Assembly (NCBI GenBank): GCA_021730945.1
Contig: JAKFYH010000042.1
Coordinates: 62,001-126,000 of the forward strand
DNA from: Acidobacteriota bacterium
Lineage (GTDB): Bacteria; Acidobacteriota; Vicinamibacteria; Vicinamibacterales; UBA2999
Direction of reading: 5' to 3'
DNA: 64,000 bases
Below, one piece after another: positions 1 through 64,000 of the stretch. Within the stretch, counting starts at the first letter, position 1; every line of letters starts with the position of its first letter. The notes under the pieces were generated by a model. That model worked only from the letters and a program-made list of their open reading frames with translations. It made no database searches and was not told where the DNA came from. The translations under genes were made by a program, and so were the position numbers.

Positions 1-1558
1 CGGGGTGAGGGCCCAGGTAGTAGAGCTCCTCGAGCGCCGGATAGCGTGATGCCCGCGCCAGGTTGAGCGCAACGACAAAGTTGTCGTTGGCCGCCTGCGG
101 CTTGAGCAGCAGGCCGGCCGATCCCGAGAACTCGGTGAAGTCGCGGGCCCGCAGGCCGCCGCCCGGCTCGTATCGTGTGTGATCGAGCCGCCCGCCAAAC
201 TGGAACGTGGCGTGAGGCGACTCCACTTCTTCATAGAAGAAACCGGCAAACGCGCGCTGGTCGACCGGCGGCGACAGCGCCTCGTCGCCAATGGCGTCGA
301 AGGCGCGGGTCATGAACCAGCCGCCGAAGCTGCCCACCAGGAAGCCCGTGCGCTTGTGCGACAGCAGCACCTCGCCCTCGACCGTGTTGTTGTGGAACGT
401 GGTTCCCACCTCGGCGCCCTGGAGTTCGGAGTGCTGATAGCGGCGCACGCCGAGCGTGGCCCGATACGACTGCAGCCAGCCCGGCAGGTTCTGGGCGCCG
501 GCGCGCACGCTGAAGGCGTGACGCTGCGGCGTGAGGCTGACCGTGCCCTCCTCCACCACGGGAATGCCGTACTTCGAATCGTCGTAACCGTAGCTGGCGC
601 CGAGATACGACCGCTCACCCGTCCATGCCGCGCCGATCTGGCCCATGGCCATGCGCGACTCGGAGTTGGTGACCTCGCCTTCTGGCGTCGTGTAATTGCC
701 GGCGCGATTGGTGGCGCCGCCGAAATGGAAAGCAAACTTGCCGTTGCCCACGTGCACATCGCCGGCGCCGCCGGCGGCGCCGGCATTACTGCCGTAGTTC
801 ATCGTGATGTTGCCCGACGCGCCCTGGGTCTTCTCACTGGGGATGGAGTCGGTGATCACGTTGACGAGGCCGCCGATCGCATTGGCGCCGTACAGCAAGG
901 TGGCCGGCCCGCGGACCACCTCGATGCGGCGGGCGGCCGCCGGATTGGTGGGCACGGAGTGATCGCCCGACTGGCTCGACAGATCGCCCATGCGCTGGCC
1001 GTCTTCGAGTACCGCCACGCGGTCGCCGTCGAGGCCGCGGATGATCGGCCGGGCCGACCCGGGCCCGAACTCCCTGATCGCCACGCCCGGCGCCTCGGAT
1101 AATGTCGCCGCCACCGTCGATTCGAGGTTCTTGGTCAGTTCCTGGCCGTCGAGCACGGTGGTCGGCTGGTACGACTCGAACTGCGGTCGCGCGTTGGGGC
1201 TGACCGACAACACCTCGGCAAAATGCAGGTCAAACTCGATCGCGAAATTCAAGGTCGTGGGCGTGGCGCCGACAGTCACTTCCGTGCGTTTGGTGCTGTA
1301 ACCCTCGGCGCGCACGCCGACGTGATACTGCCCTGGCGGAACACCGTCGAACACGTAATTCCCCGAGTCGTCCGCACGCACTTCGCGCCTGAGCTCGTCG
1401 ATCACCACGAGCGCTCCAGACATCGGCGCGTTGCTGTCGCCCTGGGTCACCTGGCCGCGCAGGGTGGTGCCGGTCTGCGCGGTGGCGGTGGCCACCGCCA
1501 ACACCGAGAACATGAGCATGCTGACACTGGCCAGCCGGATGAGGCGATGAGGGAACAT
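1..1558 (-). CDS. TonB-dependent outer-membrane receptor, 3' part outside window
   Basis: The minus-strand frame starts with ATG at 1558 and stays open to the window edge, so about 519 residues of the N-terminal part are present. It begins with a signal peptide (about residues 1-28, ending ATAQ). A carboxypeptidase-regulatory-like beta-sandwich follows (about 30-105, with motif GVPPGQYHV). Next comes a TonB plug domain with the pattern IIRGLDGDRVAVLEDGQR, SGDHS and RGPATLLYGANAIGGLVNV, then the first barrel strands. The SGDHS-containing plug resembles ZnuD-like zinc/heme receptors, but the substrate cannot be read from sequence. It should sit in the outer membrane and take up a ligand using TonB energy. 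A TAGCCT hexamer lies nine bases upstream of the start. The gene is divergent from the cytochrome c gene at 1726. Confidence 0.9.
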   Translation of the reverse strand, partial: MFPHRLIRLASVSMLMFSVLAVATATAQTGTTLRGQVTQGDSNAPMSGALVVIDELRREVRADDSGNYVFDGVPPGQYHVGVRAEGYSTKRTEVTVGATPTTLNFAIEFDLHFAEVLSVSPNARPQFESYQPTTVLDGQELTKNLESTVAATLSEAPGVAIREFGPGSARPIIRGLDGDRVAVLEDGQRMGDLSSQSGDHSVPTNPAAARRIEVVRGPATLLYGANAIGGLVNVITDSIPSEKTQGASGNITMNYGSNAGAAGGAGDVHVGNGKFAFHFGGATNRAGNYTTPEGEVTNSESRMAMGQIGAAWTGERSYLGASYGYDDSKYGIPVVEEGTVSLTPQRHAFSVRAGAQNLPGWLQSYRATLGVRRYQHSELQGAEVGTTFHNNTVEGEVLLSHKRTGFLVGSFGGWFMTRAFDAIGDEALSPPVDQRAFAGFFYEEVESPHATFQFGGRLDHTRYEPGGGLRARDFTEFSGSAGLLLKPQAANDNFVVALNLARASRYPALEELYYLGPHP

Positions 1559-1725
1559 GACCATTCAAGGCTAACCGGATGGCCATCCCACCGCTACGCT
1601 ATGCCGCCTGGCGACGGCTATGGACCGATGAATGGTCGTTTCCAGTCGATGAACGGTTGCCCCACCCGGCCGGCACCGCCCCCGACTCTGGCGATTCCAG
1701 GGGCAAATGCTGCATAGTCTTCGGC

Positions 1726-2802
1726 GTGACGTCGTTGCTGCTTGCGGCCGTGCTCGCCATCGGCGAGATCGCCACGGGGCAGGCGCGTGCCACTGAAACC
1801 GGCCCCACCACCATTCCCGAAATGTGGGGCGCCTGGTGCGCCCGCTGCCACGCCGAGGATGGCACGGGACAGGTCAGCGAACCGACCATCACCGGCGTCC
1901 CGATGGACTTCACTGATTGCGCAGTGACGACGAGGGAGCCTGACGCCGATTGGGAACGCGCGATCGCAAAAGGCGGTTCCGGCGTCGGCCTGTCGCCGGA
2001 GATGCCGGGGTTTGAAGATTCGCTGACGCCGGCGCAGATTGCCGGCTTTGTGCCGCACCTGCGCGCCTTCTGCCGGGACACCGGCTGGCCGAGCGGCAAC
2101 CTCAACTTTCCGCGGCCGATTATCACGGAGAAGGCATTCCCCGAGGACGAGTTCCTGCTGCTGCCCGCAATCAGCCACGAATCCGAACCGGCCTCGGCAT
2201 CGGCCACCAACGTTGGCCTGATTGCGGCTTACGAGCGCCGGTTCGGGCGGCGAGCGATGTACGAAGTCTCAATCCCGTTCTACAACTGGGACTTCCTGAC
2301 CTCGCGCGACTCCGAGATCGGCGACATTGCCGTTGCCCTTAAATACGTCGCCTATGCCAGCGCGACAACGCCGCGGATTGTGTCGTTCGGCCTGGAAGCC
2401 ACGCTGCCCACCGGGCGGCTCTACAAGGGGTTTGGCAAGGGCACGGTGGTCTTTGAACCGTACATCGCGGCCGGCACGATGCTGCGCAGCTGGTACGTCC
2501 AGGGGCACGGCAAGGTCGAACTGCCGGTCGATCCGCTGGTGGATCGTGCCTATCTTTACAATCTGTACGTCGGGCGCGACAGCAGCAGCGCACCCGACGC
2601 CTGGACGCTTGGCGTGGAACTGAACGGCGAGAACAAGCAGTTATGGATTACTCCGCAAATTCGCAAGGGCCTCACCGCAACCGGAGCGCTGGCCGCTTCT
2701 CTCGGTGTTTCAATTCCGGTGAAGTACCAGCGGGAGAAAGTGGTGTCATGGGTCGGCTACCTGCTATGGGAATTCCTGGAACCGCTGCGAGCCAGGAAGT
2801 AA
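1726..2802 (+). CDS. secreted monoheme cytochrome c with long C-terminal domain
   Basis: About 358 residues from the GTG at 1726. An in-frame ATG at 1579 would add 49 residues that do not look like a signal sequence, whereas the GTG start gives a hydrophobic leader ending near ATGQA. A single heme-binding CARCH motif lies about 35 residues in, within a cytochrome c-type domain that runs to about residue 130. The remaining 230 residues are rich in aromatic beta-type segments and end in EFLEPLRARK. They resemble an outer-membrane or periplasmic beta domain but match no family I can name. The 3' end lies next to the cupredoxin-like gene starting at 2835, suggesting a redox pair. A CATAGT hexamer seven bases before the GTG is a weak -10 candidate. 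Confidence 0.75.
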   Translation: MTSLLLAAVLAIGEIATGQARATETGPTTIPEMWGAWCARCHAEDGTGQVSEPTITGVPMDFTDCAVTTREPDADWERAIAKGGSGVGLSPEMPGFEDSLTPAQIAGFVPHLRAFCRDTGWPSGNLNFPRPIITEKAFPEDEFLLLPAISHESEPASASATNVGLIAAYERRFGRRAMYEVSIPFYNWDFLTSRDSEIGDIAVALKYVAYASATTPRIVSFGLEATLPTGRLYKGFGKGTVVFEPYIAAGTMLRSWYVQGHGKVELPVDPLVDRAYLYNLYVGRDSSSAPDAWTLGVELNGENKQLWITPQIRKGLTATGALAASLGVSIPVKYQREKVVSWVGYLLWEFLEPLRARK

Positions 2803-2900
2803 GTGCTGGGTTGCTTGGGGGCTCAGGTGCTCAGGTGCTTCGGTGCTTGGGTGCTGTTGTGCTCGGTGCTCAGGTGCTTGGTGCTCAGGCGCCCGGTGCT
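2803..2900 (+). repeat. GGTGCT-type low-complexity repeat (family A, copy 1)
   Basis: Imperfect iterations of GGTGCTCA/GGTGCTT begin directly after the cytochrome stop codon and continue into the first 20 codons of the cupredoxin gene. The same word pattern recurs at 25139-25165 and on the minus strand at 56411-56444. Confidence 0.85.
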
Positions 2901-3503
2901 CCGACCGGACGCGTCACGGGCACCATCACCACTTCGGCCGTGGGCCTGGCGCCCATGCGCGTGACGATTGATCCGAAGGTGTGCGGCCAGCAGTTGCCCG
3001 ACCACGCCATCGTTGTGGATGGCCAGGGTCACCTGGCCAATGCCGTGGTGGTGCTGACGGGAGTGAAACGCCAGGCGGCAGCGGAGGCGACCATCACCAA
3101 CGACCGGTGCGCCTTCGTCCCGCGGGTGCAGATCGTGCGTCCCAACGCCGCTGTGAAGACAACCAGCAAGGACCCGGTCCTGCACACCACGAGCGCGCAG
3201 ACCGCGAACGGGCGCACGCTGTTCAATGTCGCCTTGCCGATTGCCGGATTGACGGTGACCAAGGCGGTCGGCGGGACGGGCACCGTGCGTGTGAGTTGCA
3301 ACACGCATCCCTGGATGCGGGCCTGGCTGGTCGTGACCGATGAGGCGGCCGCAATCAGCGGCGCGGATGGCCGCTTTGCCATCGACGGCGTGCCGCCGGG
3401 CAGCTACGACCTGCGCATCTGGCACGAATCGCTGACGAGCGCGCCGCAGAAGGTCACGGTCACCGCCGGCAAGGCGACTGAGGTCAGCGTGCGGATGAAG
3501 TGA
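2835..3503 (+). CDS. secreted cupredoxin-like protein with carboxypeptidase-regulatory-like domain
   Basis: About 222 residues from the GTG at 2835. The frame is open further upstream to 2643, but that would overlap the cytochrome gene. From the GTG the first 20 residues form a signal-like sequence (VLRC, then two VLGAQ units, then APG) encoded by a GGTGCT repeat. The middle region has a cupredoxin-like pattern: LHTTS, then SCNTHPWM, where Cys, His and Met fall at the spacing used by blue copper sites. The C-terminal 70 residues are a carboxypeptidase-regulatory-like fold (GVPPGSYDLRIWHE). The likely role is a periplasmic or surface electron carrier working with the adjacent cytochrome c. The copper assignment is inference. 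The exact start is uncertain because the 5' end is repeat. Confidence 0.7.
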   Translation: MLRCLGAVVLGAQVLGAQAPGAPTGRVTGTITTSAVGLAPMRVTIDPKVCGQQLPDHAIVVDGQGHLANAVVVLTGVKRQAAAEATITNDRCAFVPRVQIVRPNAAVKTTSKDPVLHTTSAQTANGRTLFNVALPIAGLTVTKAVGGTGTVRVSCNTHPWMRAWLVVTDEAAAISGADGRFAIDGVPPGSYDLRIWHESLTSAPQKVTVTAGKATEVSVRMK

Positions 3504-3532
3504 CGCGACCCGCCATACCCGACCTACCTGCC

Positions 3533-4798
3533 CTACTTAATCGCCACCAACGCCTCGTCCGTGCGCCAGTACCAAGTGCCGTCCACCAAGGCCGGCGAGG
3601 CCAGCGTCCGGGCACCAAGTTCGTTCACGTGCAGCAGGTTGAACTTCCGGCCCGCCTGGACCACGAAAGTCTGTCCCTCGTCGTTGGTGAAGAAGATCTT
3701 GCCGTTGACGTGCACCGGCGAGGCCGAGAACCCTTCGCGCTGGGCCACGCCGAGGCGTTCCTGGTAAACCAGCGCGCCGGTGGCTGCCTCGTACACGGTG
3801 AGGATGCTCTGCATGTCGTTGATCAGGTAGAGCAGATCGCCGACGACGATTCCAGACGGGACGAACGGGGACCCCTTGGGCGAACTCCACGCCACGTGCG
3901 TGGCGGTGACATCGCCGCTGCCGCCGGGCCGGATGGCCATGGTCGGACCGGCGCGGCCCGACGATGCGAACACCAGGCCGTGAGCAACGACCGGCGTCGG
4001 GATGACCTCGAACGTCATGCCGCGGACGCTCCACAATTCCTTGCCCGAGTCCGGGTGGTACGCCGCCACGCGCCGCTGGCTGCTCACCACCAACTCGTCG
4101 CGCTCACCGGTGTTGATCACGACGGCGGTGCCCCACCCAACTGTTTCGCTGCGCGGCGTCTCCCACAGCGTCTTGCCGGTCTTCTTGTCGAACGCGCCGA
4201 CAAACGCGCGCTGGCCCGGCGCGGGATTGGCGTCCTGGTAGATGAAGACGCGATCCTTGTAGAGCACCGGCGACCCGGCCGGCCCATGGTAGTTGTCGAT
4301 GATGCCGAACTTGCGGTGCCACACGATCTTGCCGCTGAAGTCGAAGGCCACCAGGCCATGGCGGCCGAACGAGGCGTAGACCAGCTCGCCATCGGTTGTC
4401 GCAGTGGCCGAGGCGTAGCCGTTCTTCTCGTGAGGGTACTCGACACCAGTCTGCGGAATGTCGGTCTCCCACAACTTCGCGCCGTCCTTGCGGGAGAAGG
4501 CGAGCATCGACAGGCGCTGTCCCCGATCGTGGCTGGTGGTGAGGAAGATGCGGTCGCCCCACACAACAGGCGATGAATTGCCGCGGCCGGGGACGGCGAT
4601 TTTCCACTGAACACCGATGGCGGGTCCCCAGCGGTCGACATAAGGTCCAGCTGGCACCAGGCCCTGCCCGGAGGGACCCCGCCAGCGCGTCCAGTACTTG
4701 GCGCCCTCGCCAGTGACCTCGACCAGGCGAACATCGGCCGGGGCCGCCGAGAGAGCCACCGCCACAGCGCTCAAGCTCAGCCAGAGAACGAGCTTCAT
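3533..4798 (-). CDS. secreted PQQ-like beta-propeller protein
   Basis: 421 residues. A signal peptide (1-19, ending LSAAPA) is followed by about seven to eight blades typical of PQQ-binding-like/quinoprotein propellers, as in BamB and alcohol-dehydrogenase-like proteins. Typical segments include SSPVVWGDRIFLTT, DGAKLWETDI, GSPVLYKDRVFIY, KTGKTLWE and ASPALVDGTWYWR. There is no heme domain and none of the catalytic features of a PQQ dehydrogenase, so a binding or scaffold role in the periplasm is more likely than catalysis. Convergent with the cupredoxin gene. A TAGGAT hexamer ends six bases before the ATG, predicting a leaderless message. Confidence 0.9.
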   Translation of the reverse strand: MKLVLWLSLSAVAVALSAAPADVRLVEVTGEGAKYWTRWRGPSGQGLVPAGPYVDRWGPAIGVQWKIAVPGRGNSSPVVWGDRIFLTTSHDRGQRLSMLAFSRKDGAKLWETDIPQTGVEYPHEKNGYASATATTDGELVYASFGRHGLVAFDFSGKIVWHRKFGIIDNYHGPAGSPVLYKDRVFIYQDANPAPGQRAFVGAFDKKTGKTLWETPRSETVGWGTAVVINTGERDELVVSSQRRVAAYHPDSGKELWSVRGMTFEVIPTPVVAHGLVFASSGRAGPTMAIRPGGSGDVTATHVAWSSPKGSPFVPSGIVVGDLLYLINDMQSILTVYEAATGALVYQERLGVAQREGFSASPVHVNGKIFFTNDEGQTFVVQAGRKFNLLHVNELGARTLASPALVDGTWYWRTDEALVAIK

Positions 4799-4804
4799 GC
4801 CCCC

Positions 4805-4810
4805 ATCCTA
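4805..4810 (-). promoter_or_regulatory. -10 element TAGGAT, leaderless type
   Basis: Reads TAGGAT on the minus strand, with six bases before the ATG at 4798. This spacing places the predicted transcription start at the start codon. Confidence 0.5.
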
Positions 4811-4870
4811 AACGCGGATGGGCCATTTCCCGCCAGGTGGCCAAGGCCAGTAGAATGGGACGCCCTTTTG

Positions 4871-5108
4871 CAGAGCCACCGATGACACGGAAATCAACCT
4901 CAGGGCCACAGATGCCGCAGATTGCGCAGAATTAAAGAAGGAAAGCCCAATGCTCAGGTCCCTACGAAAAGTCCTTGTTTCTGTGTTATCTGCGTCATCT
5001 GCGGCCCTGGTGATCTCTGCGTCATCTGCGGCCCTGGTGATCTCTGCGTCATCTGTGGCCCTGGTGATCTCTGCGTCATCCATGGCCCTGCCGATATCGG
5101 CGTCATCA
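4871..5108. repeat. CAGATGACGCAGAT-type repeat in inverted arrangement (family B, copy 1)
   Basis: Two parts. In 4871-4935 the words GGGCCACAGATG and CCGCAGATTGCGCAGA read in one orientation. In 4984-5105 about four tandem 27-bp units read the complementary way (CTCTGCGTCATCTGCGG then CCCTGGTGAT). The 27-bp period equals nine codons, and the array lies in frame at the start of the TolB-like gene. The two parts can pair around the ribosome binding site and start codon at 4950. Confidence 0.85.
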
Positions 5109-6176
5109 GCGTCCTCTGGGTCACAATCGGCGTTGTCTGAGTCGACGTTCCTGAGCCGCGTGCGCCGGCTGACGGTGGACGGCAAGCGCGCGGGCGAGGG
5201 CTACTGGTCGCCCGACGGCAAGCGCCTGGTGTTCCAGAGCGAGCGCGACCCGGCCAACCCGTTCTACCAGATCTTCGTGCTCGACTTCGCCACCGGCGAC
5301 ACCAAGCGCATCTCGCCTGGCGTCGGCAAGACCACCTGCGCGTTTTTTCGCCCGGGCAGCAGCGAGATCATGTTCGGCTCGACCCACCTCGATCCGAAGT
5401 CGAAGCAGTACCAGGACGAGGAACTCGCGTTTCGCGCCTCGGGCAAGGAGCGGCGCTACGCCTGGGACTACGACCCGGAAATGGATATCTTCGCCGTCGA
5501 CGAAAAGACCGGCACCACGAAGCGGCTGACCACGGCCAGGGGCTACGACGCCGAGGGCGGTTACTCACCCGACGGCCAGTGGATTGTGTTCTCGTCGATG
5601 CGCGATGCCTATAACCGCACGCTCTCGGCGGCGGAGCAGAAGCAGCTCGAACTCGACGCGTCGTACTTCGCCGAGGTCTACATCATGAAGGCCGATGGCA
5701 GCGGCCAGACCCGCCTCACCGACTGGCCGGGCTACGACGGCGGCACCTTCTTCACCAAGGACGGCAAGATTGTCTGGCGTCACTTCGAGGAGAACGGGCT
5801 GGTCGCCAACGTCTGGACGATGAACCCGGATGGCAGCGACAAGAAGCAGCTCACCGATTTCGGCGCCATGAGCTGGGCGCCTTACGAACATCCTTCGGGT
5901 GAGTACTTCGTGTTTGCGTCGAACAAGCTGGGCTTCGAGAACTTCGAAGTGTTCATGGTGGACAAGGCCGGCGCCAAGGAACCGGTGCGCATCACCTACA
6001 CCGCCGGCTTCGACGGTTTGCCGGTGCCGTCGCCGGATGGCACCCAGATGGCGTTCACCTCGGCCCGCGGCGGTGGCGCCGGGTCGGCCGGTCAAATCTA
6101 CCTGGCGCAGTGGAATCACGAGGCCGCCATGGCGGCGCTCAAGGCGGCAGGTCCGCGTCAGACTCCGAAACGTTAG
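4950..6176 (+). CDS. TolB-like WD40/PD40 beta-propeller secreted protein
   Basis: 408 residues. The AAGGAAAG ribosome binding site sits just upstream of the ATG. Residues 1-60 form an export-like hydrophobic stretch made mostly of a nine-residue repeat (ISASSAALV and variants) encoded by the 27-bp DNA repeat. From about residue 70 there are six PD40/TolB-type blades, recognisable by GYWSPDGKRLVF, GGYSPDGQWIVF, MKADGSGQTRLT, MNPDGSDKKQLT and PSPDGTQMAFTS. Such propellers usually act in the periplasm as binding modules. There is no catalytic domain. It is followed closely by an M28 peptidase and may be co-transcribed with it. Confidence 0.88.
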   Translation: MLRSLRKVLVSVLSASSAALVISASSAALVISASSVALVISASSMALPISASSASSGSQSALSESTFLSRVRRLTVDGKRAGEGYWSPDGKRLVFQSERDPANPFYQIFVLDFATGDTKRISPGVGKTTCAFFRPGSSEIMFGSTHLDPKSKQYQDEELAFRASGKERRYAWDYDPEMDIFAVDEKTGTTKRLTTARGYDAEGGYSPDGQWIVFSSMRDAYNRTLSAAEQKQLELDASYFAEVYIMKADGSGQTRLTDWPGYDGGTFFTKDGKIVWRHFEENGLVANVWTMNPDGSDKKQLTDFGAMSWAPYEHPSGEYFVFASNKLGFENFEVFMVDKAGAKEPVRITYTAGFDGLPVPSPDGTQMAFTSARGGGAGSAGQIYLAQWNHEAAMAALKAAGPRQTPKR

Positions 6177-6221
6177 CCACCGAAGGACACAGGGGACGCC
6201 GAGTTCTCTTTTTTATTGAAC

Positions 6222-8045
6222 ATGACAAACACCAAACACGTCGTCGTCGCGATGGCCGCCGCGTGCCTCGTCGCCAGCACGCCAGTTTTTTCTCAAACCG
6301 CGACGTCGTCGCGGACCAGGACGCACGTCGAGACGCTCGCGTCCGACAAGTTTGAGGGCCGCCTCACCGGCTCGCCGGGCGAGAAGCTCGCCGCCGACTA
6401 CATCATCAGCGAGCTGAAGCGCATGGGCGCCCGGCCGCTGCCGGGCCTGACCGACTTCCGCCTGCCTTTCACCTTCACAGCCGGATCGAAGGACGGCGGC
6501 ACGACGTTGGCGATCACCAAAGCCGGATCGGCGCCGCAGCTGTTCTCCGGCGCAACCACGGTCCAGGCGCTGTCGTTCTCGGATTCAGCCGAGACGTCGG
6601 GCGCCATCGTGATGGCCGGTTACGGCCTGGTGGTTCCGGAGTCGCAGAACTTCGGCTACGACAGCTATGCCGGGCTCGACGTGAAGGACAAGATTGTCGT
6701 GGTCTTTCGCTACTTCCCCGAGGATGCCGATCAGCAGACGCGCGCGATTCTTGCCCGCTACGCCGACCTGCGCTACAAGGCGCAGGCCGCGCGCCAGCGC
6801 GGCGCCAAGGGCATGCTGGTGGTGACCGGGCCGCGCTCGCCCAACGCCGGCGCGGTGGTGCCCATGAGTTTTGATACCGCGATTGCCGGCTCCGGTTTGG
6901 TCGCGGCCAGCATCAGCAGTGAGGCGTTCGCCCCGATCATGGCCGCGTCGGGCAAGTCGCTCGAGGCGGTACAGAAGGAGTTCGACAGCGGCAACCCCCA
7001 CGTCGCCGGGTTCGCGATCCCCGACGTCACCGTGACGCTGAAAGCCAACGTCATTCGCCAGCAACAGACCGGGAATAACGTGGTCGGCTACCTGCCGGCC
7101 ACGGCCCCCCTGACCGGCGTCAACAAGCCCTGGGTGGCAGTGGGCGCGCACTACGATCACCTGGGCCGTGGCACGACCGGCGGGTCGCTGGCGGGCAAGG
7201 ACGAAGCCAACCAGATTCATCACGGCGCCGATGACAACGCCTCGGGATCGGCCACGGTGCTGGCGATCGGCGACGCGTTCAGCCAGCAGCCGCGCAAGCG
7301 ACACCTGCTGCTGGCGTTCTGGTCGGGCGAAGAGCTGGGCTTGCTTGGGTCGAATGCGTTTGTCACCAAGCCGCCATTTCCGCTTGAGCAGATGTCGGCC
7401 TACCTGAACTTCGACATGGTGGGCCGCGTGGCCGGCAACAAGCTGACGGTGCAGGCCACCGGCACGAGCGCGATGTGGCCGCGGTTGCTCGAGCAGGCCA
7501 ACATCGCGGCCGGGTTCGACCTGGTGTTGCAGGAGGATCCGTACCAGCCGACCGATGTTGGCAGCTTCAATACCGCCAGCGTGGCCTGCCTGACGTTCTT
7601 TACCGGCGCGCACCAGGAGTACCACAAGCCCAGCGACACCGCCGACAAGATCAACTACGAAGACCTGGTGCGGGTGGGTGAACTGGCCTCCGGCGTGGTC
7701 AGGCGGCTGATGGACTCGGCCGACGTGCCGCAGTTCACCAAGGTTGAGCAGAAGACCGAAACCGGCGGCCGCGCCGGTCTGCGCCTGTTCACCGGCACCA
7801 TTCCCGACTACGCGTCGGATGTGAAGGGCCTGCTGCTGGGCGGCGTGATCGGCGGCGGGCCGGCCGAGCAGGCCGGACTGGCCAAGGGCGACGTCATCAT
7901 CGAGATTGCCGGCCAGTCGATTACCAACATCTACGACTACACCTACGCCCTGGAGCTGCTGAAGATCGGCGAGCCGGCGAAAGTGGTCTACATGCGCGGC
8001 AGCGACAAGCGCGAGACCACCCTGACGCCGTCGGCGCGGAAGTAA
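6222..8045 (+). CDS. secreted M28 zinc aminopeptidase with PA and PDZ domains
   Basis: 607 residues from the ATG at 6222; an in-frame TTG two codons upstream is less likely. A signal peptide (1-25, ending PVFSQ) precedes an M28 core interrupted by a protease-associated insertion at about 120-240. Zinc ligands fit the family: HYDHLG near residue 310, GADDNASG with the bridging Asp, SGEELGLLGS with the catalytic Glu, NFDMVGR, and a late His in EYHKPSDT. A C-terminal PDZ domain (about 515-600, GGVIGGGPAEQAGLAKGD) could bind substrate or partners. The expected role is removal of N-terminal residues from extracellular or periplasmic peptides. Confidence 0.93.
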   Translation: MTNTKHVVVAMAAACLVASTPVFSQTATSSRTRTHVETLASDKFEGRLTGSPGEKLAADYIISELKRMGARPLPGLTDFRLPFTFTAGSKDGGTTLAITKAGSAPQLFSGATTVQALSFSDSAETSGAIVMAGYGLVVPESQNFGYDSYAGLDVKDKIVVVFRYFPEDADQQTRAILARYADLRYKAQAARQRGAKGMLVVTGPRSPNAGAVVPMSFDTAIAGSGLVAASISSEAFAPIMAASGKSLEAVQKEFDSGNPHVAGFAIPDVTVTLKANVIRQQQTGNNVVGYLPATAPLTGVNKPWVAVGAHYDHLGRGTTGGSLAGKDEANQIHHGADDNASGSATVLAIGDAFSQQPRKRHLLLAFWSGEELGLLGSNAFVTKPPFPLEQMSAYLNFDMVGRVAGNKLTVQATGTSAMWPRLLEQANIAAGFDLVLQEDPYQPTDVGSFNTASVACLTFFTGAHQEYHKPSDTADKINYEDLVRVGELASGVVRRLMDSADVPQFTKVEQKTETGGRAGLRLFTGTIPDYASDVKGLLLGGVIGGGPAEQAGLAKGDVIIEIAGQSITNIYDYTYALELLKIGEPAKVVYMRGSDKRETTLTPSARK

Positions 8046-8103
8046 CGGTGTCTGACACCGTTCCAGGCATGGATCGCAGTTTTTGGAACGGTGTCTGACA
8101 CCG
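8046..8103. repeat. paired GGTGTCTGACACC palindromes (family G)
   Basis: CGGTGTCTGACACCG occurs at 8046-8060 and again at 8089-8103. The first is followed by TTCC and the second preceded by GGAA, so the pair forms a 19-bp inverted repeat around a 24-bp centre. Each copy is itself a palindrome apart from its middle base. The second copy contains the GTG start codon of the Rieske gene. Confidence 0.85.
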
Positions 8104-8408
8104 GGTGGGTCGTCGTCGGCAAGGTTGAGGACTTCACGCCCGGCGCCGGCAAGATGGTGGTGGCGGGCGGCCGTCACGTGGCGCTCTTTCGTCTCGGCGA
8201 CCAGTTTCACGCGCTCGATAACATGTGCCTGCACCGCGGTGGGCCGCTGTGTGACGGGCTGATTCAGCAGGGCGTGGTGACGTGCCCCTGGCACGGCTGG
8301 TCGTTCGAGATTGCCACCGGCACGATGGTGCAGGATCCGCATGTGGGCGTGTCCCGGCACGAGGTGCGGGTCGAGGGCGACATGGTGTCGGTGCGGCTGA
8401 CCGACTAG
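8091..8408 (+). CDS. Rieske [2Fe-2S] ferredoxin-like protein
   Basis: 105 residues. Cluster ligands are clear: CLHRGG (Cys-X-His) near residue 45 and CPWHGW (Cys-X2-His) near residue 64. The fold is that of small NirD/biphenyl-dioxygenase-type ferredoxins, with no signal peptide, so it should be cytoplasmic. The only upstream start is the GTG at 8091 inside a palindromic repeat, giving the N-terminus VSDTGW. It could pass electrons to an oxygenase or reductase elsewhere; no partner is encoded nearby. Confidence 0.88.
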   Translation: MSDTGWVVVGKVEDFTPGAGKMVVAGGRHVALFRLGDQFHALDNMCLHRGGPLCDGLIQQGVVTCPWHGWSFEIATGTMVQDPHVGVSRHEVRVEGDMVSVRLTD

Positions 8409-8483
8409 CCCGGATCGGTCGTGGCGGTTGGCCGCAGCCAGCCCGGCCGTGTTATTGTCGAATCTGCTTGGAGGCGATTTCGT

Positions 8484-8846
8484 ATGTCTAGACTTCTGTC
8501 GATTTGCGCGGCTTTCGCACTGCTACTGAACGTCACGGCTGGCGCCCAGAACACTGTCGCCGGCGCGTGGGACCTCGCGATCAACGGGCCGCAGGGCATG
8601 ATCACGGCGGGCGCCACGCTCAAGCAGGAGGGCGACAAGCTCACCGGCACCATCAACAGCCCGCAGGGCGATGCCGAGATGACCGGCACGGTCAAGGGCA
8701 ACACGATCGAGCTGACGTTCAGCATGGCCGGTCCCGATGGCCCGCTCGAGATCAAGATCAACGGCGAGGTGTCGGGCGACACCGTCAAGGGCATGCTCGA
8801 CTTCGGCATGGGCCAGGCCGACTTCACCGGCACACGCAAGAAGTAA
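8484..8846 (+). CDS. small secreted beta-rich protein of unknown function
   Basis: 120 residues from the ATG at 8484, with TTGGAGG about nine bases upstream. A signal peptide (ending TAGAQ near residue 20) is followed by repeated beta-hairpin-like segments: GAWDLAINGPQG, KLTGTINSPQG, MTGTVKGNTIELTF and DTVKGMLDFG. This pattern is common in small acidobacterial secreted proteins with a lipocalin-like or DUF-type barrel. No catalytic residues are evident. Function unknown. Confidence 0.75.
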   Translation: MSRLLSICAAFALLLNVTAGAQNTVAGAWDLAINGPQGMITAGATLKQEGDKLTGTINSPQGDAEMTGTVKGNTIELTFSMAGPDGPLEIKINGEVSGDTVKGMLDFGMGQADFTGTRKK

Positions 8847-8851
8847 GCGGG

Positions 8852-11344
8852 TCAGTAGGCGGCGAGCAGCCGGGCGGCGTGATCGATTTCGGCCTCGCTG
8901 ACCAGGAACACCTCTTCGAGCGGCGGCGAATACGGAACGGGCGTGTCGAGCGCGCCGAGGATGCGAATGGGCGCATCGAGCGCCTCGAACGCCTCTTCCT
9001 GGATGATGGCCGCCAGGCTCTCGCCAATGCCACCGGTGCGCGAGTCTTCGTGCACGATCAGCACCCGGTTGCAGTGCCGGGTCACGGCAAGAATGGCCTC
9101 GCGATCGAGGGGCGCCAGGCTCCGCAGGTCGAGCACCGACGCTTCAATCCCATCTCCCGCCAGCTTCTCGGCCACGCGCAGGCAATGGTGCACGTAGGCG
9201 CCGTACGAGATCATCACCAGGTCGGAACCCGCCCTCCGGAGCGCGGCCTTCCCGATCTCGCAGGGCAACGGCGGACCGGCCGGCAACACCTGTTTGATGC
9301 GTGGATCGCGGTACAGCGCGATGTGTTCGTAGAACAGCACCGGGTCGGGATCGGCCACCGCCGCCGCCATTAGCGCCCTGGCGTCCTCTGGCGTCGACGG
9401 CACGACGATCTTGAGGCCGGGCGTGCGATAGAACCACGGCTCGGTGTTCTGGCTGTGGTAGGGGCCAGCGTGCCGCAGGCCGCCCCACGGCATGCGCACC
9501 ACCATCGGCACGCTGCCACCCCAGCGATACCGGATCTTCGCGGCGTTATTGACCAGTTGATTGAAACCGGTGGCGACAAAGTCGTTGAACTGCATCTCGC
9601 CGATCGGCCGCTGGCCGGCGAGAGCGGCGCCGACACAAACGCCCAGCACCGCGCCTTCCGCGAGCGGCGAGTTGCGCAGGCGATCGCCAAATTCCTTCAG
9701 CAACGGGCGCAGCAGCAGGAACGCATTGCCGTACTGGCCGCCGACGTCCTCGCCGTAGACGAAGACCCGCGGATCGGCCCTGAGCGCGTCGGCGACACCG
9801 AGCATCACGGCTTCGAGGAAGGTGTTGCCTTTCTTGTCGAAGGCCAGGCCGGCCTCGACCGGAGGCAGCGCGGCGGCAAGCGGCGCGGCCAGGCGGCGCG
9901 ACGGCTCGAGCACTTCCAGGCGTTCGCGCGGCGGCTCGTCGTGATGCACGCCGACGCCGGCCATCTCGGGTCGCGGCCACGGCGCCTGGATCACCAGTTG
10001 CGCCTGGCGATCGACCAGCGCATCGGCGGCGGCCTTCATCTCGTCGAGGTCGCCCGCCTTGATGACGCCTTCCGCCTCGAGCCGCTGCCCGTACATCGGG
10101 ATCGGGTCGCGCTTGGCCCAGTACTCGTAGAGTTCGCGGTTGGCATAGCCGGTGTCGAACAACTGGTGGTAGTCCCACGACGGCGGTTGATCCTTGCCCA
10201 GGTAGAGCATGTCGTCGTGATGGGCGTGGCCGCACATCCGCATGGCGACCACTTCGATCAGGGTCGGCCCCTCGCCGGCGCGCGCCCGCTCGGCCGCCCA
10301 GGTGAAGGCCGCGGCCACTTCGTCGGGATCGGTGCCGTCGATGGTGATGCCGGGAATGCCGTAGCCGGCGGCCTTGTCGGCGAACACGCGCGTGGCGGAG
10401 TTGTCGCGGACCGGCGTCGAAAGTGCCGTCTGGTTGTTCTGCAGGCAGAAGATGGCCGGCAGCTTCGCCGCGGCACACGCGTTGATCGCCTCGTGCCACT
10501 CGCCGAGCGAGGAACCGCCTTCGCCGATGAATGCCAGGGCGACTCGATCGCTGCCTTCAAGCGAAAACGCCGTCGCCATTCCGGCCATGGTCAGAGCGCC
10601 GACCGCCAGTGGCGCGGCCGCCGGCAAGACGCCCCATTCGAAATCGCCGGTGTGCAGATCCTTGCCGTCCATCGGCGGGCCCGACTTGCCCATCTGCGCC
10701 CGCAGGACCATGGCCACGGCTTCTTCGTCGTGCCGCATGGCCAGGGTCATACCCAGGTCGCGAATCACCGGCGCCAGCACGTCGCCGCGCCAGGTGCCAT
10801 CCTCCCGCCGGTAGGCCGCGCCGCGATGCAGGCGGATGGCGCCGGCGTAGATGGCCTCCTGGCCCAGCGAGCGAAAGCCCTTGCCCTGGAACGCCATGTC
10901 TCCCCAGCGCACTTCGCCGCCCATGAAGAACTGCTTGAGGCGATTGTCGACGCTGCGGGTCAGGCACATGCCCTTCAACATCTCGCGGCGCTCGGCCTTG
11001 GTCAGCGACGCCTCGATGGCGGCGCGCCGCAGGAAGCCGTCGCAGGCGTCGACCACTTCGGCGCGCGCCTGTTCGAGCCGCTTGTTGGCCGACGTCCCCG
11101 GCGTGGTCTCGGCAATGCCGTCGGGGGCGGCGACCTGGTCGTACAGCGCCTTGGCGAGCGCCCGGCGGAACGGCACCCGCGCGGCATCCAGCTTGACGGC
11201 ATCGCGGCTCTTGATGGCACCGACGCCGGCAGCTTCGAAGGCTTCGAGGGCGATGGTCAGTGCGAAAGGGTGGCGTTCGGCGACAAACGCGCCGAATCGG
11301 CTGGTCAGGCCGGTGAGCTTGGAGGCATCAAGCGTGCGAGACAT
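8852..11344 (-). CDS. fused alpha-beta thiamine-diphosphate 2-oxoacid dehydrogenase E1
   Basis: 830 residues from the ATG at 11344. Residues 1-110 are a helical extension. Residues 110-460 are an E1-alpha domain with the thiamine-binding motif in variant form (GEGGSSLGEWHEAIN at 274, closing NN at 303). Residues 510-830 are an E1-beta/transketolase-C unit (GNTFLEAVMLGVADAL, VYGEDVGGQYG, EDSRTGGIGESLAA). The fusion replaces the usual two-gene alpha2beta2 enzyme. It should decarboxylate a branched-chain 2-oxoacid or pyruvate and load a lipoyl E2, but no E2 or E3 gene is nearby, so the substrate is uncertain. It is divergent from the histidine kinase gene with a 27-bp gap. Confidence 0.9.
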   Translation of the reverse strand: MSRTLDASKLTGLTSRFGAFVAERHPFALTIALEAFEAAGVGAIKSRDAVKLDAARVPFRRALAKALYDQVAAPDGIAETTPGTSANKRLEQARAEVVDACDGFLRRAAIEASLTKAERREMLKGMCLTRSVDNRLKQFFMGGEVRWGDMAFQGKGFRSLGQEAIYAGAIRLHRGAAYRREDGTWRGDVLAPVIRDLGMTLAMRHDEEAVAMVLRAQMGKSGPPMDGKDLHTGDFEWGVLPAAAPLAVGALTMAGMATAFSLEGSDRVALAFIGEGGSSLGEWHEAINACAAAKLPAIFCLQNNQTALSTPVRDNSATRVFADKAAGYGIPGITIDGTDPDEVAAAFTWAAERARAGEGPTLIEVVAMRMCGHAHHDDMLYLGKDQPPSWDYHQLFDTGYANRELYEYWAKRDPIPMYGQRLEAEGVIKAGDLDEMKAAADALVDRQAQLVIQAPWPRPEMAGVGVHHDEPPRERLEVLEPSRRLAAPLAAALPPVEAGLAFDKKGNTFLEAVMLGVADALRADPRVFVYGEDVGGQYGNAFLLLRPLLKEFGDRLRNSPLAEGAVLGVCVGAALAGQRPIGEMQFNDFVATGFNQLVNNAAKIRYRWGGSVPMVVRMPWGGLRHAGPYHSQNTEPWFYRTPGLKIVVPSTPEDARALMAAAVADPDPVLFYEHIALYRDPRIKQVLPAGPPLPCEIGKAALRRAGSDLVMISYGAYVHHCLRVAEKLAGDGIEASVLDLRSLAPLDREAILAVTRHCNRVLIVHEDSRTGGIGESLAAIIQEEAFEALDAPIRILGALDTPVPYSPPLEEVFLVSEAEIDHAARLLAAY

Positions 11345-11359
11345 GGGTACGCCATTGTA

Positions 11360-11365
11360 TAGAAT
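11360..11365 (+). promoter_or_regulatory. -10 element TAGAAT, leaderless type
   Basis: TAGAAT lies six bases before the GTG start at 11372, inside the 27-bp gap of a divergent gene pair, leaving no room for a Shine-Dalgarno leader. Confidence 0.55.
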
Positions 11366-11371
11366 CGATCC

Positions 11372-13285
11372 GTGATCGCGCCGAACGCGGCGGAAGTCCT
11401 CAACCTCGTCGGCTTTGTCACCGGCACGGCGCTCTACGCCATGTTGCTGGCGCTGGTGCTGCGGGGCGGACTCGACCCACCCCAGGGCTCGCCGGCACAC
11501 CACCGCAACCTGCTGCCGCTGGCGACCGGCGTGCTCGGCCTGGTCTGGAATCTCGGCGAACTGGCCGCCTATGCCCTGCCGCGCCTGGGTTACTTCAACG
11601 AATCGATCGGGCTGTGGGCGATGTCGTTTCCCGCCCTGGGCCTGCTGGCGGCGGTGGTGGTGCATTCGGTCGCCCGCGCGCTGCCGCGCGGCATTGTCAT
11701 CACCGTGATCGCCTATGGCTGCAGCATCGTGGCGTCGGTGCTGCACCTGCAGACGGTGGTGACCGGCGATCCCGGCCCTTCGTCTCTGGCGTTCCTGATC
11801 CTGACGGTGTGTTACGGCCTGATCATCCTGGCGCTCGGCGTGCTGACCCGGGCACAGGCCAACGGCCAGCGAGTGCTGTGGGTGCTCGCCCTCGCGCTGT
11901 TCGCGGTGTCGGCCTCGCACCTGGGCCGCTTCCATGCCAGCGCCGATGGCTGGGCGGTGGAGTTGATCGGGCATCACGCGGCCATTCCACTGGCCTTCGC
12001 CATCCTCTATCAGGACTACCGATTCGCGCTGGCTGACCTGTTCCTGAAACGGGCACTGACGTTGATCGCGCTCGTGACGATCGCGTTTGCCGGCTACAGC
12101 CTGGCGAGCACGCTGCCCTCGGGACCTTTCGCGGCCAGCATCCTGATGGCGCTCTGGGTGGCCACCTCGCTGCTGTCACCCTGGCTCAATCGCCGCATTG
12201 TCCGCTTCGTCGATCAGTCGCTGCTCGGTCGCGCCGATTACGCGGCGCTTGGCGCCGCCATCGGCCACGACGTGCAGTCGCGAAACAGCATCGACGGCGT
12301 GCTCGACACGGTCGCGGCGCGGCTGGCCCCGGCGCTCGATGCCCGCCGGGTGTGGTGGGTCGATGAGGTCGCGGCGGGGACGGCGATGCCCACCACCACT
12401 CACGCGGTGGTGCGGACCACCGATGCGCCCCGGTATGTCGTCCACGTGGGCGAGTTGACCGGCGGCCGCCGGCTGCTGTCCGACGACCTGGCCCTGGTGG
12501 AGGCGGTGGTGGCGACGGCGGCCCGGCGCATCGACCAGATCCGGCTGACCCACGAACGCTATGAAGTGCAGCTGCGCGAAGAAGAGATGCAGAAGCTGAC
12601 CGCCGAGGCCGAACTGAAGGCGCTGCGCGCGCAGGTCAATCCGCACTTCCTCTTCAACGCGCTTACCACCATCGGCTACCTGATCGAATCGGCGCCGCCG
12701 CGGGCCATGAATACGCTGATGCAACTGACGGCGCTGCTGCGCGGAGTCCTGCGCTCGGAAGGTGAGTTCACGACGCTTGGACGCGAGATCGAGCTGGTGG
12801 AACACTACCTGAAGATCGAGCACGAGCGGTTCGAGGAGCGGCTGCGCGTCCGCATCGACGTGCCGCAGGCGTTGCGGCACTTGCGCATTCCGGCGCTGGT
12901 GGTGCAGCCGCTGGTGGAGAACGCGATCAAGCACGGTGTCGCGCCGAGCACGGGCGGCGGCGACGTCGAAGTGACGGCGACGCGCGAGGGCGCCCCCGGC
13001 GGCGAGCGCCTGCACGTGGCCGTCCGCAACACCGGCGCGCCGTTGCAATTGCGCGGGCCGCACGCCTTCGGCGCACCCGCCGGCGGGCAGGGGGCCAACG
13101 TGGGTGTCGACAACGTGAGGCGGCGTCTCACCGGCCATTACGGCGCCGACGCCACGCTGACCCTCGTGACCGAACCCGGCCGAGGCACCCTGGCCGAACT
13201 CGTGATGCCGCTCGTGGAGACGGTTGGAATCGACCAGGAGGATCCCGATGCCCCAGCCCTTGCGGGTCGTGCTGGCCGACGATGA
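11372..13285 (+). CDS. LytS-type membrane sensor histidine kinase
   Basis: 637 residues. About seven hydrophobic segments between residues 10 and 270 form the sensor. A coiled linker follows, then a His_kinase domain of the LytS/YehU family with the phospho-acceptor in NPHFLFN near residue 425. The HATPase domain has NAIKHG near 517 and the G-box in GVDNVRRRL. The regulator gene overlaps its 3' end by 38 bp, so the two form a cognate pair. The signal is unknown. It is predicted to autophosphorylate and hand the phosphate to Asp57 of the partner. Confidence 0.93.
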   Translation: MIAPNAAEVLNLVGFVTGTALYAMLLALVLRGGLDPPQGSPAHHRNLLPLATGVLGLVWNLGELAAYALPRLGYFNESIGLWAMSFPALGLLAAVVVHSVARALPRGIVITVIAYGCSIVASVLHLQTVVTGDPGPSSLAFLILTVCYGLIILALGVLTRAQANGQRVLWVLALALFAVSASHLGRFHASADGWAVELIGHHAAIPLAFAILYQDYRFALADLFLKRALTLIALVTIAFAGYSLASTLPSGPFAASILMALWVATSLLSPWLNRRIVRFVDQSLLGRADYAALGAAIGHDVQSRNSIDGVLDTVAARLAPALDARRVWWVDEVAAGTAMPTTTHAVVRTTDAPRYVVHVGELTGGRRLLSDDLALVEAVVATAARRIDQIRLTHERYEVQLREEEMQKLTAEAELKALRAQVNPHFLFNALTTIGYLIESAPPRAMNTLMQLTALLRGVLRSEGEFTTLGREIELVEHYLKIEHERFEERLRVRIDVPQALRHLRIPALVVQPLVENAIKHGVAPSTGGGDVEVTATREGAPGGERLHVAVRNTGAPLQLRGPHAFGAPAGGQGANVGVDNVRRRLTGHYGADATLTLVTEPGRGTLAELVMPLVETVGIDQEDPDAPALAGRAGRR

Positions 13286-14018
13286 GCGGCCGGCGCGGCA
13301 GTTCCTGGTCAACCTGCTCAAGACGTTTCCGGATGTCGACGTGGTCGGCGAAGCGGCGAACGGCGCCGAGGCGGTGGACCTGATCGAGGCGCTCAAACCG
13401 GATCTCGCGCTGCTCGACCTCAACATGCCCGAAGCCGGCGGCCTCGACGTGGCGCGGCTGGTCAGGGCCGGCGCGACGCCGGCGATTGCGTTCGTCACGG
13501 CCTACGACGAGTTCGCGATCCAGGCCTTCGAGCTGAACGCCATCGACTACCTGCTGAAACCGGTCGAGCGTGAACGTCTCGCCACCACGCTCGAGCGGGC
13601 GCGCGCGGCCACCGCGGTGGCCGAGCGCGCGAACCGCCTGACGGCGGCCTCGGCCGCACTGGACTCGGCAATCCGCCGGCCCTATCTCGAGCGCATCCCG
13701 GTGCGCCGCCGCGACGAGACGGTGATCCTCCCGGTCCGCCAGATCGCGTCGGTGGTGGCCGACGGCGAGCTCCTTCACCTCACGACCATCGGCAACGAGC
13801 GCTTCACCATCTCGCATCGCCTGCATGCCCTCGAAGCACGGCTCGATCCGCGGCGGTTCGTGCGCCTGAGCCGCGGCACCCTGGCGGCGGTCGACCAGAT
13901 CCAGAAGGTCAGCCCCATGCCGGGCGGCACCTACCAGGTGCAGATGTCCAACGGCCAGGCGTTATCGGTCAGCCGCATCCAGGCGCGGATCCTGCGCGAC
14001 ACGCTCCTGCGGATCTAG
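13248..14018 (+). CDS. LytTR-family response regulator
   Basis: 256 residues from the ATG at 13248, chosen because AGGAGG lies eight bases upstream; an in-frame GTG at 13224 lacks this. The receiver domain (1-120) has the acidic pair DDE at 11-13, phospho-acceptor Asp57 in LLDLNMPE, and the Thr/Lys signature FVTAYDEF and YLLKP. A LytTR DNA-binding domain follows (about 150-255: IPVRRRDETVILPV, RFVRLSRGTL, VSRIQARILR). It overlaps the kinase gene by 38 bp, so translation is probably coupled. Confidence 0.93.
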   Translation: MPQPLRVVLADDERPARQFLVNLLKTFPDVDVVGEAANGAEAVDLIEALKPDLALLDLNMPEAGGLDVARLVRAGATPAIAFVTAYDEFAIQAFELNAIDYLLKPVERERLATTLERARAATAVAERANRLTAASAALDSAIRRPYLERIPVRRRDETVILPVRQIASVVADGELLHLTTIGNERFTISHRLHALEARLDPRRFVRLSRGTLAAVDQIQKVSPMPGGTYQVQMSNGQALSVSRIQARILRDTLLRI

Positions 14019-14051
14019 ACGGGCACAGGGAATGAATGACAGGATGTCGGC

Positions 14052-15236
14052 ATGTTGCGACACTTACTCCGACTGTGCCTGCTGGCGGCGGCGGCCGTAA
14101 TCCTCGGTACGAACCTCGACGGTCAGGGCGATCCGTTGACCCGGGCCCGGGCCCTGCATCAACAGACGCCGCTCATCGACGGCCATAACGACTACCCGTG
14201 GGCGCTGCGGGATCTCGATCCCGGCCGCGACCTCGGCAAGGCGGACATTGCCAAGCCAGTGCCGGCGTTGATGACCGACATCCCGCGACTGCGTGAGGGC
14301 GGCGTGGGCGGGCAGTTCTGGTCAGTCTATACGCCGTCAACCATGATGGGCCAGGAGGCGGTTCGCGTCACCCTCGAGCAGATCGACATCGTGCATCGCA
14401 TGGCGAAGCGGTGGCCCGAGACGTTCGAAATGGCCTACACGGCCGCTGACGTCGAGCGCTCGTTCAAGGCCCGCCGCATCGGCTCGCTCATCGGCATGGA
14501 GGGCGGCCATTCGATCGACAACTCCCTGCCGGCGCTCCGCATGTTCTACGCACTCGGCGCGCGCTACATGACGCTGACCCACAACGGCAACTTGCGCTGG
14601 GCCGATGCCGCCGCCGACCAGCCGGCGGTTGGCGGCCTGTCGAAGTTCGGCGAAGAAGTGATTCGCGAGATGAACCGGCTGGGCATGCTGGTGGACCTGA
14701 GCCACGTGTCGCCCGGGACCATGGAAGACGCGCTGCGGGTCAGCGAAGCGCCCGTGATTTTCTCGCATTCATCGGCGAAGGCCATCTGCAACGTGCCTCG
14801 CAACGTCCCTGACGACATGCTGCGGCTCACCGCCAAGAACGGCGGTGTGGTGATGGTGACATTTGTGCCCGGCTTCATCTCCCAGGCGGTGGCCGATCAC
14901 GACGCCAGCAAGGCCGCAGGCCCGGCGCCGCGCGCGACGCTGGCCCAGGTGGCCGACCACATCGATCACATCCGCCAGGTCGCCGGCATCGACCACATCG
15001 GCCTCGGCGGCGACTTCGACGGCATCACCCAGGTGGTGGCCGGTCTCGAGGACGTCTCGAAGTATCCGGACCTGACCGCGGAGCTGATGCGGCGCGGTTA
15101 TTCCGATGCCGACCTCAAGAAGATCCTGGGACTGAACGTGCTGCGGGTGATGAAGCAGGCCGAGGCGGTGGCAGCGCGGCTGCAAAAAACCCGTCAACCC
15201 TCGACCGCGACCATCGAACAACTCGACGGGAAATAG
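14052..15236 (+). CDS. secreted M19 membrane-dipeptidase-type peptidase
   Basis: 394 residues with a signal peptide (ending near residue 25). Family metal ligands are present: HNDYPW at 45-50, EGGHS, LTHNGNLRWAD, DLSHVSPGTM, SHSSAKA and GGDFDGI. The family hydrolyses dipeptides using two zinc ions. It follows the two-component genes by 33 bp and could be in the same transcript. Its 3' end runs directly into a palindromic repeat block shared with the convergent permease gene. Confidence 0.93.
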   Translation: MLRHLLRLCLLAAAAVILGTNLDGQGDPLTRARALHQQTPLIDGHNDYPWALRDLDPGRDLGKADIAKPVPALMTDIPRLREGGVGGQFWSVYTPSTMMGQEAVRVTLEQIDIVHRMAKRWPETFEMAYTAADVERSFKARRIGSLIGMEGGHSIDNSLPALRMFYALGARYMTLTHNGNLRWADAAADQPAVGGLSKFGEEVIREMNRLGMLVDLSHVSPGTMEDALRVSEAPVIFSHSSAKAICNVPRNVPDDMLRLTAKNGGVVMVTFVPGFISQAVADHDASKAAGPAPRATLAQVADHIDHIRQVAGIDHIGLGGDFDGITQVVAGLEDVSKYPDLTAELMRRGYSDADLKKILGLNVLRVMKQAEAVAARLQKTRQPSTATIEQLDGK

Positions 15237-15352
15237 GGCTCGCGTTGCTCGTGGGGCTCGGGCTTTGCCCTTCGTGGGGCTCGCTTCGCTCGTGAGGCCC
15301 CACGAGGCGCGAAGCGCGACCCCTACGAGCGAAGCGAGCCCCCGGGGGTCGC
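15237..15352. repeat. hairpin repeat with variable stems (family C, copy 1)
   Basis: This block occupies the whole gap between two convergent genes. Units with arms GTGGGGCTC or CCC(C/T)ACGAG enclose short hairpins: GGGC-TTT-GCCC (15260-15270), GC-TTC-GC, GCGC-GAA-GCGC (15307-15317) and GC-GAA-GC. The block ends in the perfect palindrome CCCCCGGGGG (15339-15348). The left half reads mainly in the opposite orientation to the right half, so the whole block could also fold as one large structure and act as a transcription barrier. Confidence 0.85.
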
Positions 15353-15354
15353 GC

Positions 15355-18036
15355 CTATTCGGCGCGCAATGCGATCAGCGGATCAACCGTGGTGGCCTTG
15401 CGGGCCGGGATCAGGCAGGCAACGACGCCTGCCGAGATGAACAAGCCGGCGACCGCCGCGAAGATCACGGGATCGCGCGGCGCCGTTTGGTAGAGGTACG
15501 ACGACAGCACCCGCCCAGTGGCCAGCGCGCCGCCAATGCCGATGGCCAGGCCAATCAGCACCAGGGTCAGCCCCTGCCGCAACACCATCGACAGCACGCT
15601 CTCACGACTGGCGCCAAGCGCCATGCGCACGCCAAACTCGCGCGTGCGCTCGGTCACCGAGGTGGCGATCACGCCACCGATGCCCGCGAGCGTCACCAGC
15701 AAGGCCAGCCCGGCAAACACGCCGAGCAACGTGGCGGTGAGCCGCGGTGCGGCAAGCGCCTCCGCCCTTAGGTCGTCCAGCGTCTGTACCGCTTCGACCG
15801 GCTGGTTGGGATCGACCGCGTGGATGAGATTGCGCAGCGTGGCCGCAAAGGCCTCCGGATCGCCGGCGGTGCGCACCAGCACCTGGCCGGCAAAGCCGAA
15901 CGGCGACTGCGCCAACGGCACGTACACTTGCGCCACCGTGTCCTGCGCCAGGCCGAACTGGCGGACGTTGCCGACCACGCCGACGATGGTGAACCATTCG
16001 TTGCGGCCGGTGGGAACCCCCTGCGGTGCCGGCACCGGCAACGCGATGCGACTGCCGACCGGGTCGGCGCCGTCCCAATAGCGCGTCATCGCCTGGTTGA
16101 CGACGATGACCCGCATGGACTGATCGGTGTCGAGGTCACTAAAAGGCCGGCCGCTCACGAGCGGAACACCAATGGTGGCAAAGTACTGTGGACTCGCCAC
16201 CCGGATGTCGGCGGTCGGACGCCGTTCAGGGTCGTCGCTGACGCGGCCTTCAATGTCGAAGCGGGTGGTTCCGGGAGCTCCGGCGCCGAGCGGCACTGCG
16301 TTGGTAATCGCAGCCGTGCTGACGCCAGGTGCGGCCTGCAAACGCTCGAGCACCGGCAGGTAGAGCTTACGCAGCTCGTTGACACCCGGATAGCGGGAGA
16401 AATTGCCGTAGATCTCGGCCGACAGCACGCCGTCCGATCGGTAGCCGGTCTCGACACGCTGGAGCCGGTAGAAGCTGGCCAGCAACAATCCGGCGCCGAC
16501 CAGGAGCATGACCGACACCGCCACTTGCGCCACGATCAGCGCCCCCTGCATGCGCCTGCGGCCGCCGGCGTCGCCGGCCTGGCCCGCTGCCTGCTTCAAG
16601 GCCGACACCAGGTCGATGCGGGTGCCCACCGCCGGCAGCGTGCCAAACAGCAGGCCGGTCAGCACCGAAATGCCGAGCGTGAACGCCAACACCGCCGGGT
16701 CAAGCGACACTTCTCCGGTCCGCGAGGTAAACCGGCCGACGAACGTCGTCAACATGTCGATGGTGACCCACGCGAATCCGACGCCGACGAGGCCGCCGAT
16801 CACCCCCAACAACATGCTCTCGGTGAGCAGTTGGCGCACCAGCCGTCCGCGGCCGGCGCCAAGAGCCGCGCGCATGGCCAACTCGCGGTCGCGACTGAGC
16901 ATGCGTGCCAGCGTCAGGTTGGCAACATTGGCGCACGCAATCAACAGCACGAGGCCGGTGATGCCCAGCAGGATCAGCAGCAGCTCACGCGCGCCGCCGG
17001 TCAGGGCCTCGCGCACCGGCAGGGTCGTGGCCCGAAAACCAGACGTCTCGGGCCGGTAGATCGGCTTGTGCTCCTGCGTAAAGGTGTGGCAGATCGCGCC
17101 TACGGCGCTGGCCGCCTGCCCCGGCTCCACTTCCGGCTTGAGCCGGCCGAACACGCTCAGCGCGGCGAAGGCGCGGCGCGTCTGGGCCATCTGGCGCTCG
17201 CCGTTGGCGCGGAACGGACACGCCAGCACCGGCATGTAAACGTCGTTCTCCTGCGGATAGTGCGGCACATTGGGCAGCACGCCAATCACGCGGTGCGGCC
17301 GGTCGTTCATTTCAAACACCTGGCCGACAATGCCGGGATCGCCGCCAAACTTGGTGCGCCAATACGTGTGGCTGAGCACCAGCACCGCCTCGGCGCCCTC
17401 GACATCATCGGCGGCCACGAAGGTCCGGCCGATGACCGGCTTGATGCCCAGCAGGTCGAAGAAGTTGGCCGACACGACCCCGGTATCGACGCGGTCCGGC
17501 TCGCCGCGGTTGATCAGGTCGAAGTTCATCTGGTGGTACTCGACCAGTCCGTCGAACACATCGGTGCCACGCTGACGGTAGTCGTAGTATTCGGCGATCG
17601 CCACGCCGACGGTGGGCTGGCCTGAGAGCGGGCGCGACTGCTGCAGCACGACCAGCCGATTGCCGTCCTCGTAGGGAAGCGGCTTGAGCAGCACGCCGTT
17701 GATGACGCTGAAGATCGCGGTATTGGCACCGATGCCGAGGCCGAGGGTCAGGACGGCGAGCGCCGCGTAGCCAGGCCGCTGGACGAGGGCGCGGGCGCCG
17801 TAGCGCAGGTCGGCGGCCAAGGTCTCGAACCAACTGACGCCCCGCGCATCCCGGGCTTCTTCCTTGTGTTTTTCCATCGGACCAAAACTCCTCAACGCGC
17901 GGGTGCGCGCCTCGTCCGCGCTCATGCCGAGCGCCACGTTCTTCTCGGTCTCCATTTCGATGTGGAAGCGCACCTCGGCGTTCAAGCTGCGATCGAGTTG
18001 CCCGCCGCGAAACAGGGCGTTCAGCCGCTTCCACAT
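15355..18036 (-). CDS. ADOP-type ABC transporter permease (MacB_PCD/FtsX)
   Basis: 893 residues. The N-terminal 85 residues are the soluble prefix domain typical of acidobacterial permeases (SLNAEVRFHIEMETEKN, EARTRALRSFG). It is followed by a transmembrane helix, a MacB-like periplasmic core, an FtsX block of three helices (about 380-500), a second periplasmic core and a second FtsX block at the C-terminus (ending TVDPLIALRAE). These proteins are thought to be mechanotransmission-type exporters, but the ATPase partner is not encoded here. A PadR regulator lies six bases upstream, so the pair form an operon controlled by it. The last codons abut the family C repeat block. Confidence 0.92.
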   Translation of the reverse strand: MWKRLNALFRGGQLDRSLNAEVRFHIEMETEKNVALGMSADEARTRALRSFGPMEKHKEEARDARGVSWFETLAADLRYGARALVQRPGYAALAVLTLGLGIGANTAIFSVINGVLLKPLPYEDGNRLVVLQQSRPLSGQPTVGVAIAEYYDYRQRGTDVFDGLVEYHQMNFDLINRGEPDRVDTGVVSANFFDLLGIKPVIGRTFVAADDVEGAEAVLVLSHTYWRTKFGGDPGIVGQVFEMNDRPHRVIGVLPNVPHYPQENDVYMPVLACPFRANGERQMAQTRRAFAALSVFGRLKPEVEPGQAASAVGAICHTFTQEHKPIYRPETSGFRATTLPVREALTGGARELLLILLGITGLVLLIACANVANLTLARMLSRDRELAMRAALGAGRGRLVRQLLTESMLLGVIGGLVGVGFAWVTIDMLTTFVGRFTSRTGEVSLDPAVLAFTLGISVLTGLLFGTLPAVGTRIDLVSALKQAAGQAGDAGGRRRMQGALIVAQVAVSVMLLVGAGLLLASFYRLQRVETGYRSDGVLSAEIYGNFSRYPGVNELRKLYLPVLERLQAAPGVSTAAITNAVPLGAGAPGTTRFDIEGRVSDDPERRPTADIRVASPQYFATIGVPLVSGRPFSDLDTDQSMRVIVVNQAMTRYWDGADPVGSRIALPVPAPQGVPTGRNEWFTIVGVVGNVRQFGLAQDTVAQVYVPLAQSPFGFAGQVLVRTAGDPEAFAATLRNLIHAVDPNQPVEAVQTLDDLRAEALAAPRLTATLLGVFAGLALLVTLAGIGGVIATSVTERTREFGVRMALGASRESVLSMVLRQGLTLVLIGLAIGIGGALATGRVLSSYLYQTAPRDPVIFAAVAGLFISAGVVACLIPARKATTVDPLIALRAE

Positions 18037-18042
18037 GACGTG

Positions 18043-18372
18043 CTAGGCCTCACTGGCCAGAATCTTCGCCACCGCGCCGGTCATCCGGTCCCACTGCGCG
18101 GTCTCGTCCTTGAGCTGGCGCGCGCCGGCCCGGGTCAACCGGTAGAACTTGGCCTGGCGATTGTTATCGGAGGCGCCCCATTCGGCGTCGATCCAGCCCG
18201 CGGTCTCCAGCCGCTGCAGCGCCGGGTAGAGCGAGCCCTGGTTGACCCGCAGGACATTGTCTGAAATCTGCTGGATGCGTTGCGCCATGCCCCAACCGTG
18301 CTGGGGGCCAAGGGCAAGCGTCTTGAGGATCAGCAGGTCGAGCGTGCCCTGGAGCAAGTCAAGCTTGGCCAC
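18043..18372 (-). CDS. PadR-family transcriptional regulator
   Basis: 109 residues from the GTG at 18372, preceded by GGAGAA at good spacing. An upstream in-frame extension to 18480 would cover the operator and is rejected. It is a winged-helix domain with the PadR pattern LDLLQGTLDLLILKTL, GWGMAQRI, VNQGSLYPALQRLE and KFYRLTRAGARQL. It probably represses itself and the downstream permease, relieved by a small ligand. Two matching palindromes lie upstream over the predicted promoter. Confidence 0.93.
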   Translation of the reverse strand: MAKLDLLQGTLDLLILKTLALGPQHGWGMAQRIQQISDNVLRVNQGSLYPALQRLETAGWIDAEWGASDNNRQAKFYRLTRAGARQLKDETAQWDRMTGAVAKILASEA

Positions 18373-18421
18373 CTTATCTTCTCCCGCGCCGGGCCATCGG
18401 CACCGGGCGGCCGGCGTCTGT

Positions 18422-18469
18422 TGTCGACATTCGACAGAAGAATGAACGGGCTCTTGTCGAATGTCAACA
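18422..18469 (-). promoter_or_regulatory. PadR promoter with two palindromic operators
   Basis: TGTCGA-CAT-TCGACA at 18422-18436 is a perfect inverted repeat. TGTCGA-ATG-TCAACA at 18455-18469 is the same site with one mismatch. Their centres are 33 bp apart, about three helical turns. On the minus strand TTGACA (18467-18462) and, after 17 bp, CATTCT (18444-18439) form a candidate promoter whose -35 lies in one operator and whose start region lies in the other. This fits autorepression. Confidence 0.65.
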
Positions 18470-18521
18470 GGAGGGACCAATCAGGTGGGACCAACGGCTG
18501 GTACCGGCGCTGCCGGGCGAA

Positions 18522-19094
18522 TCAGTAGAGAAACGGCAGCAGTCGCCAGGTGCCCGCGCGGTAGCGCTCGTAGTCGGCGCCGCGCGGCCCCGCTGCCAGC
18601 CGGCGCTCCTCTTCGCGGGCCGACGCGACGTAGCAGCCGACCATGAACAGCGCCGCCAGGCCCAGCAGGAGGTTATGCATGGCGACCGGTGCGGCCAGCC
18701 ACGCCAGCGAGTACGACAGGTAGATCGGGTGGCGAATGACGCGGTACGGCCCGGTCGACAGGATGGTGTCGCACCTGGGTTCGTAGACAAAGGTGCGGGT
18801 CAGCGGCGTGCGCCGCGCCGCCTCGATCGCGGCCAGGAACAGGGCCAACGACCCGCCGTACATGGCAATGCCGACCATTGCCCACCCATCGGAGGCGGAG
18901 TTGAGCGTCAGCAGGGCCAGACTGTGCGTCAGCCCCATCACGATGCTCAGGTCCTGGAACAGCCGCTGCTGCTTTGTCAGCGTCGGCGGCTGAATAAAGA
19001 AGTTCTGCAAGGCGACGGCAAACACGATCAACGTGGAGCCGCCCATCACGGTCAGCGCCCACTCGAACAAGGTGTTAGGGATTTGTGCGGACAC
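18522..19094 (-). CDS. ICMT/NnrU-like membrane methyltransferase family protein (copy 1)
   Basis: 190 residues with about five hydrophobic segments. The C-terminal half has the isoprenylcysteine carboxyl methyltransferase-type signature: GPYRVIRHPIYLSYSLAWL, then EEERRL and YERYR. Family members bind S-adenosylmethionine in the membrane and methylate small lipophilic or thiol substrates; the bacterial substrate is usually unknown. It is a tandem paralogue of the gene at 19104 (nine-base gap), and a third family member lies at 51030. Confidence 0.85.
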   Translation of the reverse strand: MSAQIPNTLFEWALTVMGGSTLIVFAVALQNFFIQPPTLTKQQRLFQDLSIVMGLTHSLALLTLNSASDGWAMVGIAMYGGSLALFLAAIEAARRTPLTRTFVYEPRCDTILSTGPYRVIRHPIYLSYSLAWLAAPVAMHNLLLGLAALFMVGCYVASAREEERRLAAGPRGADYERYRAGTWRLLPFLY

Positions 19095-19103
19095 AGGCGG
19101 CGA

Positions 19104-19688
19104 TCAACGAAATGAGCGGATCAAGGTCGGCAGCGACGGCAGGACGAGGCCGGCTTTCGACCGGTAAGCGCGAAACGTCGCGCCGAAGTGCGCCTCGAGC
19201 TGACGCTCTTCGCGACGGGCAGCGACGATGTAGATGGCGACCGCGGTGAGGCCAAACAGCGTAATCACCGGTCCGTGGGTCGCTACCGGCGCCGCCATCC
19301 AGGCAAGCGCGTACGAAAGATAAAACGGGTGGCGCACCAGCGCGAATGGCCCCGAGGTAATCAGCGCCTTGGGCATGACATCGTCCACCATGGTGCGCGG
19401 CAAGTGAACCCGGCGGGCCGAGTCGATCGCGCTCAGAAACAGCAGCGTGGCCAGGACGTACATGATGATGGCAGCCGCGGCCCAACGCGGACTGACTGAG
19501 CCCAGCAGGAGGATGCCGCCAAAATGGACCACGGCAAAGGCCACGCCCAGGTCCTGGAGGGCGCGAATCCGCGGGTTGCTGCGGGAGTCGACGAAGAAGT
19601 CCTGGAGCGCCACGGCGATGATCACGCCGGTGGCGCCGGCGACGACGAGGAGGACCCAGTCGAGCGGGGTCTGCGGAATGACGTGCAT
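19104..19688 (-). CDS. ICMT/NnrU-like membrane methyltransferase family protein (copy 2)
   Basis: 194 residues, with the same architecture as its downstream neighbour: a hydrophobic N-terminal half, GPFALVRHPFYLSYALAWM in the middle, and EERQLEAHFG with AYRSKAG near the end. The pair share the start pattern (P-T-WVL/WAL, then VALQ(D/N)FF), so they arose by tandem duplication and then diverged. The two are probably one operon. TAACCT nine bases before the ATG is a possible -10. Confidence 0.85.
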   Translation of the reverse strand: MHVIPQTPLDWVLLVVAGATGVIIAVALQDFFVDSRSNPRIRALQDLGVAFAVVHFGGILLLGSVSPRWAAAAIIMYVLATLLFLSAIDSARRVHLPRTMVDDVMPKALITSGPFALVRHPFYLSYALAWMAAPVATHGPVITLFGLTAVAIYIVAARREERQLEAHFGATFRAYRSKAGLVLPSLPTLIRSFR

Positions 19689-19748
19689 GCCGGGGTAAGG
19701 TTATCGCGGAAGGGCATTTCTCGCCATGCCAACTCGGCCATGACAGCG

Positions 19749-19754
19749 TATAAT
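19749..19754 (+). promoter_or_regulatory. consensus -10 TATAAT before a 37-residue ORF
   Basis: A perfect TATAAT lies 14 bases before the ATG at 19769, divergent from the methyltransferase gene. No good -35 element is seen. Confidence 0.5.
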
Positions 19755-19768
19755 CCCCCCCGGTAACG

Positions 19769-19882
19769 ATGTTTCGACGATTCCTGTCCTTCGTCAGGAC
19801 CTACCGCAAGGCCCGCCGGCTGGGCTTCACGCTGGTCGATGCCATGCGGGCCGCGCGAGTCAACTCGCGCGGCGCCGGCTAA
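19769..19882 (+). CDS. small basic protein, 37 residues
   Basis: Reads MFRRFLSFVRTYRKARRLG, then FTLVDAMRAARVNSRGAG and a TAA stop. About a quarter of its residues are Arg or Lys. It lies alone between a divergent methyltransferase and a convergent serine hydrolase, directly downstream of a consensus TATAAT. Codon choice is typical of neighbouring genes. The shape (a short amphipathic basic helix) resembles small ORFs often left unannotated in proteobacteria and acidobacteria. Function unknown. Confidence 0.5.
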   Translation: MFRRFLSFVRTYRKARRLGFTLVDAMRAARVNSRGAG

Positions 19883-19890
19883 TCGGACTC

Positions 19891-21054
19891 CTACTTAATC
19901 GCAGCGATTATCCGCTTCACGAACTCGGCCGGGTTTCCGGCATGCCACCGCCACACCACCACCAGGTCGTGATCGGGTGACACCGTGATGCTGTTGGTAC
20001 CGGCACCGTTCGCCCAGTACGCGTTGGGCGGCAGCCCCGGCAATCCCTTGCCCGAGCGGTTGAGCCACCACAGGTAGCCGTAGTCAGGCCCGTGCGCGCT
20101 CGGCGTGAGCGCTTCCTTGACGTAGGCGGCAGGAACGATTTGCTTGTCGCCCCACTTGCCGCCGCGCAGCCACAAGTAGCCGAAGCGCGCCATGTCCCAC
20201 GAGTTGATCCACATGCCGCCACCCCACCGGGTGCCGCCGCTGACCGACGCCACTTTCCTGCCGTTCAGGTCGACAAAGCTGTTGTGATACGGGATCCAGC
20301 GCCAGGTGTTCGAGGCGCCGATTGGATTCATCACTTCGTCGCGGAACACGTCGGGCACGGACTTCTGGAAGGCGCGCAACAGCGACAACGAGAAGCGGTT
20401 GATGCGCACGTCGTTGTACTCGTAGTGCGTGCCCGGCTTCATCTGCTCGCGCGGCTTCATCTCGCCCCGGCCAAAGGCCTCCTTGCCGATGAAATTGTCC
20501 TGCTTGCCGAACATGTTGCCCTCCCACTCGCTTTCCTGCTGCAGGTGCATCTTCCAGGTCACTTCAGCGTTGCGCGGGGAGTCGTAGCCGCCGTCCTTGA
20601 CCGTCTTGCCGACCGGTTCATTGAGGTTGGCGATCTTGCCGTCGCGCACGGCGATGCCGGCGACGGTAGAGAGCATGCTCTTGGCGACGGAGTAGGTGGG
20701 ATCGGCCCAGGTGGCGTCGCCAAACTCGGCCACGGCGTAACCCTTGTAGATCACCACGCCATTGGTGTGGGCGCGAATGTTTGGAACCGAGCCGAGCAGC
20801 GTGCCGAAAATTCCCTCCTGGTCGGAGAAGTCCATCTCGCGATTCGATTCGCGGGTCTGGGCCCAGGCCACCGCCTCGGCGAGCTTGGCGGCATCCATCC
20901 CGAGCTCGGCAGGCGCCCTCTTCGTCCACGCCCCTGCCGGTGGATAGTACGGTCCGCTCTGCGCGGTGACCAATGCGGCCACAGCGACGCAGAGAGACAG
21001 AGCAGCCAATGTTTTCAAGAGCCAGGTCCGGTTGCGCAGGTTGATCGTTCTCAT
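19891..21054 (-). CDS. secreted class C-type serine hydrolase (beta-lactamase superfamily)
   Basis: 387 residues. A signal peptide ends near residue 32 (LVTAQ). The SxxK nucleophile motif is S122-VAK, and the Tyr motif is in HYEYNDVRIN. Other family features are the Trp-rich WGGGMWINSWD segment and the C-terminal NGAGTNSI. Most such proteins are esterases, D-aminopeptidases or peptidoglycan-related enzymes rather than true beta-lactamases. An AGAGGA ribosome binding site precedes the ATG, so this gene is led, unlike many of its neighbours. Confidence 0.88.
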   Translation of the reverse strand: MRTINLRNRTWLLKTLAALSLCVAVAALVTAQSGPYYPPAGAWTKRAPAELGMDAAKLAEAVAWAQTRESNREMDFSDQEGIFGTLLGSVPNIRAHTNGVVIYKGYAVAEFGDATWADPTYSVAKSMLSTVAGIAVRDGKIANLNEPVGKTVKDGGYDSPRNAEVTWKMHLQQESEWEGNMFGKQDNFIGKEAFGRGEMKPREQMKPGTHYEYNDVRINRFSLSLLRAFQKSVPDVFRDEVMNPIGASNTWRWIPYHNSFVDLNGRKVASVSGGTRWGGGMWINSWDMARFGYLWLRGGKWGDKQIVPAAYVKEALTPSAHGPDYGYLWWLNRSGKGLPGLPPNAYWANGAGTNSITVSPDHDLVVVWRWHAGNPAEFVKRIIAAIK

Positions 21055-21104
21055 GGATTCGTTCCTCTTAACGAGTGCCGGGAGGGCGGGACCTCAGTCC
21101 CGCC

Positions 21105-23939
21105 CTAATATCCGGGCCCCAGCAACACCGCATTCATAAACAACAACATCGTCGATTCGGTGAACGCGCGATAGTTCGGATCTTCGGCGAAGCCGATCAC
21201 GTGGCCCTGGCCGAAGGGCTGGTGCAGCAAGAACGCCTTCTGCACGAGGATGTCCTGCGCCTCCGGCCAGATCAGTCCCGAGGCGATCAGCTTGTCCTTG
21301 ACGGCATAGATGCCGACGTTGCGGCCGCTGTTCAGCTTGAGCGGTGCGAACACGCGGTTGCCTTCGATCATCACCTGCGTCTCGCCGTCACTGCCGGCGC
21401 TCAGCCAGTGATTGGTGTCGAGGGTCACGCGCAGGATGGCGCCGGGCTGCGAGGCCGGCCGTTCGCGATCGGGCTGGATCGCCTTGTCATAATCAAACTC
21501 AGATGACGGAGCCGCAGATGACGCCGATGACGCAGACCTGGTGCCGGCCGCCGCGGCGCTCGTGCCGCCACTGGCGGCATTCGTGCCGCCACTGGCGGCA
21601 CCACTGGGAGACGGAACGTCGGGGCGACCGTCCTTCAACAGGGTCGTGGTGTCGAGCAGGCCGACACCGGCTCCCGTCGCCCAGCGGGTCGCCTCGGCCA
21701 TGGTGACGAGGGTGCCGCCGCCGCGCAGCCAGTCCTTGATGCGGTTCAACACCGCGTCGTTGATGGTGCCGGCGAAGTTGCCCGACGGCATCACGATCAC
21801 GTCGTAGTCGTTGAAGTTGGCGCGGCCAAGCGAACTGGTGCGGACGGTGGTAACGGCCTGGCCGAATCGCCGCTCGAGGGTGTAGCGCGTCCAGCCGGCC
21901 GACAAGGTATTGGTGGGTGTGTCCCAGACCAGCAGCACTTTCGGCGCCTTCAGTGCCTGCACGTCGTTGCTGCCAAGCGACGTGCCCTCGTCTACCCACG
22001 ACGAGTCGATCGGCACGATTTCAGCGCCGTGGCGCGCGGCCAGCGCGGCGAGCCGGGTGTTGAGGTCGGCCGGGTTCTCGACCGCGCGCAAGTAGGCGGT
22101 GCCGATCGGGTAGCGCCGGCCGTTGTGCGTGAACGCGCCGCCGACGCTGCGGATGCGAATGCCCTGCCGGAGCGCCTCGGCCGACAGCGCCGCCGCGCCC
22201 GATCCCCAGGGCATCAGGTAGCCGACCTTGGCCGCCGCGAGGGTGCGCGCCGGCATCGGCGCGTCGTACTGCGACGACACTGGTGTGGCCTTGGCGGTGA
22301 TGGCGGCCGCGCTGGTCACCAGCTCGACATCGAACAGCATCGGCAGGTTCCACGCGGTGATGTCGTAGATCTGATCGTTCAGGCGCATGCTGCGCCGCTC
22401 TTCCTGCTTTTTGATGAAGTCGGCCGGCTGGTCGGTTCGCGGATCCAGCAGGTTGCGCGCCATGCGCGCGGTGGGCTGCGCGTTCGACACCAGGTAGGTG
22501 CCGGCCGGCAGTGTCCGGGCGGCCAGCTTGATCGGCTCATCGGCGCGGCGCACTTCGATGCCCTGGGTCGCCAGGTTGCGCGCCAGCAGGTCCGCGCGCG
22601 ACGGATCCTGCCCTGGCACGATCAGGTACTCGCGAATCGCGCCCTTCTCACCCTCGGTCACCGCGCTCCTGCGATACTCGAGGTAGTCGCGCAGCAGGCG
22701 CTCGCGATTGCGGGCGGCGGTCATCGCCGTGGTGATGGCGGCATTGAAGTGATGCATCACCCCGTCGCGATAAGTGAGGGTGTCGCCGTCGCTGCGCGCA
22801 AACGCCAGGCCGCGCGCCGACGCCTGCTCGTAGGTCATGCCAATCGAGCCCTGGAAAGCCGGCCAGGAATCACCGTAACCCGGATAGAACGCGTCGTAGA
22901 CCTCGCGGATGTAATACGCCCAGCCGCGTTGGTCGAAGCGCGCGGCATTGGCTCGGCCAAACAGCTCGAGCGAGGCAATCTGGCTCTTGGTAATGTGCGG
23001 GTTCAGGGGATCGGCGGGCGGCGCGAAGTAATAGGCGTTGTCGCCGCCCTGCTCGTGCAGGTCGACGGTGACTTGTGGCACGTACTCAAGGCCGATCTTG
23101 ATGCGGCCGCGCGTCTCCGGCTGCGACTGGGCAAACCAGTCACGGTTCATGTCGAAGTTGTAGTGATTCGAGCGGCCGCCGGGCCACGGCTCGTCGTGCT
23201 CGGCCGAGTAGGGCGCGCTATCGGGCGACGCCGCCCGGCCGTGCAGGTTCTGGAACACGAACCGGGCGCGGCCGTCAGGGTTCTGCATCGGATCGATCAG
23301 CACCAGCGCGTCGCGCGTCACCTGGTCGACGCCGGCATCGCCCTCGGCCGCCAGCAGGTGGTAGGCCTCGGCAAGGGCGGCATCGGCGGAAGAAATTTCG
23401 TTGCCGTGCACGCCGTGGATCAGCCACACCACGACCGGCAACGCCGCGACCAGGCGTTCGGACTCTGCCGCCGCAACCCCGCGCGGATCGGCCAGCCGCC
23501 GCAAGTCGGCCGTCACCTGTTCCAGCCGGGCGATGCGGTCGGCGCTGCCGATCACCATCAACCACAACGGCCGCCCCTCCCACGTGCGCGCATATTCGAT
23601 GAGCCGGGTGCGGGCCGGCGCCGCCTTCTGCAACGCTTGCAGGTACTGCGCGACACCCTCGGGCGGCGTGATCACCTCGCCGTGGTCGTGCCCCAGCACT
23701 TGCTTGATCGTCGGGATCGCCGGGTCGTACTTCGCCCCCGGCCACAAGGGCGGTTCCTGGCCGTGCAGGACGATGGCCGATGAGAAGCAAATGGCGGCGA
23801 TCGCAAGACCCCAAGAGGACGCGAAGCGTCCGACCCCACGAGCGCCAATGGCGCGAGCCCCACGAGCGCCGAAGGCGCGAGCCCCACGAGGCGCAAAGCG
23901 CCGAGCCCCACGAGCGAAGCGAGCCCCAGGAATCATCAT
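21105..23939 (-). CDS. secreted M14 zinc carboxypeptidase-like protein with repeat-encoded segments
   Basis: 944 residues. The first 43 residues are an Arg/Ala/Gly-rich extension encoded by a hairpin repeat array. They precede a hydrophobic export core (WGLAIAAICFSSAIVL). The M14 domain (about 80-400) has HGVHGNE near 176, VDLHEQ with the third zinc ligand, and the catalytic Glu in SIGMTYEQAS. The C-terminal half contains a glutamine-amidotransferase-like fold (DYDVIVMPSGNF). A low-complexity linker of about 30 residues near 780-815 (GAASGGTNAASGG, RSASSASSAAPSS) is also repeat-coded. The start codon overlaps the stop of the upstream class A-type hydrolase (ATGA), so the two are translationally coupled. 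Confidence 0.9.
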   Translation of the reverse strand: MMIPGARFARGARRFAPRGARAFGARGARAIGARGVGRFASSWGLAIAAICFSSAIVLHGQEPPLWPGAKYDPAIPTIKQVLGHDHGEVITPPEGVAQYLQALQKAAPARTRLIEYARTWEGRPLWLMVIGSADRIARLEQVTADLRRLADPRGVAAAESERLVAALPVVVWLIHGVHGNEISSADAALAEAYHLLAAEGDAGVDQVTRDALVLIDPMQNPDGRARFVFQNLHGRAASPDSAPYSAEHDEPWPGGRSNHYNFDMNRDWFAQSQPETRGRIKIGLEYVPQVTVDLHEQGGDNAYYFAPPADPLNPHITKSQIASLELFGRANAARFDQRGWAYYIREVYDAFYPGYGDSWPAFQGSIGMTYEQASARGLAFARSDGDTLTYRDGVMHHFNAAITTAMTAARNRERLLRDYLEYRRSAVTEGEKGAIREYLIVPGQDPSRADLLARNLATQGIEVRRADEPIKLAARTLPAGTYLVSNAQPTARMARNLLDPRTDQPADFIKKQEERRSMRLNDQIYDITAWNLPMLFDVELVTSAAAITAKATPVSSQYDAPMPARTLAAAKVGYLMPWGSGAAALSAEALRQGIRIRSVGGAFTHNGRRYPIGTAYLRAVENPADLNTRLAALAARHGAEIVPIDSSWVDEGTSLGSNDVQALKAPKVLLVWDTPTNTLSAGWTRYTLERRFGQAVTTVRTSSLGRANFNDYDVIVMPSGNFAGTINDAVLNRIKDWLRGGGTLVTMAEATRWATGAGVGLLDTTTLLKDGRPDVPSPSGAASGGTNAASGGTSAAAAGTRSASSASSAAPSSEFDYDKAIQPDRERPASQPGAILRVTLDTNHWLSAGSDGETQVMIEGNRVFAPLKLNSGRNVGIYAVKDKLIASGLIWPEAQDILVQKAFLLHQPFGQGHVIGFAEDPNYRAFTESTMLLFMNAVLLGPGY
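21499..21601. repeat. CAGATGACG-type repeat plus hairpin pair inside M14 gene (family B, copy 2)
   Basis: The words CAGATGACGGAGCCGCAGATG and GATGACGCAGA (21503-21536) match the family B repeats at 4871 and 44280. Next to them lie two perfect hairpins, TGCCGCC-ACT-GGCGGCA (21563-21579) and GTGCCGCC-ACT-GGCGGCAC (21583-21601). Both sit in frame in an interdomain linker. Confidence 0.75.
23809..23930. repeat. hairpin repeat array with variable stems (family C, copy 2)
   Basis: Five units share the arm CCCCACGAG and differ in the enclosed hairpin: GGACGC-GAA-GCGTCC (23817-23831), GCGCC-AAT-GGCGC (23842-23854), GCGCC-GAA-GGCGC (23866-23878), GGCGC-AAA-GCGCC (23890-23902) and GC-GAA-GC (23914-23920). 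Every stem is perfectly self-complementary although the sequences differ. The array encodes residues of about 3-43 of the M14 protein. Confidence 0.9.
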
Positions 23940-24835
23940 TTGTCGAAATACTCCACGAGAAGTTGCGCAAATCGGCCGATGCGATCTTCCGCCTCGCCGT
24001 AGTTGCCGGTGATGGCATTGCCCAGGAACGACACGACGATCGGCCCGGAGCGCGCGTAGATGATGCCGACGTCGTTGGCCAACACGGGCGGGAAGTCGCC
24101 GGTCTTGTGCGCGACCGGTACCGACAGATAGTGATTGAGGCGCCGCTGCCCGGCCTGCTGCGCCCGCAGCATCCGCAGCATCTCATTGCAGCTGGCCGGC
24201 GAGGCAATGGTCTTCTTCTCGATTGCCTCAAGCATCAGGCCGGTGGCGCGGGCGCTCAACTCCCCCAGCCAGTAGCTGCGATCGCCGTTGGTCTTGCCGT
24301 CACGATCATCGGTCGGCTTCAAGGCGTTGTACTTCGCAAACAGCTCACCGGTGGTCTGCGTGAGACGCAGGCCCTCGGCATAACCCGTCTCCTTCAACCA
24401 CGCGTTGACGCGGGCCACGCCGCCCACCTTCGCAATGGCCAGGTCCGTCGCGGTGTTGTCGCTGGTGATGACCATCTGCAGCAACACGTCGCGCCACGTC
24501 GGCTGCAGGCCGGTGTCGTGGTGACGGAAGATGCCGGAACCGCCGCGAATGTCTTCCTTCCTGATGGTGATGCGCTCGTCGAGCTTGAGCTCGCCGCGAT
24601 CGGCCATCTGGAACGCCAGCACCAGCACCGGAATCTTGATCACGCTGGCGCTGTTGAAGAGCTCGGTGTCCTGGACGCCGCCGGATTCGCCGGTGGTGAG
24701 GTGCTTGACCCAGATGCCGGCGTGGCCGGGAAACTCGGCCACGGTGCGGGCGAGGAAGACCTTCAAGGGCGCCGGCTGCTCGGCAGCTGGTAACGCGGCC
24801 AGGCCGATGGCCAGCATCATGGCGACAGATTTCAC
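23936..24835 (-). CDS. secreted class A-type serine hydrolase (penicillin-binding fold)
   Basis: 299 residues from the GTG at 24835. A short hydrophobic leader ends near residue 20. Class A landmarks are present: S64-VIK, S125-DN, and a KTG triad near 247 (HKTGDFP). The Glu166-type ExxLN omega-loop motif of true class A beta-lactamases is not evident; the corresponding stretch reads LKPTDDRDG. A D-alanyl peptidase or related hydrolase is therefore as likely as a beta-lactamase. The stop overlaps the start of the M14 peptidase gene. TAAGCT lies seven bases before the GTG. Confidence 0.85.
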   Translation of the reverse strand: MKSVAMMLAIGLAALPAAEQPAPLKVFLARTVAEFPGHAGIWVKHLTTGESGGVQDTELFNSASVIKIPVLVLAFQMADRGELKLDERITIRKEDIRGGSGIFRHHDTGLQPTWRDVLLQMVITSDNTATDLAIAKVGGVARVNAWLKETGYAEGLRLTQTTGELFAKYNALKPTDDRDGKTNGDRSYWLGELSARATGLMLEAIEKKTIASPASCNEMLRMLRAQQAGQRRLNHYLSVPVAHKTGDFPPVLANDVGIIYARSGPIVVSFLGNAITGNYGEAEDRIGRFAQLLVEYFDK

Positions 24836-24842
24836 GCGCCCT

Positions 24843-24848
24843 AGCTTA
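24843..24848 (-). promoter_or_regulatory. -10 element TAAGCT, leaderless type
   Basis: TAAGCT on the minus strand, with seven bases to the GTG at 24835. The match to TANNNT is adequate, the consensus weak. Confidence 0.4.
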
Positions 24849-24853
24849 TTTCA

Positions 24854-24900
24854 AGTCCTGGGTCCTGAGGCCTGGGCCTGGGGCCTGGGGCCTGGGTTGG
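24854..24900. repeat. CCTGGG low-complexity repeat (family E, copy 1)
   Basis: Repeated GGGCCTGG/GGTCCTGA words fill the gap between a promoter and the response-regulator remnant. A similar run occurs at 62227-62270. Confidence 0.7.
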
Positions 24901-24907
24901 GCTGCGG

Positions 24908-25140
24908 TCACAGCCAACCACGCTGGCGAGCCAGGCGCGCGGCTTCGATGCGGTTCGAGACGCCCAGCTTGGCGATGGCCTCGGACAAGTAGTTTCGCAC
25001 CGTGCCCTCGGAGAGATTGAGCCGCTTGGCAATGTCGGCGCCGGCCAACCCTTCCTCGGCCGCGCGCAGCACTTGCCGCTCACGGTCGGTCAGCGGATCT
25101 GCCTCGCTCCAGGCGTCCTGGGCCAGCTGCGGGTCAATGC
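24908..25140 (-). pseudogene. remnant of a NarL/LuxR-family response regulator (HTH domain only)
   Basis: On the minus strand the frame ending at the TGA (24908-24910) encodes SIDPQLAQDAWSEADPLTDR, then a complete LuxR helix-turn-helix with EGTVRNYLSEAIAKLGVSNR and ARLARQRGWL. This is the linker and DNA-binding domain of a NarL-type regulator of about 200 residues. The receiver domain is missing. No start codon lies at the correct place: homology ends exactly where a GGTGCTC repeat begins at 25139. I read this as a truncated gene. Confidence 0.8.
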
Positions 25141-25165
25141 TCAGGTGCTCAGGTGCTCGGGTGCT
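25139..25165. repeat. GGTGCTC repeat (family A, copy 2)
   Basis: About three and a half copies of GGTGCTCA/GGTGCTCGG sit between the response-regulator remnant and the OsmC promoter. The repeat marks the truncation point. Confidence 0.8.
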
Positions 25166-25170
25166 ACATT
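25165..25170 (+). promoter_or_regulatory. -10 element TACATT, leaderless type
   Basis: TACATT lies six bases before the GTG at 25177. The last base of the family A repeat is the first T of this hexamer. Confidence 0.45.
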
Positions 25171-25176
25171 TGTTGA

Positions 25177-25632
25177 GTGAAACAGCACCTCTATCCCATC
25201 CGCATGGAATGGACGGGCAATACCGGAGCGGGAACCGCTGACTACCGCGGCTACGACCGCACCCACGAGTATTCGGTGCCGGGCAAGCCGGCCATTCCGG
25301 GCTCCGCCGATCCGGCCTTCCGCGGCGATGCGGCCCGTTACAACCCGGAAGAATTACTCGTCATGTCGCTGTCGTCGTGCCACATGCTGTGGTACCTGCA
25401 CTTGTGCGCCGAAGCCGGCGTGGTCGTGACGGCGTATGTGGACGAGGCGGTCGGGACAATGGTCGAAGTGAAGGAGACCGGCGGCCACTTCACCGAGGTG
25501 GTGTTGCGGCCGTTGGTGACGCTCCAGGTCGGCAGCGATGCGACGCTGGCCGCGCAGCTTCACGAGAAGGCCCACCATCTGTGCTTCGTGGCCAACTCAG
25601 TCAATTTCCCGGTTCGGGTCGAGCCGCGATGA
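25177..25632 (+). CDS. OsmC-family peroxide/thiol protein
   Basis: 151 residues, the usual OsmC length. The two redox cysteines of the family are present: one in SLSSCHMLW near residue 67 and one in HHLCFVANSVNFPV near the C-terminus. The N-terminal strand and the PEELLVMSLSSC segment fit. The family reduces organic hydroperoxides, acting as a cytoplasmic homodimer. The gene ends inside a bidirectional terminator hairpin shared with the convergent gene. Confidence 0.92.
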   Translation: MKQHLYPIRMEWTGNTGAGTADYRGYDRTHEYSVPGKPAIPGSADPAFRGDAARYNPEELLVMSLSSCHMLWYLHLCAEAGVVVTAYVDEAVGTMVEVKETGGHFTEVVLRPLVTLQVGSDATLAAQLHEKAHHLCFVANSVNFPVRVEPR

Positions 25633-25634
25633 AA

Positions 25635-25657
25635 AAAAGGGGACGAGGACCCCTTTT
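25635..25657. terminator. bidirectional Rho-independent terminator
   Basis: AAAAGGGG (25635-25642) and CCCCTTTT (25650-25657) form a perfect 8-bp stem with a seven-base loop. The extra A residues upstream serve as a T run on the other strand. It sits exactly between two convergent genes. Confidence 0.85.
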
Positions 25658-26547
25658 CACTCAGCAATGTAGCGCCAGGGCGCCATCGGGTTGGCGCGGC
25701 TCCAGATGGTGAAGAACGGGCGGCCGGGTTGCGGCTTGCCGTCGGGGCCGGGCGCGTTGGGGATGATGTGGCCGATGGTGACGCCGAAATCACCGCTCGC
25801 AGCGACGATGGTCCTGACGTCGGGACCCCAGCGCACGGGACTCCCGGGCGCGCCGCCGCCGACGGCGGCGCCGATTGCTTCGTTACCCACCAGGAACACC
25901 GCCACATCGGGACCACCCAGGTTGATTGCATCGGGACTGCCGTAGTGCGTGAACGCGGCACCGATGCCCAGCGTCTGCGCGTCGGCTGAGAACGCCGTCT
26001 CGGCATCCGCCAGGCTCTGGCGATACTGCTCAATCCGATCTGGGTCGTTGAGGGCGTTCACCACGGTGACCGGCAGCACGTTGGCCATCGCCGTCAGCGG
26101 CGGCAGGGCCCTGGCCTGGCCGCGCTTGTATGCCACCACCCGCCAGCCGGCAGGCTGCCTGACCCAATAGGCCAGGTACTTCAGCGGCGTTGACTTGCCG
26201 TCGGCGGTGCGCAGATGCATGAAACCGGCGGTGAAGCCGTGGCGGCCGTCGCCGGAGATGCCGGCACGCAGCGGCGTCCACTCAGCTCGAGCACCGGCGT
26301 TGGCCGGGGCCGTCTGCAGCGCCGCCACCGCGGCCGGCTTACCCACCGCGATGCCGCCGGCGTAGGTCAGGACAATGTCGTCGGCAAACATCGCCGACAA
26401 GCCGCTCACCAGGTCGGTCTGGCCGCTGGCTGACGAGAAGGCACGGTCGGCGGCCAGCAGTTGGTCGACGACCGCTTGCGGAGTCGCTGGAGGCGCCTGT
26501 GCCAGGGGGCCGGCGACCAGCAGTACCAGGAAGATCAGTGTTCGCAC
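25657..26547 (-). CDS. secreted protein with SnoaL/DUF4440-like domain
   Basis: 296 residues from a GTG start. The signal peptide ends near residue 18 (GPLAQA). Residues 25-145 have the nuclear transport factor 2-like pattern (VVDQLLAADRAFSSAS, FADDIVLTYAGG, WVRQPAGWRVVAYKRGQ). A second, related domain covers 160-290 and ends FFTIWSRANPMAPWRYIAE. Such domains bind small molecules, and some are enzymes or detoxification proteins; the substrate is unknown. TAATCT lies six bases before the start. Confidence 0.8.
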   Translation of the reverse strand: MRTLIFLVLLVAGPLAQAPPATPQAVVDQLLAADRAFSSASGQTDLVSGLSAMFADDIVLTYAGGIAVGKPAAVAALQTAPANAGARAEWTPLRAGISGDGRHGFTAGFMHLRTADGKSTPLKYLAYWVRQPAGWRVVAYKRGQARALPPLTAMANVLPVTVVNALNDPDRIEQYRQSLADAETAFSADAQTLGIGAAFTHYGSPDAINLGGPDVAVFLVGNEAIGAAVGGGAPGSPVRWGPDVRTIVAASGDFGVTIGHIIPNAPGPDGKPQPGRPFFTIWSRANPMAPWRYIAE

Positions 26548-26553
26548 GCAGCG

Positions 26554-26559
26554 AGATTA
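26554..26559 (-). promoter_or_regulatory. -10 element TAATCT, leaderless type
   Basis: TAATCT on the minus strand with exactly six bases before the GTG at 26547. Confidence 0.45.
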
Positions 26560-26661
26560 CGTCAGGTTGGGCGTACACATTGCCAGTCCCGATCGATTTG
26601 CGGGGACGGATTTTGGGACCGTAGATCCTGTCGGTGTCCGCCAACGCGGACCAGGACCCGG

Positions 26662-27048
26662 CTAGTGGGGCAGCGTGTAGAGCGAGACCAGTTTGAGCCG
26701 CTCCATCCGTTCGAAATCCTTATCGAGCGACCATACCAGACCGCCGATCTCGGCGGCCATCGCCGCAATCAGCAAGTCGACCAGCCCGAAGCACTCGCCG
26801 GCGTCGTTGGCCTGCTCGATCCAGCCCGGAATGGGTCGCCAGGTCTCGGCGGTCGGATGCAGTTGCGGCAAAGCGCCATAGACCCTGCGAAACGCGGCAC
26901 GATTCACCCGCGCCGTGCCGGCCAGCAACTCGAGCCGAACCGGTAGAGCCAGCGCCACTTCATCCGCCTCGATCAACTCGCGGAGGGCGCCGGCGACGGC
27001 CCGCTGCCGAGGGGCGGCGAGCCACACCGAGGTGTCAACGACGATCAT
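26662..27048 (-). CDS. vapC: VapC-type PIN-domain toxin
   Basis: 128 residues, the typical PIN length. Metal-binding acidic residues are recognisable: Asp5 in VVDTSVW, Glu in RLELLAGTAR, Asp in GLVDLLIAAMA and Asp in SLDKDFERM. The family cuts specific RNAs, often tRNA or rRNA. It overlaps the antitoxin gene upstream by 14 bp, the usual antitoxin-first arrangement. Confidence 0.92.
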   Translation of the reverse strand: MIVVDTSVWLAAPRQRAVAGALRELIEADEVALALPVRLELLAGTARVNRAAFRRVYGALPQLHPTAETWRPIPGWIEQANDAGECFGLVDLLIAAMAAEIGGLVWSLDKDFERMERLKLVSLYTLPH

Positions 27049-27262
27049 GCGCCTGCTGCATGCGCAGCCGATCCTTCTTCCGAATCTCTCGCGGATCGTC
27101 GGTGAACTTCATCGTCGTGATGAAGTCCTTCAGTTCGTCCTTCTGCTTCCTGCGGATCACTTCCCGCAGCGCGAACACCACGGTGTCGGTCTTTGATTTG
27201 AAGCCGATGGCGGCGCGCGCTTCGTCGACCAGGCCGTCGGGCAGGTCCAGGGTGGTTCGCAT
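27035..27262 (-). CDS. vapB: VapB-type antitoxin
   Basis: 75 residues. The N-terminal ribbon-helix-helix-like segment (MRTTLDLPDGLVDEARAAIG, then KTDTVVFALREVIRR) resembles VapB antitoxins of the DUF2191 type. The charged C-terminal tail (DDPREIRKKDRLRMQ) should wrap the toxin. The start codon lies inside the palindrome CATACAAA-N8-TTTGTATG, which is a good candidate autoregulatory operator. Confidence 0.9.
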   Translation of the reverse strand: MRTTLDLPDGLVDEARAAIGFKSKTDTVVFALREVIRRKQKDELKDFITTMKFTDDPREIRKKDRLRMQQAHDRR

Positions 27263-27283
27263 ACAAAAATCTTAATTTGTATG
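27260..27283. promoter_or_regulatory. VapBC operator/promoter palindrome
   Basis: CATACAAA (27260-27267) and TTTGTATG (27276-27283) form a perfect 8-bp inverted repeat with an 8-bp spacer. The vapB ATG is the outer end of one arm. TAAGAT on the minus strand (27274-27269) ends six bases before that ATG, so the operator covers -10, predicted start site and start codon together. Confidence 0.75.
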
Positions 27284-27382
27284 CTCCTGGGATGTCAATT
27301 CCTGGTGGCTGATATGCATCAGCCGGTTCGCTGATCCCAACCCGCCACCGGGTGCCGACCGCCGTTCTTCCCGGGTTGCGAA

Positions 27383-29419
27383 CTAGACGCCGTATTTTTC
27401 CGGGTCCCAGAGAAGCCCCAGTTCGGTCGGCGGCGCCATGTAGCCGGCGAGTGCGGAGGCGGCGACCACTGATGGCGAGGCCAGGTAGCCTTCGCCACCG
27501 AGGCCCATCCGATTCTGCCAGTTGCGATTGAATGAGGTGATGGCCCGCTGGCCCTTGACGAGCGCATCGCTGCCCTGGCCGAAACATGGTCCGCACCACG
27601 ACGCGCGGATCTGGCCGCCGACGTTGCGGAAGACATCGGCGATCGACTCGCCACCCAGCCGCGGGTCGGGCCGCTCAATCAACAGCTTGACGCCGCCCGA
27701 GCCGGGGAACACCACCAGCTCTTTCTGCACCTTGTCCAGACCCCTGGCCCGGGCCGCCACCAGCACCAGGGCCGCCGACAGCAAGTCGTCATAGCTGCCG
27801 TTGGTGCAGGACCCGATCATCGCCTTGTCGAACTCGATCCGCTCCTTCGCAACCTCCTCGGCCGGGAAGGCATTGCCGGGACTGAAGGGCTTGGCGATCA
27901 TCGGCGTGATGTCGTTCAGCACCAGCTCTTCGTCGATCTCGAACTGGGCATCGGGTCCGCAACCAAACTGCGGATACGGCAGTTCGTTCATCCCCTTCGC
28001 CTTGTACCACGCATAGGTGATCTCGTCGGGCGCGAACACGCCGTTGAGCGCCTCGGCCTCGGCCATCATGTTGGCAATGGTGTTGCGGAAGGCGATCGGC
28101 AGCTGCTGGCCGGCATCAACCAACTCCACCGACATGCCCTGCGACTGCTTCGCGCCCCAGCGCCGCAGCAGCTCGAGCACGATGTCCTTGCCGGTGACCC
28201 ACGGGCTCAGCTTGCCGCGGAAGGTGACCCGGCGCTCCCTGGCCATCGTGAAGTAGATGTAGCCGGTGGACCAGCCGAAGCCGAGCGTGGTCGACCCCAC
28301 GCCCATGCCGACCGCGCCGTAGGCGCCGTAGGCGCGGCTATGCGAGTCGGCGCCGGGGATGAATTGACCCGGCAGCACCAGTCCCTGCTCGGGAAAATAG
28401 AAGTGGAAGATGCCGTCGCCGGGCGTCGCGTAGTACGGCTTCTTGATGTCGTGAAACGCCGCGAACTGCCGCCCAATCCCCGTCTGCTTGTCATCGTCTT
28501 CTTTGCCGGTGAAGACGAAGTGATCGTTGGCCACCGCCGCCTGGCGCGGCAGAATCGAGTTGCCGCCGGTGATCTGGTTGAAGGTGTGGATGGAGAACGG
28601 CGCCGTGCCATCAGACGCGGGCAACAAGTCGGCATAGACCCGCAGCGTCGCGCCCGGCGCCACCTCCGCATCCTTGTCGACGCGATGGGCCCAGACGATC
28701 TGCGCGGTGGTGGACATGCGCTTCGACCGCTCGGCGTCGGGAAACACCACCGCCGGCGTGCGCGCCACCGAGGCGCGGAATTCGCGACGGCCGACGGCAA
28801 AGATGCCGCCGCTCTGGCGAATCTCGTCCTCCTTCGCGCTGAGTGGCACGGGGGTGTAGGTCTTGCCCTGCGTAAGGTTGACCACTTCACGCGACCCGGT
28901 TTCGTAGCTGAACTCGTCACCGTCCTTGGCGTCGGCCACCGCCTCGGGACTCTGCACCACGTGCAAGCCGAGGTTGAACGAGTTGCGGCGGAAGATGTCG
29001 CCCATGTTGTGGCCGCAGATGATCACCATCTCGAGGCCGACCTCGTCCGCGATCGCCTTGAGGCCGGCCGGCGACATCTCGCGCGAGCTGCCGATGGCGA
29101 AGCGGTCGCCGGCAATCACGAAGGTCTCGCCCTTGTGTACGCGGGCGCGAAAGTCCGGCATCAGATAGCGGAATGAACCCGCCTTCCAGCGCTCGTCCAG
29201 TGTGTCCAGGCTCTCCGACACGCAATCGGCGGCCGGCGTGATCTGGTCGGTGTCGATGGCATCGAGTTTCCTGCCCGGGTTCTTCGGATCCCACAGGATC
29301 AAAGCGATGCCGCGAATGGTCCGGCTGGCGTCGCCACCGGCCAAATCGCCGGCACGCGGGGCGGGCAACGTATCGAGCGTGACGCCCGGCTTGAGGATGG
29401 CGGGCTTGGCAATCTGCAT
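27383..29419 (-). CDS. aconitase-family hydro-lyase, swivel domain fused ahead of the large domain
   Basis: 678 residues. Residues of about 15-215 are the LeuD-like swivel domain ([38 protein letters not shown]). Residues 240-678 are the LeuC/aconitase large unit with [19 protein letters not shown] and iron-sulfur ligands C538 (IGSCTNGS), C609 and C612 (CGPCFG). In standard aconitases the swivel domain is C-terminal, so the order here is swapped, as in a leuD-leuC fusion. It should interconvert hydroxy-acids such as citrate/isocitrate or isopropylmalate. There are no leucine or TCA genes nearby to decide which. TACAAT lies nine bases before the ATG. Confidence 0.85.
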
Positions 29420-29442
29420 AACCTCTCGATTGTAGCTTGTCG

Positions 29443-29516
29443 GGGATCAGGGATCAGGGATCAGGGATCAGGGATCAGGGATCAGGGATCAGGGATCAGG
29501 GATCAGGGATCAGGGA
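29443..29516. repeat. GGGATCA heptamer tandem repeat (family D)
   Basis: About 10.5 perfect copies of GGGATCA with period 7. It fills the space between the two divergent promoters TACAAT (minus, 29434-29429) and TACAAT (plus, 29518-29523), including where -35 elements would lie. Confidence 0.95.
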
Positions 29517-29517
29517 A

Positions 29518-29523
29518 TACAAT
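29518..29523 (+). promoter_or_regulatory. -10 element TACAAT, leaderless type
   Basis: TACAAT seven bases before the ATG at 29531, immediately after the heptamer repeat. Confidence 0.5.
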
Positions 29524-29530
29524 TCCGGGC

Positions 29531-31114
29531 ATGCGCTACACGACCATTGCCCTGACCGTTGCCCTTGCGGCGCTGTCGGTGACCACACCGATCGCGCAAG
29601 AGAAGATCGACAAAGACATCCAGTGGAAGATTCGCCGGGAAGCCACTGACAATTCGCAGATCCTCCGCACGCTGCATTTCCTGACCGACGTCTACGGTCC
29701 GCGCCTTACCGGTTCGCCCAACCTGAAGGCGGCCCAGGACTGGGTGGTCAAGGAAACCACGGCGTGGGGCCTCAAGAACGCGCACCTCGAGCCGTGGTCG
29801 TTCGGCCATCCCGGCTGGGCCAACGAGAAGTTGTCGGTGCACGTCACCGCGCCGGTAAAGGACTCGCTGGTTACGGAAGCGCTGGCGTGGACGCCCGGCA
29901 CCAACGGCCCGGTCACCGCACAGGCCGTGCAGCTGATCGTCCCGTCACAGCCGACCAAGGACGTGCTGACGAAGTTCTTTGCCGACAACACCGCCAGGGT
30001 GAAAGGCAAGTTCGTGATGGTCGGCGCCGCCACGCAAGTGCGCGTCACGATTCTCACGCCGCAGAAACGCCGCGAAGACAACGACGTGCGGGCGCAGTAT
30101 GACGGCAGCGCCGCCGCGGGCGGCTTCCCCGGCGGAGGCGGCCCGGGCGGGCCGCCCAATCCCAACGTGGTGCCGGCAGCGCAGGTCGCCGAGCAACTGG
30201 ATCAGTGGCTGGTCACTGCCGGAGCCGTTGGCCGCGTCAACGACGCCGGCCGCGAACACGGCCAGATCCGCGCCTTCAACAACCGCACCTTCGACCTCAC
30301 CAAGGCGGTTCCCACCGTGGTGATGCGCAATGAAGACTACGGCCGGCTGTCGCGCATCCTTGCCGACGGCACCCCCGTCGAACTCGAGATGAACATCGTC
30401 AACCGCACCTATCCGGAGGGCGCGACCGCCTATAACGTGATTGCGGAGATTCCCGGCACCGACAAGGCGCAGGAAGTAGTGATGCTCGGCGGCCACATTG
30501 ACTCGTGGCACTCGGCGACCGGCGCCACCGACAACGCGATCGGCTGCGCGACCATGCTCGAGGCCATTCGCATCCTCAATGCCATTGGCGTCAAGCCGCG
30601 CCGGACCATTCGCGTGGCGCTCTGGAGCGGCGAGGAGCAGGGCCTGCTCGGCTCGCAGGCCTACGTGAAGGAACACTTCGGCATGGTCGAGAACCCCAAG
30701 CCCGAGCACGCCAACTTCGCCGGCTACTTCAACATTGATTCCGGCACCGGCCGCGCGCGCGGGATGTCGGTGTTCGGCCCGGCCGACGCCGCCGCCATCT
30801 TGAGCCAGGCGACCCGGCCGTTTGAAGACAACGGCTTCTTCGGCGTGAGCGCCACCCAGAGCCGCCGGCGTGGCGGCACCGACTCGACGTCCTTTAACGA
30901 AGCCGGCCTGCCGGGTATTGGCATCTCGCAGGACCCGATCGAGTACGGCACCCACACCTGGCACACCAACCTCGACACCTTCGAGCGCATCATCGAGGAC
31001 GATGCGCAGCAGTCGGCAATGGTGATTGCGGCGGCGGTGTATCACCTGGCGATGCGGGATGAGAAGCTGCCGCGGCTGCCCAAGGAGCGGATGCCGCCGC
31101 TGCCCACGCCGTAG
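29531..31114 (+). CDS. secreted M28 zinc peptidase
   Basis: 527 residues with a signal peptide (ending TPIAQ near 23). The catalytic half starts near residue 300: GGHIDSWHS with the first zinc His, ATDNAIG with the bridging Asp, [11 protein letters not shown] with the catalytic Glu, and [10 protein letters not shown] with the last His. The N-terminal half includes a PA-like insertion carrying a Gly/Pro-rich loop ([15 protein letters not shown] near 205). The expected activity is aminopeptidase or carboxypeptidase action on exported peptides. The following gene, 39 bp downstream, may be co-transcribed. Confidence 0.92.
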
Positions 31115-31153
31115 GCACGCGGTTTGAAATAGCGGAGGACAGAGGGTGCCCAC

Positions 31154-32065
31154 ATGGTCCGTCTGTCCTCCGCTCCGGTCGTTCTTGCCTTCGTCCTGTC
31201 CTCGTCCGCGGTCGCGGCTGCACAGTCTGACACCTGCGACCCGGAGTTCCTCAATCGCGAGAGCTACCGCCTGGCCACCGACGCGCAGGCGCTCAATGTC
31301 ACGCGCCCGCGCACCAACTGGTGGGACGGCTTCGACGCCAGTTTGCGGAGCCATGCCGGCGCACTGGACGACCTGAACGAGGCCGCGCTGACCATTGCCG
31401 AGCGCGCCCTCGCGCTGGACGGGCGCAACCAACTGGCGCGCTCCCAGCTGGCGCGCCAGCTCGTGATCCTCGGCACCGACGGCAACCGCGCCCGCGCCGA
31501 GATCGACACGCTGTTTGCCGGCGGCGGCGCGCTGGCCTGGACCGCGACGCTCTACGACGTGGATGCCAGGAGCTTTTTTGTGATGGCGTTCGATCGCGCC
31601 GGTATCCGCGTGTTCCGCTTCGGTGAAGCCGCGCCGAAGTTCACCCGCCGCCTGGGAGTACCGCAGTTCCCCGGTCCGGACCAGGCCGGACTCTGGCGCG
31701 CGTGGGGCGGCTGCCTCGACGGCCTGCGCGCCGAGGCCTTCGTGCCGTGGAGCGATGTCCGCGAGATTGCCGCCGGCAACTACGTGTTGTGGTTCCGCTT
31801 CAACCGGCCGGTGACGGTCACATCGGATCGGAACAAGCGCGCCACGCTCAAGGAGTTCAAGGTGGCGCTGCACGGCGCCATGGGCTCGGTGCAGTACCAC
31901 GTGCGCCGCGACAGCGACGACCGTTGGTACGAGGAACCGAAGATTACCGGTGTCGGCATTGGACCATCCAGCTACCAGGATCGAATCCGCCGGGTGCTGG
32001 CGGCTGCGATCGATCCCGCCGGACGGATCGCCCTGCCGAAGCAGAAACGCGGCGCCGGCTGGTAG
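31154..32065 (+). CDS. secreted protein of unknown function
   Basis: 303 residues. The signal peptide ends at SAVAAAQ near residue 23. Residues 40-115 are helical and tetratricopeptide-like (LDDLNEAALTIAERALALDGRNQLARSQLA split over two helices). The C-terminal 180 residues are beta-rich with conserved-looking Trp and Cys (LWRAWGGCLDG, VLWFRFNRPV). It shares a likely transcript with the M28 peptidase upstream. No enzyme motif is visible. Function unknown. Confidence 0.7.
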   Translation: MVRLSSAPVVLAFVLSSSAVAAAQSDTCDPEFLNRESYRLATDAQALNVTRPRTNWWDGFDASLRSHAGALDDLNEAALTIAERALALDGRNQLARSQLARQLVILGTDGNRARAEIDTLFAGGGALAWTATLYDVDARSFFVMAFDRAGIRVFRFGEAAPKFTRRLGVPQFPGPDQAGLWRAWGGCLDGLRAEAFVPWSDVREIAAGNYVLWFRFNRPVTVTSDRNKRATLKEFKVALHGAMGSVQYHVRRDSDDRWYEEPKITGVGIGPSSYQDRIRRVLAAAIDPAGRIALPKQKRGAGW

Positions 32066-32965
32066 CTAGTTGGCGGAGTTCTTGAGGAAGCGGCGGACGT
32101 TGGAATAGGTGGCGGTGGCGACGATCTCGTCAAGGCTGAGCGCCGCCTTGTAGTACTCGCTCATCTGCGAAGGCACCCAGAAATCGAGCGCCTCGTTGCG
32201 CTTGAAGGTCACCGTGATCGCGCAGCGCACCGCCGGATCGGCGGCGTTCAATTCGGTCTTCACCACGGTCCCGGTGAATGGATCGATCCACAAGCGGCCG
32301 GTCAGCGCCAGGTCGCGTCCGCGCGTGGTCTTGATCAAGGTCGGCCGCGCCATCTCGCGGTAGGCCGCGCGCCGCAGCACCCGGCCGTCGATCGTCTCTT
32401 CGCCCTCGTCCGTGAACTCGAAGCGCTCGTTGACGCGCGGGTGCAGGAACATCATGGCCAGGGTCGGGATGTTGATGGTGCGGGCGACGTTGCCGACGTT
32501 GAACTTGGCGGTCTCGGCGCCGATCGCCGCCGCCTTCTCGAAGCGCTCCGGGTCGTTCAGTTGAAACAGCTTCAGCAGGCGATCGTCGCGCTGCCTGACC
32601 TTGGCGGCCTTCACTTCGTAGGCGTCGCGGAAGGCCATCCAGCCCTCGCCATCGCCGCCCAATTGCACCAGCAGGAAGTCGGCCTTGATTACCTGGCCGG
32701 TGCCCGCGCCGCCCGTGCGCATGCCGCCGCCGGGGTTGCTCCGGCTCAAGTTGTCGCCGGGATTGGGCGGCCGCTGCAGTTCCTGAACGTAGGTCTCGTC
32801 GGCGGCGAGCAAGGCGAACTTCTGCTCGTAAGCCATCACGTAACGCATGGCGCTGCCGATGACCGTGGTGAAGCCCGATCCCGGCGTGTTGCCGACCTGG
32901 CCGTGAACGCCGGCCGACAGGCCCACCACGAGCAGCGCGCCGATCGACGAGAGAGCAATTCGCAT
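32066..32965 (-). CDS. secreted protein of unknown function
   Basis: 299 residues from the ATG at 32965; longer frames upstream would overlap the divergent MATE gene. The signal peptide ends near 22 (AGVHG). The body alternates helices with a C-terminal beta-rich domain (GRLWIDPFTGTVVKTELN, CAITVTFKR) of the kind seen in outer-membrane lipoprotein carriers and in many acidobacterial secreted proteins. TAGGAT lies 17 bases upstream, so this gene would have a short leader. Function unknown. Confidence 0.72.
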   Translation of the reverse strand: MRIALSSIGALLVVGLSAGVHGQVGNTPGSGFTTVIGSAMRYVMAYEQKFALLAADETYVQELQRPPNPGDNLSRSNPGGGMRTGGAGTGQVIKADFLLVQLGGDGEGWMAFRDAYEVKAAKVRQRDDRLLKLFQLNDPERFEKAAAIGAETAKFNVGNVARTINIPTLAMMFLHPRVNERFEFTDEGEETIDGRVLRRAAYREMARPTLIKTTRGRDLALTGRLWIDPFTGTVVKTELNAADPAVRCAITVTFKRNEALDFWVPSQMSEYYKAALSLDEIVATATYSNVRRFLKNSAN

Positions 32966-33008
32966 ATCTGGCTCCGGAGCCCATCCTACCGTAAGCTTGA
33001 GGATTCCC

Positions 33009-34352
33009 GTGCGCGCCACGCTTCGCTCCGAACTGTTGCCGATGCTCCGCCTCGCCATTCCCGTGGTGATGGCCGAACTCGGCTGGATGGCCATGGGCGT
33101 GGTCGACACCTTGATGGTGGGACCACTCGGGCCAGAGGCGATCAGCGCCGTCGGCGTCGGCGCCGCCATGCACATCGCGTTCGCGGTGTTCGGCATGGGT
33201 GTGCTGCTCGGCCTCGATACCCTGGTGTCGCAGGCGTTCGGCGCCCGCAACATCCGCGACTGCCACCGCTGGCTGTTTGACGGCCTGGTGCTCGGCGCCC
33301 TCATGACGGTGCCGATTATGGTGGCGTGCGGGCTGCTGGCGGTCTCAATTCCCCGCCTGGGGTTCCACCCCGACGTGGCGCCGCCGCTGCAGTCGTACTT
33401 CATGGTCGTGATCTGGAGCACGCCGTTCCTGCTCGCCTATGCGGCGTGCCGCCGCTACCTGCAGGGCATGCACCTGGTGCAACCGATCATGTTCGCGCTG
33501 ATCTCCGCCAACATCTTCAACGCGGCCATGGACTGGCTGCTGATTTACGGCAACCTCGGTCTCCCCGAGCTCGGCGTGGCCGGCGCCGCCTGGGCGACCC
33601 TGCTGTCGCGCATCTACATGTGCGGAGCGCTGGTCGTGGCCATCTGGTGGTCCGATTCCCGTCATGGCCACGAAAGCCTGTGGCAGGTGCCGCGCATGGT
33701 CGACCCGACCCGCCTGCGGCAGTTGCTCGTCCTCGGACTGCCCGCCGCCTCGCAAGTGCTCGCTGAGGTTGGCGTCTTCGCGCTGGCCACTGCGCTGGCC
33801 GGCACGCTCGATCCGATCTCGGCGGCCTCGCACCAAATCGCCCTGAACCTGGCGGGCATCGCCTTCATGATCCCGCTTGGCCTCGGCTCGGCCGGCGCCG
33901 TCCGGGTGGGTCACGCCGTCGGCGCGGGCGACCGCGCCCGCGCTGCCGCCGCCGGGTGGACCGCGATCCTGCTGAGCGTGGCGTTCATGGTCAGCTCGGG
34001 GGCGGTGTTTGTCGCCATCCCGCGCACCCTGATCGGCCTGTTCAGCACCGACACCGAGGTACTCCGCGCCGGCACCTCGCTGCTCTATCTCGCCGCGGTG
34101 TTCCAGTTGTTCGACGGTCTCCAGGGCGTGATCACGGGTACGCTCAGGGGCCTGGGCAACACCCGCACGCCGATGTTGGTCAACCTGGCCGCGCACTGGC
34201 TGCTCGGCCTGCCGGTCAGCTACACCCTGTGCTTCATCGCCGGCTGGGGTGTCTGGGGACTGTGGGTCGGGCTATCGGTCGGCTTGATCGTCACCGGCGT
34301 GGTGCTGCTCTGGTCGTGGGCCATCGCCATCGCGAGGTATCAACGCCAATGA
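33009..34352 (+). CDS. MATE-family multidrug efflux transporter
   Basis: 447 residues from the GTG at 33009; a TTG four codons earlier (32997) is an alternative. Twelve transmembrane segments appear in two six-helix halves. The N-half starts LRLAIPVVMAELGWMAMGVVDTLMVG, split around a typical MATE helix 1, and the C-half carries GSAGAVRVGHAVGAGD. The family exports cationic drugs using Na+ or H+ gradients. The stop codon overlaps the start of the amidohydrolase gene (ATGA). Confidence 0.93.
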   Translation: MRATLRSELLPMLRLAIPVVMAELGWMAMGVVDTLMVGPLGPEAISAVGVGAAMHIAFAVFGMGVLLGLDTLVSQAFGARNIRDCHRWLFDGLVLGALMTVPIMVACGLLAVSIPRLGFHPDVAPPLQSYFMVVIWSTPFLLAYAACRRYLQGMHLVQPIMFALISANIFNAAMDWLLIYGNLGLPELGVAGAAWATLLSRIYMCGALVVAIWWSDSRHGHESLWQVPRMVDPTRLRQLLVLGLPAASQVLAEVGVFALATALAGTLDPISAASHQIALNLAGIAFMIPLGLGSAGAVRVGHAVGAGDRARAAAAGWTAILLSVAFMVSSGAVFVAIPRTLIGLFSTDTEVLRAGTSLLYLAAVFQLFDGLQGVITGTLRGLGNTRTPMLVNLAAHWLLGLPVSYTLCFIAGWGVWGLWVGLSVGLIVTGVVLLWSWAIAIARYQRQ

Positions 34353-35380
34353 TTTGCGACGCGCACGTGCATTTCTTTTCGCCCGGGTTCTTCGCGGCGC
34401 TCAAGGCCGACCGCGCGGCCGTCGCGGCACTCGGCATGGATTTTCCGGAGTCGATCGAGGCGCTGGCCGATCGCTGGGTGGCAGCTCTCGACGCCAACGG
34501 CGTCTCGCAGACGGCGCTGATGGCCAGCGTGCCAGACGACGCTGATTCGGTGGCCGCCGCCGTGGCGCGACATCCGTCGCGCTTCGTCGGCTTCTTCATG
34601 CTCGACCCGACCCGCGACGATGCCCTCGATTATGCGACGCGGGCCCTCGATGCCGGGCTGCGCACCATCTGCCTGTTCCCGGCGATGCATCGCTACGCGC
34701 TTCACGACGATCGCGTCACCCGCATCTTTGATCTGGCGGCCTCCTATGCGGCGCGAAACGCCGCCCCTACGAGCGCCGAAGGCGCGAGCCCTACGAGCGA
34801 AGCGAGCCCTACGAGCGAAGCGAGCCCTACGAGCGAAGCGAGCCCTACGAGCGAAGCGAGCCCTACGAGCGAAGCGAGCCCTACGAGCGAAGCGAGCCCC
34901 ACGCCCACCGCAGGTGGGCGCCCCAGCATCTTCGTGCACTGCGGCATCCTCTCAGTCGGCATCCGCAAGAAGCTGGGGCTGCCAAGCCCGTTCGACATCC
35001 GGTTCGGCAACCCGCTCGACCTGCACGGCGTGGCGCTGAGATTTCCGAACCTCAACATCATCGTTCCCCACTTCGGCGCCGGCCTGCTTCGCGAGGCGCT
35101 GATGGTCGCCAGCCTCTGCCCCAACGTCGTGCTCGACACCTCGAGCTCCAACTCGTGGATCAAGCAGACGCCCGGCCTCACGCTGGAGCAGGTCTTCCGC
35201 ACCGCCCTCGACGTGGTCGGTCCCGGCAGGCTGCTATTTGGCACCGACTCGTCGTTCTTCCCGCGTGGCTGGAACCGCGAGGTCTACGAGCGGCAGCGGG
35301 CGGCACTCACCACCCTGCAGCTGCAGGCGGCAGACCAGGCACAGATCTTCGCGGGCAACTTCGCGCGGCTGTTTGGGTAG
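34349..35380 (+). CDS. amidohydrolase-2 family metal-dependent hydrolase with repeat-encoded insertion
   Basis: 343 residues from the ATG at 34349. Metal-site residues of the TIM-barrel family are present: DAHVHFF at 4-10, FVHCGILS, IVPHFGAG and FGTDSSFF. Typical reactions are hydrolysis or decarboxylation of small aromatic or acyl substrates. Residues of about 134-190 are a low-complexity insertion made of SPTSEA repeated six times plus flanking variants, coded by family C DNA repeats. It lies between a barrel helix and the strand leading to VHCG, so in a surface loop. Translation is coupled to the MATE gene. Confidence 0.88.
   Translation: MICDAHVHFFSPGFFAALKADRAAVAALGMDFPESIEALADRWVAALDANGVSQTALMASVPDDADSVAAAVARHPSRFVGFFMLDPTRDDALDYATRALDAGLRTICLFPAMHRYALHDDRVTRIFDLAASYAARNAAPTSAEGASPTSEASPTSEASPTSEASPTSEASPTSEASPTSEASPTPTAGGRPSIFVHCGILSVGIRKKLGLPSPFDIRFGNPLDLHGVALRFPNLNIIVPHFGAGLLREALMVASLCPNVVLDTSSSNSWIKQTPGLTLEQVFRTALDVVGPGRLLFGTDSSFFPRGWNREVYERQRAALTTLQLQAADQAQIFAGNFARLFG
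34748..34920. repeat. hairpin repeat array with variable stems (family C, copy 3)
   Basis: Six perfect tandem copies of TACGAGCGAAGCGAGCCC (34792-34899) are flanked by variants with other stems: GCGGCG-CGAAA-CGCCGC (34748-34764), GCGCC-GAA-GGCGC (34773-34785) and CGCCCACC-GCA-GGTGGGCG (34902-34920). All stems are perfectly complementary. The whole array is in frame within the amidohydrolase gene. Confidence 0.93.
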
Positions 35381-35422
35381 GCGTATACAATGCCGCGACA
35401 GACCGAGAATCAGAGGCATCCC

Positions 35423-35956
35423 ATGGCAAAGAAGAAGAGCAAGTCCACCGCGCGCGCGACAGCGAAACCGGCACCGAAGAAACGTGCGAAAGCCAAGGCC
35501 AGCCTCAAGGCGGCCAAGAAGCCCGCCAGCAAGGCCGTCACGAAGCCGGTGGCCAAGGCGGCCTTGAAACGGGTCATCAACCCGTTGTTTGCGCCGATGA
35601 AAGGCGCCCAACGCCGCAACGTCGGACACGTGCGCCTGGAAGTGGCGCGCGCCGGCGCCGCGCGGGTCAAGCGGATGATCTATCCGCCCGGATTCCGCTG
35701 GTCGGTGGACATGAAGCCGGCCATCGGCACCGACCTCTGCGTGCACGCCCACGTCGGTTTCCTCGCCCACGGCGAATTCACTATCGAATACGCCGACGGC
35801 TGCGTCGTCGAGTTCAAGGCGCCGCAGGTGATCGCGATCGATCCCGGACACGACGGCTGGGTGGTTGGCCGCGAACCGGTCGTGCTGATCGAGTTCGACT
35901 TCGAGCGCGACACCGTCGTGCGGATGGGGATGCCGGGCACGCACCGGCACGACTGA
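35423..35956 (+). CDS. cupin-domain protein with lysine/alanine-rich N-terminal tail
   Basis: 177 residues from the ATG at 35423; an in-frame ATG at 35390 is inside the TATACAAT element and is less likely. Residues 1-55 are Lys/Ala/Pro-rich and histone H1-like (AKPAPKKRAKAKASLKAAKK). Residues 60-177 form a small beta-barrel of cupin type, with CVHAHVGFLAHGEF giving candidate metal His residues and GTHRHD at the C-terminus. The tail suggests DNA or RNA binding; the barrel ligand is unknown. It is followed one base later by the DUF1028 gene. Confidence 0.75.
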   Translation: MAKKKSKSTARATAKPAPKKRAKAKASLKAAKKPASKAVTKPVAKAALKRVINPLFAPMKGAQRRNVGHVRLEVARAGAARVKRMIYPPGFRWSVDMKPAIGTDLCVHAHVGFLAHGEFTIEYADGCVVEFKAPQVIAIDPGHDGWVVGREPVVLIEFDFERDTVVRMGMPGTHRHD

Positions 35957-35957
35957 C

Positions 35958-36935
35958 ATGAAGACGCTCCTCGTCCTGCTGCTCCTGCTGGTGCCGGCAC
36001 TGCCGGCCAGCGCCACCTTTTCTATCGTCGGCATCGACCCGGTGACCGGCGACCTGGGCATCGCCGTCGCCTCGCGCTACTTCGCGGTCGGCGCCGTCGT
36101 GCCGTGGGCCGATGCCGGGGTCGGCGCGGTCGCCACTCAGGCCGGCGTCAACGTGGGCTACGGTCCGCGGGCACTGGAGTTGCTGCGGCAAGGGTTGACG
36201 GCGCAACAGGTGATGGACCGCCTGTTCGCCGAGGATACGTTCCCCGGCAAGGACGGCCGCCAACTGGCCATCGTCGATGCCAAGGGCAACATCGCCGTGT
36301 TCACGGGCGACGCGGCGCAGCAATGGCGCGGTCACGTCAAGGGCGCCACCTGGTCGGCGCAGGGCAACATCCTGGTCGGCCAGCACGTGGTCGAGGCCAT
36401 GGGCCGCGCGTTCGAACAGACCCAGGACGAACTGGCCGAGAAGCTCTACGCCGCGCTGAAGGCCGGCGACCAGGCCGGCGGCGACAGCCGCGGACGCCAG
36501 TCAGCGTCGATCCTGGTGGTGCGCAAGGCCGGCGGCCGCAACACCAACAACGACCGCTATGTGTTCGTGAACGTCGACGATCACCCGGATCCGTTGAGCG
36601 AGCTAAGACGGCTGATGAACCTGCAGATGACGATCAATCATGGTGGAGCGGTCAATCGCGCGCTCACGGCGAGCGACTTCCCGAAGGCGCTGGCCTCCGC
36701 CGAGAAGCTGGTGGCCTATGCGCCACTCGATCCGGCCGCCTACGTGCGGGCCGGGTTCATCGCCTACCTGGCCGGCAGTCGCGACCGCGCCGCGGCCGCG
36801 TTCAGCCGCGCGAAGCAACTGACGCTGCCGGCGCAGTTCAAGGCCCTCTGGGACGGACAGTCGTCGAGAACGCCGGCCTTTGCCAAGGTCCTTGAAGACA
36901 AAGCGTTCGTGACCACTGTCCTGGGCGCGCCGTAG
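35958..36935 (+). CDS. secreted DUF1028 (Ntn-hydrolase-fold) protein
   Basis: 325 residues. The signal peptide ends at LPASA near 20. The DUF1028 body begins at once with ATFSIVGIDPVTGDLG, then IAVASRYFAVGAVVPWADAGVGAVATQA in the usual order and HPDPLSELRRL at the domain end near 215. A C-terminal 90-residue helical part resembles tetratricopeptide repeats (AYVRAGFIAYLAG, AAAAFSRAKQL). DUF1028 proteins have an Ntn-hydrolase fold and are linked to peptide or peptidoglycan breakdown, but activity is not proven. Confidence 0.9.
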   Translation: MKTLLVLLLLLVPALPASATFSIVGIDPVTGDLGIAVASRYFAVGAVVPWADAGVGAVATQAGVNVGYGPRALELLRQGLTAQQVMDRLFAEDTFPGKDGRQLAIVDAKGNIAVFTGDAAQQWRGHVKGATWSAQGNILVGQHVVEAMGRAFEQTQDELAEKLYAALKAGDQAGGDSRGRQSASILVVRKAGGRNTNNDRYVFVNVDDHPDPLSELRRLMNLQMTINHGGAVNRALTASDFPKALASAEKLVAYAPLDPAAYVRAGFIAYLAGSRDRAAAAFSRAKQLTLPAQFKALWDGQSSRTPAFAKVLEDKAFVTTVLGAP

Positions 36936-36954
36936 GAAACGGGGCTCAGGGCGC

Positions 36955-36960
36955 TACAAT
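36955..36960 (+). promoter_or_regulatory. -10 element TACAAT, near-leaderless
   Basis: TACAAT eight bases before the ATG at 36969. Confidence 0.5.
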
Positions 36961-36968
36961 CAACCGGT

Positions 36969-38819
36969 ATGCGCATACCCGTGGGACTGGCGGTAGCCGG
37001 GCTGCTGGCAGTGGTGGCCATCGAGCCGGTCGCCTCGCGCCAGTTCCGGGCCGGCACCGCGCTGGTCCTGGTCGACGTGGTGGCCACGCGACTCGACGGC
37101 AACCTCAACCGTGACCTGAAGCGCGACGACTTCCTGATCTTCGAAGACGGCAAGCCGCAGGAGATTCGCCAGTTCCAGGTCGTGGATCTCGAGGCGATCG
37201 CCGCCGATCGTCCCGCCCCGCCCGGCGTCTTCACCAACCTGTCGGAACCCGGTGCCGTGTTCGCGCTGGTTCTCGACGACATGAATGTCGACACCAGGCA
37301 TTCGGGATTGCTGCAGCAATCGGCGCGGCGGTTTGTCGACGAGCAGGTGCGGCCGGGCGATTACGTTGGCGTGATGCGAACCGGCGCTGATTCGCCCTTG
37401 CTCCTGACCACTGACCGCGACCTGGTGCGGCCGACCATTGACCTGGCCGCCGGTCGCCGTGACGCCAACGACCTGAGCGCATTGACGGGTTCGACCAGCG
37501 ACGCCGTGCCCACGCCAGGCGGCGACGGCGGTGCGCAGATGCCGGACTTCAGTGCACTGGGATTGTTCGACAACGCGCCGGCCACGCGAATCAACGCTGA
37601 GCAGAGCCTGGTGATGCTACAGCGCGTGATCGAGTACCTGGCGCCGATCCCGGCGCGGCGCAAGGCGGTGTTGCTGTTCAGCCAGGGCGTGGCGTTCGAC
37701 CTCGAGGCCTTTGCCGCCGACAGCAACTCGCGCAGCTTCGAGACCATGCGACGGCTGCTGGCCGCCGCGCGCGAAGGCAACGTGGCGGTGTACACGATCG
37801 ATCCGCGCGGGCTGCAGGGCTCGACCGAACCGGTGCTCACCGAGAGTCCGGTGGCCAGTACCCGCGACGCCGGCGTCGACACGCTGCGCGACCTGGCTAC
37901 GGCGACCGGTGGCCGCGCAGTGGTCGGCACCAACGACTTGCCTGGAGCCTTTGCCCGCATCTCCCGGGAGAATCGCTTTTACTACCTGATTGGCTACGAG
38001 CCGGCCGACACCGGTGTGGCCCGCACGCGGGCGCGGCAGATCGAGGTGAAGACCCGCGCGGCCGGCACCACGCTCCTGCATCGCCGGGCGTATTCGCCGG
38101 CGGCGGCCACGTCGGTCGCGGCCGCCAGCCGCCCGCCGATCGCATCGCCGCTGCCAATCGCCGATGTCGCGATTGCGATGGCGCCGGTAATCTACCCGGA
38201 TCCATCTGGCGGTGCGTCGCTCGCCGTGCCGTTCGAAGTCGGGGGCAACCTGCCCAACGGCACGACGGTCGCCTATTCGTTGGTTGCGATCGACCGGCGC
38301 GGGATTCAGTCGGGCCGCATGACGGGCAGCGTCCGCGTCGACCGCGGCAAGGCCTCCGGGCTGGTGCGGCAGAAACTGGCGCCCGGCCGCTATCAACTGC
38401 GGATGCAGGCCGAGGTCTCGGGCCGCGGGACCGGCGTCGCATTGGGCAACGTCGAGATGCTCGCGGCCAAGGCGGCAGCGCCGTCTTGCGGCGGCTTCAT
38501 GCTGTTGCAGCCCGAGGGAGGCACGCCACGGCCCAATGTTTCCCGGCTGCTGCGCGCCAATCAGCCCGTGATGGCGGCCATGGTGTTATCGGCGCGCGAT
38601 CTCACCGCGACGACGCTGGCCCTGGTCGTGCGAGGGCCGAATACACCTGAAGCCGAACTCCCGCTGGGCAGGCCGCAACGCATCGCCGACGGCCTGTGGC
38701 GAATCGAATCAGGCATACCGCCATCAACGTTTGCCGGTGATGTTGAACTCTTGCTCCTGTCGAACGAGCAGCCCGTCCCGGGCTGCCGCACCGAGCTCCG
38801 CTTCGAGGCAGGGAATTAG
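36969..38819 (+). CDS. VWA-related acidobacterial-type secreted protein
   Basis: 616 residues with a short signal sequence. It has the hallmark of the VWFA-related domain of Acidobacteria: LVDVVATRLDG and LKRDDFLIFEDGKPQEIRQF at 35-70, then FALVLDDMNVD as the modified metal-site strand near 98 and KAVLLFSQGVAF later. The domain ends near residue 380 (YLIGYEPADTGVARTRARQIEVK). The C-terminal 230 residues are beta-sandwich-like with two cysteines. The role is unknown, perhaps adhesion or assembly at the cell surface. It is close to the M3 peptidase gene (three-base gap), suggesting an operon. Confidence 0.9.
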   Translation: MRIPVGLAVAGLLAVVAIEPVASRQFRAGTALVLVDVVATRLDGNLNRDLKRDDFLIFEDGKPQEIRQFQVVDLEAIAADRPAPPGVFTNLSEPGAVFALVLDDMNVDTRHSGLLQQSARRFVDEQVRPGDYVGVMRTGADSPLLLTTDRDLVRPTIDLAAGRRDANDLSALTGSTSDAVPTPGGDGGAQMPDFSALGLFDNAPATRINAEQSLVMLQRVIEYLAPIPARRKAVLLFSQGVAFDLEAFAADSNSRSFETMRRLLAAAREGNVAVYTIDPRGLQGSTEPVLTESPVASTRDAGVDTLRDLATATGGRAVVGTNDLPGAFARISRENRFYYLIGYEPADTGVARTRARQIEVKTRAAGTTLLHRRAYSPAAATSVAAASRPPIASPLPIADVAIAMAPVIYPDPSGGASLAVPFEVGGNLPNGTTVAYSLVAIDRRGIQSGRMTGSVRVDRGKASGLVRQKLAPGRYQLRMQAEVSGRGTGVALGNVEMLAAKAAAPSCGGFMLLQPEGGTPRPNVSRLLRANQPVMAAMVLSARDLTATTLALVVRGPNTPEAELPLGRPQRIADGLWRIESGIPPSTFAGDVELLLLSNEQPVPGCRTELRFEAGN

Positions 38820-38822
38820 CGC

Positions 38823-40889
38823 ATGATCAAACGGTTCGCTTCGTCCATCCTCCTGACCCTGATCGGCCTCACGGCGGCCGGCCACCTTGGCGCGCAGGCG
38901 CCGGCGCCCACGGCTGATCCCGCGAGCAACACGCCCTTCTTTGCCGGCGTCACCGATCAGGCGTCACTCGCCGCCCTCGTCAATGGGCGAATCGCGGGAG
39001 CGCGCGAAGGCCTCGCCCGGCTGACGACCGCCAACGGCCGCGGCAACTACGAGCAGGTCCTGAGGGCCTACGACGATGTGAAGATCCAGATCGATGCGGC
39101 GAAGGGTGTGCCGTACGTCGTCCGTCAACTGCACCCCGATGCCGCCATGCGCGCGGCAGCCGATGGCCTGGCCCAGGCGGCTGACGCCGTGGAAACCGAA
39201 CTTGCGCTGAGCACGGCGGCCTATGCGTCGCTGGCCGGAGTGCCGGCGGCCGGGGTGCCTGCCGACAGCGCCAGATACCTGGCGATCGAATTGGCCAGGT
39301 ACCGTCGTGAAGGCGTCGATAAGGATTCCGCCACCCGCGCGAAGATTAATGGCCTGCGCGCACAACAGATCGCGCTCCAGCAGCAGTTCGATCGCAATGT
39401 CCGCGAAGGCGGGCGCACGTTGTCGGTGGCCGGTGCCGCCGACCTGGCCGGCCTGCCGCCGGATTTCATCGCGGCCCACAAGCCCCAGCCCGATGGTTCG
39501 ATCGTGCTCACGACTGGCGCCTCGGATCTCCAGCCCGTGATGCTCTATGCCAGCAACGACGACCTGCGGCGGCGCATGCTGCTCGAGTCACAAAACGTGG
39601 CGTTCCCGGCCAACCTGGCCGTGCTCCAGCAACTGATCGAGACCCGCGCCGAACTCGCGCACACCATCGGCTTCAAGGACTGGGCGACGTTTGACCTGTC
39701 GGATCGCATGGCGGCAACGCCGGAGAACGCTTCGGCCTTCATCGACCGGGTGGTCGCGGCCTCGGCCGCCAAGGCCAACGCCGACTATCAGTTGATTCTC
39801 GCGCGCAAGCGGCAGGATCACCCGGGCGCCACGACCGTCAACGCCTGGGAGCGCCGTTACTACACCGAGCTGGTGCGCCAGTCGAGCTACAACTTCAATT
39901 CGCAGACCATGCGGCCGTACTTCTCGTACGAGCGGGTGCGCGCCGGCGTCTTCTCGGTCGCCGGCAAACTGTTCGGCCTGGAGTTCCGGCCGGCACCCGG
40001 CCTCCCGGTGTGGCACGCCTCGGTCGTGCCCTACGAAGTGTTTGAAGGCGGCACGCTGGTCGGCCGCATCTATCTCGACATGCATTCCCGGGCCGGCAAG
40101 GCCGGCGGCGGCGCCACCGCGGCCACCGTGCGCGCGGGCGTGCGCGGCCGCCAGATTCCCGAGGTGGTCTTGATTTGCCGCTTCCCCGGCGGCGAGCCGG
40201 GCGACCCCGGCTTGATGACCTACGACCAGGTGACCACGTTCTTCCACGAATTCGGCCACCTGGTGCACGCGATCTCGTCGGCACGGCAGCCCTGGATTGG
40301 CCTGACCCGCATCAGCGAGCGCGACTTCGTCGAAGCGCCGTCGCAGATGCTCGAAGAATGGGTCTCCGATCCCGCTACCCTGGCCACCTTCGCCACCCAC
40401 CACCAGACCAACGAGCCGATTCCCGCCACGCTGGTGCGCCAGATGCGCCGGGCCAACGAACTGGGCCGGGGCTACGACGTCCGGCAGCAGATGGTGTTCG
40501 CCAAGCTGTCGCTGTCGCTCCACGACCGCGACCCAAAGACCGCCGACGCCATGACGCTGTACAAGGACTTGATGACGCAGTACTTGCCGACGGCTTACCC
40601 CGAAGGCACGCACTTTCCAGGCACGTTTACGCAGTTGTCCAACCCGCAGTACACCGCGTCGTACTACACCTACATGTGGTCGCTGGTGATTTCGAAAGAT
40701 CTCTTCAGCGGCTTCAACCCGCGCGACCTGCTGGCCGCCGGGCCGGCGCGCCGGTTCCGCGACACCATCCTGGCGCAGGGCGCCGCCAAACCGGCCGCCG
40801 ATCTGGTGCGCGACTTCCTGGGGCGCCCGTTCAATGTGAGCGCCTGGGAAACCTGGCTCAATCAGGCCACGCCGTCGCCGGCGCCCTGA
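38823..40889 (+). CDS. secreted M3-family zinc oligopeptidase
   Basis: 688 residues. The signal peptide ends near 25 (GHLGAQA). Zinc site HEFGH at 475-479 is followed by LVHAISSAR, and the second signature DFVEAPSQMLEEW lies about 30 residues on, matching thimet oligopeptidase/dipeptidyl carboxypeptidase enzymes. The all-helical N-terminal half is typical. Export is unusual for bacterial M3 peptidases, most of which are cytoplasmic. It would cleave short peptides in the periplasm. Confidence 0.92.
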   Translation: MIKRFASSILLTLIGLTAAGHLGAQAPAPTADPASNTPFFAGVTDQASLAALVNGRIAGAREGLARLTTANGRGNYEQVLRAYDDVKIQIDAAKGVPYVVRQLHPDAAMRAAADGLAQAADAVETELALSTAAYASLAGVPAAGVPADSARYLAIELARYRREGVDKDSATRAKINGLRAQQIALQQQFDRNVREGGRTLSVAGAADLAGLPPDFIAAHKPQPDGSIVLTTGASDLQPVMLYASNDDLRRRMLLESQNVAFPANLAVLQQLIETRAELAHTIGFKDWATFDLSDRMAATPENASAFIDRVVAASAAKANADYQLILARKRQDHPGATTVNAWERRYYTELVRQSSYNFNSQTMRPYFSYERVRAGVFSVAGKLFGLEFRPAPGLPVWHASVVPYEVFEGGTLVGRIYLDMHSRAGKAGGGATAATVRAGVRGRQIPEVVLICRFPGGEPGDPGLMTYDQVTTFFHEFGHLVHAISSARQPWIGLTRISERDFVEAPSQMLEEWVSDPATLATFATHHQTNEPIPATLVRQMRRANELGRGYDVRQQMVFAKLSLSLHDRDPKTADAMTLYKDLMTQYLPTAYPEGTHFPGTFTQLSNPQYTASYYTYMWSLVISKDLFSGFNPRDLLAAGPARRFRDTILAQGAAKPAADLVRDFLGRPFNVSAWETWLNQATPSPAP

Positions 40890-40911
40890 GAGCGAGCGCG
40901 TCACGAGGCGC

Positions 40912-40942
40912 GGCCGCCGCTTACGAAATTGCGGCAGCGGCC
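40912..40942. terminator. possible hairpin after the M3 gene
   Basis: GGCCGCCGC and GCGGCAGCGGCC can pair with one bulge, about 22 bases after the stop codon. No T run follows, so termination is doubtful. The remaining 130 bases of the gap to 41072 show nothing else. Confidence 0.3.
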
Positions 40943-41071
40943 TCCATACAGTGATCGCAGTGACCCGGCCGCCGGGCCTACCGCCAGCAATTCCGTGATC
41001 TTCCACGTGGCGTCGATCTTGCCAGTGGTCCAGTTGGGGCAGCGTGTCCCCAACCTCAAGGACCCTGGTCA

Positions 41072-41551
41072 ATGTCGACTGCGCATGCATCGGTTTCACG
41101 ACGCCAGTTCTGTTCAGGAGCCTGCCAGGCAGTCTCCGGAGCCGCGCTGGCGACGATCCTTCCCGGCTGCGGTGGCGGGAGCGGCTCGCCGACCTCACCC
41201 AGTGGGAGTGCAACCCCGCTCGGAATGTCGTCCGGACGCTACACCGGCACCGGTGTCAACGTGGAGACCGCCGGAACGGCGTTGAGCGGCGTGGGCGGCG
41301 CCGTGCTGGTGGACTCGATCGCCGGCGTCTTCCTCGTGGCCCGTAGCGCCGAAGCCACGTTCACCGCCATCGACGCCGTCTGCAGCCACCAGTCCTGCAC
41401 CATCACCGGCGCCGACGGCCTCACCTACGTGTGCCCGTGCCACGGATCACGCTACGACCGCAACGGACGCGTCCTCGGCGGGCCGGCCACCGCCGCGCTC
41501 CGCCAGTTCCCGACCACGTTCGCCGGCGGCGTCGTGACGATCGTGCTCTGA
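41072..41551 (+). CDS. exported Rieske [2Fe-2S] protein with Tat/lipoprotein-type leader
   Basis: 159 residues. The N-terminus carries SRRQFC, a twin-arginine pattern, and a later Cys in LPGCGGGSG that could be a lipobox acylation site. The Rieske domain (about 55-159) has CSHQSC and CPCHGSRYD as cluster ligands, the QcrA/arsenite-oxidase-small-subunit form. Ten bases downstream is the DUF1800 gene, then DUF1501, so the three look like one operon. Its electron partner is unknown. Confidence 0.88.
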   Translation: MSTAHASVSRRQFCSGACQAVSGAALATILPGCGGGSGSPTSPSGSATPLGMSSGRYTGTGVNVETAGTALSGVGGAVLVDSIAGVFLVARSAEATFTAIDAVCSHQSCTITGADGLTYVCPCHGSRYDRNGRVLGGPATAALRQFPTTFAGGVVTIVL

Positions 41552-41561
41552 CGGCTGCGCG

Positions 41562-43016
41562 ATGGCACTGGACCCCGACATCCAACACCTGCTCCGCCGC
41601 GCCGGATTCGGCGCCGGTGCCGCCGAGAACGACATCTTCGCCCGGATGTCACCAGGTGCGGCCGTCGCCTACCTTGTTGACTACGAGGGCCGTCCCGACG
41701 ACGTCGATGCGCGCATGGGAAGGCCCGACCACGCGCAAGTCGTGTCGCGCGACTTGTTCTCGCCCGACCTTGACATCGACGATGCCCGCCAGCGCTGGCT
41801 GTTCCGCATGATTCACACGCGGCGGCCGCTGCAGGAAAAGATGGCGCTCTTCTGGCACAACCACTTCGCCACCGCCTACAGCAAGCTGAACGCCGACTCG
41901 GGCGCGATGCAGGCGGCCAAGATGATGGTCCACAAGCCGGGCGCGCTGCGCGGGCCCCTCGGCCAAATCGAACTGTTCCGCCAGTACGGCCTGGGCAGCT
42001 TCCGGGACCTGGTGGTCAGGGTCGCGCAGGATGCCGCGATGCTGGTGTGGCTCGACGGCAAGAGCAACACCGCGGCTCGCCCACAGGAAAACTTCGGCCG
42101 CGAGGTGATGGAGCTGTTCACGATTGGCGTGGGCCAGTACACCGAGTCTGACGTCTACGCGGCCGCCCGCGTCTTCACCGGATGGAACCTGCAGAAGTCG
42201 GAGGGCTACCGGAAGGACGACCCCAACGCCTACCAGGCCTTTGCCTACAACCCGGACGAGCACGACACCGGCGCGAAGACCTTTTCGTTCGCCGTCAACG
42301 CCGGCGGCCGCACCATTCCCGAGCGTGGTGCATCGGCCGGACTGCAGGACGGTGTTGACCTGATCACGGCGCTGGCGACCCACCCCGAGACGGCGCGACG
42401 GCTGGCGCGCAAGTTCTGGCACTTCTTCATCAGCGAAGCGCACGCGCCCGATCCGCAGTTCATCGACAGCGCGGCTGCCGTCTACCTGCAGAACGGCACC
42501 GAGATCAGGCCCGTGGTCCGCTATGTGCTCGGTTCGCCGTGGTTCCGCGATCCGTCGGTGCAGTTTGCGCGCTACTCGTGGCCCGCCGAGTTCGTGGTGC
42601 GGGCGATCAAGGAAGTGGGATGGCAGGGCTACTCGCTCGACCAGGCGAAGACGCCGCTGGCCAACATGGGCCTGCTGTTGTTCGAACCCCCCAACGTCGG
42701 CGGCTGGCCGCAAGGGGGCGCCTGGTTCTCCACCGGGACGATGCTCGCGCGCAGCAACTTCGCTTCGTCACTGGTGGCTGGTCAGAAGGCGCCGTTGGCC
42801 TCGTCGCTGTCGGCGGATGGCCAGACGGCATCGGGCCTGCTGGCCGCGATGCTCGAGCGGATCTCGCCGGCGCCCTTCGACGCCGCTCCGCGCCAGGTGC
42901 TGGCGTCGTACCTCCTGGCCGGCGGCGCCTGGTCAGGCAACCCCGATCAACTCGAGACCCGGGCGGCAGGCCTGGCGCGCCTGCTGGTGGGGTCGGCCGA
43001 GTATCAGCTGGTGTAG
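41562..43016 (+). CDS. DUF1800 domain protein
   Basis: 484 residues. Family segments are clear: LLRRAGFGA at the N-terminus, PLQEKMALFWHNHFATA, LFRQYGLGSFRDLVVRVAQDAAMLVWLDG, QENFGREVMELFTIGVGQY, ARVFTGW and NVGGWPQGGAW. DUF1800 proteins almost always sit next to DUF1501 proteins, as here (12-bp gap), and are suspected to act together in the envelope. The biochemical role is unknown. There is no obvious signal peptide. Confidence 0.92.
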   Translation: MALDPDIQHLLRRAGFGAGAAENDIFARMSPGAAVAYLVDYEGRPDDVDARMGRPDHAQVVSRDLFSPDLDIDDARQRWLFRMIHTRRPLQEKMALFWHNHFATAYSKLNADSGAMQAAKMMVHKPGALRGPLGQIELFRQYGLGSFRDLVVRVAQDAAMLVWLDGKSNTAARPQENFGREVMELFTIGVGQYTESDVYAAARVFTGWNLQKSEGYRKDDPNAYQAFAYNPDEHDTGAKTFSFAVNAGGRTIPERGASAGLQDGVDLITALATHPETARRLARKFWHFFISEAHAPDPQFIDSAAAVYLQNGTEIRPVVRYVLGSPWFRDPSVQFARYSWPAEFVVRAIKEVGWQGYSLDQAKTPLANMGLLLFEPPNVGGWPQGGAWFSTGTMLARSNFASSLVAGQKAPLASSLSADGQTASGLLAAMLERISPAPFDAAPRQVLASYLLAGGAWSGNPDQLETRAAGLARLLVGSAEYQLV

Positions 43017-43028
43017 CAGGAACAACGG

Positions 43029-44279
43029 ATGCGCATTTCCCGACGGCTCTTCATCCGCGACGGCGTGGCCACGGTCGGTCTTGGCTTTGCCGCGCCGGCC
43101 TTCTTGCACGCGATCGCGCAGGCGCAGGCCGTGTCCTCGCGGCGCCTGGTGGTCGTCTACCTCGGCGGCGGCAACGACGCGCTGAACACCCTGGTCCCTT
43201 ACCAGGACCAGAGTTACTACAGCCGGCGGCCCACCATCGCGGTGCCGGCCGGCCAGGTGCTCCAGGTTGGCAGCGATGCCTCGGGCCGCGCGCTCGGCCT
43301 GCATCCACGGCTGGGCGGCCTGTGGAATGTGTTCAACGAAGGCCGCCTGGCCATCGTGCAACGGACCGGTTACCAGAATTCAAGCCGATCGCATTTCGAG
43401 GCGACCGACACCTTCGGCACGGCGAATCCGCAATCGTCGATCGGGTCGGGCTGGCTCGGACGCTATCTCGACACGCTGCCGCGCCCAATCGACTCGCTGA
43501 CGGCATGGAATACGACCGGCGAGACGCCGCGGGCGCTGATGTCGGGGAAGACCGGCGTGCCGGCGATCTCCAACGCCAGCACGTACACATTCGCGAGTCC
43601 CAATCGCGGGAAGGCGGCAACCGAGGAGCGCGCCGCGGCCGAGGCCATGGCCGCCAACGCGGCACCCGGCCGGCCGCACCTGGCGTTTGTGAACAGCACG
43701 AGCCGCTCGGCGATCGAAACCATCGATCGCGCCGCCAAGGCGCTCTCGTATCAGCCGACCGTGGCCTACCCCAACAACGGCTTCGCGCTGGCGCTGCGCA
43801 CGGTGGCCGGCGCGATCGTCAATGGCATCGGCTCACGCGTCTACTGGGTGCAGACCAGCGGCTACGACACTCATGCCCAGCAGGGTGCGGGCGGCGGCAG
43901 CTACGGCAACCTGATGGGCACGCTCGGCGACGGACTCGGCGCGTTCTACAACGACATTCGCAACCGCGGCCTGATCCACGACACGACCGTGATCGTGTTT
44001 TCGGAGTTTGGCCGGCGCATTTCAGAGAACGGCAGTGGCGGCACCGACCACGGCGCGGCGGGACTGATGTTCGTACTGGGCGGCGCCGTGCGTGGCGGGT
44101 TGCATGGCACGGCGGCCTCGCTGCAGCCCGGCCACCCCACGCTCGAGAACAGCTCCGGCGACGTCCGCTTTGAAACCGACTTCCGGTCGGTCTATGCCAC
44201 GGTGCTCGACCAGTGGCTCGGCGTCGACTCGGTGCCAATCCTCAACGGAGATTTCCGCTCCGGGCCGCAGATTTTGTAG
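43029..44279 (+). CDS. DUF1501 domain protein (sulfatase-like fold) with Tat-type leader
   Basis: 416 residues. The leader has SRRLFIRDG, a twin-arginine motif, and a hydrophobic stretch ending AIAQAQA. DUF1501 signatures are VVVYLGGGNDALNTLVPY, WVQTSGYDTHAQQ, TVIVFSEFGRRISENGSGGTDHG and the closing LDQWLGVDS. The fold is related to alkaline phosphatase/sulfatase, and the Asp/His set (GYDTH, GTDHG) could bind metal. It is the partner of the upstream DUF1800 protein. Confidence 0.92.
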   Translation: MRISRRLFIRDGVATVGLGFAAPAFLHAIAQAQAVSSRRLVVVYLGGGNDALNTLVPYQDQSYYSRRPTIAVPAGQVLQVGSDASGRALGLHPRLGGLWNVFNEGRLAIVQRTGYQNSSRSHFEATDTFGTANPQSSIGSGWLGRYLDTLPRPIDSLTAWNTTGETPRALMSGKTGVPAISNASTYTFASPNRGKAATEERAAAEAMAANAAPGRPHLAFVNSTSRSAIETIDRAAKALSYQPTVAYPNNGFALALRTVAGAIVNGIGSRVYWVQTSGYDTHAQQGAGGGSYGNLMGTLGDGLGAFYNDIRNRGLIHDTTVIVFSEFGRRISENGSGGTDHGAAGLMFVLGGAVRGGLHGTAASLQPGHPTLENSSGDVRFETDFRSVYATVLDQWLGVDSVPILNGDFRSGPQIL

Positions 44280-44345
44280 AGCCGCAGATGACACAGATGA
44301 CGCAGATATCACCGGGGCCGCAGATGACACAGATTACGCAGATCG
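44279..44345. repeat. CAGATGACACAGAT repeat (family B, copy 3)
   Basis: GAGCCGCAGATGACACAGATG and GGCCGCAGATGACACAGATT are near-identical halves separated by ACGCAGATATCACCGG. The element starts right after the DUF1501 stop codon and fills the leader of the porin gene. Confidence 0.85.
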
Positions 44346-44395
44346 GGATTTTGGGGATTGCGGGGATTTTGAAGATTGCTGGGCATGGCATGCCG

Positions 44396-45427
44396 ATGGT
44401 GAGACAACTGGGATTGTGCGCGGTGGTGCTGGCGGGTGCGGTGGGGGTGGCGTCGGCGCAGGATCCGCCGGCGGCGACCACCACTACGGCGAATGACGGA
44501 CGCGTGACCTTTGGCGTGACCACGTTCCTGCAATACGACGCGGAACTACACGAACGTGACGGATACAACGCCTTCGACGTCACGCGCGGGTACCTGGATC
44601 TCACCGGCCGGCTCTCGGATCGCATTGGCGTGCGATTCACCACCGACGTGCGGCCGACCACCGATGCCAACCTCGACGCCAACCTGACGGCCCGGCTGGA
44701 GTACGCGTATCTCGAAGCGAAGTGGACCGGCAGCCGCACATTTCGGTTCGGCATGCAGCCGACACCGTGGCTCACCTTCGAGGAATCGGTCAACCGCTAT
44801 CGGGTGCAGGGGACGATGCTCGCCGAACGCGAGGGGCTGATTCCGGGACCAAGCGACCTGGGCGCGGCGCTGGTCTACACGCGGCCGAGCTTCGAGATCC
44901 ACGGCGGTGTCTACAACGGCGAAGGCCAGGGCCGCGCCGAGACCGACAAATACAAGAGCCTGCAGGGCCGCGGCACCGTGACGGTCTACTCGAACGACGG
45001 CAACCACTCGCGGGCGCGGGTCTCGGGGTTTTATTCCTACGGTTGGTATGCCAAGGACCGTCCGCGCAACGTCGGCATTGTCATGGGCAGCTACGAGAGC
45101 CCGCACGTGGTCATCACCGGGCAGTACCTGTCGGCCACCGACAACCCGTTCGTCGTCACCGACGTCGAACGCAGTGGCCTGTCGTTCTTCGGCGAAGCGC
45201 GCATGGGCGAGACCGGATGGGCCGGCCTGGGGCGCGTGGACCTGTTCGATCCGGATGGCAGCCGGGAGAACGACCATCGTCGCCGCTACGTCGTCGGCGC
45301 TGCGCGCTGGAGCCGGCTGCCGCACGGCCGCGTGGGACTGGTCGCCACCCTTGAGCAGGTGTTCCGGGTGAGCACGGGACAAAAAACGGAGAGCCGGCTA
45401 CTGGTGCAGACGCATGTGGAGTTCTAG
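44396..45427 (+). CDS. outer-membrane porin-like protein (phosphate-selective porin O/P type)
   Basis: 343 residues from the ATG at 44396 (ATG at 44390 is equally possible). The frame is open through the repeat to 44213, but that extension is repeat-encoded and not plausible. The signal peptide ends GVASAQ near 22. The body is a string of amphipathic beta strands with turns at about 15-residue intervals (FLQYDAELHERDGYNAF, GYLDLTGRLSDRIGVRF, RFGMQPTPWLTFEE) and ends in an aromatic C-terminal residue (HVEF), as outer-membrane barrels do. The substrate is unknown. Confidence 0.85.
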   Translation: MVRQLGLCAVVLAGAVGVASAQDPPAATTTTANDGRVTFGVTTFLQYDAELHERDGYNAFDVTRGYLDLTGRLSDRIGVRFTTDVRPTTDANLDANLTARLEYAYLEAKWTGSRTFRFGMQPTPWLTFEESVNRYRVQGTMLAEREGLIPGPSDLGAALVYTRPSFEIHGGVYNGEGQGRAETDKYKSLQGRGTVTVYSNDGNHSRARVSGFYSYGWYAKDRPRNVGIVMGSYESPHVVITGQYLSATDNPFVVTDVERSGLSFFGEARMGETGWAGLGRVDLFDPDGSRENDHRRRYVVGAARWSRLPHGRVGLVATLEQVFRVSTGQKTESRLLVQTHVEF

Positions 45428-45484
45428 GCGTCTGCAGCCGTAGGCCGGCCCCGTCAGTTCACGCGGCGGTCGAGCCGCCGCGCC

Positions 45485-48400
45485 CTAACCTTTCGGTATC
45501 GGCTTGATCGCCGGGAACAACGCCCCCGCGCCGACCATGTCCTTCACCAGGCCCGGCACCTTCGCCACGACGGCGTTGGCCTGATCGATCAGGCCCGGCA
45601 GCGCCGCCGTGGTCTCACGAATCTGCATCAACTGCGTGTTGGTCGGCAGCATGGTTGCCGACATCACGCCGTTCTTCAACTGGCCGATGCGGCCGCGCAC
45701 GTTCTCGGTATTGCCGCCACCGCCGCCGCCACCGCCCTGCTGGCCCAGGCCCAACCGGCGGCGCACCGCTTCGAATTCCTTGACCACGCCGTCCAACTGC
45801 TGCTTCACGCCCGGCGACAACGTGGCGCCACGCGTCTGCTGCTGCAGCACGCCGACCTGCGCGAACGCGTTCTGGACCATTTCGGCCACCGCGTTGGCCT
45901 TGCCCTGCAGCGCGTGCAGGTCCCTGGCCGTGTCGAACCAAATCTTGCGATCGGCATCGGTGATCTGAATCTGCGGATCGCCCTTGACACTCACGTCGAT
46001 GGTCTGCGCATCGCGGCCATTCACATTGAGCGTCGCCTTGTAGCTGCCCGGCAGCACATACGGCCCGTTGTTGCCGCCACCACCGAATCCACCGCCACCA
46101 CCGCCACCGCCGCCGGCCGGAGCGCCAGGAGCAGGCGGCAGCGGCTGCAGTGGCTGCACCCGCAGGTCCCACTTCAGGAGATGGAGACCGGCCTTGCCCT
46201 GGTCCCGCATGACGTCGCCGCTCAACTCGCGAACCACGGCGCCACTGCCATCCTTGATGATGAACTTGACGTCCTTGGCATCGGCCTTGAGCCGGTACGC
46301 CAGCGTCGCGCCGGCCACCGGGTTCTGGCCGAGAAACAGGCGGTCGCCTTCAAAGCCCTTCATCTGGTCGTTGGCGGCGTTCATGATGGTGACCGGCTCG
46401 GCATCGAACACGAACGCGTCGGCGCCCTCGGACTTCGCCCACTGCCGAATCGGCGTGACATCGTCCAGGATCCAGATGCCGCGCGCGTGGGTGGCGAGAA
46501 TCAGGTCGTTGTCACGCGGATGCTGCTTGATCTCGTAGATCGGCATGGTCGGCAGGTTGGCCTTGATGCGCGTCCAGGCGCCGCCACGGTTGAGCGATAC
46601 CCACAGGCCGGTTTCGGTGCCAAGGTAGAGCACGTCGGGGTTCTTGCGGTCTTCCGCCAGCCCGCGCGCCACTTCGCCCTTCGGCAGGTTGGCGGCAATC
46701 GACCGCCAGGTCGCGCCAAAATCGGTGGTGGCATACACATACGTGTTGTAGTCGCCGCCGCGATGGCCATCGAAGGCCACGTAGGCCGTGCCCGCCGCCA
46801 CCCGTGAGGGCAGCACGTCGGCCACATACGTGAACTTGGGCACGCCGGACATCTTGGCCGTGACGTTGGTCCAGGTCTTGCCGGCATCCTGCGTCACGCT
46901 GACGATGCCGTCATCACTGCCGACCCAGACCACCCCCGCCCTGGCAGCCGACTCTTCCAGCGTGACGATGTTGCCGAACGAGCCGACGCCGTCGTGCTTG
47001 GCAATGTTGATGTCCTTGGCGGCCACCCCCATGATCGGCAGCGTCTCGCGGTCGGTATTGGTGGTCAGGTCCGGGCTGATCGGCTGGTAGGAGCGGCCGC
47101 GGTCTGACGACTTCAACACCATGTTGGCGCCGATGTAGATGGTGGCAGGGTCAAACGGCGACAGTTGCATGGCCGTGTCCCAGTTGAAGCGGTAGAGACC
47201 GGAAGTATCTCCTGGCTTTTGTTCGGCCGGCTCTGGACGCACGGTCTGGCGTTCGTTGGTGGTGCGGTCGACGCGGCTCATGCGCCCGTCCTGCGATTCG
47301 GCGTAGACGATGCGCGAGTCGGTCGGGTCCATCAACGGCTGGAAGCCATCGCCGCCGTTCACGACGTACCAGTCGTCGTTGATGATGCCGCTGTTGGTGC
47401 GCACGGCGCTCGGGCCACACCAGGTGTTGTTGTCCTGCAGGCCGGCGCAGACGTGATACGGCGTCTGCATGTCGAACTCGACGTGATAGGCCTGCGCCCC
47501 GAGCAGGTTCGGCATCCACACCCAGGTCGCCGAGCGATCGTGCGAAATGGCGACCCCGCCGTCGTTGCCGATGATCAGGTGCCGCGGATCCTTCGGATTG
47601 ATCCACAGGGCATGGTGATCGACGTGGATACGCTCGGCGCCATCGCCCCGGAACGTGCGTCCGCCATCGTCGGAAATGTGCAGCGACACGCCAGGCACGT
47701 AGATGCGCGAGTCGGTCTGCGGGTCAATCTTGATCACGCCGAAGTACATCGGCCGCGGATTGGTGGTGCTCATCTTGCGCCAGGTGGCGCCGGCATTGTC
47801 GGAGCGGTAGACGCCGCTCTCGGTGGGATGCTCGATGCGGGCGTAGAGAACGTTCGGATCGCGCCGATAGATGTCGAGGCCAATGCGGCCCTTGGCACCG
47901 GCCGGCACGCCGGTCTCCAGCTTGCTCCAGGTCAGGCCGGCATCGGTGGACTTCCAGATCGCGCTGCCCGGCCCGCCGCCGTTCATGCCCCACTGCTGGC
48001 GGCGGCGCTGATACGACGCGGCATACAGGGTCTTGTTGTTCGACGGATCCATCACCAGCTCAGTGGCGCCGGTGTCATCGTCCACATGCAGGACGCGCGT
48101 CCAGTTCAGGCCGCCGTCGACCGTCTTGTAGACCCCACGCTCGCCGCCGGCGCCCCACAGGTCGCCGAGCGCGGCCACATAGACGACGCTGAAGTCGACC
48201 GGGTCGACCACGATCTTGGCGATCTGCTTGCTGGCGCCGAGACCCATCTTCTTCCAACTGCGGCCGCCATCGGTCGACTTGAAGATGCCGTCGCCCCACG
48301 ACGAGCTCTGGCGATTGTTGCCTTCGCCGGTCCCCACCCACACCAGGTTGGCATCGGTCTGGGCGATGGCGATCGCACCAACGGACCCGGTGGACTCGTT

Positions 48401-48709
48401 GTCGAAGACCGGCGTGAACGTAGTGCCGCCGTTGGTGGTCTTGTAGACCCCCGACGTTGCCATGGCCACGTAGAACGTCGTGGGATCACTCTCGAGCACG
48501 GCGATATCGTCGACGCGGCCCGACGGCGTGGCCGGACCAATCGAGCGGAAGTACAGGCGGTCGAGGGGTCCGTTGCCGGCGGAGTTCGCGGTAGCAATCG
48601 GGGTCACCGGCGGCGGCGCCTGCTCGCCGTCGCGGCCCAGGGCCGCGACGGCGGAGGTCAGGAGGGCGACAGAGACGGCGAGGGTCAGGGCGGCGGCAAG
48701 TCGCTTCAT
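45485..48709 (-). CDS. large secreted BNR/sortilin-type beta-propeller protein
   Basis: 1074 residues from the ATG at 48709. The signal peptide ends near 25. About 14 Asp-box/BNR-type blades fill residues 50-770 (GGTTFTPVFDN, GGRSWKKMG, AGLTWSKLE, RGRSYQPIS, FGATWRSIA, GGAWTRIK). This is the pattern of WD40/YVTN/BNR exo-alpha-sialidase-like proteins that bind or trim glycans. The C-terminal 300 residues are helical with two poly-glycine linkers (near 880 and 1000). Enzymatic residues cannot be confirmed. Its start overlaps the stop of the MBL gene (ATGA), and it is the last gene of a three-gene operon. Confidence 0.88.
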   Translation of the reverse strand: MKRLAAALTLAVSVALLTSAVAALGRDGEQAPPPVTPIATANSAGNGPLDRLYFRSIGPATPSGRVDDIAVLESDPTTFYVAMATSGVYKTTNGGTTFTPVFDNESTGSVGAIAIAQTDANLVWVGTGEGNNRQSSSWGDGIFKSTDGGRSWKKMGLGASKQIAKIVVDPVDFSVVYVAALGDLWGAGGERGVYKTVDGGLNWTRVLHVDDDTGATELVMDPSNNKTLYAASYQRRRQQWGMNGGGPGSAIWKSTDAGLTWSKLETGVPAGAKGRIGLDIYRRDPNVLYARIEHPTESGVYRSDNAGATWRKMSTTNPRPMYFGVIKIDPQTDSRIYVPGVSLHISDDGGRTFRGDGAERIHVDHHALWINPKDPRHLIIGNDGGVAISHDRSATWVWMPNLLGAQAYHVEFDMQTPYHVCAGLQDNNTWCGPSAVRTNSGIINDDWYVVNGGDGFQPLMDPTDSRIVYAESQDGRMSRVDRTTNERQTVRPEPAEQKPGDTSGLYRFNWDTAMQLSPFDPATIYIGANMVLKSSDRGRSYQPISPDLTTNTDRETLPIMGVAAKDINIAKHDGVGSFGNIVTLEESAARAGVVWVGSDDGIVSVTQDAGKTWTNVTAKMSGVPKFTYVADVLPSRVAAGTAYVAFDGHRGGDYNTYVYATTDFGATWRSIAANLPKGEVARGLAEDRKNPDVLYLGTETGLWVSLNRGGAWTRIKANLPTMPIYEIKQHPRDNDLILATHARGIWILDDVTPIRQWAKSEGADAFVFDAEPVTIMNAANDQMKGFEGDRLFLGQNPVAGATLAYRLKADAKDVKFIIKDGSGAVVRELSGDVMRDQGKAGLHLLKWDLRVQPLQPLPPAPGAPAGGGGGGGGGFGGGGNNGPYVLPGSYKATLNVNGRDAQTIDVSVKGDPQIQITDADRKIWFDTARDLHALQGKANAVAEMVQNAFAQVGVLQQQTRGATLSPGVKQQLDGVVKEFEAVRRRLGLGQQGGGGGGGGNTENVRGRIGQLKNGVMSATMLPTNTQLMQIRETTAALPGLIDQANAVVAKVPGLVKDMVGAGALFPAIKPIPKG

Positions 48710-49611
48710 TTCGCGCTCGCCTCGTCGTAGCAAATGCCGAGCACGAACGCGAGCGTCAGGCGCGCGTTGGGCGATACGTTGTCTTCGAAGCCCTTGAGCA
48801 CCGGGAGCTTCTGGACCTCTTCCTTCGACTGGCCGGCCTTGACGCCGGCGCGCGCGTGCTCCAGCACGGCGGTGAGGTAGTCGCGGAAGCGCATGACCTC
48901 CGCCCGGGTATTACGGACCACGTTGTCCTTGGCGTGGCCGGCAATGAAGATGGTGTCTGCGGACGCGCGCTTGGCGGTCGCTTCGAGCACGGTGATCCAG
49001 CTGTCGACGCGGGCGCCCTGGGCGCGATCGATGTTCGGGTGCGCGCGATTGAAGAGCAGGTCGCCCATGTGCATTACGTTGGCCTGCTGGAAGTGGTAGA
49101 CCGCATCGCCGCCGGTGTGGCCGGCGCCGTAGTAGCGGCCCTCGATGGTTTCGTCGCCGAACTTCTCGGTCCAGACGTCGGTGAAGGTCGTGGTCGCGTA
49201 GGCCTGATCGGCGACCGTCTTGGCCTCCTCGGTCACGGCCTTGTGCGACTTCAGGCAGTTGGCATGAGCGACGATCTTGGAGACGCCGTAGGCTTTGTTG
49301 CCGCCGGTGTGGTCGCCGTGGTGATGGGTGTTGAGCAACATCGCAATCCCCTTGGGCGCGCGCTGCTTGAGCCCGGCCGCGCAGATCTCGGCCGTGTTCA
49401 TGAACTGGCTGTCGACGGCAATCGCGCCGTCGCCGTTGACGAGATAGCCAATCGTGCCGCCGGTGCCGATGAACATGCCGACACCGCGACGTAGCTCCGT
49501 GAACGAGGTCACCGGAGGTGGCGCCGTCGGCTGGCCGGCGGCCGTGTTACGGGCCAGCACCAGGCCGGCAACACCAACGGACGTGGTCGAGATAAACGAT
49601 CTGCGGTTCAT
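48706..49611 (-). CDS. exported metallo-beta-lactamase-fold hydrolase
   Basis: 301 residues. The leader begins MNRRSFISTTSVGVAGLVLA, Tat-like. The zinc motif is THHHGDHTGG near residue 96, with further ligands GAGHTGGDAVYHF and IAGHAKD. This is the subgroup of periplasmic MBL hydrolases resembling subclass B3 and quinoprotein-linked hydrolases; the substrate is unknown. The start overlaps the preceding M20 gene by one base (TAATG) and the end overlaps the BNR gene, so the three genes are translationally coupled. Confidence 0.9.
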   Translation of the reverse strand: MNRRSFISTTSVGVAGLVLARNTAAGQPTAPPPVTSFTELRRGVGMFIGTGGTIGYLVNGDGAIAVDSQFMNTAEICAAGLKQRAPKGIAMLLNTHHHGDHTGGNKAYGVSKIVAHANCLKSHKAVTEEAKTVADQAYATTTFTDVWTEKFGDETIEGRYYGAGHTGGDAVYHFQQANVMHMGDLLFNRAHPNIDRAQGARVDSWITVLEATAKRASADTIFIAGHAKDNVVRNTRAEVMRFRDYLTAVLEHARAGVKAGQSKEEVQKLPVLKGFEDNVSPNARLTLAFVLGICYDEASAK

Positions 49612-50921
49612 TACTTTCCTCCAAACAAGTAGTCGAGCGCGAGATTGGTCATGACCTTCACGCCGACCGGCAATGCCGATTCGTCGGCGAAGAACAGCGG
49701 CGAGTGATTCTGTGCGACCTTCGTATGGTCCTGGTCGCGCGGGGTCACGCCGAGGAATACGAACAGTCCAGGCACCTGCTGCTGGAAATACGAAAAGTCC
49801 TCCGCCGTGCCGGTGAGCGGCCCCAGCCGCACGTTGTCCGCCCCAGCGGCGCGGCGCAACGTCGGCAGCATGCGCTCGGTCAGCGCCGGGTCATTCCGGG
49901 TCACGGGATAGCCCAGGCCAAATTCCACGGTGGCGGTGCCCCCGGCCGCCTCCGCGTAGCCGGTCGCGATGGCGCGAATGCGGTTGTGAATGTCTTTTCT
50001 CACGTTCTCATCGAAGGCGCGTACGGTGCCCTCCAGCTCCACCATCTCGGGCACGATGTTCGAGCGGTTGCCGCCGGTGAACCTGCCGACGGTCACCACC
50101 GCGGGCGCCTCGGTGATGTTTACCGTGCGACTGATGATCGACTGCAGCGACACCACCACCTGCGAGCCAATCACGATCGGATCGACGCCGCCCCACGGCA
50201 CGGCACCGTGCGTCTGGCGGCCCGTGATCTTGATCAGGAACGAGTCAGCGCTCGCCATCAACGGTCCCGGCCGATAGACGATGGTGCCGGCGGGATAGGG
50301 GAAGACGTGGAGGCCGAACGCGGCATCGACCTTCGGGTTTTCGAGCACGCTCTCCTTCACCATCTGCTCGGCGCCGCCGGTCTCGCCCGGCGGCGGGCCT
50401 TCCTCGGCGGGTTGGAAGATCACCTTGACCGTGCCAGGCAGGCGGTCCTTCATTCGGGCCAGCGCCGTGGCGGCGCCCAACAGAATCGCCATGTGGTTGT
50501 CGTGACCGCAGGCGTGCATCACGCCAACTTCCTGGCCGTTCCACTGCGCGCGGGCGGTCGACTTGAAGGGCAAATCGCCCTGCTCGGTCACCGGCAGGCC
50601 ATCCATATCGGATCGCAACGCCACCACCGGACCGGGCAAGCCGCCCTTCAAGACCCCGACGACGCCGGTCGTGGCCACCCCGGTGGTCACTTCGAATCCG
50701 AGTTTGCGCAGCTGGTCGGCAATCACCTTCGCCGTGCGGGTCTCGCGATTGCCCAGTTCGGGGTTCTTGTGAAAATCGCGCCGCCACGCCACCACCTGCG
50801 GATTGAGCTCGACCGACAACCGTTCGGCTTCGGCGGCTAACGGATTGGCGGCTGGCGCCGCCTGAGCCTGCAGCGGATCTGGAATCGCCAGCAGCACGGC
50901 AACGAACAACAGGTTTCTCAT
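49611..50921 (-). CDS. secreted M20 amidohydrolase/peptidase
   Basis: 436 residues from the ATG at 50921. The signal peptide ends DPLQAQA near 21. The metal site follows the M20D amidohydrolase pattern (IAA-amino acid hydrolase/hippurate hydrolase): DFHKNPELGNRETRTA, SDMDGLPV, MHACGHDNHMA, FQPAEEGPPPGETGGAE, GLHVFPYPAG and QNHSPLFF near the end. It should release amino acids from N-acyl conjugates or short peptides. It is the first gene of the operon with MBL and BNR genes. TAGAAT lies ten bases before the ATG, with an in-frame GTG at four bases. Confidence 0.93.
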   Translation of the reverse strand: MRNLLFVAVLLAIPDPLQAQAAPAANPLAAEAERLSVELNPQVVAWRRDFHKNPELGNRETRTAKVIADQLRKLGFEVTTGVATTGVVGVLKGGLPGPVVALRSDMDGLPVTEQGDLPFKSTARAQWNGQEVGVMHACGHDNHMAILLGAATALARMKDRLPGTVKVIFQPAEEGPPPGETGGAEQMVKESVLENPKVDAAFGLHVFPYPAGTIVYRPGPLMASADSFLIKITGRQTHGAVPWGGVDPIVIGSQVVVSLQSIISRTVNITEAPAVVTVGRFTGGNRSNIVPEMVELEGTVRAFDENVRKDIHNRIRAIATGYAEAAGGTATVEFGLGYPVTRNDPALTERMLPTLRRAAGADNVRLGPLTGTAEDFSYFQQQVPGLFVFLGVTPRDQDHTKVAQNHSPLFFADESALPVGVKVMTNLALDYLFGGK

Positions 50922-51029
50922 GGTCACGGGGATTCTACTCTCATGAACGAGATTCGCCCTCCCGATAGGGCGCTCGTCGCCGTGGTCGGGCTGGCCACGC
51001 CCGTGGCGACACTCGGCCGGCAACGCCGC

Positions 51030-51671
51030 TCAGCGCGACAGCAGATCCCAGACCAAGTACGCGGTGAGTGCCGCCGCCAGCCCGATAGCGACAACGGCCA
51101 GGGGCGGCCGTGGCGCGAACATCCCGGTGCTCTGGGCGTAGACGCGATGATGGTCGGCGTAGGGGGTACGAGCGTAGGCCGCCTCCTCCTCGAAGGCCGC
51201 CGAGACGAAACTCGCGGCCATGACGAAGGCCGATGCCCACAGCCAGGGGTCCCAGGTGGCCACCGGCACCGCGAACAGGGCGACCGTGAAGGCAAGATAG
51301 ATCGGGTGCCGCACGAACCGATACGGTCCGTCGATGAACAACTGACCCGGGTGAACGCCGGAGAACGGCAGATGAGGCGGCGAGCGTTTCACCGTTTCCT
51401 GCGCCCACAAAAACAGGACCAGGCCGGCCAGTAGCAGGCCAATGGCGATCCAAACACGCAGTGGGCTCACCAGCGGGGCCAGTCCCGCGGCGGCCAAATG
51501 CAGGCCGCCGAGCAGCAGGATCCCCATGTGGTGAATGCGAAACCGAAGAGGCGGGCTGTGGGCGGGACGGCGAAAGAAATGGGTGCCGGCCAGGGCCAGC
51601 ACGATAAACACCAGCGAAGCCGCCAGAAACAGACTCAGCCGGAACGCGAACGCGGACGACGAGGCGAGCAC
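51030..51671 (-). CDS. ICMT-like membrane methyltransferase family protein (copy 3)
   Basis: 213 residues from the GTG at 51671; the upstream open frame would run into the DUF2721 gene. There are five or six hydrophobic segments. The conserved block is DGPYRFVRHPIYLAFTVALFA, split by a turn, then EEEAAYARTPYADHHRVYAQ, the S-adenosylmethionine-side signature. It is more distant from copies 1 and 2 than they are from each other. The final hydrophobic helix after MFAPRPPLA is extra. Confidence 0.8.
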   Translation of the reverse strand: MLASSSAFAFRLSLFLAASLVFIVLALAGTHFFRRPAHSPPLRFRIHHMGILLLGGLHLAAAGLAPLVSPLRVWIAIGLLLAGLVLFLWAQETVKRSPPHLPFSGVHPGQLFIDGPYRFVRHPIYLAFTVALFAVPVATWDPWLWASAFVMAASFVSAAFEEEAAYARTPYADHHRVYAQSTGMFAPRPPLAVVAIGLAAALTAYLVWDLLSR

Positions 51672-51723
51672 GCCCGGTGGACGGTCACCAGTCTGGAATT
51701 CCCGGCCTGGCCGGCTCGGCGGC

Positions 51724-52290
51724 TCAGATTTTCTTGCCCAGCCAGGTAAACGGGCCGCCGGTCGACTTGCTCGCCAGTTCGGTGCCCGCCGCCCGGGTGC
51801 TGACCCGCCACACAAAGTCCATCTCGCTGTGAATCGCCCCAAGCGCCATGCGGCTTTCCACAATCAGCAGGACCGACCCATACAACATGAACAGCGACCC
51901 CAGCAGGCCGAGCACCACGGCCACCCAGGTGAAGTTGCGCGCCGCCGCCGACACGATGGCAATGGCCACGCTGGACGACACGAAGACGCCGAGCGCGGTG
52001 TAGTAGGCGGTCATCGCCCGCTGGATCAGCCGCGCGCGCGAGGTCTGGCGATCCAACTGCGAGAAGATCAGCTCCCGGCGCTCTTCGAACATCTCATCTT
52101 TCTCGGGGCTGAGCACCAGCGCTTGAAAGCGTTCGGACAGCAGGCGGACGCGGTCGATCACGCGGCCCAGCCGGGAACTGGTGGAGAAAATCAGCGCGCC
52201 ACAGGCTGAAATCAGCACGGCCGGCGTGATCATGGCCGTGAGGATGGCCAGTGCGTTCTGCGGTGCCTCGAGACGCGTGAGCCAGTCCAT
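51724..52290 (-). CDS. DUF2721 integral membrane protein
   Basis: 188 residues from the ATG at 52290. There are three transmembrane segments: near 17-40 (ILTAMITPAVLISACGALIF), 95-118 and 122-145. A charged cytoplasmic helix lies between the first two (RVIDRVRLLSERFQAL, FEERRELIFSQLDRQTSRARLI). This is the usual DUF2721 layout. Function unknown. TATACT lies six bases before the ATG. Confidence 0.85.
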   Translation of the reverse strand: MDWLTRLEAPQNALAILTAMITPAVLISACGALIFSTSSRLGRVIDRVRLLSERFQALVLSPEKDEMFEERRELIFSQLDRQTSRARLIQRAMTAYYTALGVFVSSSVAIAIVSAAARNFTWVAVVLGLLGSLFMLYGSVLLIVESRMALGAIHSEMDFVWRVSTRAAGTELASKSTGGPFTWLGKKI

Positions 52291-52296
52291 AACGAC

Positions 52297-52302
52297 AGTA
52301 TA
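52297..52302 (-). promoter_or_regulatory. -10 element TATACT, leaderless type
   Basis: TATACT on the minus strand with exactly six bases to the ATG at 52290. The paired divergent gene at 52363 has the same spacing. Confidence 0.6.
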
Positions 52303-52350
52303 GAACCTGCCGGGGCGGCCTGGCTTGACGGGCAGGCTTGCCTGGCGGAT

Positions 52351-52356
52351 TAGAAT
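52351..52356 (+). promoter_or_regulatory. -10 element TAGAAT, leaderless type
   Basis: TAGAAT with six bases to the ATG at 52363. TTGACG lies 20 bases upstream, a poor -35 spacing. Confidence 0.6.
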
Positions 52357-52362
52357 CAGTCC

Positions 52363-53337
52363 ATGAAAGCGATTCTTGCGCGCCAGTTTGGTGGTCCCGA
52401 GGTCCTTAAACTTGAAGAGGTGCCTGATCCCACCGCCGGCCCGGGCCAGGTCAGGGTGCACATTCACGCCATCGGCGTGAACCCCTACGACACCTACATG
52501 CGCGCCGGCGGTTACGCGATCTCGCCCGACCTGCCCTACACCCCAGGCGCAGACGCGGCCGGCATCGTCGACCAGGTTGGCGACGATGTCGAGGGTTGGA
52601 CGAAGGGCGACCGGGTGTACATCAGCGGCACCGCCAGCGGCAAGGCGCACGGAGCCTATGCGGCGCTCGTGGTCTGTGAATCAGGCCAGCTGCATCGCTT
52701 GCCCGCACGCACCACGTTCGCCCAGGGCGCCGGCTTGTTCGTCCCCTACGTCACCGCGTGGCGGGCGCTGTTCGGCCGCGCCAACGCCAGGGCTGGCGAC
52801 ACCCTGTTGGTGCACGGCGCCAGCGGCGCGGTTGGTATTGCCGCCACGCAGTTTGCGGTCGCCGCCGGCCTCACCGTCATCGGCACGGCCGGCACAGACG
52901 AGGGCCTCGCGGTCGTGCGGCAGCAGGGCGCGACGCACGCATTCAATCATCGTTCGCCGGGGTATCTCGATCAGATCACCGGGGTCACCGGCGGCCGCGG
53001 ACCGGATCTCATCCTCGAAATGCTGGCCAACGTTAATCTCGACCACGACCTGACGATCGTCGCGCCCGGCGGCCGCATCGTGGTGATTGGCAATCGCGGC
53101 CGCGTCGAGATCGACGCGCGCAAGATCATGGGCAAGGACTGCGCGGTCTACGGACTGGCGCTCTGGGGCATTCCAGCAGATGAAGTGCGCCGCGCGCACC
53201 GGGCGATCACCGCCGGCCTGGAGAGCGGCGCGCTCAACCCGGTGGTTGGCCGGGAAATGCCGCTGGCCGACGCCGCCGCCGCCCACGCCGCCGTCATGGA
53301 ACCCGGCGCCCACGGAAAAATCGTCCTGATCCCGTGA
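52363..53337 (+). CDS. NADPH:quinone oxidoreductase (zinc-independent MDR family)
   Basis: 324 residues. The N-terminal GroES-like domain has GPGQVRVHIHAIGVNPYDTYMR, split normally, and YTPGADAAGIV. The Rossmann domain has LVHGASGAVGIAATQFAVA near 150 with the NADPH-binding pattern, then GGRIVVIGNRG. It lacks the zinc-binding cysteines of alcohol dehydrogenases. It reduces quinones or enones in the cytoplasm. Its 3' end meets a convergent gene over a perfect palindrome. Confidence 0.93.
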   Translation: MKAILARQFGGPEVLKLEEVPDPTAGPGQVRVHIHAIGVNPYDTYMRAGGYAISPDLPYTPGADAAGIVDQVGDDVEGWTKGDRVYISGTASGKAHGAYAALVVCESGQLHRLPARTTFAQGAGLFVPYVTAWRALFGRANARAGDTLLVHGASGAVGIAATQFAVAAGLTVIGTAGTDEGLAVVRQQGATHAFNHRSPGYLDQITGVTGGRGPDLILEMLANVNLDHDLTIVAPGGRIVVIGNRGRVEIDARKIMGKDCAVYGLALWGIPADEVRRAHRAITAGLESGALNPVVGREMPLADAAAAHAAVMEPGAHGKIVLIP

Positions 53338-53346
53338 TCGGGATCA
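53327..53346. terminator. hairpin between convergent genes
   Basis: TGATCCCG (53327-53334) and CGGGATCA (53339-53346) form a perfect 8-bp stem with a four-base loop. It spans both stop codons of a convergent pair only six bases apart. No T run, so it may act as a bidirectional block rather than a classical terminator. Confidence 0.5.
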
Positions 53347-54411
53347 CTTGCGAGCGAGTTCTTCGTCGATGATCTGCTTGAAGGCCTCGAATGGCTGCGC
53401 GCCGACCAGGGCGCGGCCATTGATGTAGAGCGTCGGCGTCGAGTTCACGCCCATCTGCTCACCCTGCGCGTATCCGGCGGCGACCGACGCCGCGTGCTTG
53501 CCGGAGTCGAGGCACTGGTTGAACCCGGCCGGGTCGAGGCCGAGCGCGAGGGCCGATGCCTTGAGCTGGGGCACCTCGAGCGCACGCTGGTCGGCAAACA
53601 GCCGGTCGTGCATCTCCCAGTACTTGCCCTGCTCCCCCGCGCAGTGGGCCGCTTCGGCCGCTTTCGGCGCCAGCGGGTGATTGGGCAGCGGAAAATCCTT
53701 GAAGATGATCTTGACCTTGTCGCCGTAGGCGGCGCGCACCTGCTCAATTGTCGGGTTGACGCGCGCGCAGAACGGGCACTGGTAGTCGGAGAATTCCACG
53801 ATCGTTACCGGCGCGGCCGCCGCGCCGCGCACGGGATCGCTCGCGGACACCGCCACCGTGTAGCGCGGCGGATCGAGCATCACCTTGACGGCGCCGTTCT
53901 TCGCCTTCAGCTCGGTGACCAACTGCGCGCGCGCCTGCAGCGTCCGCTGGCCCTCCAGGAAATCCTTGATCTGGCCGCGCAGTTGCTCGAGCGTGCGCCC
54001 CTGCGTGCGATCGCGATTGGCCTCGAAGAACTGCGCCACCTCCGCCTCCGTCACCGGGACGGCGCGCTTGACCGCATCCTGCGCAACAAACGCGTCGGCC
54101 GACAGGTTCGCGGCCTTGGCGGCGTTCTCGATCAGGATGTCGCCCACCACCTGGTCGAGCATGTTGCGCCGGTTCTGGTAGAGCAGTTGGGTGATGCGCG
54201 CCCGTTCGGCGGCGTCAAACTCCTCCCACTTGGCATCGACGTCCTTGAGCGTGACCTGGCGCCCGGCCACTTCGGCCACCACCTGGTCGGGATTGCTGCT
54301 GGGCGCCGGCAACGCCTGGCCCGCCGCGCTCGATGATTCGGAACACGCGGTGAGCGCGAGGGCCACCAGGGCGGCCAGCATCGCGCCTCGGAACAATCCT
54401 GAAACTCTCAT
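53344..54411 (-). CDS. DsbA-like thioredoxin-fold lipoprotein with SurA-like N-terminal region
   Basis: 355 residues from the ATG at 54411. The lipoprotein leader ends LALTAC (Cys near 23). Residues 45-155 are helical, beginning VVAEVAGRQVTLKDVDAKW, a SurA/PrsA-type N-terminal pattern. Residues 170-355 form a DsbA/thioredoxin_4 domain with active site CPFC near 212, FKDFPLPNHPLA and cis-Pro in STPTLYING. It should act in disulfide exchange or folding of exported proteins. The start overlaps the stop of the small upstream gene (TGATG). Confidence 0.92.
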   Translation of the reverse strand: MRVSGLFRGAMLAALVALALTACSESSSAAGQALPAPSSNPDQVVAEVAGRQVTLKDVDAKWEEFDAAERARITQLLYQNRRNMLDQVVGDILIENAAKAANLSADAFVAQDAVKRAVPVTEAEVAQFFEANRDRTQGRTLEQLRGQIKDFLEGQRTLQARAQLVTELKAKNGAVKVMLDPPRYTVAVSASDPVRGAAAAPVTIVEFSDYQCPFCARVNPTIEQVRAAYGDKVKIIFKDFPLPNHPLAPKAAEAAHCAGEQGKYWEMHDRLFADQRALEVPQLKASALALGLDPAGFNQCLDSGKHAASVAAGYAQGEQMGVNSTPTLYINGRALVGAQPFEAFKQIIDEELARK

Positions 54412-54623
54412 CACGTGAGTTTATCACCGGGGTCTGGTTCGCCAGGTGGCACGGGCGGGGCCTGACGCTGATAACCCGGGCAGGTCACGACCGGCAGCAC
54501 CGGGTACTTGCGAAAGCGGGCGTCGGTAAGCGCCCGCTCGCACAGATAGAAGGTGGAGCGCCCGCTGTTGACGACGCGGGACCAGGCGCAATCGGCGCAG
54601 AGACCAGGAAACACCAGGGACAT
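54411..54623 (-). CDS. small cysteine-containing conserved protein
   Basis: 70 residues with four cysteines: C9-ADC12 near the N-terminus, C28 in FYLCERALTD and C48 in VTCPGYQ. The spacing suggests a small zinc-ribbon-like knuckle. It overlaps the DsbA-like gene by one base, so it is probably the first gene of that operon. Function unknown; the short length and cysteine pattern argue for a real conserved protein rather than a chance frame. Confidence 0.7.
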   Translation of the reverse strand: MSLVFPGLCADCAWSRVVNSGRSTFYLCERALTDARFRKYPVLPVVTCPGYQRQAPPVPPGEPDPGDKLT

Positions 54624-54664
54624 GGGGCTGGGGTTAGTTTAGGTCCGAGGGGCACGACCTTTGC

Positions 54665-54670
54665 TAAAGT
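54665..54670 (+). promoter_or_regulatory. -10 element TAAAGT, leaderless type
   Basis: TAAAGT seven bases before the GTG at 54678, which is followed directly by the ATG at 54681. Confidence 0.45.
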
Positions 54671-54680
54671 TGGGGGTGTG

Positions 54681-55589
54681 ATGAACAGGTTGTCCTCGAT
54701 TGTGGCCGCTGGCGTCGTGCTCGCGGGAACCGTTGTGCTGGCCGGAACCGGCCAGGATCAGCCGATCTTCAAGTCGGCCGTGCGCACCGTCCCGATCTAC
54801 GCCACCGTGGTTGATGGCAGCGGCCGGCTGGTGCCCGACCTCGAGCAGGGCGACTTTTCCATTCTCGACAATAACAAGCCGGCCGACGTCTCGCTGTTTT
54901 CCAACCAGTCCCAGCCATTCAGCGCGGTGGTCATGCTCGACACCAGCGCCAGCATGACCGCCAACCTCAAGTTGCTGAACCGCGCGGCCGAGCAGTTCCT
55001 GCTCCGGCTGTTGCCGGTCGACCGGGCGCAGGTCGGCGCGTTCAACGACAAGATCCAGTTGAGCGGCACCTTCACCAACAACCGCGACGAGCTGATCGGT
55101 GCCCTGAACGATTTGTACTTCGGCAACCCGACCCGGCTGAACGATGGCATCGCCGCCGGCCTCGACGCGCTCAATGGCCTCGACGGCCGCCGCGTCGTGC
55201 TGGTGTTCACCGACGGCGAAGACACCTCGAGCAAGATCGGGTTCAAGAACGTGCTTGAGCGCGCGCGCGACGAAGAAGTGATGGTCTACTCGATCGGCCT
55301 CGAGTCGGAATATTTCAACGGCCAGCGCGTCGTGCGGTCGCGACCGTCGCGCGACCTCCGGAAAATTGCCGACGAGACCGGCGGCGGTTACTTCGAGCTG
55401 ACCAAGACAGCCGACCTCGCGCCCACGTTCACCCGCGTCGCGCAGGAACTGCGCAGCCAGTACCTGATCGGGTTTGCGCCGGCCACGCTCGACGGCAAGG
55501 TCCACAAACTCGAGGTCAAGGTGAATCGTCCCGGCATGACGGTGCGGGCTCGCAAGAGTTACCTGGCCGCGCCCGACACCAAGTCCTAG
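54681..55589 (+). CDS. VWA-related acidobacterial-type secreted protein
   Basis: 302 residues from the ATG at 54681; the GTG one codon earlier fits the upstream -10 equally well. The signal peptide ends VLAGTGQ near 24. The protein is essentially one VWA domain of the acidobacterial family: TVVDGSGRLVPDLEQGDFSI, then MLDTSASM near 86 with an intact DxSxS metal site, VVLVFTDGEDTSS and the C-terminal YLIGFAPATLDGKVHKLEVK. Compared with the 616-residue relative at 36969 it has the complete metal site and no extra domain. Role unknown. Confidence 0.92.
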   Translation: MNRLSSIVAAGVVLAGTVVLAGTGQDQPIFKSAVRTVPIYATVVDGSGRLVPDLEQGDFSILDNNKPADVSLFSNQSQPFSAVVMLDTSASMTANLKLLNRAAEQFLLRLLPVDRAQVGAFNDKIQLSGTFTNNRDELIGALNDLYFGNPTRLNDGIAAGLDALNGLDGRRVVLVFTDGEDTSSKIGFKNVLERARDEEVMVYSIGLESEYFNGQRVVRSRPSRDLRKIADETGGGYFELTKTADLAPTFTRVAQELRSQYLIGFAPATLDGKVHKLEVKVNRPGMTVRARKSYLAAPDTKS

Positions 55590-55604
55590 GCTGCCTCAAC
55601 CGGC

Positions 55605-56444
55605 CTAGTGCAGGAGCGCCTGCACCTGGGTCCAGTCGGTCTTCCGCAGAATTTCGGCAATCAGGATCTCGTTGCCGCGAAATCGCAGCGCCAACGATTT
55701 CACCGCCGCCACGCTGTCGGCGGCCGCCGCCACCACTTCGAACTGGTGGTCGGCGCGCTTGCGCACGTCCGGCGCTGCCAGCGCTCCAAAGTAGACGATG
55801 GTTTCCGACTGGCAGAAACGCTCGTCCGTTCGGCCGGCCGTGCTCACCTGGAAGACGTTCGACGGCACCGTGATGACTGCCAGGGCTCCGGCAATCACGA
55901 CCTGCCGCGACGCTGCGGGCGCGACCGCCGTCTCGATGGTGGTGGTGTAGGACGGCTGGTTGAAGTCGACGTCGATGGTGACGTGCGCTTCAGCGTCAAT
56001 CCGGGCGCCGGCGACGCCCTCGTCTGACAGGCCGACCCCATCGACATCCTGGGAACGGCCCGTGCGCTTGGCCTCGGCCACCGCGCGCTCGTACTGGGCC
56101 TCGGCACGCCGCTGCGCGGCATCGACCGCCGCGCCAATCTGCGCCATGGCCCGCACCGCGCGCGCCTGGTTGACCTGGTTCAGCGGATTGGCCATTACCT
56201 CGATGCTGCGCTCGCCAGCCGCAACCGAACGCACCATCCAGGCGGGCTCCGGCGAGTGGTCGGCCGGCACCGAGCCGGTATGGTCGGTTTCGGGAAACGG
56301 CAATGCCGGCACCATCGCCGCGCGCACCGCCGCGACGATGCGATCGCCCGCATCGCCCGCCTGCGCCGCCGCCGTCGCCGGCAACACGAACATCGCCGAA
56401 CCGACCAGCAGGCACCCGAGCACCTGAGCACCCCAGCACTTCAT
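55605..56444 (-). CDS. secreted protein of unknown function, coupled to the xanthine-dehydrogenase-type operon
   Basis: 279 residues. The signal peptide (MKCWGAQVLGCLLVGS, ending TAAAQA near 28) is partly encoded by the GGTGCTC repeat. The mature part has a helical N-half (NQARAVRAMAQIGAAVDAAQ) and a beta-rich C-half with one Cys (RFCQSETIVYFG). It has no family signature I recognise. The ATG overlaps the stop of the FAD subunit gene (ATGA), so it is translated with the molybdenum hydroxylase although it is exported and the enzyme is not. Confidence 0.7.
   Translation of the reverse strand: MKCWGAQVLGCLLVGSAMFVLPATAAAQAGDAGDRIVAAVRAAMVPALPFPETDHTGSVPADHSPEPAWMVRSVAAGERSIEVMANPLNQVNQARAVRAMAQIGAAVDAAQRRAEAQYERAVAEAKRTGRSQDVDGVGLSDEGVAGARIDAEAHVTIDVDFNQPSYTTTIETAVAPAASRQVVIAGALAVITVPSNVFQVSTAGRTDERFCQSETIVYFGALAAPDVRKRADHQFEVVAAAADSVAAVKSLALRFRGNEILIAEILRKTDWTQVQALLH
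56411..56444 (-). repeat. GGTGCTC repeat (family A, copy 3)
   Basis: Read on the minus strand: AAGTGCTGGGGTGCTCAGG, then TGCTCGGGTGCC. It begins at the ATG of the secreted protein and encodes its first ten residues. Confidence 0.8.
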
Positions 56445-57280
56445 TCCGTCTCTCTCCAGAACTGCGCCAGCAGGTTTTGCGCCACCTGGTGTCGATACTC
56501 TCGCGTCGACCGCACGTCGTCAATCGGCGTGATCTCGTCACCAAGCAACGCCTGGGCCTCTGCCAGGGTGCCGCCCGCCGAGAGACAGCGGGCCGTCTTG
56601 TCGGCGACTACCACTGTCGGTGCCACCGAACCGATCGCGATCCGGACGACCGGACCGCGCACGCCTGCCATCATGATCTTCGAAATTGCCTGTGCCTTGC
56701 GAGTGCCCACCTTGCGCCACCACTGCCGTCCGGCGACCGGCGGAATCTCCACCGCCGTGATCAGCTCATGGGCTTGCCGCACGCTGGTGCGATAACCGGT
56801 GTAGTACTCGCCCATGGCCACGCGCCGCTCGGCACCGGCGCTGCGCAGCACAATGCGGGCATTGGCGGCGGCCAGCACCGGCAAGGTGTCGCCGGCGGGC
56901 GAGGCGTTGGCGACGTTGCCGCCCAGCGTGCCGCGATTCTGAATCTGCGCGCCGCCAATCTCCCTGGCCGCGGCTACCAGCATCGGCAGGCGCCGGCGCA
57001 CCAGTGCCGAGGCGATGATGTCGGTATAGGTCGCCAGCGCGCCGATGCGCAGTACGGGCGCTTCAGACGGTTCCGGCCTGACCAGGGCAATGCCGCGCAG
57101 CTCGTCGAGACCCCATAGGTCGATGAAGCGGCGCTGGCCGCTGGTCCCGAAATGCAAGCCCACGAATACGTCGGTGCAACCCGCGATCGGCATCAACTCG
57201 GGATCCTCCGCGAGTAACGCGAGGGCCGCCTTTAGTGTCCGCGGCCGCGCCAGTGAGAGGGCGCTAGCGCCGGCGGGCAC
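56441..57280 (-). CDS. xanthine dehydrogenase-type FAD-binding subunit
   Basis: 279 residues. FAD-binding signatures are IAGCTDVFVGLHFG near 33 and the loop IQNRGTLGGNVANASPAGDTLP (two parts) near 116, both diagnostic of the medium subunit of the xanthine oxidase family. The C-terminal CO-dehydrogenase-flavoprotein-like domain follows. It overlaps the iron-sulfur subunit gene by 17 bp and the downstream secreted-protein gene by 4 bp. Confidence 0.93.
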   Translation of the reverse strand: MPAGASALSLARPRTLKAALALLAEDPELMPIAGCTDVFVGLHFGTSGQRRFIDLWGLDELRGIALVRPEPSEAPVLRIGALATYTDIIASALVRRRLPMLVAAAREIGGAQIQNRGTLGGNVANASPAGDTLPVLAAANARIVLRSAGAERRVAMGEYYTGYRTSVRQAHELITAVEIPPVAGRQWWRKVGTRKAQAISKIMMAGVRGPVVRIAIGSVAPTVVVADKTARCLSAGGTLAEAQALLGDEITPIDDVRSTREYRHQVAQNLLAQFWRETE

Positions 57281-57737
57281 GCGCGCCTTTCCGGGCCGGC
57301 GACAGAGCGGCTTCCACCGATTGAAAGATGGCGATGTAGCCCGTGCATCGGCACAAGTTCCCGGCCAACGCCGTCTTGATCTGGTCGCGCGACGACCGGG
57401 CCTTGAGCGGCAACGCGGCCATGATCATGCCGGGGGTGCATATGCCGCACTGCGCGCCGCCGTGTTCAACAAACGCGTGTTGCAGGGCCCTGGCCGACCG
57501 CTTTGCCGCGGCGGCGCCCTCGATGGTCACGACCGCGCGACCCTCGGCATGGGCGGCGGGCACCAGGCACGAGTCGACCGCCACTCCGTCCATCAGCACG
57601 GTGCAGGCGCCGCACTCACCCTCACCGCAGCCCTCCTTGGTGCCGGTCAGGCCGCAGTCTTCGCGCAACACGTCGAGCAGCCGCCGCATGGGCGCCACAT
57701 CAAGCCGCCGCCGCTTGCCGTTGATCGTGACAATCAT
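57264..57737 (-). CDS. xanthine dehydrogenase-type [2Fe-2S] subunit
   Basis: 157 residues from the ATG at 57737; a TTG three codons upstream is an alternative. The plant-type ferredoxin cluster is in GCGEGECGACTVLMDG with an earlier Cys in EDCGLTG, and the second cluster in CGICTPGM and CRCTGY. This matches small subunits of molybdenum hydroxylases. It lies between the large and FAD subunits, so electrons pass from molybdenum to FAD through this subunit. Confidence 0.95.
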   Translation of the reverse strand: MIVTINGKRRRLDVAPMRRLLDVLREDCGLTGTKEGCGEGECGACTVLMDGVAVDSCLVPAAHAEGRAVVTIEGAAAAKRSARALQHAFVEHGGAQCGICTPGMIMAALPLKARSSRDQIKTALAGNLCRCTGYIAIFQSVEAALSPARKGARARRR

Positions 57738-57745
57738 CGCCACCA

Positions 57746-57820
57746 ACTTGGAACTGAAACTCTTAACTGAAACTCTTAACTGAAACTTTCAACTGCCAAC
57801 TCTTCAACTTTCAACTTCCC
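57746..57820. repeat. AACTGAAACTCTT-type repeat (family F)
   Basis: Three copies of AACTGAAACTCTTA or AACTGAAACTTTC are followed by CAACT(T/C)TTCAACTTTCAA words. It fills the gap between the iron-sulfur and large subunit genes and continues into the 3' end of the large subunit gene. Confidence 0.85.
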
Positions 57821-59914
57821 CGCCATGAGACGTTCCGGTGTCGCGGGAATCGCGCGGACATCAAAACCGCAGTGCCGCAGGGCGTTGACGACCGCCGGTG
57901 CGGGACCATCGATCGGCATCTCGCCGACGCCCTTCGCCCCGAATGGCCCGTGGGCGTACGGCCGTTCGATCATCGCCACGTCGATCAGGGGCGCATCCAT
58001 CGGCGTTGGGATGATGTAGTTGGTCAACTGGGCGTTCGCCATGCGGCCGTCGCGCATCACCACCTCCTCGAGCAGGGCATAGCCGATGCCCTGCGCCGTG
58101 CCACCCTGGATCTGTCCCTCGGCCATCACCGGATGAATGGCGCGGCCGATCTCGGCCACGGCGGTCACGTGGGTGGGCGTGATCTCAAAGGTGACCGGAT
58201 CCACCTCGAGCTCAACCACGTTGCAGCCCCAGGCGTAGCTGCCATAGGCGTCGCCGGCGTAGCGCTGGTCGTCCCACACCTGACCTGGCGGCGGCTCGTA
58301 CTGCGCGGTGACCACGACCGCACCGTGGCGCGTGAAATACTCGGCCGGCGTCAGCTTGCCGAGCTTCCGGCGCAGGTCGCGGGCACAGCGCTCCAGAAGC
58401 TTGCCGACGATCATGCACGTGCGCGATGCGACGGTGGGCCCGCTGTCGGGCACGGCATCGGTATCGGCCGCGTGCACCTCGATCGACGAGTACGGCAGCG
58501 CCATCGCGTCGGCGACAATCTGCGCCAGCATGGTGCGGGTCCCCTGGCCAATCTCAGTGCTGGCGACCAGGATGCGCGCGCCGGTGGCGGTCAGTTCAAG
58601 CGACGCCTTTGACGCCAGCTTGACCTCGCCGGCGCCGGTAAACCCGGAGCCGTGGAAGAAGAGCGACAGGCCGATGCCGCGGTTGGTGCCCTGCCAGGCG
58701 CGCCGCTTCTGCTTGTAGCCCGACCGCTTCACGGCTTCTCGCAGCACCGGCAGAGCGCTGGCGTCCTTCCCCAGCGTCTGGCCGGTGGCGGTGGTGTCGC
58801 CTGGGCGCAGGGCGTTGATCTCGCGCAGCCGCAGCGGATCGAGGCCAAGGGCGCCGGCCATGCGATCGATGTGGGCCTCGATCGCAAACTGCGTCTGCGG
58901 CGCGCCGAATCCGCGAAACGCGCCGTTGGGCGGCGTGTTGGTCATCATCGCCCGGCCGCGAATGCGGAGGTGGTCGCAGCGATACGGGCCGGCTGCGTGA
59001 ATCACGCCGCGCGACAGCACGACCGCACTGAGCGTCGCATAGCCGCCGCCGTCCATCACCACGTCGATGTCCATCGCGGTCATGCGGCCGTCGCGGGTCA
59101 CGCCGGTGCGGTGGCGAACGACCGAGGGATGGCGCTTGGTGGTGGCCAGCAGATCTTCGACCCGGTCGTAGATCATCTTCACCGGCCGGCCGGACTTGAT
59201 CGCCAGGATCGCCGCATGGCAGGCGAGCATCGACGGATACTCTTCCTTGCCGCCAAAACCGCCGCCCGTCTCGGCCTGCACCACGCGGACCCGCGCGGGC
59301 GCCAGCCCGGTCACCACCACCAGCGCCTTGTGCACGTAGTAGGGACATTGCAGCGACCCGTAGACCGTGATCTGCCCATCGCCGGGCACGGCGATCACGC
59401 CATTGGGTTCAATGTAGAGCTGTTCCTGGTGGCCGGTCCGATATTCACCCTCGATCACCGTGTCCGCGTCGCCGAACCCGCGCGCCAGGTCGCCCTTGTC
59501 GATTGCGATCTGCTTGAAGCAGGTGTCCGACCGCTCCGGGTCATAGTTCGGTGTGCGTTCGCGATAGTCGAACCGGATGCGCGCCTCGACGCCAAACAGC
59601 GCGCGCCGGTCAGCGTGTGCCACCAGGAGCACCGGCTCGGCGTAGTGCCGGATCGGGCCCTCGGCCAGGCACGGCTGGTCGGGATCGATGAGCGCCACGT
59701 GGTTGGCACCGGGAATGTCGCGGTGGTCGGCGACGACGAACTCGGGCGGCAACCCGATGTGGGTGTTGACGATCTCGCCGCACGAAATCGTGGAGCGAAT
59801 GGTCGCCCCAAACAGCATGTCGGGAAAGCTCAGGTCGTCGACGTACTTCGCAGCACCCGTGACCTTGTCGTCACCGTCCATGCGCCGAACACTGGTGCCA
59901 ACCGCGCGCCCCAT
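57776..59914 (-). CDS. xanthine dehydrogenase-type molybdopterin-binding subunit
   Basis: 712 residues. An a/b hammerhead domain at the N-terminus (DDKVTGAAKYVDDLSFPDML) precedes the molybdopterin domain: GGGFGGKEEYP, GAFRGFGAPQ, ASTEIGQGTRTM and the catalytic Glu in KGVGEMPIDGP near 665. All key residues are present, so it should be active on an aromatic N-heterocycle or aldehyde; the substrate cannot be assigned. The last residues (KLKVEELAVESFS) are encoded by the family F repeat. TAGAGT lies six bases before the ATG, although the operon may also be read from the AOR promoter. Confidence 0.94.
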   Translation of the reverse strand: MGRAVGTSVRRMDGDDKVTGAAKYVDDLSFPDMLFGATIRSTISCGEIVNTHIGLPPEFVVADHRDIPGANHVALIDPDQPCLAEGPIRHYAEPVLLVAHADRRALFGVEARIRFDYRERTPNYDPERSDTCFKQIAIDKGDLARGFGDADTVIEGEYRTGHQEQLYIEPNGVIAVPGDGQITVYGSLQCPYYVHKALVVVTGLAPARVRVVQAETGGGFGGKEEYPSMLACHAAILAIKSGRPVKMIYDRVEDLLATTKRHPSVVRHRTGVTRDGRMTAMDIDVVMDGGGYATLSAVVLSRGVIHAAGPYRCDHLRIRGRAMMTNTPPNGAFRGFGAPQTQFAIEAHIDRMAGALGLDPLRLREINALRPGDTTATGQTLGKDASALPVLREAVKRSGYKQKRRAWQGTNRGIGLSLFFHGSGFTGAGEVKLASKASLELTATGARILVASTEIGQGTRTMLAQIVADAMALPYSSIEVHAADTDAVPDSGPTVASRTCMIVGKLLERCARDLRRKLGKLTPAEYFTRHGAVVVTAQYEPPPGQVWDDQRYAGDAYGSYAWGCNVVELEVDPVTFEITPTHVTAVAEIGRAIHPVMAEGQIQGGTAQGIGYALLEEVVMRDGRMANAQLTNYIIPTPMDAPLIDVAMIERPYAHGPFGAKGVGEMPIDGPAPAVVNALRHCGFDVRAIPATPERLMAGKLKVEELAVESFS

Positions 59915-59920
59915 GGTCGC

Positions 59921-59926
59921 ACTCTA
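59921..59926 (-). promoter_or_regulatory. -10 element TAGAGT, leaderless type
   Basis: TAGAGT on the minus strand, six bases before the ATG at 59914. Confidence 0.45.
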
Positions 59927-60013
59927 GCACCACCCGGCTCCGCGTAGTGCCCGGCACCCCAGGCTTCGTACGCACCCTAAGCACCGTTCGTCGGTCAGGC
60001 TCCGTGCTCTGGA

Positions 60014-60277
60014 TCAGCCCCCCGCCATCGTCGGAACAATCTCGACCCGATCGCCATCGGCGATCGGGTGGCGGTCGACCGCGTGCAGGATCATCTCGTC
60101 GTTGACGGCGACGTTGTAGAGGGGGTCGTCCAGTTCCTTCCCGAGCCCCGGCGCCAGCCGCTCGAGCGCCTCGATCAATTGGCCGACCGACGCCACAGCT
60201 TCGCGCACCACCAGGGACGCGCCGCCGGCCGCCGGCTGCAGTGCTGCCGGGAAGTTAACGGTCACGGCCAAGGGCAC
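60014..60277 (-). CDS. MoaD/ThiS-type small sulfur carrier
   Basis: 87 residues with the ubiquitin-like pattern and the essential C-terminal Gly-Gly (IVPTMAGG). The middle segment PLYNVAVNDEMI and DGDRVEIVP are typical of MoaD-like proteins. It overlaps the 3' end of the AOR gene by 23 bp. It probably supplies sulfur for the pterin cofactor of AOR or the neighbouring molybdenum hydroxylase. Confidence 0.92.
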   Translation of the reverse strand: MPLAVTVNFPAALQPAAGGASLVVREAVASVGQLIEALERLAPGLGKELDDPLYNVAVNDEMILHAVDRHPIADGDRVEIVPTMAGG

Positions 60278-62210
60278 CCACCAGTTCCTTTCGCCACGCG
60301 TCTTCCGGCGCGCCGTCGCTGGCCAGCCGTGAGATGGCGTAGAAGCGGGACAGCATGGCGTCGAACTCGTCGCGATCGATCCGCTCGCCCCGGAACGGCC
60401 CGCTGGGGTTTGGCTCGTCGAACCAGCGGTCGGGCAGCGTGTCGTCCTTCCGCCGCACCCCCAGGCGATGGTTGATCATCCGCTCCACACCCATCACGTT
60501 GAGGCCGCATTGCTCGAGCGCCTCGTCGGTAAAGGCCAGGCCGGTGACATTGGCCAGTTGCTCGCGAAACTCGGGGAGGCCTGGCAGCGACGGGCTGTTG
60601 AACAGCTTGGTCGTGAAGCGGCACATGCCGACCGAATCGCCGACCGCGTAAATGTTCTCGCACGCGCGGACCGCGCGTTCCTTGCCGACGTAGCTGTTGG
60701 GCTCGGCGCTGACCGCACCGCCGTACAACTCCGACTTGAACACCGGGTTGTCGTTGATGCGCGCGTTGATCTCGAGCGTCGCGCGATTGCGCAAGTGATC
60801 CATGCCTCGGGTGGCCACCGCCAGGCCGAGCGCAAAGGCCTTCAGAATACGCGCGTCATGCGGATCACTCTGGCCCAGGCCCTTCACCGCGATCCGATAC
60901 TTGAGCGCCACGGCCGGGTAGTGCCCCTGCTCCACCGCCCGCGTGCTGGCCGCGAGCACGCTGCCGAAGCCCTCGCGCCGCGCCATCTGGAACAGCAACC
61001 TCTCAATCGTCTCAGCATCTCCCCACGTAAGCGTGATCCCGCCGGTGTGTTCGGCGGTGATGATGCCGCGCTGGAACAGCTCAAACGCCCAGCCGATGGC
61101 CGACCCGGTCGAGGCGGTATCGAGGCCGAGATCGTTGCAGATGTTGTTGAGCCTGATGACCGACGCCACGCTGTCGATCCCGAGGTTGGGTCCGAACTTG
61201 CCGAGCGTCACGTACTCGGGGCCGTCGCCCTGGTCGTACTTGTCCGGCGTGGCGCTGTGCAGGTCGTTCAGCGGCCGGCAGTTGACCGGGCAGCGGAAGC
61301 AGCCCGCCATCCCCGGCCGATGGGCGTCGAAATGTTCGGCATCAAGGCCGTCGCTCCAGGTGGTCTCCTGGTTGTTCTTGGTGCCCATCGCGCCCAGCAG
61401 CCGGCTCGGCTTATAGAGAAAGGGCGTGCCCGTCTTCGACAGCGCATTCTTCACCACCGACGTCGCCAGCAACTTCTGTGCGATCGTGCGGTTGTAGACC
61501 TTGTACGGCTGTGCGGTCGGCAGTTCGCGAGTCGGCGCCAGAGTGACGATCGCCTTCAGGCGCAGCGAGCCCATCTTGGCGCCTGGACCGCCACGCGCGT
61601 AGATGGCCTTCGGACCGGCCATGATGCCGCTCGTCAGCACCTGGTTCTCACCGGCCCGCGTGATATTGACCATCGCCAGGTTGCGAGCCCAGGTGCCGCC
61701 CACGTCGCGAGCCACTGCCTCGCGCATGTCGAGGTTGTCCAGGCCGGCGTAGGGCGTGGCGTCCTCGAAGGAGACGACGCCGTCGCGAATCATCAGCAGC
61801 GTCCACGCCGCCGCCTGCCCGTAGAGCACGAGATGATCAAAGCCGTTCATGCGCAGGAACGACGGAAAGTAGTCGCCGGCATTGGAATCGAGCAGCACGC
61901 CGGACTCGGGCGACCACGAGGTGCAGTTCCCCCTCGCGGCGCTTGGCACCAGTCCGGTCAGCAACCCCGATCCAAAGATTAGCGGGATGCCCGGATCGAG
62001 CGGGGTGAGCGTCTCATCCAGCAGCCGGTGCAGGTAGTACATGTTGGCGCCGCGGCCGCCGAGCACGGTGCGGACCACGGCCAGCGGCGTGAACGCCTGC
62101 CGCGTCTCGCGGCGCTCGAGGTCCACAAACAGGGTCGCGCCCTGCGAGGGGAACTGCGCCTCGCGCGGCATCTCGTCCAGCAATCGGGCGACGCGGTCGC
62201 GAACGGCCAT
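60255..62210 (-). CDS. aldehyde:ferredoxin oxidoreductase family (tungsten/molybdenum pterin enzyme)
   Basis: 651 residues. The N-terminal domain has the cofactor pattern LGGRGANMYYL near 50 and the Gly-rich ARGGPGAKMGS near 205. The [4Fe-4S] ligands are C304, C307 and C311 (GCFRCPVNC) and C530 (GDSVGMC), in the order known for AOR enzymes. The family oxidises aldehydes to acids with tungsten bis-pterin and reduces ferredoxin, or runs in reverse. It is first gene of an apparent six-gene operon with its own MoaD. TATACT lies six bases before the ATG. Confidence 0.94.
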   Translation of the reverse strand: MAVRDRVARLLDEMPREAQFPSQGATLFVDLERRETRQAFTPLAVVRTVLGGRGANMYYLHRLLDETLTPLDPGIPLIFGSGLLTGLVPSAARGNCTSWSPESGVLLDSNAGDYFPSFLRMNGFDHLVLYGQAAAWTLLMIRDGVVSFEDATPYAGLDNLDMREAVARDVGGTWARNLAMVNITRAGENQVLTSGIMAGPKAIYARGGPGAKMGSLRLKAIVTLAPTRELPTAQPYKVYNRTIAQKLLATSVVKNALSKTGTPFLYKPSRLLGAMGTKNNQETTWSDGLDAEHFDAHRPGMAGCFRCPVNCRPLNDLHSATPDKYDQGDGPEYVTLGKFGPNLGIDSVASVIRLNNICNDLGLDTASTGSAIGWAFELFQRGIITAEHTGGITLTWGDAETIERLLFQMARREGFGSVLAASTRAVEQGHYPAVALKYRIAVKGLGQSDPHDARILKAFALGLAVATRGMDHLRNRATLEINARINDNPVFKSELYGGAVSAEPNSYVGKERAVRACENIYAVGDSVGMCRFTTKLFNSPSLPGLPEFREQLANVTGLAFTDEALEQCGLNVMGVERMINHRLGVRRKDDTLPDRWFDEPNPSGPFRGERIDRDEFDAMLSRFYAISRLASDGAPEDAWRKELVGALGRDR

Positions 62211-62216
62211 GGGTTC

Positions 62217-62222
62217 AGTATA
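62217..62222 (-). promoter_or_regulatory. -10 element TATACT, leaderless type
   Basis: TATACT on the minus strand, six bases before the ATG at 62210. This probably drives the AOR operon. Confidence 0.6.
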
Positions 62223-62226
62223 AGAG

Positions 62227-62270
62227 GGTCCTGGGGCTCGGGTCTTGGGACCTGGGCCCTAGGTCTTGGG
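62227..62270. repeat. CCTGGG-type low-complexity repeat (family E, copy 2)
   Basis: GGTCCTGGGGCTCGGGTC and TTGGGACCTGGGCCC words fill the space between two divergent promoters, as the family D repeat does at 29443. Confidence 0.65.
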
Positions 62271-62282
62271 CGTCGTCCGGCT

Positions 62283-62288
62283 TAGAAT
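62283..62288 (+). promoter_or_regulatory. -10 element TAGAAT, leaderless type
   Basis: TAGAAT seven bases before the ATG at 62296. Confidence 0.55.
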
Positions 62289-62295
62289 CCCCCTT

Positions 62296-64000
62296 ATGCG
62301 ACGAGCCCTCTTCGCGCTGACCGGAGCCTTCCTGATCATGACCACCTCGTCTGCTCAACAGATTCAGCCCGGCGATCGCCCGTCCGGAAACCTCCGCGGC
62401 ACCAGGTCGCCTGCGGTCGGACGCCACGGCATGATCGCCACCAGCCAGTCGCTGGCCTCTGCCGCCGGACTGAGGGTGCTGCAAGGCGGCGGCAACGCGA
62501 TTGACGCCGCCGTGACCGCCGCGGCCGTGCTGGCGGTCGTCGAGCCCAGCATGAACGGCATTGGCGGCGACCTGCTGGCCATCGTCTACGACGCGAAGAC
62601 GAAGAAGTTGTACGGCCTCGACTCGACCGGACGATCGGCCTACGCCGCCACGCCGGAGGAATTCGCCAGGCGCGGATTGAAGACTGTGCCGGGCAACGGA
62701 CCGCTCTCGGTCGACGTGCCGGGCGTCGTCGAAGGCTGGCACCAGTTGCTGACGCGCTTTGGCACCATCTCGCTGGCCCAGGCACTGGCGCCGGCCATTG
62801 TCCACGCCCGCGACGGCTTCCCGGTGGCCGAGTTGATGGCCAACGAGTGGAAGGACAACGAGAAGTTGCTCGCGCGCGATCCGGCCACCGCGGCGACGTT
62901 CCTGCCGGCGGGAAAGCCCCTGGCGCTGGGCGACATGTTTTCGAATCCGCGGCTGGCGCGCAGCCTGGAGCTCGTCGCCAAGGAGGGCCGCGACGCGTTT
63001 TACAAGGGCGCCCTCGCCCGCGCCATCGTCGCCGACTTGAAGGCACGGGATGGCCTGCTCGACATGCGCGACTTCGCCGAGCACAAGGCCGATTGGGTGG
63101 ACCCGATCGGCGTGAACTATCGCGGCTACGACGTGATGGAGATGCCGCCCAGCACGCAGGGCTTCGTGGCGCTCGAAATGTTGAACATCATGGAGGGGTT
63201 CGACATCAAGGCCCTGGGCCATAACTCGGCCGACTACCTCCACGTCGTGACCGAAGCCAAGCGCATCGCGTTTGCCGATCGCGGCGCCTACCTGGCCGAC
63301 CGCGACCACATGGCGGCCGACATCATGAAGACGCTGCTGTCGAAGGACTACGCGGCCACGCGCCGCAAGCAAATCGACATGAGCAAGGCCGCAGCCAGTT
63401 ACGCCGCCGGCACGGCGGCAGGGGCGGGCCGGACGGCGCCGGACTTTGCCGGCCGCGACCTGGGCGACACCATCTACCTGACCGCGGCCGACGGCAACGG
63501 CAACGTCGTGTCATTCATTCAGTCGCTGTTCAGCGCGTTCGGCGCCGGCTTCGTCGCCGGCGAGACCGGCATTACCCTGCACAATCGCGGATCTGGTTTC
63601 GTACTGACCCCGGGACATCCGAACCAGATCGGTCCTCACAAGCGTCCCCTGCACACGCTGGTGCCGGCCATGGTGATGAAGGACGGCAAGCCGTGGGTGG
63701 CGTTTGGCGTGATGGGCGGCGACAACCAGGCCCAGGCGCACGCGCAGGTCGTCGCCAACTTCGTCGACTTCGGCATGCATGTGCAGGAGGCCGGCGATGC
63801 GGCGCGCATGCGGCACGTGGGCAGCCGGCTGGCCCTGGAGAGCGGCATCGGTGCCGATGTCCGTAGGGCGCTCGAGGCCAGGGGACATACGGTGTCGGAC
63901 GGCCGTGGCCAAATGGGCGGCTACCAGGCGATCTTCATCGATCCCCGGACCGGTGTCATGCTCGGCGGGTCGGACCTTCGAAAAGACGGACTCGCCATCG
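62296..64000 (+). CDS. gamma-glutamyltransferase, 3' end outside window
   Basis: The frame is open from the ATG to the window edge, about 568 residues. A signal peptide ends near 21 (TTSSAQ). The large-subunit signatures are present: VLQGGGNAIDAAVTAAAVL, GIGGDLLAIV, STGRSAYAATPEEF and DVPGVVEGW. The autoprocessing/nucleophile region reads GRDLGDTIYLTAADGNG, with the Thr after Gly-Asp as candidate nucleophile, then SLFSAFGAGF. The family is a periplasmic Ntn-hydrolase that cleaves gamma-glutamyl bonds, for example of glutathione. The usual GTTH motif is altered here to DTIY, so activity should not be assumed identical. Confidence 0.92.
   Translation, partial: MRRALFALTGAFLIMTTSSAQQIQPGDRPSGNLRGTRSPAVGRHGMIATSQSLASAAGLRVLQGGGNAIDAAVTAAAVLAVVEPSMNGIGGDLLAIVYDAKTKKLYGLDSTGRSAYAATPEEFARRGLKTVPGNGPLSVDVPGVVEGWHQLLTRFGTISLAQALAPAIVHARDGFPVAELMANEWKDNEKLLARDPATAATFLPAGKPLALGDMFSNPRLARSLELVAKEGRDAFYKGALARAIVADLKARDGLLDMRDFAEHKADWVDPIGVNYRGYDVMEMPPSTQGFVALEMLNIMEGFDIKALGHNSADYLHVVTEAKRIAFADRGAYLADRDHMAADIMKTLLSKDYAATRRKQIDMSKAAASYAAGTAAGAGRTAPDFAGRDLGDTIYLTAADGNGNVVSFIQSLFSAFGAGFVAGETGITLHNRGSGFVLTPGHPNQIGPHKRPLHTLVPAMVMKDGKPWVAFGVMGGDNQAQAHAQVVANFVDFGMHVQEAGDAARMRHVGSRLALESGIGADVRRALEARGHTVSDGRGQMGGYQAIFIDPRTGVMLGGSDLRKDGLAI

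Follow-up and report, generated by a model that had tools for sequence, protein, structure and literature searches.

The stretch of DNA analysed here (the window; 64,000 nucleotides of an Acidobacteriota genome) holds a gene for an M28 family peptidase followed on the same strand by one for a Rieske ferredoxin, which scored 79 bits against the NirD model (cut-off 74.65). The junction of the two genes is occupied by a large inverted repeat (Table 1). The twin palindromes that the sequence-only reading had placed there are real: the arms of the repeat are 20 nt long, 95% complementary and separated by an 18-nt loop. The sequence CGGTGTCTGACACCG occurs exactly at 8046-8060 and at 8089-8103, each time enclosing the palindrome GGTGTCTGACACC, whose length is odd because its central T is unpaired. 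Inside the repeat, the window copy has kept a right inner arm; alignment of copies showed that the left inner arm matching GATCGCAGTTTTTGGAAC is mostly lost or degraded. The repeat also touches the gene upstream, in that the last base of the peptidase TAA stop codon (8043-8045) is the first A of the element.

Table 1. Features at the junction of the peptidase and ferredoxin genes, in window positions.
Feature	Position	Strand	Basis
M28 family peptidase with PDZ domain	6216..8045	+	ORF; Pfam PF04389, E 1.5e-36; PDZ match
Rieske [2Fe-2S] ferredoxin, NirD/dioxygenase-ferredoxin type, 105 aa	8091..8408	+	PF00355, E 1e-20
GTG start codon of the Rieske gene	8091..8093	+	Inside right palindrome; sequence and orthologue comparison
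REPIN-type element (probable)	8045..8104	.	Inverted GGTGTCTGACACC pair with inner complementary arms; one of 13 paired copies in the genome
Left arm of inverted repeat	8046..8065	+	Inverted-repeat search
Right arm of inverted repeat	8084..8103	+	Inverted-repeat search
Left 13-bp palindrome GGTGTCTGACACC	8047..8059	.	Exact match, G000:C10:70047-70059
Right 13-bp palindrome GGTGTCTGACACC	8090..8102	.	Exact match, G000:C10:70090-70102
Inner right arm GATCGCAGTTTTTGGAAC	8072..8089	+	Alignment; common to other copies, including one beside a transposase gene

Gene starts were taken from a simple coding-score caller, and the ferredoxin start was compared with orthologues. The ferredoxin frame is open from the in-frame TAA at 8043, and the sole ATG, GTG or TTG ahead of an ATG at 8154 is the GTG at 8091. 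Starting at 8154 would cut away an N-terminal stretch that is conserved in the orthologue alignment. The view that the right palindrome carries the only plausible ferredoxin start agrees with six same-genus orthologues, which start at or near the same spot. The sequence-only reading had derived five ferredoxin residues from the repeat; four whole codons (GTG TCT GAC ACC) do come from it, but the fifth takes only one base.

The element region folded as RNA at -52.9 kcal/mol, compared with -32.9 kcal/mol for shuffled sequences (z -6.1; 0 of 200 shuffles as low), and as DNA it was similarly far from its shuffles (z -7.1). In this model, the ferredoxin start is predicted to be sequestered in the mRNA by the hairpin. 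A strong fold with a start codon inside its stem is what might be expected of a hairpin that evolved on purpose to control the M28-Rieske operon, in the manner of an attenuator or riboswitch, and that is not mobile. However, an Rfam scan of the element gave only two matches, both to microRNA models and far under their gathering scores (20-22 bits against 60-80), and there was no terminator-like site with a T-run at or after the element. Over a dozen unrelated gene pairs also carry the same element, and it is missing from this junction in all six same-genus ferredoxin orthologues, which makes a dedicated control hairpin very unlikely.

The palindrome is not unique to the junction. There were 51 exact copies of GGTGTCTGACACC in the genome, mostly in inverted pairs, and none of its reversed control. 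No copy had C or G as its central base, and GGTGTCSGACACC was absent; the central base was A or T in all 51 copies. Eight other genomes of the genus held between 0 and 21 copies with A or T at the centre (21 in G398) and 0-4 with C or G, and at least one copy of the 13-mer was found in 25 of 396 genomes sampled across the phylum. As a separate observation, one Aminicenantes genome (MAG B43_G16, here G194; loci L182 and L183) held 112 copies, some of them in close tandem series, and the sole Y1 transposase gene found in it had no palindrome in the flanks examined.

Thirteen paired copies form hairpins and lie at gene junctions, and 13 single copies lie in genes. Flank alignment of the copies showed that the inverted pairs share inner arms, such as GTACGCAGATTCTGGAAC before GGTGTCTGACACCGT. 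Ten pairs were long enough for a test of inner-arm pairing, in which 157 of 170 positions paired within an element, compared with 1163 of 1530 for arms taken from different elements (0 of 20,000 permutations as high). Whole arms were swapped between elements in compensatory fashion, for example TTCCA/TGGAA in place of CGGCGG/CCGCCG. The tetranucleotide GTAG stood directly before the palindrome in only one of the 51 copies, so the tag is not conserved, and no other tetranucleotide of GTAG or GGAG type was seen at the palindrome foot across the 51.

A perfect 13-bp palindrome with copies at gene starts could also be an operator bound by a transcription factor, for example one of the GntR type, whose operators it resembles. 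Yet copies are also found within genes and between convergent ones, where both facing ends are 3'; they are joined to long covarying arms and they bracket transposases. We therefore regard binding sites as a scarcely credible explanation.

The paired elements fit closely to the ends of the genes around them. We surveyed 28 ends, belonging to the 13 pairs and to the element around a transposase gene, with genes defined by coding-score calls. The first A of the element completed a TGA or TAA stop codon at 14 of the 19 ends facing a gene's 3' end; at the other five (C1 right, C3 right, both ends of C7b and C14 right), the stop lay a few bases off or inside the element. Where the element faced a 5' end, a possible GTG start came wholly or partly from it in six of nine cases, and the start lay outside it in the remaining three. 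At four of these ends (C1, C2, C6 and the transposase element) the GTG is made of the element's terminal GT and the following G, a start backed by orthologue alignments for C2 and C6. At two, the window and a gene on C14 that reads as an ABC transporter, a GTG inside the palindrome is the sole start. The palindrome was found at a further start codon in G293, of the same genus (locus L194), where the TAA of gatA directly abuts a single palindrome and gatB starts at the GTG of that palindrome (VSDTYEAVIGLEIHAQL; both names are readings of the sequences). The effect on stop codons has precedent, because published GTAG-tagged REPs are described as completing stop codons and as occurring within ORFs (PMC3733652, section 15). 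The term "start codon" is absent from the main text of that article, section 15 of which notes REPs at the N-termini of ORFs.

No clear target duplication was common to the element ends. A 2-bp TA target-site duplication fits the element between convergent genes at C7c and the comparison with an empty site at C4; it fails at most other ends, and we did not take it up. These flanks bear on the idea that the element is a MITE that depends on a different class of transposase (IS630, for instance, with its TA duplication) and lies next to a Y1 gene by chance. Its miniature inverted-repeat structure would suit a MITE, and both flanks are TR/YA at four convergent gene pairs, with TA on either side at C7c. 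On the other hand, the flanks are TC/CA at the transposase element, TG/GA at C2 and TC/GC at C1, in keeping with the lack of a common duplication, and the bracketing of Y1 genes by the palindrome recurs in several phyla, so that a MITE seems quite unlikely.

This genome has five Y1_Tnp genes. One of them (G000:C16:41671-42240, 190 aa) is bracketed by inverted 13-mers at C16:41629 and C16:42310 that have the same inner arms. Its product matched PF01797 (Y1_Tnp) at 59 bits (cut-off 23) and no other Pfam domain, and stayed below the cut-offs of the NCBIfam models, with its highest score for REP_Tyr_transpos (58 bits; cut-off 80) and a lower one for IS200 (22 bits; cut-off 55). H60 and H62 of the HxH (HUH) motif and the catalytic Y122 were invariant across 13 aligned sequences. 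The top PDB match to a profile of 13 Y1 proteins was 4er8, TnpArep (3.1e-10); a phmmer search of the PDB with the C16 transposase alone returned nothing.

The same inverted bracket surrounds a 61%-identical gene in G396 and a 38%-identical gene in G187, which belongs to a distant family. Together with the gene in G000, these were the three bracketed by this palindrome among 24 Y1 loci examined, out of 30 found, in the nine genus genomes, G187 and G194; the remaining loci were mostly bracketed by other inverted repeats. G398, with 21 copies of the palindrome and five Y1 genes, had it at none of the three genes whose flanks were examined (this genome is 80% complete). Other Y1 genes of the genus (L206, L208, L209, L213-L217 and L220-L222) were each bracketed by inverted repeats of their own (GGGGACTGACCCC, GGGGTCTGGCACC, GGGGTCGGGGATC and others), which are close to the published motif GGGGWSAS.

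Many paired, covarying hairpin copies, together with the bracketing of a Y1 transposase gene by the same palindromes, lead us to assign the repeat to the REPIN/TIRtron type. The window repeat is very probably a copy of a REPIN-like, untagged "TIRtron" miniature element that inserted at the M28-Rieske junction and was most likely spread by the C16 Y1 transposase. By analogy with REPINs (PMC3116915, PMC8266576), the C16 Y1 protein would be what mobilises it; our data on mobility are the presence and absence of the element at orthologous sites.

At the G396 junction the peptidase stop overlaps the ferredoxin start as ATGA (AAATGAGC; MSDFVTVGRVADF), and in G159 the two overlap as GTGA, within AAGTGAG. 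G398 and G348 have a spacer with a different GC-rich hairpin and an ATG start. The putative ancestral junction, as reconstructed from these orthologues, is a peptidase stop overlapping the ferredoxin start (ATGA or GTGA). In the orthologue alignment, the native ferredoxin start codon lies opposite the GAC of the right palindrome; the element therefore replaced the native start, and the start shifted two codons upstream to the GTG. The dispersed, transposase-linked element, the upstream stop that it completes and the ancestral overlap of stop and start all go beyond what the sequence-only reading had described.

Orthologous sites with and without the element were also observed at other gene pairs. 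At an FKBP/rRNA-methyltransferase junction and a FabF/EtfB junction (gene names are our reading of the sequences), members of the element family are present in G398 or G293 and absent in the other aligned relatives. At the L010 junction, two relatives have overlapping convergent genes and no element. Orthologous junctions in G348, G397 and G396 (L151, L152, L154 and L155) carried other inverted-repeat families close to stop codons, one example being CGTTCGGAG...CTCCGAACG with two inner hairpins. Hairpin elements thus seem to have landed repeatedly at these junctions.

At the ferredoxin, we propose that the element inserted at an overlap of the peptidase stop with the ferredoxin start. Its terminal A would then complete the peptidase TAA, and the GTG of the right palindrome would start the ferredoxin and supply residues 1-4, (M)SDT. 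The hairpin would hide this GTG, and a ribosome ending at the TAA would melt 8046-8058, the exact partner of 8091-8103. Ferredoxin translation might in this way stay coupled to the peptidase through melting of the hairpin, a model that we hold tentatively and at rather less than even chances; it is weakened because the right palindrome can fold alone with the left arm open.

We also analysed the single copies inside genes. All 13 lie in the phase that reads VSDT; four further loci (L005, L025, L049 and L050) were left out of this set as gene-end, non-coding or doubtful calls. A uniform phase is also expected from codon preference. In other taxa, 855 kb of loci yielded seven isolated copies within long open frames, and only one of them had the VSDT phase. 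Orthologues of the in-gene copies mostly carry near-matches (VSNT, VSET, VADP and others), with no indels in most alignable cases, the exception being L048, in a variable linker with indels. For L012 and L039 there were only remote relatives, and L003, L004 and L028 had no close orthologue in the genus. The copies in a GalT-like gene and in an M48 gene are inherited, since relatives share them. Plain chance was considered as the source of the in-gene copies and fits poorly, as their centre is A or T and a GC-rich genome would be expected to use serine codons ending in G or C. In the GalT/HIT-like gene (L015, 1501-1513; with L131, L132, L133 and L128), the copy extends into an inner arm (GGTGTCAGACACCCTTCCAATAATTGCC), and copy and arm together replace an equal-length stretch found in G159 and G206.

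Rickettsia palindromic elements are read in frame inside proteins, where their insertion makes the protein longer. The single 13-mers here are likewise read in frame; unlike those elements, they mostly bring no change in length relative to alignable orthologues. The Rickettsia elements are among those named in PMC3733652.

We then looked for the inverted pair beyond the phylum. A scan of named genomes gave at least 116 stretches with the pair, and those listed came from Bordetella, Achromobacter, other Proteobacteria, Acidobacteria, Aminicenantes, Treponema, Phycisphaerae, Bacteroidales, Actinobacteria and a Firmicutes MAG. A profile search among the listed stretches found five Y1 genes, four of them with the palindrome within 700 bp. 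When 16 genomes holding the pair were searched for Y1 genes (14 with a match), the 13-mer with a central A or T was present at 10 of the 30 loci. The palindrome brackets Y1 genes in Bordetella, Achromobacter, Chromatiales, Phycisphaerae and Bacteroidales. After merging, 59 Y1 entries had it within 400 bp on both sides (11, of which three are second copies of the same locus), on one side (5) or on neither (43).

A tree was built from 46 Y1 proteins, the other 13 of the 59 entries being left out because they were duplicates, remote or too short. The eight bracketed entries were scattered over it, with at least six label changes forced by well-supported branches, and were not clustered (200 of 500 shuffles as low). 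We thus rejected one transposase clade per palindrome; the scatter on the Y1 tree means either an old shared core or repeated adoption. Recurrence of the palindrome beside Y1 genes across phyla is suggestive only, because many of the genomes were sampled for already holding the pair.

A more far-reaching reading, which we consider doubtful, is that GGTGTCWGACACC is an ancient recognition core of many unrelated REP-type Y1 transposases across phyla, and that in this genome it has also been written, with no insertion, into coding sequence. Single copies would then arise in frame, as VSDT, at ancestral near-matches, where single-stranded palindrome DNA would perhaps anneal to similar sequence and convert it. 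Between genes, the same rewriting would show itself in start and stop codons that adjoin copies, as they do at the ferredoxin. More would be at stake if the shared core or the in-gene conversion were true.

REPIN families often have hundreds of copies. REPINs and their RAYTs were described by Bertels and Rainey (2011, PMC3116915), and the element reported here is like them in several ways: it forms inverted REP doublets with a variable, pairing spacer and compensatory changes, occurs as singlets besides doublets, and has a cognate Y1 tyrosine transposase gene beside the same repeat. Unlike REPINs, it lacks a conserved GTAG head and has a 13-bp core that is perfect except at the centre, in 51 copies. 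It also resembles TIRtrons and their TIRYTs (Di Nocera 2013, PMC3733652; also PMC6006769), in which a Y1 gene is flanked by inverted repeats that are unrelated to GTAG REPs and form moderate genomic families (PMC3733652). TIRtrons have been described in Acidobacteria, in Koribacter versatilis (PMC3733652). The motif GGGGWSAS is common to some, not all, published TIRs (PMC3733652), and GGTGTCAG of our element has one mismatch to it, at position 3. TIRYTs of subclass 2.1 have C-terminal HTH domains (PMC3733652), whereas the 190-aa protein here matches Y1_Tnp only.

The GTAG-tagged REPs are like the present elements in lying flush with gene ends, completing stops and having intragenic copies (PMC3733652). 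Unlike their TAG stops (PMC3733652), the stops here are TGA or TAA completed by the element's A, and a start codon is supplied as well. A literature search for the 13-mer and its 11-bp core found no paper with the 13-mer, the matches being on unrelated subjects by title. A search for REPs in Acidobacteria or in Bordetella and Achromobacter returned general REP and IS papers only, plus one on Acinetobacter taxonomy. The element represents a further REPIN family of Acidobacteriota that lacks the tag; it has a candidate transposase and fits gene ends with unusual precision. It documents a putatively mobile hairpin that has remodelled both ends of neighbouring genes, with element-free sites in relatives, and the identical palindrome beside scattered Y1 transposases bears on the co-evolution of REPs and their transposases.

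Other repeats in the window were of a different kind. At 4989-5119, a 27-bp tandem repeat (4.8 copies) lies in the start of the ORF at 4950-6176 and gives a repeated SAALVISAS stretch. Near-perfect tandem arrays were found at 29443-29516, with the 7-bp unit GGGATCA (10.6 copies), and at 34784-34903, with the 18-bp unit GCGAGCCCTACGAGCGAA (6.7 copies).

Follow-up and report, generated by a model that had tools for sequence, protein, structure and literature searches.

Predicted -10 elements set against start codons point to leaderless or nearly leaderless messages for about one gene in seven of an acidobacterial genome

Hexamers of the form TANNNT stand directly before the start codons of a substantial group of genes in the acidobacterial genome studied here, and very probably they are -10 elements of housekeeping-sigma promoters set against the coding sequence. 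According to the mechanism we propose, a -10 element (TAnAAT) would be placed directly against the open reading frame and RNA polymerase would initiate about 7 nt past it, so that the 5' end of the mRNA would coincide with the start codon or lie a few bases from it, and ribosomes would initiate on the 5'-terminal AUG or GUG without a Shine-Dalgarno (SD) sequence. This architecture would serve roughly 13% of genes, the rest using leadered, partly SD-led initiation. From sequence we infer both steps, the RNA start beside the hexamer and leaderless translation.

The window, that is the whole stretch of 64,000 nucleotides analysed, had been described in a first-pass annotation as containing fourteen such start/hexamer pairs, and all fourteen hexamers were read directly in the sequence at the claimed spacing. 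Nine genes have a spacer of 6 nt between hexamer and start, four have 7 nt, and one (36969) has 8 nt. Two further good cases, 11344(-) and 29419(-), both with a conserved TACAAT at -15, had been missed and are included below (window coordinates).

TAGGAT, 4805..4810, reverse strand: 6 nt before ATG 4798; PQQ/BamB-like repeat protein, 4798-3533
TACAAT, candidate -10 element, 11354..11359, reverse strand: at -15 of 11344(-); 2-oxoacid dehydrogenase E1, blind start 11344, end 8852
TAGAAT, candidate -10 element, 11360..11365, forward strand: 6 nt before GTG 11372; LytS/YehU-type sensor histidine kinase, 11372-13285, Pfam His_kinase
TAAGCT, 24843..24848, reverse strand: 7 nt before GTG 24835; Pfam Beta-lactamase2 family, 24835-23936; kept in 3/3 relatives
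TACATT, 25165..25170, forward strand: 6 nt before GTG 25177; OsmC-like; the weakest case
TAATCT, 26554..26559, reverse strand: 6 nt before GTG 26547; DUF4440 protein
TAAGAT, 27269..27274, reverse strand: 6 nt before ATG 27262; Pfam VapB_antitoxin; TTGACA 18 nt upstream of the hexamer
TACAAT, 29429..29434, reverse strand: at -15 of ATG 29419(-), gene 29419-27383; identical hexamer in three relatives (G003, G005, G006)
TACAAT, 29518..29523, forward strand: 7 nt before ATG 29531; M28 peptidase; kept in three relatives
TACAAT, 36955..36960, forward strand: 8 nt before ATG 36969; blind start 36981, four codons later
TATACT, 52297..52302, reverse strand: 6 nt before ATG 52290; DUF2721
TAGAAT, 52351..52356, forward strand: 6 nt before ATG 52363; zinc-binding alcohol dehydrogenase family
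TAAAGT, 54665..54670, forward strand: 7 nt before GTG 54678; VWA-domain protein; blind start 54702
TAGAGT, 59921..59926, reverse strand: 6 nt before ATG 59914; molybdopterin-binding oxidoreductase; blind start 59881
TATACT, 62217..62222, reverse strand: 6 nt before ATG 62210; aldehyde ferredoxin oxidoreductase
TAGAAT, 62283..62288, forward strand: 7 nt before ATG 62296; gamma-glutamyltranspeptidase

A start caller blind to upstream sequence matched ten of the fourteen listed starts exactly and placed the other four (24835, 36969, 54678 and 59914) 4-11 codons away. Pfam families were matched by 13 of the 14 open reading frames, the search giving no match for 36969. With 14 of about 52 genes linked to the motif, the window is richer than the genome average.

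Several repeats and a possible toxin-antitoxin partner were also seen in the window. In the VapB gene region (26662-27262), TAAGAT beside the start is accompanied by a consensus-like TTGACA -35, and the 128-aa ORF that follows the VapB gene (27048-26662) may be its toxin partner. The gap between the divergent genes 29419(-) and 29531(+) is filled by a perfect tandem array of the 7-bp unit GGGATCA (10.6 copies, 29443-29516), which lies directly upstream of both divergent candidate -10 elements; relatives have similar arrays of other 7-bp units, and arrays of 6-9 bp units are present in other intergenic regions too. An 18-bp tandem repeat (6.7 copies, 99% identity, 34784-34903) lies within a predicted gene.

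The host is an Acidobacteriota metagenome-assembled genome (MAG), its ribosomal protein S4 being 85% and 77% identical to those of two Acidobacteria MAGs and no more than 66% identical to the other hits listed. At the genome scale, the positional histogram proposed with the first-pass annotation was run with motif-blind starts on 840,923 bases (18%) of the same genome, taken as stretches with 697 called genes, and gave a sharp TANNNT peak at -12 before first genes in these 840 kb. Genes were called with a home-made caller. Among 365 likely first genes TANNNT occurred at -12 in 31, against 2.9 expected per position (z=15), and of all 64 XYNNNZ patterns over all positions tested TANNNT at -12 ranked first. 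In divergent genes (n=216) the counts at -15, -14, -13, -12 and -11 were 10, 10, 15, 24 and 7 over an upstream background of 2.3 per position, whereas genes at most 25 nt behind a same-strand gene (n=218) had none at -12; their peak was one of SD sequences, between -9 and -12. Measured as excess over decoy offsets, the signal reached 27.4% in divergent genes, 12.6% and 15.0% in same-strand genes with larger gaps, and -0.2% in operon-internal genes; it is thus confined to the first genes of transcription units. Processed through the same pipeline, 200 kb of Deinococcus deserti plasmid 1, the positive control, gave a -12 peak (9/101 first genes, background 0.6), and 200 kb of E. coli, the negative control, gave none (0/92 first genes, background 2.2).

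From these data about 90 of 663 genes (13.5%), or about 21% of likely first genes, are estimated to have the motif, a figure that depends on the home-made caller and leaves out degenerate -10 elements, so that genes with a start-adjacent -10 may be commoner. The large leaderless fraction suggested initially can therefore be restated as a substantial share that is not dominant.

The spacing of the motif bears on how exactly the message would begin at the start codon. Besides 42 motifs at -12, there were 33, 19 and 16 at -13, -14 and -15, and orthologues of a single gene range over -12 to -15, as would be expected if the messages had a short leader instead of starting exactly on the start codon. 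As a general account this is possible, and on balance doubtful, given that the mode is -12, the spacing expected with a transcription start site (TSS) at the start codon, and that the enrichment restricted to ATG and GTG fits a codon located at the 5' end or very close to it. Codons 12-14 nt after the start of TANNNT were ATG in 51 cases and GTG in 32, compared with 12-13 and 1-4 for the decoys, and neither TTG nor CTG was enriched at this distance (5 and 7 versus 4-5 and 10-11); enrichment of only ATG and GTG would follow from the requirement of leaderless initiation for those codons. Because the spacing is loose (-11 to -15) and drifts between orthologues, part of the messages probably have a leader of 1-4 nt, and the predicted message start is best described as lying no more than about 4 nt from the start codon, without always coinciding with it.

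This drift is evident when orthologues are compared. In five genus relatives TANNNT was kept between -16 and -10 in 23 of 24 orthologue pairs, with identity further upstream mostly 0.25-0.5; a background control, in which 7/7 distant TANNNT were kept, was set aside as too small and possibly made up of real promoters. The hexamer of 11372 is retained in seven relatives of the genus and family as TAGAAT or TAAGAT at about -12, in flanks that have diverged and are otherwise mostly unrelated, and five relatives have TACAAT or TATAAT as the element of 11344(-), at -12 to -15. For 4798, one relative (G005) has TAGAAT at -12, and in another (G004) TAGGAT stands before an ATG that is shifted. One listed case, 25177, did not hold up in this comparison, the motif being absent from the equivalent place in both G005 and G006 and the case thus left without orthologue support; for 26547 the compared stretches of the relatives contained no orthologue.

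The serS gene offers a clean test, since its N-terminus (M-L/I/F-D) is nearly invariant. Of 25 genomes of the order, 15 by our own count have TANNNT at -12 to -16 of serS; among the others, two have it at -20 to -22 and two (G005 and G001) about 44 nt upstream. Given that the spacing varies between orthologues (-12 to -15 for 11344, -12 to -22 for serS), exact leaderlessness is apparently not enforced at every gene.

The composition of the motif is that of a promoter element. Alignment of 121 motif-linked genes on the hexamer, of which chance would account for about a quarter, gave the consensus TAnAAT, with A favoured at hexamer positions 4 and 5 (0.49 and 0.57) as in TATAAT, and a slight preference for G at -2, reminiscent of an extended -10. 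No -35 consensus emerged from these 121 genes as a group; individual genes can have one, such as the VapB promoter with TTGACA and an 18-nt spacer. The missing -35 consensus and the near-fixed distance to the start codon would suit a signal acting in translation or regulation, such as a site bound by a repressor or contacted by the ribosome, but such a non-promoter role is very unlikely: the hexamer fits the -10 consensus, operon-internal genes lack it, it forms symmetric overlapping pairs at divergent genes, and in Deinococcus mutation has shown the same motif to be a -10 element (PMC12340547). It is extremely improbable that the peak is an artefact of intergenic DNA, commonly higher in A+T than coding DNA, or of starts chosen with the motif in view, as those of the first-pass annotation were, because it persists with motif-blind starts and is lacking for other AT-rich patterns, decoy offsets and nearby out-of-frame ATG/GTG; in a smaller sample, TANNNT stood at -12 of 26/485 in-frame ATG/GTG near called starts and of 1/281 out-of-frame ones. 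An origin in AT-richness or start picking was ruled out by these decoy controls.

Use of SD sequences complements the reading of the hexamers as start-adjacent -10 elements. Motif-linked genes had no SD above control (9/86 versus 12 in a shifted control), in agreement with the initial observation that SD sequences appear instead at genes lacking the signal. That observation was also borne out for operon-internal genes (83/218 versus 31 in the control), while one of its examples, gene 4950, has a doubtful start, because orthologue similarity begins only at codon 30 or later and because a tandem repeat lies inside the 5' part of the gene (27-bp unit, 4.8 copies, 4989-5119; blind start 5160). To read the anti-SD we looked for the 16S gene, but this MAG yielded no rRNA. 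The positional peak, the consensus, the ATG/GTG specificity, the SD absence, the first-gene restriction and the conservation can all be read directly from the DNA.

Some divergent gene pairs have candidate elements on both sides. In 5 of 108 divergent pairs both motifs are present with 21-27 bp between the start codons, the TSSs being predicted only. Two of these have overlapping elements of the form TANNNTA (galU/serS, TAGAATA; L012 23159/23181, TAGTATA), and in two others a TA is shared by both elements (ANNNTANNNT; C1 17866/17888 and L018 37124/37147). In the window pair 11344(-)/11372(+), encoding the E1 dehydrogenase and the histidine kinase, the 27-bp intergenic region contains elements that abut exactly (11354-11359 on the reverse and 11360-11365 on the forward strand), an arrangement also found in G003; its distance of 28 bp is slightly past the 25-bp limit of the bidirectional-promoter definition (TSSs 7-25 bp apart). 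The start codons of the divergent galU/serS pair (L008 14341-14363, on contig C2 of the same genome) are separated by 21 bp, and the pair has a symmetric TTAGAATA element; the 21-bp gap is common to G000, G003 and G007, and most relatives retain the divergent order, the gap ranging from 19 to 180 bp.

By our own reasoning, the TANNNTA-overlap and shared-TA geometries match the 18- and 23-bp classes of bidirectional promoters (PMC10268837, PMC12825309). We therefore raise, tentatively and as a real possibility, that some divergent pairs (about 5% of the sample, for example galU/serS and 11344/11372) are each served by one bidirectional promoter, with both messages leaderless or nearly so. Overlapping or abutting -10 elements would then feed both start codons and the whole intergenic region would be a single promoter; if so, binding of polymerase for one gene would exclude its binding for the other, providing a built-in switch between the two genes. 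Judged by titles and abstracts, a full-text literature search of limited coverage returned no bacterial paper on the combination of bidirectional and leaderless transcription.

The start-adjacent signal extends beyond this genome. We scanned 197 acidobacterial genomes for TANNATN6ATG against the spacing control TANNATN16ATG, chosen because a reversed pattern makes a poor control, TA and AT dinucleotide frequencies being different. In a hand-picked subset, the N6/N16 ratios were 2.9 for the genome itself, 2.0-2.3 in the genus, 3.0-4.7 in the family and 1.4-4.7 in the order; they were high in families f18, f61, f69 and f43 and about 1 or below in f22, f33 and f41. A sample of G020 had a weak signal (5% of first genes) and prominent SD sequences. 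The leaderless-type signal is a feature of the phylum, with losses or dilution, and not peculiar to this genome.

Standard prediction of start sites relies on SD sequences; for this lineage, little studied and largely uncultured, TANNNT offers a usable start-site signal, and it brings a second initiation mode into the annotation, for roughly one gene in seven. Since the spacing-specific enrichment is strong in some acidobacterial families and absent in others, the phylum could serve to study gain and loss of leaderless initiation; at serS, tight and distant -10 positions are already seen among close relatives.

Several known systems resemble what is described here. In mycobacteria, leaderless transcripts need ATG or GTG at the leaderless position, TTG and CTG being ineffective (PMC4633059), and our sequence data show this codon restriction as well. 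In Deinococcus-Thermus, leaderless genes likewise have TANNNT beside the ORF, and our pipeline recovers the same peak in D. deserti; that phylum is a different one, and the spacing in our genome is looser (-11 to -15). Bidirectional promoters, as described by Warman, Grainger and colleagues, have pseudo-symmetric overlapping -10 elements with preferred TSS distances of 18, 10 and 23 bp (PMC12825309, PMC10268837), whereas both predicted TSSs here are at or near start codons with 21-27 bp between them. The SD share reported for Vicinamibacteria, 41% (PMC10783764), is consistent with mixed initiation usage. The closest parallel is with the TA-led genes of Zheng et al. (2011), which are defined by TANNNT some 12 bp before the start and were found in 3/3 acidobacterial genomes, at 9.7-19.4% of genes with a mean of 13.3% (PMC3160421). 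Motif and position are the same, and our share (about 13.5%) equals their 13.3%, so that the arrangement is already known in kind, including in this phylum; our genome is a MAG and is unlikely to be among their three. To their description the present analysis adds the specificity for start codons, the conservation among orthologues and spacing controls across the phylum.
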